This document shows positions 1 to 38,357 of a DNA stretch of 38,357 nt, piece after piece. Location of the stretch: the NCBI GenBank assembly GCA_013334575.1, contig JAAXXG010000001.1, positions 105,280 to 143,636 of the forward strand, given 5' to 3'. The notes below the pieces were generated by a model. The model had not been told where the DNA came from and made no database searches. It worked only from the letters and a program-made list of their open reading frames with translations. This DNA comes from Candidatus Moraniibacteriota bacterium (GTDB taxonomy: Bacteria; Patescibacteriota; Minisyncoccia; Moranbacterales; UBA1568). A program made the translations under genes and the position numbers. Position 1 is the stretch's first letter, and each line of letters starts with the position of its first letter.

Positions 1-126
1 GTTTATGCGTACGGGGTAGGGGATAATAAGGGATTCGTTTCCGTTTGAGGTGTCCATAGGATAGAGGAGGTATGATCGGATCCGTGAAAAATGCGGCACA
101 TCCGCATCACGGAAGAGGGAAACGGT

Positions 127-1362
127 TCAGGAGACGACCGATTCGTCGAGCGCTTCGATATCACGGGCCTTCTTGATCGTCAGCGAGACGGATTCCTTGT
201 CCGGAACCTTGGCCGCCTCGACCTCCTTCCGGGCCGAAAGGGGAAGGACGGGGAGTATGCCCCGGAGTGCCGTCCCGTCAACCTTGCGCACCGCGTCCCA
301 TTTGTCAAGCGGAACGAGCACTTCGCGAAGCCGGTCCTCATCGTATTTCCATGTCCGACGGACCGACTTTCCGACGATTCCGGTCGAACCGAATACCCGC
401 TCGACCTCCTTCCCTTCCATATAGGAAAGGAGCGTCTCGGAAAGCTGCGCGTACCGCAGCTTATCACCCTTCATGCGGTCGCGGAGCGTCAGGATCTCCT
501 CGATCGCCTTCTGCGCGCCATCGTCGTCGACGGAATGCTCCTCGAGATACTTATGCTTCCAGAACGGGCAGTATCGCCGATATCCGCACCATTCGCACAG
601 CGGCGACAGGATCGGATCGAACTTCGCGGCCTCGATATCGCCGATCGCGGCGAGGAACTGCCGGTCGAGGTCGGCGAGCTGCTCTCTCGTCCGGGTCGAC
701 GAGAGTTTCACGCCGTGACGCAGGTAGTAGAGGCTTACCGTTATCCGATCGAGATGCTCGGTCTCCTTCGGGTACCGGTCAAGAAACGCTCTCAGATAGA
801 TCGACAGCTGGAGATCGTTGTCCACTTTCTCCTGCGAAGGCATCTTGCGTGCGGTCTTGTAGTCGATGATCTCGAAGCCCGAAGGAGTCGCATCGATGCG
901 GTCGACGATACCGGCGACCACGTGTCTGCCGGTCGAATCGTCTCCTATCTCGAGAGCGAAACGGCTTTCCAGGTCGACGATCGTCGCTTCCCCGGGGTCG
1001 TTCTTGGCATAGTAGTCGGAAATGATCTTCACGCCCTGCGAGAACGCGGCGCGCTCTTCGGTCTCGTTCTCGTACGCGTCACCGTTCCAGAGCTGCGAGA
1101 ACTGATTGAGCGCCTGATCCAGGGTCGGCTGCACGGACGCCGGCGTATGGATATAACGAAGCACCGAATGAATAATCGTCCCGAAGACCTGCTCGCGTGA
1201 CTTCGGTTCCTTCAGATTTTCGACATATTGGAAACGGTACTTGAGGGGGCAGTTCCGATACGCCTCAAGACCGGAATAGGAGATGCGCATACTGGTATCA
1301 CTGAAACGTTTCACGGAAATCACACTGCCATTGTACACCAGAAGCGACTCCGGACCCTCCAT
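127..1362 (-). CDS. PD-(D/E)XK nuclease superfamily protein, RecB/Cas4/AddB-like with probable Fe-S cluster Cys
   Basis: ORF 411 aa; 'FEIIDYKTARK' core motif, N-terminal 'YRNCPLKYRF' and C-terminal 'CEWCGYRRYC' (C-x2-C-x5-C). The family-typical N-terminus suggests the true start may be the internal Met (MRISYSGLEAYRNCP) at 1290. Confidence 0.85.
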   Translation of the reverse strand: MEGPESLLVYNGSVISVKRFSDTSMRISYSGLEAYRNCPLKYRFQYVENLKEPKSREQVFGTIIHSVLRYIHTPASVQPTLDQALNQFSQLWNGDAYENETEERAAFSQGVKIISDYYAKNDPGEATIVDLESRFALEIGDDSTGRHVVAGIVDRIDATPSGFEIIDYKTARKMPSQEKVDNDLQLSIYLRAFLDRYPKETEHLDRITVSLYYLRHGVKLSSTRTREQLADLDRQFLAAIGDIEAAKFDPILSPLCEWCGYRRYCPFWKHKYLEEHSVDDDGAQKAIEEILTLRDRMKGDKLRYAQLSETLLSYMEGKEVERVFGSTGIVGKSVRRTWKYDEDRLREVLVPLDKWDAVRKVDGTALRGILPVLPLSARKEVEAAKVPDKESVSLTIKKARDIEALDESVVS

Positions 1363-2173
1363 GAGAAAGCAACGTAAGCGTTTGACATTTTAATGATTCG
1401 TGTCCTTATTATATATAAACCGAATCCGCGGGGGAGGACGCCACTCGCGGAACGAGCATCGTTTCGGAGAAGAATCGGCGTCATCGGATCGGGGAAACAT
1501 CAGGACATTCCGACGAGGTCTCCGCTGTGCTCACAAATCGAATTTCAAACATAAATGCTATTTGCATCAATGTAGATTCGTCCATATTCATGGGCTTTTC
1601 CGTTTCGATAGCATGTCGCCTTATGTAACTTATGCGACATGATATGATACATTATCCCATAAGAATACCCGATGAATAATTCCAGCGGTCGTACGAAATG
1701 CTTCCTTCAAACTATGAAAAATACAACGTGTGTTGTTTGTCGTGTCATTCATTTTCGCTGCATGCTTTCGTGTCTCATTCGGGTTCCCGTATTCCGATTC
1801 CGTGTCCGTATTCCGACCCGGCTCGGCCAGATCTCCGTCGACATCGAGTCCAGGGAATGATTCCGCCGTTTTGCGATACGAAGCGCCCCTGATATTGTCC
1901 GGAAAGCGGATCCTTCCGTGCGATGATATACGAGATGGTAGGACACTCCCCTTGTGTCGACGTTATATCGGCGCAAGTGTCCCGATAATACATCGACCTC
2001 AAAAGAGCGTGGTTTCGTCGGCGGGGAAATTTCGATATATCGTTCGGACGATGGGATACTCGACCAGCGACACGTAGCGTATCGTTGCCTGGATGATAAC
2101 ATCAGAAGATCCCGCGAGGGGGAGTCCGGGATTCGCCGACATGTCTATTCCCGGTGAACACTCCCCTTTCGCC

Positions 2174-2201
2174 AAAAAAAATCGGAGCGAGGACGCTCCG
2201 A
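2174..2201 (-). terminator. Intrinsic terminator (minus strand)
   Basis: TCGGAGCG-agga-CGCTCCGA perfect 8-bp stem flanked by an A8 run on the + strand (U8 in the minus transcript), downstream of CDS 2260-3060. Confidence 0.85.
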
Positions 2202-2259
2202 CGGACCCTATGCAACATACGGGAACCGGATTCCGTTTCCCGATTCGGCGGACTATCGG

Positions 2260-3060
2260 CTATCGCTTTCCGAACGGCCGCAAGGAAACGGGGGCCGCAG
2301 GAGGGGACGTTCGGGGAACGGACATCGGAGGAACGGAGGCCTTGCTCGCACTTGGAACCGCCGGCATTCCCCTTCCGGAAACCGATGGAATCGAAGGGGT
2401 ATGCGGATGCTGCGATACGACCGACGACGGCTGTACCGGCATGATTCCATGAGGCTGGAAACCGTGAACGCCGACCGGCTTTCCCACGCCATGCGTCGGG
2501 TTCAAGGCGATGCCGGCATCGCTCTTTCTGACTCCGGCAAGGAAACCCGCGCCAGCCGCCATTTTAGTAGCCTTTGCGGCAGACGTCCTGCCGAACATTC
2601 CGAAAGGCTTTCTCTCAGATAACTTCGCGTCACGGTCCGAAATCGGTATCGGCTCAGGCTTCTTGCGTCCGAGATGGGAATTGGAAAGCCTGTTAAGAAG
2701 CTCGCGCTTCCTGGCTCCGGTCGCGCCGGTAAGCTCACTCGCCATCGCTCGAGCCTCCTTCGGAGTGATAAGATGTTCCCTTGCCATCGTCTCGGCGATA
2801 TCGCCGAGATCGGTAACGCCGGTTACGCCCCAGTCCTTATATCGCGAGCGGTTCTTTCCGCCTCCTTTCTCGATCAGAAGCTCTCCGAACCGGTCGCGTT
2901 CGACTTTCCGGTTCAGGATCCCCCTCGTGACAGCGTTTTTTTCGGTGACCAGTTCGGCAGCCTTCCACTTATGCCGATGAACCGAACGGACGTCTTTCTG
3001 ATCCAGGATGATCTTGTCCCTGCGGTCCCGCCAATCCTTTCCGAAAAGTATGCCCGGCAT
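2260..3060 (-). CDS. Hypothetical protein with Pro/Ser-rich C-terminal tail
   Basis: 266 aa ORF followed by a minus-strand terminator; no family recognised. Confidence 0.65.
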   Translation of the reverse strand: MPGILFGKDWRDRRDKIILDQKDVRSVHRHKWKAAELVTEKNAVTRGILNRKVERDRFGELLIEKGGGKNRSRYKDWGVTGVTDLGDIAETMAREHLITPKEARAMASELTGATGARKRELLNRLSNSHLGRKKPEPIPISDRDAKLSERKPFGMFGRTSAAKATKMAAGAGFLAGVRKSDAGIALNPTHGVGKPVGVHGFQPHGIMPVQPSSVVSQHPHTPSIPSVSGRGMPAVPSASKASVPPMSVPRTSPPAAPVSLRPFGKR

Positions 3061-3088
3061 ATGCGTTCGAGAATAAACGAATGCTCTC

Positions 3089-3544
3089 TCAAAGGCCGAT
3101 CTGTCGGAGCATGATCCGAATCGGCGACTCCTTACGTTTCACCGCGGAAGAATCCCCTTCCGATCTGTTTTCGCTTCGGTTCCGTTCCTGTTCCTGTCTC
3201 CACCAGAGATATTCCCGCTTCGCAGTCTCCGGTACCCCATCGGGAAAGACTTTCCTCAGGATATCGTCTTCGATCTGGTATCGTTTCAGCCTACGATCTT
3301 CGAAAAGGTCGGCAAGGACCCGAAGAAAGCCGGCTGCCGTCAGATCGGCGGAACCGTCTTCCGAATGATCGAATATCGCCTCGAGCAGGACACGCCTCAT
3401 GAACGAGTCACGAAAGACCGACTCGGAAAGCGACGGGTACTCCAGAAAGAAAGACTCGAGCACGGGACCCTTGATCGGATCGCGGGCGCCGGATTTCTGC
3501 AATATTTGGCGTTCGATGATCGCATTGTCTGGATGAAACCTCAT
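3089..3544 (-). CDS. Hypothetical protein
   Basis: ORF directly downstream of the M23 peptidase gene; the listed 3556 start is a TTG, and the first ATG in frame is at 3544 (MRFHPDNAIIERQ...). Confidence 0.65.
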   Translation of the reverse strand: MRFHPDNAIIERQILQKSGARDPIKGPVLESFFLEYPSLSESVFRDSFMRRVLLEAIFDHSEDGSADLTAAGFLRVLADLFEDRRLKRYQIEDDILRKVFPDGVPETAKREYLWWRQEQERNRSENRSEGDSSAVKRKESPIRIMLRQIGL

Positions 3545-3556
3545 ACTCGGTGACAA

Positions 3557-4828
3557 TTAGGGAAGATAACTCATCGGGTTTACGCTCGCGCCGATCGGGT
3601 AGTAAACGCCGTTGACTTTGGTCGATTCGACGACCTTGTACGAACTCGCCGAGAAGACGGAAAAATGAAGATGGGGACCGGTCGAATAACCGGTATTCCC
3701 GGAAAGCCCTATCTTTTGCCCCTTCGTAACCTTCTGCCCCTTCGAGACCCCATGACTCGACAGGTGACCATACAGGGTGATCAGTCCGTTCCCATGGTCG
3801 ATGGCGATCCATTTCCCATAGGCATATTTTCCGGCATTACCGGTGCCGACAATCTTCCCGGCGGCGGCGGCCATGACGGTAGTTCCGGAATCGACCGAAA
3901 AATCGATTCCGTTGTGCATCCCCGATGCATACGCCTTTTTCGCGAAGGCGGTCTTCCCGTATCCCTGTGAAATCTCCGGGTTCTTGAGCGGATACGCCAG
4001 AAGTCCGCGGTTCGCCGATGGAACGTCGGATCCGACGGACAGTCCGGATTCGAGGCTCTCGATCTCGTCCTCGATCGCCTTGCGCTGTTCCTCCAGGTTG
4101 TCGACGAGATTCGAATATTTCGTCTGTTCCGTCTGGGTCTTCGCAAGCAGGACCTGCTTATTCTTTTGCGCGTCAGACAACTCGGAGTTTTTCTGATCCA
4201 ACTGACTCTTCAGTGAGTCTGCTTCGATCTTCTTCCGGGTCAGCAGGTCCTGCTCGCCTTCAAGCGACTTCTTCGTATCGGCAAGATCACGAAGGATGCT
4301 GACAATACGATCGTTCGTCTGCACCATCCAATCATCCCGACCGGAAAAGAACCCGTATCCATCCTCCCCGGACGATGCCAACAGGATGCCGGACCCGTCG
4401 TCCGAACCGGCATGATATTCGCGGACCAACTCCGAGAGGACCAACCGTTCACGGGCGATGATCCGGACCTTTTCGGAAACCTGACCGTTGATATCGTCGA
4501 GTTGGGAAGAAACGTCGGAAAGACGCTGTTCGGCGGACCTGATTTCCAATTCCAGTTTCGAAGCCTGCGCTTCGAGCGCCTCGATCTGGTCCTGAAGCGT
4601 GGCTCCCTGTGCCTGCTTCAGATCGATGATCTTCTGATACGCCTTGATCTTATCATTGATCTTCTTGATCTCGTCCTCACGGTCTTCGATGGCCTCTTTC
4701 TGGTCGTCGGTCAGGGTCGAAATGCTGTCGGCCGCATGGGCCCTGACGACAACAAAAACGCATGCGACCAAAAGGAGGGCAAACACCGCCGCCAGCGTCT
4801 TTCTCGTGGATTCACGTTCGGGCATCAT
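3557..4828 (-). CDS. Murein hydrolase activator EnvC-like / M23 family peptidase with N-terminal coiled coil
   Basis: Signal-anchor, long coiled coil, then M23 domain with 'GMHNGIDFSVDSGTTVMAAAAGKI' and 'HGNGLITLYGHLSSHGVSKGQKVTKGQKIGLSGNTGYSTGPHLHFSV'. Start set at MMPERES. Confidence 0.93.
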   Translation of the reverse strand: MMPERESTRKTLAAVFALLLVACVFVVVRAHAADSISTLTDDQKEAIEDREDEIKKINDKIKAYQKIIDLKQAQGATLQDQIEALEAQASKLELEIRSAEQRLSDVSSQLDDINGQVSEKVRIIARERLVLSELVREYHAGSDDGSGILLASSGEDGYGFFSGRDDWMVQTNDRIVSILRDLADTKKSLEGEQDLLTRKKIEADSLKSQLDQKNSELSDAQKNKQVLLAKTQTEQTKYSNLVDNLEEQRKAIEDEIESLESGLSVGSDVPSANRGLLAYPLKNPEISQGYGKTAFAKKAYASGMHNGIDFSVDSGTTVMAAAAGKIVGTGNAGKYAYGKWIAIDHGNGLITLYGHLSSHGVSKGQKVTKGQKIGLSGNTGYSTGPHLHFSVFSASSYKVVESTKVNGVYYPIGASVNPMSYLP

Positions 4829-4900
4829 GACCGAAGTATACCACATATCCGGCGTTTTCCGAAGGTCCTCTGTCTATCGGCGTCCCCATTCGAGGAGTCC

Positions 4901-5521
4901 TTAGGAGGCGGACGTTTCGTACGACGGTTTCCACTCGATATTCCCCTTCCGGAACTCCTCGCGAAGACGCTTCTTGATGTCCGCGAGAGCCGGACGAAGC
5001 GAAGGGAATCTTTCCACGGCGGCATCGGCATAGTTGGCGATGAGTTCGGGACGGTCATATGCCCGATAGCCGAGCTCGACCAGCTGAAGCAGCGTCTCAA
5101 GCTTGTCGAGAGCCTTTACGAACCGGGCGGCATCCGTAGTGCCCTCATCGTATTCCCGGTTTAGGGACAGGATCGCGTCACGATGTCCCTCGGAAAGCGC
5201 GGATCCGATACGGTCGAGTGCCTCCGCCTCGAGCGATTTCTTCTCCTCCCGGGTGATTTCCCCGGATGCGACCCGTACATAGTCGATATCCCCGGTCACC
5301 GCCTCGGCGATATCGTGAACGACGGCCATCCGGAGGGCGCGATGCCGCTTTTCATCCGTTTCCAACAGGTTCCCGTATAGCGAGACCATGAGCGAGAGAC
5401 GATAGGAATGATCCGCGACCGATTCCCTGCGTCCCGCAAGAAGTTCCCCGTAGCGGAATGTCGACTTGAGTTTTCCCGCGATGGCGAGAAATTCGAACGG
5501 GACGGTTTCCATATCGCTCAT
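4901..5521 (-). CDS. HD domain-containing hydrolase (YfbR-like)
   Basis: 'VADHSYRLSLMV' ... 'VVHDIAEAVTGDI' HD motifs. Start trimmed to MSDMETVPFEF because the ORF's 5' part overlaps gltX in another frame. Confidence 0.88.
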   Translation of the reverse strand: MSDMETVPFEFLAIAGKLKSTFRYGELLAGRRESVADHSYRLSLMVSLYGNLLETDEKRHRALRMAVVHDIAEAVTGDIDYVRVASGEITREEKKSLEAEALDRIGSALSEGHRDAILSLNREYDEGTTDAARFVKALDKLETLLQLVELGYRAYDRPELIANYADAAVERFPSLRPALADIKKRLREEFRKGNIEWKPSYETSAS

Positions 5522-5526
5522 GAGTC

Positions 5527-7077
5527 TCAAGAAAGAGAGGAAACGGCGCGGCCTATGCGATCGATCGTCGCTTCGCGACCGAGGACCCAGGCGAGGTCCT
5601 GCGGCGGAGGCGACTGCTTCGCGCCCGAAAGCGCGACGCGGATCGGCCAGAGGAAATCGCCGCGCTTCTCGCCAGCGGCCGCGAGCAGGATCTCGCCGAG
5701 ACACTCGCGGGTCCAGTCCGATTCCGGAATATCCGCAAAAATCCCGATCGCCCGACGAAGCGAATCGACCGTCTCTTCGGGGGTATTCCCCTTCCATGGC
5801 AGCAGGGTCGGATCCGTATCCGGCTCGACGAGCAGGTACGCATGCTCGTCGCCGATGTCCGACAGGAGCGAAAGCCGGTCCCGGGCTACCTCGACGAACC
5901 GGGCGACATAGGAGGCGTCATGCCGTGCGGCCGGAGCTTCGATGAAGAACGGTTTTGTAGAAAGGAACGGTGTTATTTTTCCGACCAGCGAGTCAACGGA
6001 GAGTGACTTGATATACTGCGCGTTCAGCCAGTCGAGCTTTCGTATGTCAAAGACGGCTCCGGCCTTATTGACCTGTGCCAGATCGAAGACCTGCGAAAGT
6101 TCGCCGACCGAGAAAACCTCCTGCGTGCTCCCCTGTCCCGGATTCCATCCCAGGAGCGCGACGAAGTTGATGAGTGCTTCGGGAAGATATCCCTTGCCGA
6201 GGTAGTCCTCGACCGCGACGTCGCCCTGACGCTTGGAAAGCTTGGTCTTGTCGGGATTGAGAAGCAGCGGCAGATGCGCGAACTCGGGCGATTCCCAGCC
6301 GAACGCTTCATAAAGAAGGATGTGTTTCGGGGTGGACGGGAGCCACTCCTCGCCGCGGATGACGTGCGACACCTCCATCAGACGGTCGTCCACGACGCTC
6401 GCGAGATGATAGGTCGGGTAGCCGTCGGACTTCACGAGCACCTGATCGTCGACATTGTCCGCATGGATCCGGACTTCGCCGCGCACCAGGTCGCGGAAGA
6501 CGATATCGCCGCGGCCCGAAGGGACGTCGAGCCGGATGACGGACGGTTCGCCTGCGGCCATCCGGGTCGCGACTTCCTCGGACGAAAGCGACCGGCAGCG
6601 CTTGTCGTACTTCGGCGCCTCCTTTCGAATCGACTGTTCTTCTCGTAGGCGATCCAGCCGCTCCCGACTGCAGAAGCATCGGTACGCGTGTCCGGAAGCG
6701 ACGAGTCGCTCCGCATGTTCGGCATAGATGTCGAGCCGCTCTGACTGGATATAAGGTCCGTGACTTCCGACCTCGGAAACACCCGGGTACGCTTCCGAAT
6801 GTCGGCTCGCCTCGCGCGACGGCATATTCCGGTCGTCCCGAAGGAAGACCCCCTCGTCGGGTATGATACCCATCCCCTCGAGGCTCCGGACCAGTCCCTC
6901 GAGCGCTCCTTCGACGAACCGTTCCCGGTCGGTATCCTCGATGCGCAGGATGAACTTTCCGCCGGTGCGCCGGGCGAAGAGGTAATTGTAGAGAGCGGTA
7001 CGGAGGCCGCCGACATGCAGGTACCCGGTGGGAGAAGGCGCGAATCTGACCCGGACCCGTTCGTTCGTCACGGTCAT
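5527..7077 (-). CDS. gltX: Glutamate--tRNA ligase
   Basis: 'VRVRFAPSPTGYLHVGGLRTALYNYLFAR' and 'KTKLSKRQGDVAVEDY' class I aaRS motifs. Confidence 0.98.
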   Translation of the reverse strand: MTVTNERVRVRFAPSPTGYLHVGGLRTALYNYLFARRTGGKFILRIEDTDRERFVEGALEGLVRSLEGMGIIPDEGVFLRDDRNMPSREASRHSEAYPGVSEVGSHGPYIQSERLDIYAEHAERLVASGHAYRCFCSRERLDRLREEQSIRKEAPKYDKRCRSLSSEEVATRMAAGEPSVIRLDVPSGRGDIVFRDLVRGEVRIHADNVDDQVLVKSDGYPTYHLASVVDDRLMEVSHVIRGEEWLPSTPKHILLYEAFGWESPEFAHLPLLLNPDKTKLSKRQGDVAVEDYLGKGYLPEALINFVALLGWNPGQGSTQEVFSVGELSQVFDLAQVNKAGAVFDIRKLDWLNAQYIKSLSVDSLVGKITPFLSTKPFFIEAPAARHDASYVARFVEVARDRLSLLSDIGDEHAYLLVEPDTDPTLLPWKGNTPEETVDSLRRAIGIFADIPESDWTRECLGEILLAAAGEKRGDFLWPIRVALSGAKQSPPPQDLAWVLGREATIDRIGRAVSSLS

Positions 7078-7081
7078 ACGG

Positions 7082-7825
7082 TTATCGTTCTTGTATACTG
7101 ACGGATTTTATCCTATCAGAAAGGCGTAAAAAAGGGAAAACTACGGTCGCGGTCCATATCCTCCCAATCCTTCGCGGCTGGACGAGCAGTCTGAAAAACC
7201 ACTCGAGACCGACTGTGCGCATCCGTTCCGGGGCCCGCTTTCGTCTGCCAGTCAGAAAATCGAAACTTCCGCCGACTCCCATCGCGAGCCGGATATTCCC
7301 GGGGTCCTTCCGGAACGATTCGAGAGCGTACTCCTGTTCCGGCGCGCCGAAATTACAGAGAACGACCGTCGCCCGGCGCGCAGCATCCGGTACGATGATC
7401 GACTTCGGATCGAGCGTCTCTCCGTCGACGACAAGGCGCGTATACCGCGCCCGTATCGCGCGTATGACTTCCGGGAGCGTCGAGAGTCCGTCGTTCCGTA
7501 CGAGAAGAAAGGCGGACGACTGCGATCGCTCCGCCTCGGAAAGGACGAACGAAAGCAGGTCCGCGCCGGGATAACGCACGATCTTTTTCCCGGACAGGAA
7601 TCCGTCGAGCACGATTCCGAACCCGTCTGCGATCCGATAGTCCGCGGCCAGCAGGTTCTCCCGGAAGCATGCATCTCTCCGTGCCCGAACGAAAAACTCA
7701 GGATTCGCCGTCGCGATGCGCCGGAACCTCTTCCCGCCGAGCGTTTCGCGGATGATCGACTCGACCCCCTTCCGGGAACGGCATTCTACGGGGACTCCGA
7801 ATATTCGATGCGTGTCCGTATCCAT
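7082..7825 (-). CDS. WecG/TagA/CpsF family glycosyltransferase
   Basis: 'IFGVPVECRSRKGVESII', 'RIATANPEFFVRARRD', 'YRIADGFGIVLDG', 'GVGGSFDFLTGRRKRAPERMRTVGLEWFFRL' family motifs. Start trimmed to MDTDTHRIFGV. Confidence 0.93.
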   Translation of the reverse strand: MDTDTHRIFGVPVECRSRKGVESIIRETLGGKRFRRIATANPEFFVRARRDACFRENLLAADYRIADGFGIVLDGFLSGKKIVRYPGADLLSFVLSEAERSQSSAFLLVRNDGLSTLPEVIRAIRARYTRLVVDGETLDPKSIIVPDAARRATVVLCNFGAPEQEYALESFRKDPGNIRLAMGVGGSFDFLTGRRKRAPERMRTVGLEWFFRLLVQPRRIGRIWTATVVFPFLRLSDRIKSVSIQER

Positions 7826-7838
7826 ACCGGAAAGGGAA

Positions 7839-8393
7839 TCATTCCCCGAGAGGGAATTCCTCCATAGCAAGATATTCGCGCTTCGCCCCCGCACCGACCG
7901 ACTCGAAGAGCACGACGGATGAGACGGGCTCGACGATGCGAAGCGACTTCGGAAGGGCTACCCGGCGATCTTCGGGAAGCAGCGCGAACCGATTACGCTG
8001 AAGTCGCGCGAGGTTCACATGCGGACGGAATCGCTGAAACTCGGCCGGCCTTTCCGAAAGCTCGGCCTCGAAGGCGTTTCGTAACCTCAGGAGGGGCTCG
8101 CTCTCGACACCGCGAAGCCAGAGCATCTTCGGCGACTCCCCCTCCGGCGCGTAGACGATCCCATCGAACAGGATCTCGAACGGCTCGGTTTCGGAACAGA
8201 TTTCCCGCGCCGCCTCAGAATACCGCTCGACGTCCTCGTCCGAAACGAATCCCAGAAACAGAAGCGTCACGTGCAGATGATCGGGGCGGGTCACGAACAG
8301 CGGCAGCGATTCCCACGTCGAAGCCTCCCGCGCGAGCCGGGTCCGGGTCTGCGACGAAAGCGGGATGGCGAAAAAGAGTCGTCGTTCGTTCAT
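7839..8393 (-). CDS. thpR: RNA 2',3'-cyclic phosphodiesterase (2'-5' RNA ligase family)
   Basis: Two H-x-[TN]-x motifs (HVTLLFLGF, HVNLARLQ), start MNERRLFFAIPL. Confidence 0.9.
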   Translation of the reverse strand: MNERRLFFAIPLSSQTRTRLAREASTWESLPLFVTRPDHLHVTLLFLGFVSDEDVERYSEAAREICSETEPFEILFDGIVYAPEGESPKMLWLRGVESEPLLRLRNAFEAELSERPAEFQRFRPHVNLARLQRNRFALLPEDRRVALPKSLRIVEPVSSVVLFESVGAGAKREYLAMEEFPLGE

Positions 8394-8445
8394 AGGAGAA
8401 CCGTAGCAGGAAACCGCGCCTCGCCGCAAGCCGATCCGATCACCT

Positions 8446-10275
8446 TCACGAAAATTCGGACGCGCCGCGTTTCCGAAGAATCCAGCTCCGATACCGCGCG
8501 GACATCCGTTCGAATCCTTCCGCATTCGTCGCGATCGTCCGCTTTCCGTCGACAAGCCGCATATCCGCATCGAGACGGACTCGCCCTTCGGACAACGGGA
8601 CGGATTCGAGCCGCTTCAGACGACGTTTCGCCTGACGAATCACCTGTTCGGGGGTCATGAGCGCGTCCCGAAGGAACGAATCCGGAGAAAGCGGCTTTCC
8701 GGTCGCAAGCGTCACAAATTCAGTAAAACTCCGGGCCGCACCGAACTTCCATGCTCTGGCCATCTCCCGTCCTACGGCCGGGTTATCCACGATGTAACCG
8801 TACTTCCGGTAAAAATACTCCCTCCACTGCGCCACGGCGAGCAGCGAGAGTCCGTACGCATGATACGTCGCGGACGAATCGAGCGAGAAGATATGCGGCA
8901 CGTTCAGCGCGGAAACGGAGTCGACGGAATGATCGTTGTATTTCCGATAGCACTCCTTGGCGATACGGATCGCCTCCTCGGAAGTCAGTCGATCGGCTTC
9001 GTAAATCCTTCGCTCGAATTCGGAGACGAGCATGATCGAATTCAGTCGGAACGGACGGATCGGTGAGAGCCGCTTCGTCTTACGCTCGAACAGGTCGAAC
9101 GGATACGCCTTCCCGTCCGCATCCTTCGCATAGCGTGCCCGCCACTCTATATCATTGAACACCAGCTCGAAGAACTGGCTCTGTGTCTCCGCCCACGGTG
9201 TCGACATGGGCGGATACTCGTGATTGAGGATCACGTCCCGGTTGGAAGCCGTCAGCAGATGCGCCGCATGCGCCCCCTCGTGAAAAAGAGTCCGATAGCC
9301 GTTCGCGCCCGAGCCGATCTGACCCGGCACGACATTGCACGTAAAATTCGCGCTTCCCGGAATTCGACGTTCCCCGTCGTATCGCACAAGGTCGGGCCAA
9401 TGACAGAAACCGTTATCGTATTTTCGATCCCGGTCGAGCAGATCAAGGGTGAGCCGTCCACCGCGGAAACGGACCCCCATTGCCGCGAACGACTTTCCCC
9501 AGCGCAACAGCGCGTCTTCGAAGCCGAGATACGGTTCCTCTTCCCTCGTGAAATCGCCGGACATCATGAAAGAGAAGTTCCACGGCTTCCGCAAGCCGGG
9601 AACCGTCTTCTCGAGATCGCGTATCCTTCCGAAGGACGGAGCGACTCGTTCATAGAGATCGTCGAAGAGCCCGAACAGCTCGTCTTTCGTCATCCCGTCG
9701 TCCCGACGGAGCCGCAGGTCGTAGTAATCCTCGTAACCGAGGATGCGGGCAAACCGGTTCCGCAGTCCGATCATCCGGACGTAATCGTCGAGCAGGTCGT
9801 ATGCGAGGCGCTCCGTCCCCTCGAAACACGCTTTCCGGACAGGCTCATCCTCGTGCGTCGCCATCATCGTCCGCATCTTTTGCCAGGACGCCTTCACGAA
9901 GCGTCCGGAATCCGGATCGACATATCCTTCTTTCCGATGTGCCCTTTTCCGAAAGATATCGGATTCAAGCCGATCGATTTCCCGTTTGATGGGAATCGCC
10001 TCGGAAGGTAGCTGGTGCAGATCGAAAAATCGTACCCACGTCAGCAGACGCTTCCGCTCACGGATACCGGCGACTCTCGATAGCCGAGCGGCTTCCTCAC
10101 GATACCGTGGATCGTTCCGCCAGTCGTCGAGCGCAGCCTGAGACTGGTCCTTGCGGGCATCCATCGAATGATCCCCCATGTATGAGGTCCAGAAAAGACG
10201 CTCGTATCGCCGGTGCAGCCGAACGTAATCACGGTTGAGCCGCTCAAGGAATGCTGTCGGGGTCTGCGTTTTCAT
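8446..10275 (-). CDS. M3-like zinc metallopeptidase (oligoendopeptidase-type)
   Basis: 'LFHEGAHAAHLL' HExxH zinc motif and downstream Glu in 'WAETQSQFFE'; overall M3/M2-like gluzincin layout. Start MKTQTPTAFLERL. Confidence 0.85.
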   Translation of the reverse strand: MKTQTPTAFLERLNRDYVRLHRRYERLFWTSYMGDHSMDARKDQSQAALDDWRNDPRYREEAARLSRVAGIRERKRLLTWVRFFDLHQLPSEAIPIKREIDRLESDIFRKRAHRKEGYVDPDSGRFVKASWQKMRTMMATHEDEPVRKACFEGTERLAYDLLDDYVRMIGLRNRFARILGYEDYYDLRLRRDDGMTKDELFGLFDDLYERVAPSFGRIRDLEKTVPGLRKPWNFSFMMSGDFTREEEPYLGFEDALLRWGKSFAAMGVRFRGGRLTLDLLDRDRKYDNGFCHWPDLVRYDGERRIPGSANFTCNVVPGQIGSGANGYRTLFHEGAHAAHLLTASNRDVILNHEYPPMSTPWAETQSQFFELVFNDIEWRARYAKDADGKAYPFDLFERKTKRLSPIRPFRLNSIMLVSEFERRIYEADRLTSEEAIRIAKECYRKYNDHSVDSVSALNVPHIFSLDSSATYHAYGLSLLAVAQWREYFYRKYGYIVDNPAVGREMARAWKFGAARSFTEFVTLATGKPLSPDSFLRDALMTPEQVIRQAKRRLKRLESVPLSEGRVRLDADMRLVDGKRTIATNAEGFERMSARYRSWILRKRGASEFS

Positions 10276-10574
10276 AGGTCGGATCCCGACAGGGTGGTCA
10301 AGATGAGATGAAGGGCAGCGAGATTTTCGAACAGCACAAGCGGAATACCGACGAGAAAATACCATTTCCGCGTCTTGTGTCGGAACGCGAACATGCCGGC
10401 AAAGACGCCAAGCGCGCCGAATGCCGCCGCCAAAAAGAACATCATCCCCTCGGAGATCCGTTCGGATTCCCCTCCCCTTGCCCGTGCCTTATCTGCCGCC
10501 ATGACAAAAAACGCCGCCGCGTTGAGAACCGCGTATATGAGCATCCACAATTTCGGAAGATCGATTCCACCCAT
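10272..10574 (-). CDS. DUF1294-like small membrane protein
   Basis: 'AADKARARGGESERISEGMMFFLAAAFGALGVFAGMFAFRHKTRKWYF' matches the DUF1294 pattern; overlaps the peptidase start by 4 nt. Confidence 0.85.
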   Translation of the reverse strand: MGGIDLPKLWMLIYAVLNAAAFFVMAADKARARGGESERISEGMMFFLAAAFGALGVFAGMFAFRHKTRKWYFLVGIPLVLFENLAALHLILTTLSGSDL

Positions 10575-10660
10575 GGGAATATACTAGCACTACCATTTAT
10601 CGAGCGCAATCTTTAACATAATATTATATTTTGTCAATATCAATCCTTAGTTTGCGCTGA

Positions 10661-10672
10661 TACAATCCGTAT
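10661..10672 (+). promoter_or_regulatory. -10-like TACAAT + 6 nt directly before priA ATG (leaderless candidate)
   Basis: TACAAT CCGTAT ATG. Confidence 0.5.
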
Positions 10673-12622
10673 ATGGCCGAAAAGACGCGCTATTTCTGCG
10701 ATATCGCCCCCGTTGTGCCGGTTCCGCTTCGAAACCGGCAGGCCTATACATATCTTTCGGGACGCGATCTTCCCCGTGGCACGCTCGTCACCGTCCCCTT
10801 CGGTCCACGGACGGTCCGCGGTATCGTTCTCTCGAGTTCCGCCGTCGCCGACGGGACGCTGCCGAGCGGTCGGCTCAAGCCGATACGCGCCGTCATCCGG
10901 GAATCGTTCCTCACGGAGAGACAGGTCTCGCTCGCGGAATCGGTTTCCTCCGAATGTCTCACCCCGCTCGGATCGACGCTGCGGCACTTCCTTCCGACTC
11001 CAACTTCCGAGAGGAGCCCGAAGACTCCGGAAGCCGCGAAATCCGTTCTCCGTCTCGCGCCAGAAGAACGGGATGCCGCAGAACGGATCGTCGGCACTTC
11101 CGACGGTCGGCCGTTCTTTCTCGAGACGGACATCGGAAAGACGGTTCGGATCATTGTCGGTATGCGTCGATCCGCTCCGAAGTCGGCGCAGATTCTCGTA
11201 TTGGTTCCCGAGATCCTCTCCGCCCCGTTCGTCGAGAGATCCATGCGCGACTGGTTCGGAAACGCCGCCGTCGCCACTCTCCATAGCTCCCTTGCCGCCG
11301 GGCCGTATTTCTCGGCATGGGAGCGCATCCGCTCGGGCGATGCGACGGTCGTCATCGGGACCCGGCAGGCACTTTTCGCGCCGTATCGGAATCTTGCCGC
11401 GATCGTCGTCCTCGAGGAGGGTGAAGCCGTGGGATACAAGCAGTGGGACATGAGCCCGCGGTACGATGCCAAACGAGTGGCAAAGTCGCTTTCCCTGCTG
11501 CACCGGGCAGCTCTCGTGTACACCGGATCGCACCAGGGACTGGACACGTCCTTCGCGGAAAGAACAGGCGAAACGCGAGTTATACGGATGGACGAAACCG
11601 TCGAAACCGTATCGTCGGTACGGGTCGTGACGGTCGATATGAGAAAGGAGCGCTGGAAAAAAAACTATTCGCCGATCTCGGAAGAACTCCGAGAAAGGAT
11701 CACCGGCGCGCGCCGCTCGGGCCGGACGGTCGTCCTCATCGCAAGCCGCGGCGGCATGGATTCGTTCTCGGTCTGCTCGAACTGCAAGCAGGTCCCCCGG
11801 TGCCCGACCTGCGATCGGGCGCTCCGATCCACCCGCGAAGGCGGTTTCCGCTGCCCCTCTTGTTCCTTCCGCAGCGATTCCTTCCCACGCTGCACGAAGT
11901 GCGGCTCGCTCGAGTTCCGGAACGTCGGCGCCGGGACGGAAAAGATCGAGCGGGAAGCCGCGCGACTGTTCGGATCGTCTTCGGTCATGCGCGTGGATGA
12001 GAACACCTTCCGACGCGCCGGAAGGTCCGAGTCGTACGATCGGATCACGAAAGGAGGTATCCTCATAGGCACCGCGTCATTGCTCGACATCGGACCGTTG
12101 CCTCATGTCGCACTGACGGCTATACTGGATGCGGATAACATGCTTTCCATTCCGGATTTTCAGGCCGACGAACGATTCGTAATGACGGTGGCGAAGGCGG
12201 AATCCGCGACAGACCCGTCCGGAACGGTCCTTATCCAGTCCTTTCGACCGGAACGCCGTCCGATACCGGATATCGTCGGACGTTCCATACCCGAACTGTT
12301 CCGAATCGTCGAAAAGGACCGGGAATCCCTCGGCTATCCCCCGTTCAGACGATTCTTCCGGATCGGCGTCCGGGACGTCTCTCCCGAAGCGGCGGAAACG
12401 GCTGCGAAGGAGGTCTGGGAAAGTCTTCATGCCCGTGTGCCGGAGGGCGTGGAAATAAAGCCGCCAGTACGACCGCTCATCGGGAAGGTCCGCGGACGAT
12501 ACGAATTCTCCATCCTGGTCACCGCGTCGCGCGACGCCTCGTTCCCGGATACGCTCAAGGAGGCGTTGCTCGAATCGCGCGTCAAATGGTCATTCGATCC
12601 GGATCCGCTCACGATAATCTGA
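10673..12622 (+). CDS. priA: Primosomal protein N' (PriA), helicase motifs degenerate
   Basis: N-terminal PriA domain, eight-Cys zinc domain 'CSNCKQVPRCPTCDRALRSTREGGFRCPSCSFRSDSFPRCTKCGS', 'LSIPDFQADERF'; conserved priA-def-fmt context. Confidence 0.92.
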   Translation: MAEKTRYFCDIAPVVPVPLRNRQAYTYLSGRDLPRGTLVTVPFGPRTVRGIVLSSSAVADGTLPSGRLKPIRAVIRESFLTERQVSLAESVSSECLTPLGSTLRHFLPTPTSERSPKTPEAAKSVLRLAPEERDAAERIVGTSDGRPFFLETDIGKTVRIIVGMRRSAPKSAQILVLVPEILSAPFVERSMRDWFGNAAVATLHSSLAAGPYFSAWERIRSGDATVVIGTRQALFAPYRNLAAIVVLEEGEAVGYKQWDMSPRYDAKRVAKSLSLLHRAALVYTGSHQGLDTSFAERTGETRVIRMDETVETVSSVRVVTVDMRKERWKKNYSPISEELRERITGARRSGRTVVLIASRGGMDSFSVCSNCKQVPRCPTCDRALRSTREGGFRCPSCSFRSDSFPRCTKCGSLEFRNVGAGTEKIEREAARLFGSSSVMRVDENTFRRAGRSESYDRITKGGILIGTASLLDIGPLPHVALTAILDADNMLSIPDFQADERFVMTVAKAESATDPSGTVLIQSFRPERRPIPDIVGRSIPELFRIVEKDRESLGYPPFRRFFRIGVRDVSPEAAETAAKEVWESLHARVPEGVEIKPPVRPLIGKVRGRYEFSILVTASRDASFPDTLKEALLESRVKWSFDPDPLTII

Positions 12623-12627
12623 AAGTC

Positions 12628-13113
12628 ATGCTCGACATACTCACCGTTTCCAACGATTCCGAAGGAATCCTCCGCCGCCGCGCCGCGAAAGTGGACGATC
12701 CGACATCCGACGAGATGCGCGCCCTCATTCCGGAAATGATAGAAACGATGCGCGAAGACGGAGTCGGACTCGCGGCGCCTCAGATAGGTCGATCGATCCG
12801 ACTCTTCGTCGTCGAGGTGGATGGCCGGGTCTCCGTCTATTTCAACCCGGTCATCGTCCGGTACTCCGAGGAACGGAGCGTTACGGAAGAAGGCTGCCTG
12901 AGCGTACCGGGAGTCTGGAAAAACGTATCACGCCCCGAAGGGATCCGCATGGAATATACGGACATCAACGGAAAGCGATCCACAATCGACGCGGGAGGCT
13001 TCCTCGCAAGGGTCCTGCAGCACGAATACGATCACCTCGAGGGAATACTCTTCACGGACCGGGCCGACACGGAACCGGTCGACGATACGCTCAAGAACGC
13101 CTATGTCATCTGA
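12628..13113 (+). CDS. def: Peptide deformylase
   Basis: 'GVGLAAPQIG', 'EGCLSVPG', 'QHEYDHLEGILF'. Start trimmed to MLDILTVSN. Confidence 0.97.
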   Translation: MLDILTVSNDSEGILRRRAAKVDDPTSDEMRALIPEMIETMREDGVGLAAPQIGRSIRLFVVEVDGRVSVYFNPVIVRYSEERSVTEEGCLSVPGVWKNVSRPEGIRMEYTDINGKRSTIDAGGFLARVLQHEYDHLEGILFTDRADTEPVDDTLKNAYVI

Positions 13114-14095
13114 ACACGCGACCGGAACCGAAAACCGTTCAGAAGCCCCCAAGATCCGGGTCATCTTCATGGGGACGCCGGAATTCGCACGAGACATCCT
13201 GTCCGGACTCGTGACGGCCGGATTTAACGTCGTCGCAGTCTATACGCGCCCCGACCGGCCCGTCGGACGGAATCGGGCCATATCGGAACCGCCCGTAAAA
13301 ACATTCGCAAAGGAACAAGGAATCGCGGTCGAACAGCCGGAACGGTTCGACGAGGAGACGATACGGAAGCTGACCGAATACCACCCGGACCTGATCATCG
13401 TCGCCGCATATGGTCGTATCCTTCCCGAAACGGTACTTGCGATTCCGGGATTCGGATGCCTCAATGTCCACGCGTCGCTCCTTCCGCGGTGGCGCGGTGC
13501 GTCCCCCGTGCAGAACGCGCTCCTTTCGGGAGACACCGAAACGGGCGTGACGATTATGCTCATGGACAAAGGGCTCGATACCGGACCGATACTGGCGCAG
13601 AGAACGATGCCGGTTTCCGATTCCGATACCCGGGAAACACTTCTTTCCCGGATGGCGATCGACGGCGTCATGCTCCTCTCCGAAACGGTACCCCGATGGA
13701 TCGAGCGCCGTTGCGAGCCGGCCCCGCAAGACTCCGAAAAGGCGACTCTTTGCGAGCTGATCGAACGGGAAGACGGCCACATATTCTGGAACGAGGATGC
13801 GACAACGATACTGAACCGCTTCAGGGGACTGTCCCCATGGCCGGGCATCTTCACCTTCTGGAAACGTCAGGACGGACGCGTCAGACTCAAGCTGACCGCG
13901 ATTTCCATCCAACGGACCGACCCGGCCGTAAAACACTCGTTCGGCGAAGTATTTGAGATCGGCGAGCATATCGCGGTCCAGGCCGGAACCGGACTCGTTT
14001 TCATCGACGGGATCCAACCCGAGGGAAAAGCGCCCATGTCGATACGCGACTTCGTAAACGGACGCCCGGACTTCATCGGATCCATCCTCGAATAG
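13103..14095 (+). CDS. fmt: Methionyl-tRNA formyltransferase
   Basis: 'VIFMGTPEFARDIL', 'NVHASLLPRWRGASPVQNALLSGDTETGVTIMLMDKGLDTGPIL'. Confidence 0.98.
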   Translation: MSSEHATGTENRSEAPKIRVIFMGTPEFARDILSGLVTAGFNVVAVYTRPDRPVGRNRAISEPPVKTFAKEQGIAVEQPERFDEETIRKLTEYHPDLIIVAAYGRILPETVLAIPGFGCLNVHASLLPRWRGASPVQNALLSGDTETGVTIMLMDKGLDTGPILAQRTMPVSDSDTRETLLSRMAIDGVMLLSETVPRWIERRCEPAPQDSEKATLCELIEREDGHIFWNEDATTILNRFRGLSPWPGIFTFWKRQDGRVRLKLTAISIQRTDPAVKHSFGEVFEIGEHIAVQAGTGLVFIDGIQPEGKAPMSIRDFVNGRPDFIGSILE

Positions 14096-14169
14096 AGCAG
14101 TTTTTTACTCGGACCCCTGCGGTGCTATACTTGCATCGCATGCCTGGATAACGAAAAACGGACACGCCT

Positions 14170-14973
14170 ATGGAACCCATCGGACAGGATCGGTCTTCAC
14201 GAAGCGATTTCGTCGCCATCCTTGTAGGTTTCGGACTCGTCATCGCCATCAGCGCCTTCTTCCTGTTTCGCGGAAACGGCGAAAGGAAGGAAGATCTGAC
14301 TCTGAACACGAACGGCGAGGCTTCCGAAAAACCCTCTTTGCCGACGATATCGGTCGCGGAGCTTCGTTCCCGCCTGGTCTCCTCTCCGAAGTCGCTCATC
14401 GTAGCCGATCTCCGCTCCGCCGATGCCTTCCGGTCGGCTCACGCTGCCGGATCCTCGCTTTCCTCCGTAACGGACATCGGATCGTTGGATCTCCCGGATG
14501 ACGGCTTACTCATCCTCGTTCCGTCCGGCGTCGCCGATTCCGACCGGAAGGCAGCTGACGCCGCCTCGAGTCACGACACGCGGATCGCGTTTCTGGCAAA
14601 CGGCCTCGCCGATTGGCAGTCGGCCGGAGGAGCGATCGTGACCGATCCAAATTTCTCGTCACCGATCGATCGCTCCAAGGTGACCCTGATTTCCCCGGCC
14701 GACTGGAAATCGACCGTCGGAGCCAAGGAAACCGCGTATCGGGTCCTTGATGCGCGGGAATCGGACGTATCCGCAACGGCACCGGTCCAAAACGCCATTA
14801 ACATACCGTACGAAAACCTCGAAAGCCGTCGTTCGGAACTTCCCGCGGCGACGAATATCGCGCTCTGCGCCGGAAGTCCCGACGAAGCGTTCCGCGCGGG
14901 CGTCCGCCTCTTCGACCTCGGATTCTATGCGGTAAGGACACTCGACGGCTCCTGTTCGGATATCGCGAAATGA
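14170..14973 (+). CDS. Membrane-anchored tandem rhodanese-like domain protein
   Basis: N-terminal TM 'FVAILVGFGLVIAISAFFLF', then two rhodanese-like repeats ('SLIVADLRSADAF...', 'YRVLDARESDVS...NIALCAGSPDEAFRAGVRLFDLGF'). Confidence 0.8.
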   Translation: MEPIGQDRSSRSDFVAILVGFGLVIAISAFFLFRGNGERKEDLTLNTNGEASEKPSLPTISVAELRSRLVSSPKSLIVADLRSADAFRSAHAAGSSLSSVTDIGSLDLPDDGLLILVPSGVADSDRKAADAASSHDTRIAFLANGLADWQSAGGAIVTDPNFSSPIDRSKVTLISPADWKSTVGAKETAYRVLDARESDVSATAPVQNAINIPYENLESRRSELPAATNIALCAGSPDEAFRAGVRLFDLGFYAVRTLDGSCSDIAK

Positions 14974-14998
14974 GCTTCTCGAAAACATAAACGAACTA

Positions 14999-15033
14999 CC
15001 GCCGACAAGGCATTCCCTGTCGGCGGATTTTTA
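14999..15033 (+). terminator. Intrinsic terminator
   Basis: CCGCCGACA-aggcattccc-TGTCGGCGG followed by ATTTTT. Confidence 0.8.
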
Positions 15034-15789
15034 GGTCGTTGCACATTCCCTGTTATCGGCTATTTCCGCCACTGCGACCGAAAGACAAAACAGGCAGAGC
15101 ACCTCCGTCGGATTCCGGACATTCTCGGATACGAAGTGTATTCCGAATCCGTGATCGATCTGTCCGCAGGCGACAAGCCGGGCAAACGAACGCGGTGCAT
15201 AAATCCTGATGAGTTCACCGGTTTTGATTTCGGGCCACAAGACCAACTCAGAGGCGTCGTCGTACGTGGGACAGATGCTTTCGGACAGATATAACGAAAG
15301 CTTGATGAGCCGCTCTTCATACGACGAAGAGACGCACCTCCCTTTCCAGAACCGTCGCACTTCGGAAGAAAAGGTCACGTTGCATGCAAGCGTTCCCTCG
15401 GTCGAGATGGCATCCACCGTCATCGCCTGCGTCATTTTTTTAATAGACCTGGACCTCCCCATCGAATCCGAGGTTTCCTGCGCGGCTCGTATACGCCCGT
15501 AAACGAACCGAAAAAACGAGCGAATCTCGACAGGATCCCGAGGATCGGGAATCCGAATCTTCCATTGTGAAAACGAATCTTCCGGAAACTCTGAGCATCC
15601 GCCGGAACGTGCCGAGACGAACGATCTCCGAACATCCAGATCGCCCGTTGCGGTATCGGATGCCGAAAGGCGGTCCGAAGCAAGTTCGTTCGGAAGGGAA
15701 AGAACAAGATACCACGACGAACCCTCACGAACGATTCTCAGGCGATAGGCACACGGGAGCGCCTCACGCAAAACGAGCGAATGAGTCAT
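15031..15789 (-). CDS. Hypothetical protein
   Basis: ORF with a Shine-Dalgarno-like GGGAGGTGTGGC-ATG at start MTHSLVLREAL; no recognised family. Confidence 0.6.
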   Translation of the reverse strand: MTHSLVLREALPCAYRLRIVREGSSWYLVLSLPNELASDRLSASDTATGDLDVRRSFVSARSGGCSEFPEDSFSQWKIRIPDPRDPVEIRSFFRFVYGRIRAAQETSDSMGRSRSIKKMTQAMTVDAISTEGTLACNVTFSSEVRRFWKGRCVSSSYEERLIKLSLYLSESICPTYDDASELVLWPEIKTGELIRIYAPRSFARLVACGQIDHGFGIHFVSENVRNPTEVLCLFCLSVAVAEIADNRECATT

Positions 15790-15875
15790 GCCACACCTCC
15801 CTAACTGTCCGTTTATTGATTGATAAGGTTTCAGATTCCAGAAAAGCACGTCGCGGGCCTACCTGGCAAATACGA

Positions 15876-15901
15876 AACCGCCCAGCGACAGCCGGGCGGT
15901 T
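15876..15901 (-). terminator. Terminator downstream of groES
   Basis: AACCGCCC-ggctgtcgct-GGGCGGTT (minus strand), 8-bp stem. Confidence 0.65.
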
Positions 15902-15915
15902 CTTCTGATCCTCAT

Positions 15916-16194
15916 CTACCCTTCGATCACCGCAAGCAAATCCTTCGCGGAAACAATCAGAAAATCCTCCCCGTCGATCTTTACCTCGGAACCGCCATAG
16001 CGGGCGTAAATCACGGTCTGCCCCTTCTTCACCTTGATCTTGTCGCTGTCGCCGATAGCGATCACCTTTCCCTGCTGCGGACGTTCCTCGGAAGCATTCT
16101 CCGGAAGATAGATACCGGCGGACGTCTTCTTTTCTGCCTTCTCCGGCTTCACGAGAATGTTCTCACCAAGCGGTCGCACGTCGGTTTTCGTCAT
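15916..16194 (-). CDS. groES: Co-chaperonin GroES
   Basis: 'VRPLGENILVKPEKAEKKTSAGIYLPENASEERPQQGKVIAIG...GQTVIYARYGGSEVKIDGEDFLIVSAKDLLAVIEG'. Confidence 0.97.
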   Translation of the reverse strand: MTKTDVRPLGENILVKPEKAEKKTSAGIYLPENASEERPQQGKVIAIGDSDKIKVKKGQTVIYARYGGSEVKIDGEDFLIVSAKDLLAVIEG

Positions 16195-16225
16195 ACGAAT
16201 CTTCGTTTATCGGATTACCACATAC

Positions 16226-16253
16226 ATTCTAACAGATTAGCACTCTCGGTCAA
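16226..16253 (-). promoter_or_regulatory. groES sigma70-like promoter TTGACC-N16-TAGAAT
   Basis: On the minus strand the -35 TTGACC (16248-16253) lies in the CIRCE spacer and the -10 TAGAAT is at 16226-16231. Confidence 0.75.
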
Positions 16254-16266
16254 GAGTGCTAATCTG
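16233..16266. promoter_or_regulatory. CIRCE operator (HrcA site), N8 spacer
   Basis: Perfect 13-bp arms CAGATTAGCACTC / GAGTGCTAATCTG separated by TCGGTCAA (8 nt), just upstream of groES. Confidence 0.92.
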
Positions 16267-16304
16267 AAAAACGCCATCTTTTTTGTAAGTCGTAAAGTGT
16301 CCGA

Positions 16305-17588
16305 CTATCGGTCGACAATGCCATGTACCGCCTCAATCGCCTTGTCCATCTGAGGATCCCTACCAGCCTTCACGTCGTCAAAGGAAAGGTCGACCTCGAC
16401 ATCCGGAGTGATGCCCTTTTCGTTTATCTGGTTTCCGTTCGGCGTTAGCCAATGTGCGACGGTAACTTTGACCGACATATCCGTTCCCACCGGAACAAGC
16501 TCCTGGACCGACCCCTTGCCATAGGATTTCTTTCCCACGAGAACGACGTTTTTCCGATCCTCCCGCAAGGCTCCGGCGAGTATCTCGGATGCGCTCGCGC
16601 TCCCTTCGTCGATCAGGACGACGGTCGGGACGTTCGACAGAACGTCTCCGCCAAGCGTCTTTTCGGATGTTCTCTTTCCATCCCCGTTCTCTTCCAAAAC
16701 GACGACCTCACCAGAAGGAAGCATAAGGCTTCCCATGGAAACCGCCGTCTCCAGGAGGCCTCCCGGATTACTACGCAGATCCAGAATCAAGCCTTTCGAC
16801 CCCTTTACGGAAACCTGCGACACCGCATCGCGGAATTCCTGTTCGGTCGAATCGCCGAAACGACTCACCCGAATGACCGCTATGTCATCGCGAAATTCGG
16901 TCTTCACGCTTTTTACGTTGAAAACGTCGCGGGTGACGGTCACATCGAAGGTTTCGGTCCCTTCGCGATAGACCGTCAACGTGACATCCGTCCCCTTCGG
17001 ACCGCGTATCCGGGAGACCGCATCCTCGAGACCCATGCCGCTCGTCTTTTCGCCGTCGATCTTGAGCACCTTGTCATTGGGCCGCAGACCCGCCTTCGCA
17101 GCCGGTGCACCGTCAAGCGGCGCAACGATCGTCACGATATCGTCACGCACTCCCATTTCCGCACCGATACCCTCGTACTGACCGGAAAGATCCTCATCGA
17201 ACGCCTTCTGTTCCTCCGGATCGAAAAAGGTGGTATACGGATCCCCTGTCGCCGCAAGCATCCCCTTGATCGAGCCATAGAACAGCTTCCTCGCATCGAG
17301 ACCGTTCCGATCCACGTACTTCTCTTTCAGGATATTCCAGACCTTCCAATACAGCGAGAAATCAATCGTCTTCTCCCTTGATTCGGTATTGCTGAAGACC
17401 GTCTGGCTCGGGGGAACGGTGGGAGAATTCCCGTCGGATGCGGACATACCGACCCCGAGTCCTATCCGATACGCGACATACAACGCCGCGACCAAAAAAA
17501 ATACCCGAAGGACCTTTCCGACCATCCTTCGGTTCCGCTGCTCCAGGCTCCCCGCACCGTTCGGGCCGTTGCCGTTCTCATCCGTCAT
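16305..17588 (-). CDS. S41 family C-terminal processing peptidase with PDZ domain
   Basis: 'GIGAEMGVRDDIVTIVAPLDGAPAAKAGLRPNDKVLKIDG' (PDZ) and 'DEGSASASEILAGALREDRKNVVLVGKKSYGKGSVQ' (Ser/Lys). Confidence 0.96.
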   Translation of the reverse strand: MTDENGNGPNGAGSLEQRNRRMVGKVLRVFFLVAALYVAYRIGLGVGMSASDGNSPTVPPSQTVFSNTESREKTIDFSLYWKVWNILKEKYVDRNGLDARKLFYGSIKGMLAATGDPYTTFFDPEEQKAFDEDLSGQYEGIGAEMGVRDDIVTIVAPLDGAPAAKAGLRPNDKVLKIDGEKTSGMGLEDAVSRIRGPKGTDVTLTVYREGTETFDVTVTRDVFNVKSVKTEFRDDIAVIRVSRFGDSTEQEFRDAVSQVSVKGSKGLILDLRSNPGGLLETAVSMGSLMLPSGEVVVLEENGDGKRTSEKTLGGDVLSNVPTVVLIDEGSASASEILAGALREDRKNVVLVGKKSYGKGSVQELVPVGTDMSVKVTVAHWLTPNGNQINEKGITPDVEVDLSFDDVKAGRDPQMDKAIEAVHGIVDR

Positions 17589-17600
17589 ACTTATGTATCG

Positions 17601-18416
17601 CTAATCATGTTTCGGAAGCGGCTTCCCGAGATACTTGAGAAAGTATTTGGCACCGCTGGAAATATGGTACCACGTGAGTCGGTTCAGTAGAAGCGACCGA
17701 AGGAACCCTCCTTTCGCGCTCCCCTTCCCGTGATAATGATAGACGGTGACATCGGGATAGTGCACTACCCTGAACCCGGCGTCCCAGAATCGTCGGCACC
17801 AATCGACGTCCTCCATATACATGAAGAATCGGGTGTCCATGAGGCCGACCGCATCCACGGCTTCACGCCGCACGAACAGAGCCGAACCCATCACCCAGTC
17901 GACGTTCCTCGGTGTTTTCCGGTCGTAATCGCGCATGAGAAACCAGTCCAGGTGCCGCTTCGCGAACGGAAGCTTTCCGAGGAACGTACGCCGATAGACT
18001 ATGGTCCACGGACGATAGAAACGGAAACAGGAAATCTGCTCGCTTCCGTTGAAGTTCACCTGTCGGGGACCGACGATTCCGATTTTCGGATCGGATTCCG
18101 CGAAGCGCAGCAACTCATCGACCGATCCCTCCGTCAGGATGATGTCGTGATTGATAAGAAAGAGGAATTCGCCGCGCGCCTCCTTAAGGGACCGGTTCAG
18201 CAAGACGGGAAAACCGACGTTCCGCTCATGAGGAACGAACGTTCGCACCTGCGGATAGTCCTTCAATACGAGACGGGTCGCTTCCTCGGTCGCGCTGTCC
18301 ACCACGAGCACCTCGAAGTCATCCCGCTGAACATGCCGGAACACGGAATCCAGACAGAGTCTCAGAAGCTCCGGGTTCCGGTAGCTGTTTATCGCGATGG
18401 AAATTTTCGGAGACAT
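17601..18416 (-). CDS. GT2 family glycosyltransferase
   Basis: 'KISIAINSYRNPELLRLCLDSVFR', 'EFLFLINHDIIL', 'MDTRFFMYMEDVDWCRRFWDAGFRVVHYPDVTVYHYHGKGS'. Confidence 0.93.
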   Translation of the reverse strand: MSPKISIAINSYRNPELLRLCLDSVFRHVQRDDFEVLVVDSATEEATRLVLKDYPQVRTFVPHERNVGFPVLLNRSLKEARGEFLFLINHDIILTEGSVDELLRFAESDPKIGIVGPRQVNFNGSEQISCFRFYRPWTIVYRRTFLGKLPFAKRHLDWFLMRDYDRKTPRNVDWVMGSALFVRREAVDAVGLMDTRFFMYMEDVDWCRRFWDAGFRVVHYPDVTVYHYHGKGSAKGGFLRSLLLNRLTWYHISSGAKYFLKYLGKPLPKHD

Positions 18417-18440
18417 GAAGCGATCGGACACGGAAAGCCC

Positions 18441-19652
18441 CTACGGGAGGGAGGAGAAGAGCGCCTTGATGCGATCATACGCATCCCCTTGCGGAAGAAG
18501 GATATAGCCTGCGGCGGGATCGCTGTTTTCCGGATGGTAGAGCAGGCCCTCCTCCGTGGTATCGAGCACCTTCTGCGTCAGTTGAGCATCACCGATCTTC
18601 TGATACAGGTCGAAGAGTCTCTTGAGCTCCCACGCTTCCATATCCGTCCGGACATTATCGCCGAGCGCTGAAACGACTCCATCTATCTTGCTGAAATCGG
18701 TCATCAGTCCGAGGGAAAGCGCCTTCGCCTTTATCAGCTTGATTACTTCCTGTTGACGCTTCGCCCGTTCGAAGTCGTTCGAACCGTAGCGTGCGCGGGC
18801 ATAGCAGAGCGCCGTCTCCCCGTTCAGGGTGCTGTCACCAACGGGAAGCTCGAAGGCGCCTCCGCATTCCTCGTCCTTGTTATAGCAGAGCAGGTATGAT
18901 TTCGTGATGTATCGCGTCCCATCCTTGCGGACATACCATTTATTCTCGTACTGCGGCGGCTTGGTCGGGATGGTATAGACGTACGGATCGCATACGTGCG
19001 GCTCGTGAAACTGCATCCCCTCCGCGAACGGCTGATCGAGATGGACGGTTATTCCTCCCAAGGCATCGACGAGCTCCTCGAATCCCTTGAAGTTTATGGA
19101 GACGGCGTAATCGATAGGCTGTCCGGTCACTTCGGAAACGATCTTCTTCATGTATTCCATGCCTTGCCCCTTCCCACGCTCCTCGCCATAGACATGGACG
19201 GCATTGATCTTCATCTTGTCGGACGTCCCCGGAAAATCCACATAGAGGTCGCGCGGTATGGAAACCAAAGAGGCCTTCGGCAAATCCCCGTCCTTTTCCG
19301 ATCCAGGGTGCACCGAAAGGACCATGATGGTATCGGCAAGCAGTCCCCCGCCCTCCACGCCCTCACCGCGCATCCCGAGAAGAAGGATGTTGATCCGTCC
19401 CTCTTCTTCCCCCTTCAGCTTGGATTCCGACCCCGGCAGCGATTTCATGACGCTTGAGAGGATGCCGCCCCTGCCCATTGAAATCCTGTCCATCACCGAA
19501 CCCGCGCGCCACAGCACCACGCCGGCCACCAGTACGACGCCCACAACGATGGTGACAACTATCGCCCGGACATGATGATGCCGAAAAACACCGCCGGACG
19601 AGACGGTTTCGGACCGTTTTCGGAACGAATTCCACATATTCTTTTCGTTCAT
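18441..19652 (-). CDS. LytR-CpsA-Psr (LCP) family protein
   Basis: N-terminal TM, 'INILLLGMRGEG...ADTIMVLSVHP', 'SLVSIPRDLYVDFPG', 'CYARARYGSNDFERAKRQQEVIK'. Confidence 0.96.
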   Translation of the reverse strand: MNEKNMWNSFRKRSETVSSGGVFRHHHVRAIVVTIVVGVVLVAGVVLWRAGSVMDRISMGRGGILSSVMKSLPGSESKLKGEEEGRINILLLGMRGEGVEGGGLLADTIMVLSVHPGSEKDGDLPKASLVSIPRDLYVDFPGTSDKMKINAVHVYGEERGKGQGMEYMKKIVSEVTGQPIDYAVSINFKGFEELVDALGGITVHLDQPFAEGMQFHEPHVCDPYVYTIPTKPPQYENKWYVRKDGTRYITKSYLLCYNKDEECGGAFELPVGDSTLNGETALCYARARYGSNDFERAKRQQEVIKLIKAKALSLGLMTDFSKIDGVVSALGDNVRTDMEAWELKRLFDLYQKIGDAQLTQKVLDTTEEGLLYHPENSDPAAGYILLPQGDAYDRIKALFSSLP

Positions 19653-20812
19653 TGGTTATGACCGGAGAGCTCGCGATAGGCACCTGCGAGTATCGCGGCG
19701 CTTTCCGGCCACGAAAACATATCAAGACGATCACGTCCGGATCGCCGGATACGGTCCCTGAGTCGGCTATCGGTGAGAAGAGTATACAACGTTTTCGCGC
19801 AGGCGGCAACGTTGGAGGGATCGAAATACGTGACGGCATCTCCGCCGACCTCATGAAACGGGGGGATGTCCGAGGCGGCGACCGGCGTCCCGGCAGCGAA
19901 CGCCTCCAGAAGCGGAATGCCGAATCCCTCGTACCGCGACGGGAAGATTAGCGCCTCGGCTGCGGCATAAAGCTCCGGCATATCGGACTGAGCCACGTAG
20001 CCCGGAAAGAGGACTGCTCCGTCGAGGTTCGTATCCCGGATGGCTGAATCGATCGCCGTATCGTAATGTCGACCGCCCCGACCTCCGACAAGCACGAGGG
20101 AAACGTCGGACATCCTTGATCGTAATGCGGCAAACGCTCGCACGAGCACGGGAATATTCTTTCTCGGTTGCATCGTCCCTACGGAAAGAACGAAACGTTC
20201 GGGTAATCCGTAGGCTTCCCGAACCCTCCTACCGTCGCCTGACAGAGCCCCGTCAGCCAGAAAACCGGGGTCGACCGCGTTGGGTACCACGAGTACGCGT
20301 TCCGTTCCCGTTCCGTAATAGGCGACCACTTCGTCCCGCGTGAATTCGGACGGGACGACGACAAGGTCGGCCCTACGCATCGCATGCGGGATGAATATCG
20401 AAAGGAAGATGCGGTCGACAATGCCGATAAGCTTCGGAAATGCCCGGAAAGAAACGTCATGTACATGGACGACGACGCGAGTCCGGCGAGGAATCGCCAT
20501 CGGAAGGATGTACTGCGTATGGAACACGTCGATCCGCTCGTGGAACAGGAACGACGGGACCGAAATCAAGTTCCACGTGAACCGGTTCCGCGACGGCAAT
20601 ACCCGGATTTCCGCATTCTTCGGCAACGCCCCGTCACACCCGACGGACTCGAGGATCTCCCGTTCCGCACCATGTCGGTCTGTCAGCAGGACATATCGGA
20701 GACCGTCGTTCCGACGAAGCAGTTCCCGGACGAGATTCCGGAAGACCGCCTCGTCTCCGGTACGCTTGCTGCCGATGAGTCGGATATCGATCGCGACAGT
20801 ATTCATATTCAT
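19649..20812 (-). CDS. GT4 family glycosyltransferase
   Basis: 'SVGTMQPRKNIPVLVRAF', 'ALIFPSRYEGFGIPLLEAFAAGTPVAASDIPPFHEV'. Start trimmed to MNMNTVAIDIRL. Confidence 0.93.
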   Translation of the reverse strand: MNMNTVAIDIRLIGSKRTGDEAVFRNLVRELLRRNDGLRYVLLTDRHGAEREILESVGCDGALPKNAEIRVLPSRNRFTWNLISVPSFLFHERIDVFHTQYILPMAIPRRTRVVVHVHDVSFRAFPKLIGIVDRIFLSIFIPHAMRRADLVVVPSEFTRDEVVAYYGTGTERVLVVPNAVDPGFLADGALSGDGRRVREAYGLPERFVLSVGTMQPRKNIPVLVRAFAALRSRMSDVSLVLVGGRGGRHYDTAIDSAIRDTNLDGAVLFPGYVAQSDMPELYAAAEALIFPSRYEGFGIPLLEAFAAGTPVAASDIPPFHEVGGDAVTYFDPSNVAACAKTLYTLLTDSRLRDRIRRSGRDRLDMFSWPESAAILAGAYRELSGHNQ

Positions 20813-22392
20813 GCGGTTTCGGTGAATGCGTCCGGCTCGGCCAGGAACGATCCTGCGATACCGAAGAGAGCCCACAAATAGCCGAGCAAGATTCCGGAAT
20901 TGAACAGGTCGAAGACGACAAGCCCGGAGAACGAGGACAGGAGAAACAGCGGTACGACACCGCCTCCGCGAGCAAGGTATACCCTGAAAGACCCCAGGGC
21001 GAGCCACGCGAGAAAACCGATCAGTCCGACGAGTCCGAGCAGTCCGCTCCCGAGCCAGGCCTCCAGAAAGACGTCGCTCGCATTGAGCCCCGCGCCGCGT
21101 TCATCGGCGCCAAGAACGGCGGAGACACTCCCCCACCCCACTCCCAGCACCGGCCTGGTGAGACCGAGCGATATGGCTCTCGCGTAGATATCGCGTCGGA
21201 TGGAAACGTTCGGATCGCTCCGCATGACGGTCGTTATGAAACGACCCGATGCCCGCTCCGAATCGATCGCCTCCAGATCGATATGGCGACACCCGTAACC
21301 GGAAAGTTCCTCGACGTTCCGGATGGAATCGGGAAGCGCCGCCTCTCCATCGCATGAGACCGTGATCGCTTGCAACCCGGAACCGACGCTCGCGACACGG
21401 CCGAACAGGTCGAAATCCGACAGCGGTACGAGAATGACCAGTGCCAAAGCGCCGACTTTCGCTGCGGAAAGCAATGCCAACAGGTACGCCGATATGCGTG
21501 CGCGACCGACGAAAATCGGCAATGCGAGCGCCGTAAGGACGACCGCGATGGAGCCGAGCCACGCGCTCCTGCTGACCGTCATGATCAGGACCGCGATACA
21601 GAGGATCGCCGCTCCGAAAACGAATCGAAGGCGCCCCGACCGAAGCATGACCCGAAACGTAGCGGCGCGAACGATCAGAAAATATCCGGACGAGACAAGA
21701 AATGCCAGGAAGAGGATCGCGTACATACCGAGCCAGTCAGGCTCTGGAAAGAAGCCGTCGGGCCGTCCGGGCATGACTTCGAACGATTTCGCCCCCGAAA
21801 GGAAGAGCCTGTTCTGGACGATGGCGGCAACGGAGGACAGGATCATGGGGAAAACCGAAAATGGCAGCATCCTCCGCAAATCGTCGGAACTGCGGATATA
21901 GATCCGAAACAGCCAATATACGGCGAAAAAGGTCGACAGGATGATAGCGTATCGGAACGCTGACCCAGGCGATTCCGCAAATACGGACGACAAGAAAGCA
22001 CCGATCGGAACAAGGAACAGTAAAACGTCGACAGGATGGATCTTCGGCCATCGTGGCAATTTTCTTCCCGCGAGAAACCTCATGAACAGACCCACGTATA
22101 CGGCCATGGTGAGAAGCTGATACGGACGCAGGTTCATGCCAATCGACACGGGAGCAAGGTTCACGATCTCAAGAGGAAGGACCGCTACGAGAAGTAGAAA
22201 TACCCACCCGGGGCGGTAAGCGGCCGCAAGCGACATCAACGATACCGCCAGGAGAAGGTCGACCGTCGACAACGGAAGCAGCCCGGCATACCAGGAAATC
22301 GGCAAGGCGACGAACGTAAAAACGGAAACCGTCAGGAGCGCAGAGGCTATAGGAGACAAGGACGGAAGCAGGCGAAAGGATTCGGTTTTCAT
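20809..22392 (-). CDS. O-antigen ligase/polymerase-like multi-pass membrane protein
   Basis: Many TM segments; O-antigen ligase-type 'VLGVGWGSVSAVLGADERGAGLNASDVFLEAWLGSGLLGLVGLIGFL'. Confidence 0.85.
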   Translation of the reverse strand: MKTESFRLLPSLSPIASALLTVSVFTFVALPISWYAGLLPLSTVDLLLAVSLMSLAAAYRPGWVFLLLVAVLPLEIVNLAPVSIGMNLRPYQLLTMAVYVGLFMRFLAGRKLPRWPKIHPVDVLLFLVPIGAFLSSVFAESPGSAFRYAIILSTFFAVYWLFRIYIRSSDDLRRMLPFSVFPMILSSVAAIVQNRLFLSGAKSFEVMPGRPDGFFPEPDWLGMYAILFLAFLVSSGYFLIVRAATFRVMLRSGRLRFVFGAAILCIAVLIMTVSRSAWLGSIAVVLTALALPIFVGRARISAYLLALLSAAKVGALALVILVPLSDFDLFGRVASVGSGLQAITVSCDGEAALPDSIRNVEELSGYGCRHIDLEAIDSERASGRFITTVMRSDPNVSIRRDIYARAISLGLTRPVLGVGWGSVSAVLGADERGAGLNASDVFLEAWLGSGLLGLVGLIGFLAWLALGSFRVYLARGGGVVPLFLLSSFSGLVVFDLFNSGILLGYLWALFGIAGSFLAEPDAFTETA

Positions 22393-23561
22393 ATGTCGGC
22401 AAGATTCGTGTGCTCCGGCTGATCGGTGGCGACCCTTATAAGCCCGGTCGCGAACGTCTCCCAGGAGAACGCTCGGACCCGTTCCCGCCCCTTTGAGACG
22501 AGCGCCTCTCGGTACGCGTCGTCATCGAGTAATCGCTCTATTCCCTTTCCTATCTCATCTACCTTGTCCGGCTCGACGAGCAGGACGGCGTCTCCGGACA
22601 CTTCAGGAACCGAACCCGCCCCGAATCCGGCAAGAACCGGCGTTCCGACCGCCATGGCCTCGACGATCGGCAGACCGAATCCTTCATATAGGGAAGGGAA
22701 AAGGAATGCGCGGGCGGAAGCGTATAACGCCGGCAGATCGGCATCCGGAACGAAGCCGAGCAACCGGACCGAATCACCGAGTCCGAGCCGCTTCAGTTCT
22801 TTCCCGACATCGGTCGCGAGCGGATTCCTTCCGGAATGTACTCGACCGGAAATTACGAGCGGCGGAACATCTCCGCGACGGGAACGGAGCTCCGCATACG
22901 CTTCGAGAAGTCGTCCCGTATTTTTCCGGACCTCAAGTCCGCCGCCATGATAGAGATACCCGGGCGACAGCGCATACGTGCCGAGCACGCGATCCGTCTC
23001 TGCCTGTGTCACGGGTTCGCGGAACCGCGGTGCGCAATCCGGATACGCGACGGAAATCCGGCCCTCGGGAATACCAAGATTCAGGGAAAGGTCCCGCTTC
23101 GTAGCACCGGATACCGCCACGATGCGGTCCGCACGCTCAATACCGTGGAGAATGCGAGCCACATGAAGTCGATTCGTCATTCTGCCCCGATATGCGGGGA
23201 ACAGGAACGGAATGATATCGTGAACGACCATCACATGCCGGACCCTCCCCTTCGGGAAGACTGCTGACGATTGGGACATACTGATGAACGTTTCGCATCC
23301 GCCTGAAAGGACGCGGACCGGAAGCGAACGTTCCCACAGGATCCTCCTCGGGACGTCGTCGCGCGTCCAGCGCGGCAGGAACACGCGTTTCTCGAAATTT
23401 TCCGGAAGGAAGGATATATCGGTATCCTCCTCCAAATAAAGCAGGAACCGATGTTCCGCCGATCCCGGAAGACGCCCCAAAGCGCGGAGCGTCTGCTCCG
23501 TCACCTGTCCGATTCCGGTTCCGGGTTTCCGTAAAAACGAGGCGTCTATGCCTATTGTCAT
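22389..23561 (-). CDS. GT4 family glycosyltransferase
   Basis: 'YHGGGLEVRKNTGRLLEAYAEL', 'AFLFPSLYEGFGLPIVEAMAVGTPVLAGFGAGSVPEV'. Confidence 0.94.
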   Translation of the reverse strand: MTIGIDASFLRKPGTGIGQVTEQTLRALGRLPGSAEHRFLLYLEEDTDISFLPENFEKRVFLPRWTRDDVPRRILWERSLPVRVLSGGCETFISMSQSSAVFPKGRVRHVMVVHDIIPFLFPAYRGRMTNRLHVARILHGIERADRIVAVSGATKRDLSLNLGIPEGRISVAYPDCAPRFREPVTQAETDRVLGTYALSPGYLYHGGGLEVRKNTGRLLEAYAELRSRRGDVPPLVISGRVHSGRNPLATDVGKELKRLGLGDSVRLLGFVPDADLPALYASARAFLFPSLYEGFGLPIVEAMAVGTPVLAGFGAGSVPEVSGDAVLLVEPDKVDEIGKGIERLLDDDAYREALVSKGRERVRAFSWETFATGLIRVATDQPEHTNLADI

Positions 23562-23689
23562 AATTCCGTTCCTTTTCAGAAATGATACCCCGGAACGCGG
23601 AAAAAATGAAACGCCACACCCGGCGGCGGTTGCTTATTCGCGCCATTCCGGTACAATAAATCTGAATCCCGAATCCGTAACCGAACCGT

Positions 23690-25006
23690 ATGATACCCGC
23701 GGAATCAACAGAGATGACATCCGGAAATGGCGCCGACCGTTCCGTCTGCGTCATAGGACTCGGATACGTCGGTCTCCCTATCGCCGTTCGTGCCGTCGAA
23801 CGTGGGTATTCGGTTTCCGGCGTCGATCTCGACGAGAGGAAAATTTCCCTCATCAACGAGGGAAAGTCCCCTATAGAGGACAAGACCCTCTCGGAAGAGC
23901 TTCCGAAATTCCCCTTCGAAGCGACGGCCGACCCCACGGTCATTTCCAATGCCGACATCATACTCATCTGCGTGCCGACGCCGGTCGACGACCTCTATAA
24001 CCCGGACCTCGGCCCCGTCCGCGGAGCGGTCTCGATGATCGCGAAGCATGCCAGGAAGGGATCGCTCGTCGTGCTCGAGTCAACCGTGAATCCCGGCGTC
24101 TCGGAAGAGGTCATCTCCCCGATGCTTACCGAAGCAGGATTCTCGGTCGGGACAGACATTCACCTCGCACACTGCCCCGAGCGTATCAACCCGGGCGATG
24201 CGAAGTGGTCCGTGAAGAACATTCCCCGCGTCGTCGGATCGACGAGCGCCGAGGGGCTCGACCGGGCCGTCGCCTTCTACGGCAGTATCGTAGACGGAGA
24301 GATCCGCCCGATGAAGTCGATCCGCGAGGCCGAAGCCGTGAAGATAGTCGAGAACTCGTTCCGAGACATCAACATCGCCTTCGTCAACGAGCTGGCGAAG
24401 TCGTTCGACCAGCTCGGTATCGACGTAAAGGACGTCATCCAGGGAGCCGCCACCAAGCCGTTCTCCTTTATGCCGCATTTCCCGTCGTGCGGCGTCGGCG
24501 GCCACTGTATCCCGGTCGATCCGTACTACCTTATCGAACGTGCCAAACAGTCCGGCTTCGACCACCGTTTTCTCAAGCTCGCGCGAGAAATCAACAATTC
24601 GATGCCTTCCTATACGGTCGAACTGCTGCAGGATACGCTGAACGAGCTGGAGAAGCCCCTCAAAGGCACGAGGATCGGCGTCCTCGGACTCGCCTACAAG
24701 CCGAACATCGACGACCTGCGCGAGTCTCCGGCCGAAGACGTGATTCACGAACTCCGTCGTCACGGAGCGGTCGTCACGACCTTCGATCCCCATGTCCCGC
24801 GCCTCTCCGATGTCAGCTCCCTCGACGAGCTTCTCGACCGTTCCGACGCGCTCGTCCTCGCGACCGCTCATAAGGAATTCCTCGACGAAATCACCCCGCA
24901 GCGTCTCGCCGATGCCGGAATAACCGCCTTCGTCGACGGACAGAACGCCTTCGATCGTGATGCGATGCGGGCCGCCGGCATCGCTTACAAGGGAATCGGT
25001 CGCTGA
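23690..25006 (+). CDS. Nucleotide-sugar dehydrogenase (WecC/Ugd family)
   Basis: 'VCVIGLGYVGLPIAVRAVERGYSVSGVDLD', 'ESTVNPGVSEEVI', 'FMPHFPSCGVGGHCIPVDPYYL'. Confidence 0.96.
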   Translation: MIPAESTEMTSGNGADRSVCVIGLGYVGLPIAVRAVERGYSVSGVDLDERKISLINEGKSPIEDKTLSEELPKFPFEATADPTVISNADIILICVPTPVDDLYNPDLGPVRGAVSMIAKHARKGSLVVLESTVNPGVSEEVISPMLTEAGFSVGTDIHLAHCPERINPGDAKWSVKNIPRVVGSTSAEGLDRAVAFYGSIVDGEIRPMKSIREAEAVKIVENSFRDINIAFVNELAKSFDQLGIDVKDVIQGAATKPFSFMPHFPSCGVGGHCIPVDPYYLIERAKQSGFDHRFLKLAREINNSMPSYTVELLQDTLNELEKPLKGTRIGVLGLAYKPNIDDLRESPAEDVIHELRRHGAVVTTFDPHVPRLSDVSSLDELLDRSDALVLATAHKEFLDEITPQRLADAGITAFVDGQNAFDRDAMRAAGIAYKGIGR

Positions 25007-25028
25007 TCGATTCCGAAAACGAGCGCCT

Positions 25029-25268
25029 ATGTTCTCCCTCCTTCGGTTCGCGATCTGGACCGTCGGCACCGTGACGGTAGCCGGCTTCCTCCTCGGACTT
25101 GCCGGCTATCGCCTAGACTGGAGCCGACCGGAGGGAAACAACGGCTCCTGTGCCGCATCCGTCTCCGTCTGTCGGGACATCGCCATACGACACGGACTCG
25201 AGGGATTCCTCGCGGACTGCCGACCCGACTGCCTTCGGCTCCCCAAGGTGATCGGAAAACAGGACTAA
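25029..25268 (+). CDS. Small single-TM protein with four Cys
   Basis: MFSLLRFAIWTVGTVTVAGFLLGLAGYRLDWSRPEGNNGSCAASVSVCRDIAIRHGLEGFLADCRPDCLRLPKVIGKQD; lies between two co-oriented glycan genes. Confidence 0.55.
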   Translation: MFSLLRFAIWTVGTVTVAGFLLGLAGYRLDWSRPEGNNGSCAASVSVCRDIAIRHGLEGFLADCRPDCLRLPKVIGKQD

Positions 25269-25297
25269 TCCGCCCGCTTCGCGGGACATGAAAGCCT

Positions 25298-26305
25298 ATG
25301 CGTCTCATCGTAAATATCCCCGCCTATAACGAGGAGGACAAGATCGCGGAAACGATCGGCCGGATCCGGTCGAGTTTCGGCTCGGAGTTCTACCGGACCG
25401 GATCCGGCTCGGCTCTCACCGAAAAGCTGATCCAACTGATCGACGACGGATCGACCGATGCGACGGTAGCGCGGGCAAAGGAAGCCGGAGCCGACCTCAT
25501 CGTCTCGTACCGACCGAACCGGCGCCTCGCCTACGCCTTCAAGCGATCCGTGGAAAACGCGCTCGAACACGGGGCCGATTTCATGGTGAACATCGATGCG
25601 GACGGCCAGTTCGATCCGGAAGATATCCCGAAGCTCATCGAGCCGGTACTCGCGGGTTCCTGCGATATGACGGTGGCAAACCGGTTCGGAGACATCGCCG
25701 CAAAGGACATCCCGTGGATACGGAGCTTCCTCAACCGCTTCGCCGCCTCAATGGTCGGATTCTTCCTCAACGTGAAGACCGAGGACTTGACCTGCGGCTT
25801 CCGCGCGCACAGCCGGGAAACTCTCCTGCGGCTGAACCTCGTGAACGTCAACTTCACCTACACGCAGGAGACCATCATCGACGCCATCGGGAAGAATCTC
25901 AAGATCCGCTGGATACCGATCAGAGTCACCTATCACGCGGACCGGAAACCGAAGATAACCAAGTCAGTGACACGGTTCGTCTCGAACGGATTCAAGATCA
26001 TACTCAAAGCCGTGCGCGACGTCCGTCCGATGAAGTTCTTCGGGATTCCGGGGCTCTTCATGATCGGAATCTCCGTCGTCCTGTTCGTGGCGTTCCTCGT
26101 CTCGTACCTGCAGGACCTGAAGATTTCCCCCTATCGGAACTATCTCTCGTTCGCGGCGATATTCTTCGTCGTCGGACTCCAGTTCGTCGTCTTCGCGCTT
26201 CTCGCCGACATGGTGAAGTCCAACCGGCTCCTCATCGAAGAGCAGCTGTACCTCTCCAAGAAACGCCGGTACGATTCCATCGAAGGTTCCCGATCGGCTT
26301 CGTAA
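25298..26305 (+). CDS. GT2 family glycosyltransferase (polyprenyl-phosphate sugar transferase-like) with C-terminal TMs
   Basis: 'LIVNIPAYNEEDKIAETI', 'FMVNIDADGQFDPEDIPKLI', 'TEDLTCGFRAHSRETLLRLN', two TM helices at C-terminus. Confidence 0.94.
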   Translation: MRLIVNIPAYNEEDKIAETIGRIRSSFGSEFYRTGSGSALTEKLIQLIDDGSTDATVARAKEAGADLIVSYRPNRRLAYAFKRSVENALEHGADFMVNIDADGQFDPEDIPKLIEPVLAGSCDMTVANRFGDIAAKDIPWIRSFLNRFAASMVGFFLNVKTEDLTCGFRAHSRETLLRLNLVNVNFTYTQETIIDAIGKNLKIRWIPIRVTYHADRKPKITKSVTRFVSNGFKIILKAVRDVRPMKFFGIPGLFMIGISVVLFVAFLVSYLQDLKISPYRNYLSFAAIFFVVGLQFVVFALLADMVKSNRLLIEEQLYLSKKRRYDSIEGSRSAS

Positions 26306-26323
26306 GCCCCTCCGCCGTTTCCT

Positions 26324-27445
26324 ATGCGCATCCTTTTCGTCTCCCGCGCCTACCCGCCCGTCATCGGAGGTATCGAGAATCAGAACCGAGACCTCGCGCT
26401 CTGGCTCGGAAAAAAGGCAGATCTCCGGCTTATCGCGAATACGCGCGGAAAAACGTTCCTACCGATATTTCTTCCGTATGCCTTTTTCAAGGCCTTGATA
26501 TTCTCGTTCTCAAGCGACATCCTTCTCGTCGGAGACGGAGTCCTTGCCCCGTTGGCCGCAGCGGTCGGAATATTACACCCGGGACTGAAGACCGCAGCCG
26601 TCGTTCACGGACTCGATCTCACGTTCGGACGGAGACCGGGGTTCCTCTCACGTTTCTATCGCTCCGTGAATCTTCCGTCACTGCGACGGCTCGACCGGAT
26701 CTTCGCGGTCAGCGGTCACACGCGCGAGGTCGCGATCAAATCAGGAATCGAACCGAAAAGGATAACCGTCATACGAAACGGCATCGACCCCTCCGAACTC
26801 GTCACATCGAGAAGGCGGGACCTTCTCGACCGGCTCGTCGGCGTTCCCACCGAGAATCGGTTCGTCATACTCCGGATAGGCAGGTATGTCGAGCACAAGG
26901 GCGTCGAATGGTTCATCAGGAACGTCGTTCCGAAACTTCCCGAAAAGGCGCTTTTCGTCGCTGCGGGATCGGTCGTAGGAAAACGGACGGCCGGCGATAA
27001 CGACTATTTCCCGACATGCGAACGGACCGTCGGAGAGCTCGGACTCGACGAACGCGTGCGACTCCTCACCAATCTGCCGCAGGCCGACATTCTGACGCTT
27101 CTCAATGCGTCCGATCTCGCCGTATCACCGAACATACCGGTACCTGGTACCATGGAAGGATTCGGGATAAATGTCATCGAGGCGAACGCCTGCGGACTGC
27201 CCGTCATCGCCGCCGATCTCGAGGGACTCACGGAAGCGGTACAAAACGGAGAAAACGGCACCCTGATTCCGCCGTTGGACTCGGACGGATTCGTAGCCGA
27301 AATCCGACGACTCATGGAGGATCCAGGACAGCTCGCGGAGCGTCGAAAGAAAGCGTCTTCATACGCGGCGGCAACCTTCCATTGGAATGTCCTTTCGGAC
27401 AAATACCTCGAAGCGTTCGAGGAGATGCTCACCTCCGCAAGCTGA
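26324..27445 (+). CDS. GT4 family glycosyltransferase
   Basis: 'SRAYPPVIGGIENQNRDLALWL', 'VIRNGIDPSELV', 'PVPGTMEGFGINVIEANACGLPVIAADLEGLTEAV'. Confidence 0.95.
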   Translation: MRILFVSRAYPPVIGGIENQNRDLALWLGKKADLRLIANTRGKTFLPIFLPYAFFKALIFSFSSDILLVGDGVLAPLAAAVGILHPGLKTAAVVHGLDLTFGRRPGFLSRFYRSVNLPSLRRLDRIFAVSGHTREVAIKSGIEPKRITVIRNGIDPSELVTSRRRDLLDRLVGVPTENRFVILRIGRYVEHKGVEWFIRNVVPKLPEKALFVAAGSVVGKRTAGDNDYFPTCERTVGELGLDERVRLLTNLPQADILTLLNASDLAVSPNIPVPGTMEGFGINVIEANACGLPVIAADLEGLTEAVQNGENGTLIPPLDSDGFVAEIRRLMEDPGQLAERRKKASSYAAATFHWNVLSDKYLEAFEEMLTSAS

Positions 27446-27490
27446 CGCGTCGTCGTGGCGACACTCCCCGTCTTCCTGTACAATACGCTC

Positions 27491-29440
27491 ATGGACTACC
27501 TCCTCTTCGTCATCACGACCCTCTCGATTCCGGCAGCCGGTTACGCCCTTCTTCGCGGTATTTTCGGAAGATCGGACGGATCCTCCCCGCTCGAACGCCT
27601 CGTCTTCTCGTTTGCGCTCGGAATCGGATCGCTCGATGTTTCCATGATGTTCCTTTCCCGCATATCCGTCCCGACGAACGCGTCGACCATGATTGCCGCG
27701 ATGGCTTCGCTTCCCGTAGCCGTGCTGCTGACCCGGCTAGCCTACGAACGAATTCTGCACACCGGTAACGCCAGGAAGGATCCCCGGGCCACGATGCCGT
27801 CGTTCCGAGGACGGGAGTCCGCGCTGTTCGCACTCCTGCTCGCCCTTACCGTCTTCCTGAAAACGTTCTTCCTCGTATCGGCCGGCCTCCCGACGGCTAC
27901 CGATCTCGGGCACCACATGTACTGGTCAAAGGTGATCGCCGAGACCGGAGAGCTTCCCCGGTACGAAAAGATCACTATCGAAGATGCCGGGGAAGGACGG
28001 ACGAAACTTACGGATCCGCAGCCGATCTCCGATTTCATCATCGGAGAACATCTCCCGTTCGCGGCCATAGCGATCCTTTCCGGCGCCTCTTTCCTTTCCG
28101 CCTTCCCGGTTTCCTTCCTGCTCCTCGTAAATCTTCTCTCGGTCTGCGCCGTCTTCCTGGTCGCAACCCGATTCGCCGAACATCTCTCGCTCCCGGAGCG
28201 GTTCTCACCGGCCAGGATCGGACTCGGGGCGCTCCTGTTCGCAGGACCGCTGTTTTCCATCGCGTCACCCGAAGCGAAATTCGTTTCCGGAGGGGTCGTA
28301 GGTAACCTGTTCGGAGACTTCCTCATACCCCTCGCGCTCCTCGCGTTCCTGCGCGCCTTCGCCGAATCCTCACCGAGACTCCTCGGACTCGGCATCCTAC
28401 TCTCGTTCACGCTCGCCTATACGCATCATCTCTCGGTCCTCATCCTCGCCATCTCGCTCGCGATAACCCTGCTCCTCCTGATAACCACCCGCCGTCGGAA
28501 AATTCGGGATCTCGGCAGACGGATGTTCCGTCTCCTCCTTTCGCCTTTCGCCATCTTAACGATCGTCTTCGCCGGTCTCTTTTTCCTGTTCGTCATGAAG
28601 CCGACTTACATCGAGAACAATGCCGTCACGACCGCGATCGGAACCGCGACGAAGGCGACCCGGACCGGGCTCACGTTCGCGGAGGCGTCCGGTTCCACCG
28701 GAGCTTCCCGCATGGCGATCGGTCTCGCGGCCCTTCTTGCGATCGTCGCTTCGACCGGCTCCCGGAAATCCGATGCCTTCGCGTTCCTTGCCGGCTGGGC
28801 CGGCGCGCTGCTCATCGCCACGCTTCATCCCGGATGGATGAAACTCGACATCCCTTCGGATCGTGTCGGAAATTATCTCTCGTTCCCCTTTTCAGTCCTC
28901 GCCGGAACGGCCCTGGCAGGCTTTCCCGCTATCCTGCGTTCCGACCGGCTCCGGACCTTCCTCCCTGGACAGCTGTTTCTTTTCGCATCACTCGTTCTCT
29001 TCTCGTTCGCCGCCTGGGAAGGCCTGCAGGACAATCAGGCCTCGCTTCCGACATCGGCCAAGGCGCAGGATACGCTCGAAACGTTTGCCTCCGCCGAATA
29101 CCTGGCGGCACGCTCCCTGCCGTCGGACGTCTTCCTCAAAGATCACAACTATATCACCGCCGACTCATGGATGAAGATATTCTTCATGCGCGACTACGCA
29201 TATCCTCTTTCCCGGGCATACTTCAAGCGTTACGAGGACGAAGCGAAGCCTCGGGAACAATGCACCCTGCGAATGGTCTCCACGCCGAACCTTCCGGAAG
29301 GTCGGGCCTGTTTCGAGGACCTCGGCGTAAACCTTGTCGCCGTCAATCCCGCGTACGACGCGGAACAGTTCGAACGCTCCAGCGATTTCTCCCGCATCTA
29401 CTCGTCGACAGCCGTACAGGTCTATGAACGCATCCGCTGA
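27491..29440 (+). CDS. Large multi-pass membrane protein, GT-C-like
   Basis: Many TM helices; 'PTATDLGHHMYWSKVI' acidic loop motif; embedded in glycan gene cluster. Start set at MDYLLFVITTLS. Confidence 0.75.
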   Translation: MDYLLFVITTLSIPAAGYALLRGIFGRSDGSSPLERLVFSFALGIGSLDVSMMFLSRISVPTNASTMIAAMASLPVAVLLTRLAYERILHTGNARKDPRATMPSFRGRESALFALLLALTVFLKTFFLVSAGLPTATDLGHHMYWSKVIAETGELPRYEKITIEDAGEGRTKLTDPQPISDFIIGEHLPFAAIAILSGASFLSAFPVSFLLLVNLLSVCAVFLVATRFAEHLSLPERFSPARIGLGALLFAGPLFSIASPEAKFVSGGVVGNLFGDFLIPLALLAFLRAFAESSPRLLGLGILLSFTLAYTHHLSVLILAISLAITLLLLITTRRRKIRDLGRRMFRLLLSPFAILTIVFAGLFFLFVMKPTYIENNAVTTAIGTATKATRTGLTFAEASGSTGASRMAIGLAALLAIVASTGSRKSDAFAFLAGWAGALLIATLHPGWMKLDIPSDRVGNYLSFPFSVLAGTALAGFPAILRSDRLRTFLPGQLFLFASLVLFSFAAWEGLQDNQASLPTSAKAQDTLETFASAEYLAARSLPSDVFLKDHNYITADSWMKIFFMRDYAYPLSRAYFKRYEDEAKPREQCTLRMVSTPNLPEGRACFEDLGVNLVAVNPAYDAEQFERSSDFSRIYSSTAVQVYERIR

Positions 29441-29834
29441 CAACCGGAACGGTTCCGGAATCATCCGTTTTTTTCGGGCAGACACGGCCCCGGTCACGTT
29501 CGTGATCGCCTCTTTCGTCGTCGCCTCCGGAATACTCTTCTTCCTCGTCGACCGAGGACTCGACCCGGACCTGAACAAGGACTGGTGGACCCTGTCCTTC
29601 GAGACCCGCGATCAGTCATCGCTCTCCTTCCGCATCACGAACCATTCGTCGGCGTCGCGGTTCGAGTATGTCGTCTCGGATCCGATCGGCACGGTCGATT
29701 CGGGATCGGTAACGACAGACAAGGGCTCCGAATCGCTTATCACGGTTCCGACTCCGGCCGGTTCGGGCCGGACAACCGTCATCGTGACCCCCGAAAACGG
29801 TATGCCGAAATCTGTCTACCGGGAACGTCCGTAG
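29424..29834 (+). CDS. Hypothetical membrane-anchored small protein (beta-rich extracytoplasmic part)
   Basis: Start MNASADNRNG overlaps the end of the preceding gene; one TM 'FVIASFVVASGILFFLV' then beta-rich segment. Confidence 0.65.
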   Translation: MNASADNRNGSGIIRFFRADTAPVTFVIASFVVASGILFFLVDRGLDPDLNKDWWTLSFETRDQSSLSFRITNHSSASRFEYVVSDPIGTVDSGSVTTDKGSESLITVPTPAGSGRTTVIVTPENGMPKSVYRERP

Positions 29835-29938
29835 GAAGCATTCTCCCGCCGGATTCCGGAACCCGCGCTCATCCGTGTTTCCAATCCTCTCCGGACGAGG
29901 TACCATAAGAACAAGACCGTAAACCGCTTCCGTACCGT

Positions 29939-31075
29939 ATGAAGGACTCCCGAAAGACACTTCTCGTCACCCGACCGCTCTGTCCTCCCTGGGACGAGGC
30001 CTCCAAGAATTTCGCCTACTTTCTCGCCCGGTCCGTATCGGGAACCCCGATGACGATCCTGACGCACGGGTACGTCGACGGTCTCCCGGCATCCGTCACA
30101 CAGGCGGATATCTACCCGTCGGAACGGTTCGACCTCCGCGCGAAGTTTCTTCTCTTCGCCGCACTCTTCCGCTACCGGAGCCGGTTCGACGTGACGCACT
30201 ATCTCTTTACGCCGACGAAGTCGAATTCCCGGATCATACGACGGTTCGCCTGCCCGACCCGCGGCAGGACGATCCAGACGGTCGCAACGCTCCGCGAAGA
30301 CCTCTATTCCGAGTCGGAACTCCGCCGGATGCTGTTCGCGGACCGCATCATCACCTATGCGGACGCATCAAAGCGGAAACTCGAGTCGATGGGATTCTCC
30401 GGAGTCGAACGCATCTATCCCGGCATCGACCTTGAACGGTTCCGCCCGACCCCGAAAGATCCGGCGCTCCTGAAACGGTTCGGATTCACGGAACAGGACT
30501 TCATCGTCTCCTATGTCGGCGAATATGCCCGTCTCGGGGCGACCGACATGCTCGCCGAGACCATCGTCAGCTTCCATAGTCAATACCCGGATTCGAACAT
30601 CCGTTTTCTGTGGGCCCTGAGGATCAAGAATGCCGACGATGCCGCCAAGAAGGCCGAGGTCGTCGCCCGCTTCGAATCAGCCGGACTCGCGGACCGGTTC
30701 TTCTGCACCGATACGTTCTCGGACATGCCCGGCATATACAATCTCTCGGATGCCATCGCCTTTCCGGTCGGCGACATGAGGGGAAAGTTCGATGTCCCGC
30801 TCGCGGTCATCGAGCCCTACGCCTGCGGCAAGCCGGTTATCCTTTCCGACATCCCCCTTTTCAAGGAGTTCTCGAATCCTGACATTTCCATCACGGTTCC
30901 GCGAGGAGACGGCCAAGCCTTCATCGAGGCCGTCCGGGCACTCGAGTCCGACCCGGAACGCCTCGCCGCTATGGGTCGTGCCGCCCGCACCTACGCGGAA
31001 AAGGAATTCGACCTGCGAGATACGGCAAGACGATACGGACAGGTCTACGAAGAACTGGCGAAAAATCCCGCATAA
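29939..31075 (+). CDS. GT4 family glycosyltransferase
   Basis: 'RIYPGIDLERFRPTP', 'VPLAVIEPYACGKPVILSDIPLFKEF', 'MGRAARTYAEKEFDL'. Confidence 0.9.
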   Translation: MKDSRKTLLVTRPLCPPWDEASKNFAYFLARSVSGTPMTILTHGYVDGLPASVTQADIYPSERFDLRAKFLLFAALFRYRSRFDVTHYLFTPTKSNSRIIRRFACPTRGRTIQTVATLREDLYSESELRRMLFADRIITYADASKRKLESMGFSGVERIYPGIDLERFRPTPKDPALLKRFGFTEQDFIVSYVGEYARLGATDMLAETIVSFHSQYPDSNIRFLWALRIKNADDAAKKAEVVARFESAGLADRFFCTDTFSDMPGIYNLSDAIAFPVGDMRGKFDVPLAVIEPYACGKPVILSDIPLFKEFSNPDISITVPRGDGQAFIEAVRALESDPERLAAMGRAARTYAEKEFDLRDTARRYGQVYEELAKNPA

Positions 31076-31228
31076 ATGACCTCTATGGACGACGAGATCA
31101 TCGACGTCTACACCGAAGACAATGAGCCGTTTGGCTATATCGCAGAACCCTTAACTCGTACCCCTTTTTATGCCAGGAGAAACGAAAACGCATCTCGCAA
31201 CGGTCTCCATCCTCGTGAAGGAGCGTGA
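31076..31228 (+). pseudogene. Possible truncated Nudix-type N-terminus (50 codons)
   Basis: ATG directly after the preceding stop; MTSMDDEIIDVYTEDNEPFGYIA... resembles the N-terminal strand of Nudix/IDI-type proteins but lacks a Nudix box; overlaps the next gene. Confidence 0.25.
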
Positions 31229-31439
31229 TACGCATGTCGCCGAGGTGAACGCGATCCTCTCCCGACATGCCGATCGAATCATTTCCCGCCTCGGCGTGAA
31301 TCTCGACCGTTTCGAAGCGATCGGCGGAAGCGGTCTCATCGACGTAGTCGTTCTCGGAACGGCTGCCGAACTCAAGGCCCTCACCGACGAGCTCGACGCC
31401 CTCTATGGCATCGTCGCCCGTATCAGCGTTCTCGACTGA
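31170..31439 (+). CDS. TM1266-like (ACT-like) small putative regulator
   Basis: 'ATVSILVKERDTHVAEVNAILSRHADRIISRLGVN...IDVVVLGTAAELKALTDELDALYGIVARISVL' resembles the TM1266/iron-hydrogenase putative regulator family. Confidence 0.7.
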   Translation: MPGETKTHLATVSILVKERDTHVAEVNAILSRHADRIISRLGVNLDRFEAIGGSGLIDVVVLGTAAELKALTDELDALYGIVARISVLD

Positions 31440-31453
31440 TAATCATGAAGCGT

Positions 31454-32122
31454 ATGTCCGAACTCCGCTTTCTCGGCCATGCCGCGTTCGAACTCAGACT
31501 CGACGGCAAGGTCATCCTCTTCGACCCGTGGACCACGGGAAACCCGCAGTCCCCGCTCGCATCGGCGGACGATATCGAGGCGGCGGACATCATCCTCGTC
31601 TCACACGACCATTCCGATCACGGCTTCGACGACGCGGTCCGGATCGCGAAGCGAACCGGCGCTACCGTCGTCGCGGTCGCCGAACTCGCGAACCGTTTCC
31701 GGGACGAAGGCATCGCGAGGGTCGTCTCGGGGAACATCGGCGGAACCGTCGGCGTTAGCGGCATACGCATCACCTTCGTCCAAGCCGTCCACTCCGCCGG
31801 AGCCGGTGTCCCGTGCGGATTCGTCGTAAGGAGCCCGAACCTCGGCCTCTACTTCGCCGGTGATACGGCCCTCTTCGGAGACATGTCATTCCTCGCCGAC
31901 GAGAAGATCGACGTCGCCATCCCGCCGATCGGCGGCACGTTTACCATGGACATACGGGCCGCTGCCAAATCGGCGGAACGTATCCGCCCGAGAACCGTCG
32001 TCCCGATGCATTACGGGACCTTCCCGGACATCGTCGCCGACACCGATGAATTTACCCGCCTGGTCGGGAATAAGGCACGGACTGAAATCCTCTCCCCAGG
32101 CGCCGTACTTTCCCTCAGATAA
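31454..32122 (+). CDS. UPF0173-like metal-dependent hydrolase (MBL fold)
   Basis: 'MSELRFLGHAAFELRLDGKVILFDPWTTGNP', 'VSHDHSDHGFDDA', 'FAGDTALFGDMSFL', 'VPMHYGTFP'. Confidence 0.93.
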   Translation: MSELRFLGHAAFELRLDGKVILFDPWTTGNPQSPLASADDIEAADIILVSHDHSDHGFDDAVRIAKRTGATVVAVAELANRFRDEGIARVVSGNIGGTVGVSGIRITFVQAVHSAGAGVPCGFVVRSPNLGLYFAGDTALFGDMSFLADEKIDVAIPPIGGTFTMDIRAAAKSAERIRPRTVVPMHYGTFPDIVADTDEFTRLVGNKARTEILSPGAVLSLR

Positions 32123-32167
32123 GCCATGGTGTATAATCTGTATATTATCTGCAATTTCATGTTACAT

Positions 32168-32527
32168 ATGGGCAATCCTGAAACGCGGGCCGGCATGACA
32201 GCAGAAGGACACGAAGCCGAGAAGATTCCGCACATCCCCGAACCGTACCGGGAGAACATCAGGTCAATAATGGAATCGCAGTATCCGGAAGACTGCCGGC
32301 AGTTCATCGAGGCGGATCTAGCTGCGCTTGACCGGTATGCGATGGAGTCGGGCCACACGTTTCCTGATCAGCCTGCGGAAAAGGACGTCGCCGATTTCAT
32401 GTACTTCGCGTTTGTAGACGATACGCAGGCTCCGTTACCGGACGGGACATGCGACCGTATCGAGTCCGCGTTCGCCACATATTTGCGACGCGACGTCTCC
32501 GATGAAGAGCCGACCGATATCGAATAG
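32168..32527 (+). CDS. Hypothetical protein
   Basis: ORF between the MBL hydrolase and rtcB; start at MGNPETRAG probable; upstream TATAAT and TATTAT -10-like hexamers. Confidence 0.55.
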   Translation: MGNPETRAGMTAEGHEAEKIPHIPEPYRENIRSIMESQYPEDCRQFIEADLAALDRYAMESGHTFPDQPAEKDVADFMYFAFVDDTQAPLPDGTCDRIESAFATYLRRDVSDEEPTDIE

Positions 32528-32548
32528 GGAATCTGCTGACCTGACATT

Positions 32549-34057
32549 ATGATCGAGCCGAAAGATTTCACGAAAAGCGGAGATTTCCGCAGCGAGATGA
32601 AGACCGACCGGATGAAGGTTCCGGTCGTCTTTCATGTGCAGGACGAGCTCCTGCCGTCCGAATCGACACTCGAACAGCTCGAAAGCGTCGCGAGCAACGA
32701 CGGCCTCTTCCGTCATATCGCCGCCATGGCCGACGTCCATTCCAAGCCCGGACGCAAGAACGCCACCGGCACGACCATCGCCTCCGGGAAGCTCATCCTC
32801 CCGCAGGTCAACGACACCGATCCCGCCTGCGGCATGCGGCTCGTCGCGACGAACCTGACCGAAGACAACCTCTCGCAGGAAGAGATCGACCGCCTCTTCT
32901 CAGCGCTCGAGGGCCGGGTGCCGACCAAGGCCTATACCGGAACGATCCTCCCCTACCGCGTCATCGTCGACATCTGCCGAAAGGGTGTCCGCGCCGCCGT
33001 CGAACATCTCGGAATCGAGACGAAGTTCGAGGAGGAACATTCCCTCGACCGCGGGAACTTCTTCGGCGGGGAAGTGACCCGGAAGAAGATCTACGAGGTC
33101 ATCCCCCGGCTGTTCCTCTTCTTCGCGAAGTTCCGTTCCGGCATCCTCGGTGCGGCCGGAAACCACTTCCTCGACCTCATGAAGGTCACCGACCTCATGG
33201 ACAAGGAGAAGGCCAAACGGCTCGGCCTCCGGAAAGGACAGTACGTCTTCATGATCCACTGCGGGTCCGGCATCCTCGGCCAGTACACGATGTACATGTA
33301 TACGGCCAAGAAGCGCGAACATCGGTCGCAGGCCTTCATGGCCTGGCTCGGACGGATGACCTTCCTCACGCCGCGCAGGCATGTCGTCGACGCGATCGCG
33401 AAAAAGATCCGCGACTTCGATTTCGGCGCCAAGAAAGAGCTCTTCACCTTCGACGGCGACGGCGAGGACGGACGGATGTACATGGAAGCGCGCAACGCCT
33501 GCTCGAACTTCGCGCATGCCAACCGCGCCATCATCGCCCACAACGTCTCCGAGACGATCAAGGAGGTCCTCGGCCGCGACCCGGGCTTCGAGCTCATCTA
33601 CGACATGCCGCACATTCTCGTGTCCAAGGAGAATCATTACGGTTCGGATGTCTGGGTCCACCGAAACGGCACCAGCCGCGCCTACGGCCCCTCGCGCATG
33701 GCCGATCATCCTGATTTCCGCGAAACCGGCGAGCCCGCCTTCATCCCGACCTCCATGTCGACCGAAGGATATCTCTGTGTCGGACTCGACAGCAACGAAT
33801 CGACATTCTTCTCCTGCAACCACGGCGCCGGGAAACCGAAGGCGGCCGCCGAGTCGGTCGTCCCGCAGAACCACGACGAGCTCCATGCCAAACTCGCGTC
33901 ACGCGGCGTAAAGCTCTACAACGGCCGTTCGTCGCGGGTGATCGAACAGGACAGCGCCCACTACAAGAACGCCGACGCGGTCATCGAGAGCGTCCGTCAA
34001 AACGGCATCGTCAAGCCCGTCGCGAAGCTTCAGCCCGTCGCGGTCATCATGTACTGA
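32549..34057 (+). CDS. RtcB family RNA ligase, divergent
   Basis: 'MADVHSKPGRKNATGTTIAS', 'DPACGMRL', 'AAGNHFLDL', 'MIHCGSGILG', 'YDMPHILV', 'WVHRNGTSRAYGP', 'FIPTSMSTEGYL', 'CNHGAGKPKAAAE': all expected metal/GMP-linking His/Asp/Cys positions present. Confidence 0.9.
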   Translation: MIEPKDFTKSGDFRSEMKTDRMKVPVVFHVQDELLPSESTLEQLESVASNDGLFRHIAAMADVHSKPGRKNATGTTIASGKLILPQVNDTDPACGMRLVATNLTEDNLSQEEIDRLFSALEGRVPTKAYTGTILPYRVIVDICRKGVRAAVEHLGIETKFEEEHSLDRGNFFGGEVTRKKIYEVIPRLFLFFAKFRSGILGAAGNHFLDLMKVTDLMDKEKAKRLGLRKGQYVFMIHCGSGILGQYTMYMYTAKKREHRSQAFMAWLGRMTFLTPRRHVVDAIAKKIRDFDFGAKKELFTFDGDGEDGRMYMEARNACSNFAHANRAIIAHNVSETIKEVLGRDPGFELIYDMPHILVSKENHYGSDVWVHRNGTSRAYGPSRMADHPDFRETGEPAFIPTSMSTEGYLCVGLDSNESTFFSCNHGAGKPKAAAESVVPQNHDELHAKLASRGVKLYNGRSSRVIEQDSAHYKNADAVIESVRQNGIVKPVAKLQPVAVIMY

Positions 34058-35450
34058 CCTCGTCCGACATCATGCCGAACGAAACAGCAAGAAGTAGGAG
34101 TCCGGTCACGGAGTCCCACAGGAAGTGATCGAGGAAGAGACTCGGGAGAAAGACGAGGAACATCGCCAAGGCGGCGGTGTTCTTTCTTCTTGCGGCCGTC
34201 ACGAGGCTTCCGATAACGAGCGCGAAAAGGAATAAGAGACCCGGGATGCCGAGATCGGCAAGCACGAGGAGCGGCACGTCATGCGCCGGCTGGACATCCC
34301 AGACCGGACGTTCCGGATCGAGTCGGATGAGCGCTGCGGTCGAATTCCACATTCCTGCACCGACAATCGGTGATTCGCCGATGACGCGCCATGCATCCCG
34401 ATAGGTCGTCTTGCGGTCGGCAACGGAGCCTTCCTGAGCGACGACAGCCCCGTCGAAACGCGGAAAAACGACGCCACGCAATATCCAGGAGAACATCGCC
34501 ATCGAAACGACAACGGCGACAATTCCGGCAAAGGCATACTTCCCTGTCATCCCGGGCTTGACCCGGGATCCAGGAATTTCAACCGACTTCCCGAGGGCGT
34601 CCATGCGATCAGCGGAATGGAAATGGAATGCGTCTTGAACAGCCCGCCAGAAAAGAATGGTTGTGCCCACCACGAACCCGGCCCATGCCGATCGGGAAAA
34701 GGAAACGAGAAGACCGAGTGAAAGGACGGGAAGCGCCGCGATGAGAACGGCCCGATGAAACATATGCCTTCGAGCGTCTACCTTGTCCCGCATCCCGACG
34801 ATCCGATGAACGACAAGGAAAAGACCGACGGCGACGAACAGTCCGTACACGTTCGGGTGCGGAAAGGTTCCGTAGGCCCGAAACCACCGGCCGGATCCGT
34901 TCTTAAGCACCGATGTCCCGGCCGCCCAGGCCGGATGTGACGCCGTCCCGAGAAGTGCCGAAGAAAACGTCTCCTGCGTCACGAATTGACCGATACCGAC
35001 GAGTGCCTGCAGGACCGCGCCAAGGATAAGGATATCCCGTATCATTCCTCCTTTTCCTCTCCGGGTCAGGTCGCGTCCCATCACGAACGCGTCCGCCGCT
35101 AAGAGAATCGTCAGCGCTCCATAAAGGGCCAATGCACGGTCCTCTGCCCAGGCAGGCGAAAGAAACGCCCACAGCACGAAAAGTATCAACGCTACTCGCG
35201 GAAGGGGCTCCGATATAAGGCCTCGGAACGGATCTCGGATTCCTTCGGCCTTCGCCTGTCGAGACCTCCCGATTGCGGCGATCATGACCGCCGTAGCCAA
35301 CAACAGCGCGGAAGCGAAAATCCCGATCGTCCCGTACTGCCATTTCGCACCGCCGATCATCGGCTCACGCAACAAATACACCGTCTGAAGCGGAAGCAGG
35401 AGGACGAACAAGAAAAAGAGACGGTCGGAATACTTCGTAAGACGATCCAT
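34047..35450 (-). CDS. O-antigen ligase/polymerase-like membrane protein
   Basis: Multi-TM; 'IGESPIVGAGMWNSTAALIRLDPERPVWDVQPAHDVPLLVLADLGIPGLLFLFALV'; convergent 11-nt overlap with rtcB. Confidence 0.88.
   Translation of the reverse strand: MDRLTKYSDRLFFLFVLLLPLQTVYLLREPMIGGAKWQYGTIGIFASALLLATAVMIAAIGRSRQAKAEGIRDPFRGLISEPLPRVALILFVLWAFLSPAWAEDRALALYGALTILLAADAFVMGRDLTRRGKGGMIRDILILGAVLQALVGIGQFVTQETFSSALLGTASHPAWAAGTSVLKNGSGRWFRAYGTFPHPNVYGLFVAVGLFLVVHRIVGMRDKVDARRHMFHRAVLIAALPVLSLGLLVSFSRSAWAGFVVGTTILFWRAVQDAFHFHSADRMDALGKSVEIPGSRVKPGMTGKYAFAGIVAVVVSMAMFSWILRGVVFPRFDGAVVAQEGSVADRKTTYRDAWRVIGESPIVGAGMWNSTAALIRLDPERPVWDVQPAHDVPLLVLADLGIPGLLFLFALVIGSLVTAARRKNTAALAMFLVFLPSLFLDHFLWDSVTGLLLLAVSFGMMSDEVST
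34542..34580. repeat. Palindromic repeat element in frame within O-antigen ligase-like CDS
   Basis: ccctgtcATCCCGGG-cttga-CCCGGGATccaggaatttc; translated EIPGSRVKPGMTG. Confidence 0.75.
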
Positions 35451-35496
35451 GTATCGGTGGTAATCCGTTGCGCATTGTACCATTTTCTGATACTTT

Positions 35497-35515
35497 ACGG
35501 GTAGTTTTCACCCGT
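35497..35515. promoter_or_regulatory. Inverted repeat in divergent promoter region
   Basis: ACGGGT-agttttc-ACCCGT between the divergent O-antigen ligase-like gene and tmk-like gene; TACAAT (minus strand, 35474-35479) adjacent. Confidence 0.4.
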
Positions 35516-35570
35516 TTTAAGCGGATACCGCCGAAACGCCCGAGGATCCTCACGTCTGATTCCGAACGCC

Positions 35571-36215
35571 ATGCGACTCATCACTTTTTCCGGAACCGAC
35601 GGCTCGGGCAAATCGACCCAGCTCTCGCTCCTCCGCGAATACCTCGAGGGAAAGGGGTTCAGGGTCGCGTATTTCCATGCGCTCGAGTTCTCCGTCGGGA
35701 ATCGGATACTCCGCTTCCTGAAAGGAAAGAAAGATTTCCGACCCGGATCCGAACACGCGAACGTGACCGCGTCACCCTTTTCGGTGTTCCTGCGTACCTG
35801 CTCGCTCCTCGTCGATCTCATCGCATTCCCCTTCCATCGATGGCGGCTCGGTCGCCAGGGGTACGATATCCTCCTTTCTGACCGATATTTCTTCGATACG
35901 ATAGTAAACATCGAGTACCTTGCCGGACTCAGGCGGCATCGATGCGTACTTCTTCCGCTCGCGGAACCGCTCGTCGAACGACCGGATCTCTCGTTCTTCC
36001 TCGATATCGAACCGGAATCCGTCATGAGGCGCGATAACGCTCCGGAACAGGGTATCGAATACGTGCGCGCCAAGCGAGACCGCTTCCGAACGCATATTAC
36101 CGACTGGGGGTTCCGAGTACTCGATGCGGACCGTGAAAAAAACGATCTATCCGCTGAAATAAAGGACATTTCGGACCAAATTTTTCAGAGTATTGACAAA
36201 GGTACTGCAAGGTGA
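35571..36215 (+). CDS. Thymidylate kinase-like P-loop kinase
   Basis: 'LITFSGTDGSGKSTQLSLLREYLE', 'DILLSDRYFFDTIVN', 'LSFFLDIEPESVMRRD'. Confidence 0.85.
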   Translation: MRLITFSGTDGSGKSTQLSLLREYLEGKGFRVAYFHALEFSVGNRILRFLKGKKDFRPGSEHANVTASPFSVFLRTCSLLVDLIAFPFHRWRLGRQGYDILLSDRYFFDTIVNIEYLAGLRRHRCVLLPLAEPLVERPDLSFFLDIEPESVMRRDNAPEQGIEYVRAKRDRFRTHITDWGFRVLDADREKNDLSAEIKDISDQIFQSIDKGTAR

Positions 36216-36221
36216 TATAAT
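36193..36221 (+). promoter_or_regulatory. Perfect consensus sigma70 promoter with extended -10
   Basis: TTGACA (36193-36198) - 17 nt - TATAAT (36216-36221), preceded by TGA giving TGnTATAAT. Confidence 0.88.
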
Positions 36222-36227
36222 TAATAA

Positions 36228-36438
36228 ACAGTACCTTACTCCCTCTTCGACACGGTATCTCCTTGACCCACGAGGTCGGGAAATTATCCTTTGTCTGTCC
36301 CGTGGACGGAATCGGCGGACCCGCATACTATCAGCGGACCCTCCTACCCGATATCGCAAGATCCGGACCCGAAGATCGAAGAACGGAATCTCTCGAAAAA
36401 GTCGGCATGGCCAATAACCGTGTCGCTTTTTCTTTTTT
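36228..36438 (+). ncRNA. Candidate structured ncRNA / long leader
   Basis: Starts about 7 nt after the -10; CGACACGGT (36248-36256) pairs perfectly with ACCGTGTCG (36417-36425), immediately followed by CTTTTTCTTTTTT; no convincing ORF. Confidence 0.45.
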
Positions 36439-36474
36439 CCGGAAGCCCGTACAATGGTGGTAAACGATACGCGC

Positions 36475-37944
36475 ATGAAACATTTTTCCCGAGCCCTCGT
36501 CTGGCTCACGCTTTCGGAGGTCGTCTTCAATGTTGCCGGCTACGTCATCCATGCCGTTCTCGGCCGAATCCTCGGTCCGGCCGACTACGGCCGTTACGGT
36601 CTGGTCGTGAATCTGACCACGACGGTCATCATCCTGATCGGTAACGGCATCCCGACTGCGATGTCGAAATATCTCGCCGAGATATTCGAGACCCATCCGG
36701 AACGGATCATCGGCATCAAGCGCGCGACCATCGCGCTCCAGACGGCGATCATGTCCGGCGTGACGCTCGCGTTCTTCCTGCTCGCCCGGCCGATAGCGCT
36801 CGCCCTGGGCGACGATACCCTTACCCCGCTTTTCCGACTCTCTTCCCTCATCATACCCTCATTCGCGGCCGCATCGTTCTATTTCTACTACTTCACAGGG
36901 CTTCATTTCTTCCGCCTGCAGGCGATCCTCAAGACGGTCCGGGCGCTCGCCCGTATGGCGTTCATCATTTCGCTCGCCATGTTCTTCGGGGTCGGAGGAG
37001 CCGTTTCCGGCTACATCGTGGCACCGCTTTTCGTCTTCGGAATCGCCCTCGTCGCGGACCTTATCGCGACTCATCGGTACTTTCCCGCCGTATCGGAATC
37101 CGGATCGCCGAAGTTCCCGACGAAGCGGCTTATCGACTACGCCTGGCCGCTGACCCTCTTCCTTCTCTTCTATCAGCTCACCACTTCGCTCGACCTCTTC
37201 CTCGTGAAGGGACTGCTCCACGACGACCGCGCGACCGGCCTCTACAACGCCGTCATGACGGTCGGCAATATCCCCTACTACCTCTTCTACGCGCTCACCA
37301 TCATCCTGCTCCCCGCTATCTCCAAGACCTCGACCAACCGTGACGATACAGAGACACGGAAGCTCGTCAGCCGATCGCTGCGCCTCCTCGCGCTCGTCCT
37401 GTTCCCGGTGGTCACGCTGCTTTCCGCGTATGCCGGACCGGTCATCCGTCTCTTCTACGGCGGCGCATACGGCGATGCCGCGGCGTCCATGTCCGTCTTC
37501 TCCGTCGGAAACGGTTTCTTCACGATCTTCTACGTCCTGGCGTTCGCTATCGCCGGTGCCGACCGGGTCAGGATACCGATGTACGCCTCGGGAGCCGGAC
37601 TCGCCCTCTCCGCCCTCCTCAACACGCTTCTCATACCGCGATACGGCATCATAGGTTCGGCGCTCGCCACCTCGACCGTCATGATCTTTCTCGGAATCGG
37701 ACTCCTCGTCTTCACCGATCGCCATTTCAAGGTCCGCATCCCGGGGCGGCTCTGGACCGTCTCCGCGATTTCCTCGATCATCCTTATCCTCCTCTCCCGA
37801 CTCCTCCCGTCCGGCACGTATTCCTTCGTCGTCTCAGGAGTCTTCCTCTTCGCGCTTCACTTCGGCATCCTCGCCGCCGGAAAGGCGCTCGTTCCGGAGG
37901 ACATGGCCCCGTTCAGGAAATTCCTCCCTTCGAAGACGAAATAG
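36475..37944 (+). CDS. Polysaccharide flippase (Wzx/MATE-like, polysaccharide biosynthesis protein)
   Basis: About 12-14 TM helices; 'EVVFNVAGYVIHAVLGRILGPADYGRYGLVVNLTTTV', 'ARMAFIISLAMFFGVGGAVSGYIVAPL'. Start MKHFSRALVWL. Confidence 0.94.
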   Translation: MKHFSRALVWLTLSEVVFNVAGYVIHAVLGRILGPADYGRYGLVVNLTTTVIILIGNGIPTAMSKYLAEIFETHPERIIGIKRATIALQTAIMSGVTLAFFLLARPIALALGDDTLTPLFRLSSLIIPSFAAASFYFYYFTGLHFFRLQAILKTVRALARMAFIISLAMFFGVGGAVSGYIVAPLFVFGIALVADLIATHRYFPAVSESGSPKFPTKRLIDYAWPLTLFLLFYQLTTSLDLFLVKGLLHDDRATGLYNAVMTVGNIPYYLFYALTIILLPAISKTSTNRDDTETRKLVSRSLRLLALVLFPVVTLLSAYAGPVIRLFYGGAYGDAAASMSVFSVGNGFFTIFYVLAFAIAGADRVRIPMYASGAGLALSALLNTLLIPRYGIIGSALATSTVMIFLGIGLLVFTDRHFKVRIPGRLWTVSAISSIILILLSRLLPSGTYSFVVSGVFLFALHFGILAAGKALVPEDMAPFRKFLPSKTK

Positions 37945-37946
37945 AG

Positions 37947-37982
37947 AGAACCCCTCGCGTTCCTCGCGAGGGGTTCTTTTCA
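37947..37982 (+). terminator. Intrinsic terminator after flippase
   Basis: GAACCCCTCGCG-ttcct-CGCGAGGGGTTC followed by TTTTC. Confidence 0.88.
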
Positions 37983-38054
37983 ATTCAGACACATCTTCGG
38001 GGCGGTTTTCGGTTTTTAGATCGCAGGCATGCGACGGGTATTCCGACGCCGCGG

Positions 38055-38357
38055 TCAGACGATCCGCAACGAGAGTTCCGTTTTGAGCGCAGTGCGGATC
38101 TCATCGAGCTCTTTCTGCCAGCGGAATTCCGAATACTCGCGTCCACGCAGCAAGCTCGACCTGACCTCCGCCGCGACCTCGCTCGGGTAGCCGAGGTGTT
38201 CCAGGATCGCGTCGAAGCGGATGCGGCCATATCCGGAAACGAAGACTTCGAGATGTTCAAACTTCCGCCTCCGGTCGATCATCACTTCCCAGATCGGCAA
38301 CGGCAACAGGTACCTTGACGCTTCACGTTCGATCAGGAACCGACGGACTTGGTCGTA
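38055..38357 (-). CDS. Hypothetical protein, C-terminal part (runs off window edge)
   Basis: The ORF listed at 38306 starts at a TTG; the frame stays open to the window end (YDQVRRFLIEREASRYLLPLPIWEVMIDRRRKFEHLEVF...), so the 5' part is probably outside. Confidence 0.6.
   Translation of the reverse strand, partial: YDQVRRFLIEREASRYLLPLPIWEVMIDRRRKFEHLEVFVSGYGRIRFDAILEHLGYPSEVAAEVRSSLLRGREYSEFRWQKELDEIRTALKTELSLRIV

Follow-up and report, generated by a model that had tools for sequence, protein, structure and literature searches.

Premature termination of transcription is common in leaders, and for E. coli, PMC7815308 presents examples of premature 3' ends lying in 5' UTRs. Leaders of polysaccharide operons that depend on RfaH or LoaP (for LoaP, PMC12691694) have a terminator upstream of a polysaccharide gene. 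The locus described here shares this arrangement. In a 1.13-Mb, 99% complete genome of Candidatus Moranbacteria, a 238-nt spacer separates a thymidylate-kinase-like (tmk-like) gene from a flippase gene, and we see about an even chance that this spacer is a lineage-specific regulatory leader, or attenuator, of the flippase. The features to which the text refers, all situated in the stretch of 38,357 nt that was analysed as a whole (the window), are as follows.

35571-36215, plus strand: thymidylate-kinase-like gene (P-loop kinase), Pfam PF02223, E 2e-10
36193-36221, plus strand: extended -10 sigma70 promoter TTGACA-N17-TATAAT, 12 of 12 positions matching
36199-36237, no strand: perfect 9-bp palindrome, AAGGTACTG (36199-36207) and CAGTACCTT (36229-36237), a candidate operator
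36228-36438, plus strand: predicted short transcript or flippase leader, its start placed from the promoter
36248-36425, plus strand: span of a claimed 9-bp closing stem, probably a chance repeat and not formed, judged by pairing probability and chance frequency
36263-36463, plus strand: 66-aa ORF with a TTG start, unlikely to be a gene (no homologue, low coding score)
36395-36438, plus strand: intrinsic terminator GAAAAAG-U-CGGCAUGG / CCGUGUCG-CUUUUUC followed by U6, from folding and a pattern scan
36441-36445, plus strand: possible ribosome-binding site GGAAG for the ATG at 36454, read from the sequence
36454-37944, plus strand: polysaccharide flippase (Wzx/MurJ-like), PF01943, E 2e-26

The upstream kinase scores 31 bits against TIGR00041, whose cut-off is 83, and thus falls under the cut-off of the dTMP kinase equivalog. 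The closest named relatives of the flippase (71-75% identical) come from Moranbacteria metagenome bins, and comparison of family matches and starts shows that the start kept in relatives is the ATG at 36475. The string rtcB, tmk-like kinase, flippase is conserved in Moranbacteria, being found in the window (32549-36215) and in relatives (L053, L054, L055 and L057); RtcB was identified by search in the window, rtcB in the other genomes was recognised by eye. In the genome under study, an O-antigen-ligase-like gene (34047-35483, minus strand) sits between rtcB and the kinase.

Next to its relatives, the spacer stands out. In all five same-genus genomes compared, tmk and the flippase overlap or nearly touch (distances of -4, 9, 9, 15 and 54 nt), and the two genes are adjacent in most genomes of the family, often behind rtcB, so that in our genome an ancestral joint transcription of the two has probably been broken up. 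No DNA homologue of the spacer was found in 57 genomes, in its own genome, or in phages, plasmids and viral contigs (one exact pattern), the best matches being short and weak, about 14-40 nt. As far as the compared genomes show, the spacer is specific to its species lineage and, having no homologue anywhere searched, carries no sign of selection.

The promoter begins within the last codons of the tmk-like gene, as the first-pass annotation had recognised, and its sequence and coordinates proved exact: TTGACA at 36193-36198, a 17-nt spacer and TATAAT at 36216-36221, the extended -10 TG (36213-36214) being part of the tmk stop codon TGA, which thereby lies inside the promoter. It is the sole exact match in the window, in agreement with its earlier description as the best promoter there. 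Genome-wide, the same pattern has 12 exact copies; allowing up to one mismatch gives 58, as compared with 2 for a reversed control, and this enrichment indicates that the promoter class is real. In most of the 26 matches that were examined, an ORF of 61 aa or longer lies within about 70 nt; the one listed at +34 for the 36193 promoter is the non-coding TTG frame. Among these 26, the 36193 promoter alone has a perfect palindrome, which it combines with a terminator located at about +174.

The arms of this palindrome flank the -10 element and match each other best of all 26 promoters examined. Such an arrangement arises by chance in 0.3% of shuffles and in 0.55% of 53-nt window tiles, figures that belong to a palindrome spotted after the fact and missed in the first-pass annotation. 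As a putative operator for some repressor, the palindrome makes a stronger functional candidate than the closing stem discussed below. The idea that the operator is shared with another promoter of this genome, at C7:45288, where CAGTATCTT stands at the identical offset, was considered and rejected. The probable counterpart in G002 (L123) retains CAGTATCTT and not the upstream arm, so CAGTATCTT seems to be a feature of the C7:45288 leader, and its match to the 36193 promoter is probably a coincidence.

That other leader deserves mention in its own right. From C7:45288 onward (L080:1501-1716), a 5' leader of about 180 nt lies behind a perfect promoter and precedes a 231-aa protein without Pfam or NCBIfam match; it is similar in G002, the similarity including the hairpin GGTCATAGCC...GGCTATGACC and GTGGCCGGAAGAGGC. 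As a conserved regulatory RNA, it is a better candidate than the 238-nt spacer.

About 200 nt downstream of the 36193 promoter, the spacer contains the terminator. Its stem of 15 bp (7 + 8 pairs, 36395-36432), with a 7-nt loop and an A-tract/U-tract, folds at -18.8 kcal/mol (z -6.52, matched by none of 200 shuffles) and the hairpin has a pairing probability of 0.9996 in the ensemble. The full stem with both tracts had been overlooked in the first pass. From the U-tract it is 15 nt to the first flippase ATG (36454) and 36 nt to the conserved start at 36475, and GGAAG begins 2 nt past the terminator tail. With just 15 nt between U-tract and ATG, flippase transcripts begun upstream, whether at the new promoter or at tmk, must pass the terminator. 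This proximity also makes the regulatory leader the better of the two options originally offered, the other being a free-standing RNA. A discrete transcript of about 200 nt, running from the sigma70 promoter to the intrinsic terminator, is a reasonable prediction. By eye, a weak -10-like TACAAT can be read at 36450-36455; it could give the flippase a start of its own beyond the terminator, which would count against the leader reading.

Several more distant species also have an enlarged gap between tmk and the flippase. In G012, which belongs to another genus (L046, a gap of about 240 nt on the reverse strand of the locus), a promoter TTGACA-N17-TATCAT is followed by a structured, multibranched body of about 145 nt (z -3.06) and by an intrinsic terminator that lies about 35 nt upstream of the flippase. 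In G009 (L043, a gap of about 920 nt on the reverse strand of the locus), a DUF559-like ORF is followed by TTGACA-N17-TATTAT, a structured body of about 310 nt (z -2.43) and, ahead of the flippase, a terminator. Searches of 108 genomes of the order returned no homologue of either unit, and for lack of sequence similarity both were rejected as homologues of our spacer. DUF559-like ORFs, recognised by eye, occupy the junction in G011 and G014 as well as in G009; G020 (L031) and G027 (L045) share a similar long-palindrome element of about 160 nt, MITE-like in appearance, and G016 has a different palindrome. Rfam models returned only weak, sub-threshold microRNA matches on the enlarged-junction loci. 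These differing enlargements mark the junction as a recurrent insertion site, at which promoter-RNA-terminator units without shared sequence are present in three genera. It is tempting, albeit quite unlikely to be correct, to suppose that the junction in Moranbacteria repeatedly gains unrelated autonomous promoter-RNA-terminator cassettes (in our genome, G012 and G009) that would convert a co-transcribed envelope gene to an independently controlled, attenuated one, as convergent orphan leader RNAs, in our genome with a palindromic operator around the -10.

Computation supports the promoter sequence with the enrichment of its class, the terminator, the lineage-specific spacer and a body without unusual structure; that transcription takes place at all, that a part of it reads through, that some signal regulates it and that the palindrome is an operator, we infer. 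In the scheme we propose for the leader, RNA polymerase carrying the housekeeping sigma factor would start at about 36228 from the near-ideal promoter and transcribe about 200 nt, mostly stopping at the terminator. Polymerases that pass the terminator, along with those reading through from tmk, would transcribe the flippase. The spacer would in this way uncouple the flippase from tmk and throttle it by premature termination (attenuation), and the terminated RNA of about 200 nt would be a side product or could serve as an orphan sRNA. A repressor bound at the palindrome around the -10 may also gate initiation. Neither folding of the leader body nor Rfam revealed a recognisable antiterminator structure or a fold that would bind a ligand. 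A search for NusG-family proteins returned one gene per genus genome and no antiterminator paralogue of the RfaH/LoaP type, and antitermination of that type was rejected on this ground.

The first-pass annotation had proposed a closing stem directly followed by a U-tract, resembling that of 6S RNA or of another free-standing ncRNA. The inverted repeat (CGACACGGT/ACCGTGTCG, at 36248-36256 and 36417-36425) and the T-tract are indeed present, and an exact 9-bp repeat in a transcript of about 200 nt suits the proposal. The stem itself found no support: its pairing probability is 0.0003 and a fold forced to contain it is 5.8 kcal/mol worse than the best one, because the local terminator hairpin takes the same 3' arm, so that the long-range pairing, a rival for this arm as an antiterminator would be, is negligible at equilibrium. 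Chance alone yields a perfect 9-bp inverted repeat in 8.7% of dinucleotide shuffles, and 10.6% of 213-nt window tiles contain one. The whole RNA (36228-36438) has a fold z of -2.28, whereas its 5' 167 nt without the terminator (36228-36394) reach z -0.44, no better than shuffles. With the stem outcompeted, there is strong evidence for a terminator but none for an unusually structured ncRNA body. Rfam gave nothing relevant in the window at gathering or permissive (E 10) thresholds. The 6S model (RF00013) matched neither the window nor, at E <= 1, any of six genus genomes, having matched 6 of 14 control genomes; that this model recognised no 6S RNA elsewhere in the genus speaks for the proposal. 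Unlike a housekeeping RNA, the spacer is absent from all relatives searched, and no region homologous to the claimed stem turned up in any relative searched. A 6S-like or other closing-stem ncRNA is accordingly extremely improbable. The three CGGACCC copies, also reported previously, are where they were said to be, yet the motif is not above chance (13 in the window against 13.8 expected). Their clustering within 55 nt (36311-36370) is unusual, and two lie inside an 18-nt direct repeat (83% identical). It is also very improbable, though less so than a 6S-like RNA, that the spacer holds a short protein-coding gene, the TTG-initiated frame of 66 aa, which stays open through most of the spacer and overlaps the ATG at 36454. 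The coding score of the frame is -0.01, compared with 0.20 +/- 0.11 for 66-codon stretches of real genes, which leans against coding while staying compatible with it; the frame has a TTG start and no clear ribosome-binding site, and no protein-level conservation was found in 113 genomes, PDB, Pfam/NCBIfam or phages.

Two further explanations weigh more. A free-standing orphan sRNA gene of about 200 nt, inserted between tmk and the flippase and acting by base pairing in trans, with the flippase transcribed separately or by incidental read-through, is unlikely. It would account for a promoter-terminator unit of sRNA size, single-copy and lineage-specific like many sRNAs, and for the presence, at this junction in G012 and G009, of unrelated units with a similar layout, but it fits poorly with a body that is not unusually structured, a terminator so close to the flippase ATG, and the lack of conservation and of any Rfam match. 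We regard as about equally unlikely that the spacer is neutral intergenic DNA, a scar of insertion at an insertion-tolerant junction, where the terminator insulates tmk and the promoter re-supplies the flippase without any regulated step. The varied enlargements of the junction elsewhere (DUF559-like ORFs, palindromes) and a spacer devoid of homology and coding signal speak for it; however, a terminator that separates the new promoter from its target gene ill suits plain re-supply, and promoter and terminator are both unusually strong.

If the leader reading is right, the locus is a small example of a streamlined Patescibacteria genome gaining regulation, in which a 238-nt spacer splits a tightly packed gene pair and subjects an envelope-polysaccharide flippase to a promoter of its own and to attenuation by a terminator. 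The negative result matters too, as a striking long-range inverted repeat beside a U-tract turned out to involve the 3' arm of a local terminator.

Among known systems, 6S RNA (RF00013) shares with the spacer the length of about 200 nt and a possible long-range inverted repeat, whereas the spacer has no match to the model and its closing stem is not formed in the predicted ensemble. Leaders dependent on RfaH or LoaP differ in the antiterminator, a single NusG-family gene having been found in each genus genome. Free-standing sRNAs that have a promoter and a Rho-independent terminator of their own are of the same size and the same promoter-terminator anatomy, but the body of the spacer is not unusually structured, and the spacer adjoins a gene and has no homologue. 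Attenuation leaders differ from it in that no antiterminator, leader peptide, T-box or riboswitch fold was recognised in the spacer and no conservation was found. What it has in common with such leaders, as exemplified for E. coli in PMC7815308, is a strong promoter, a long 5' UTR and an intrinsic terminator right before the gene. The leader, itself without known relatives, would probably exert an ordinary kind of control.
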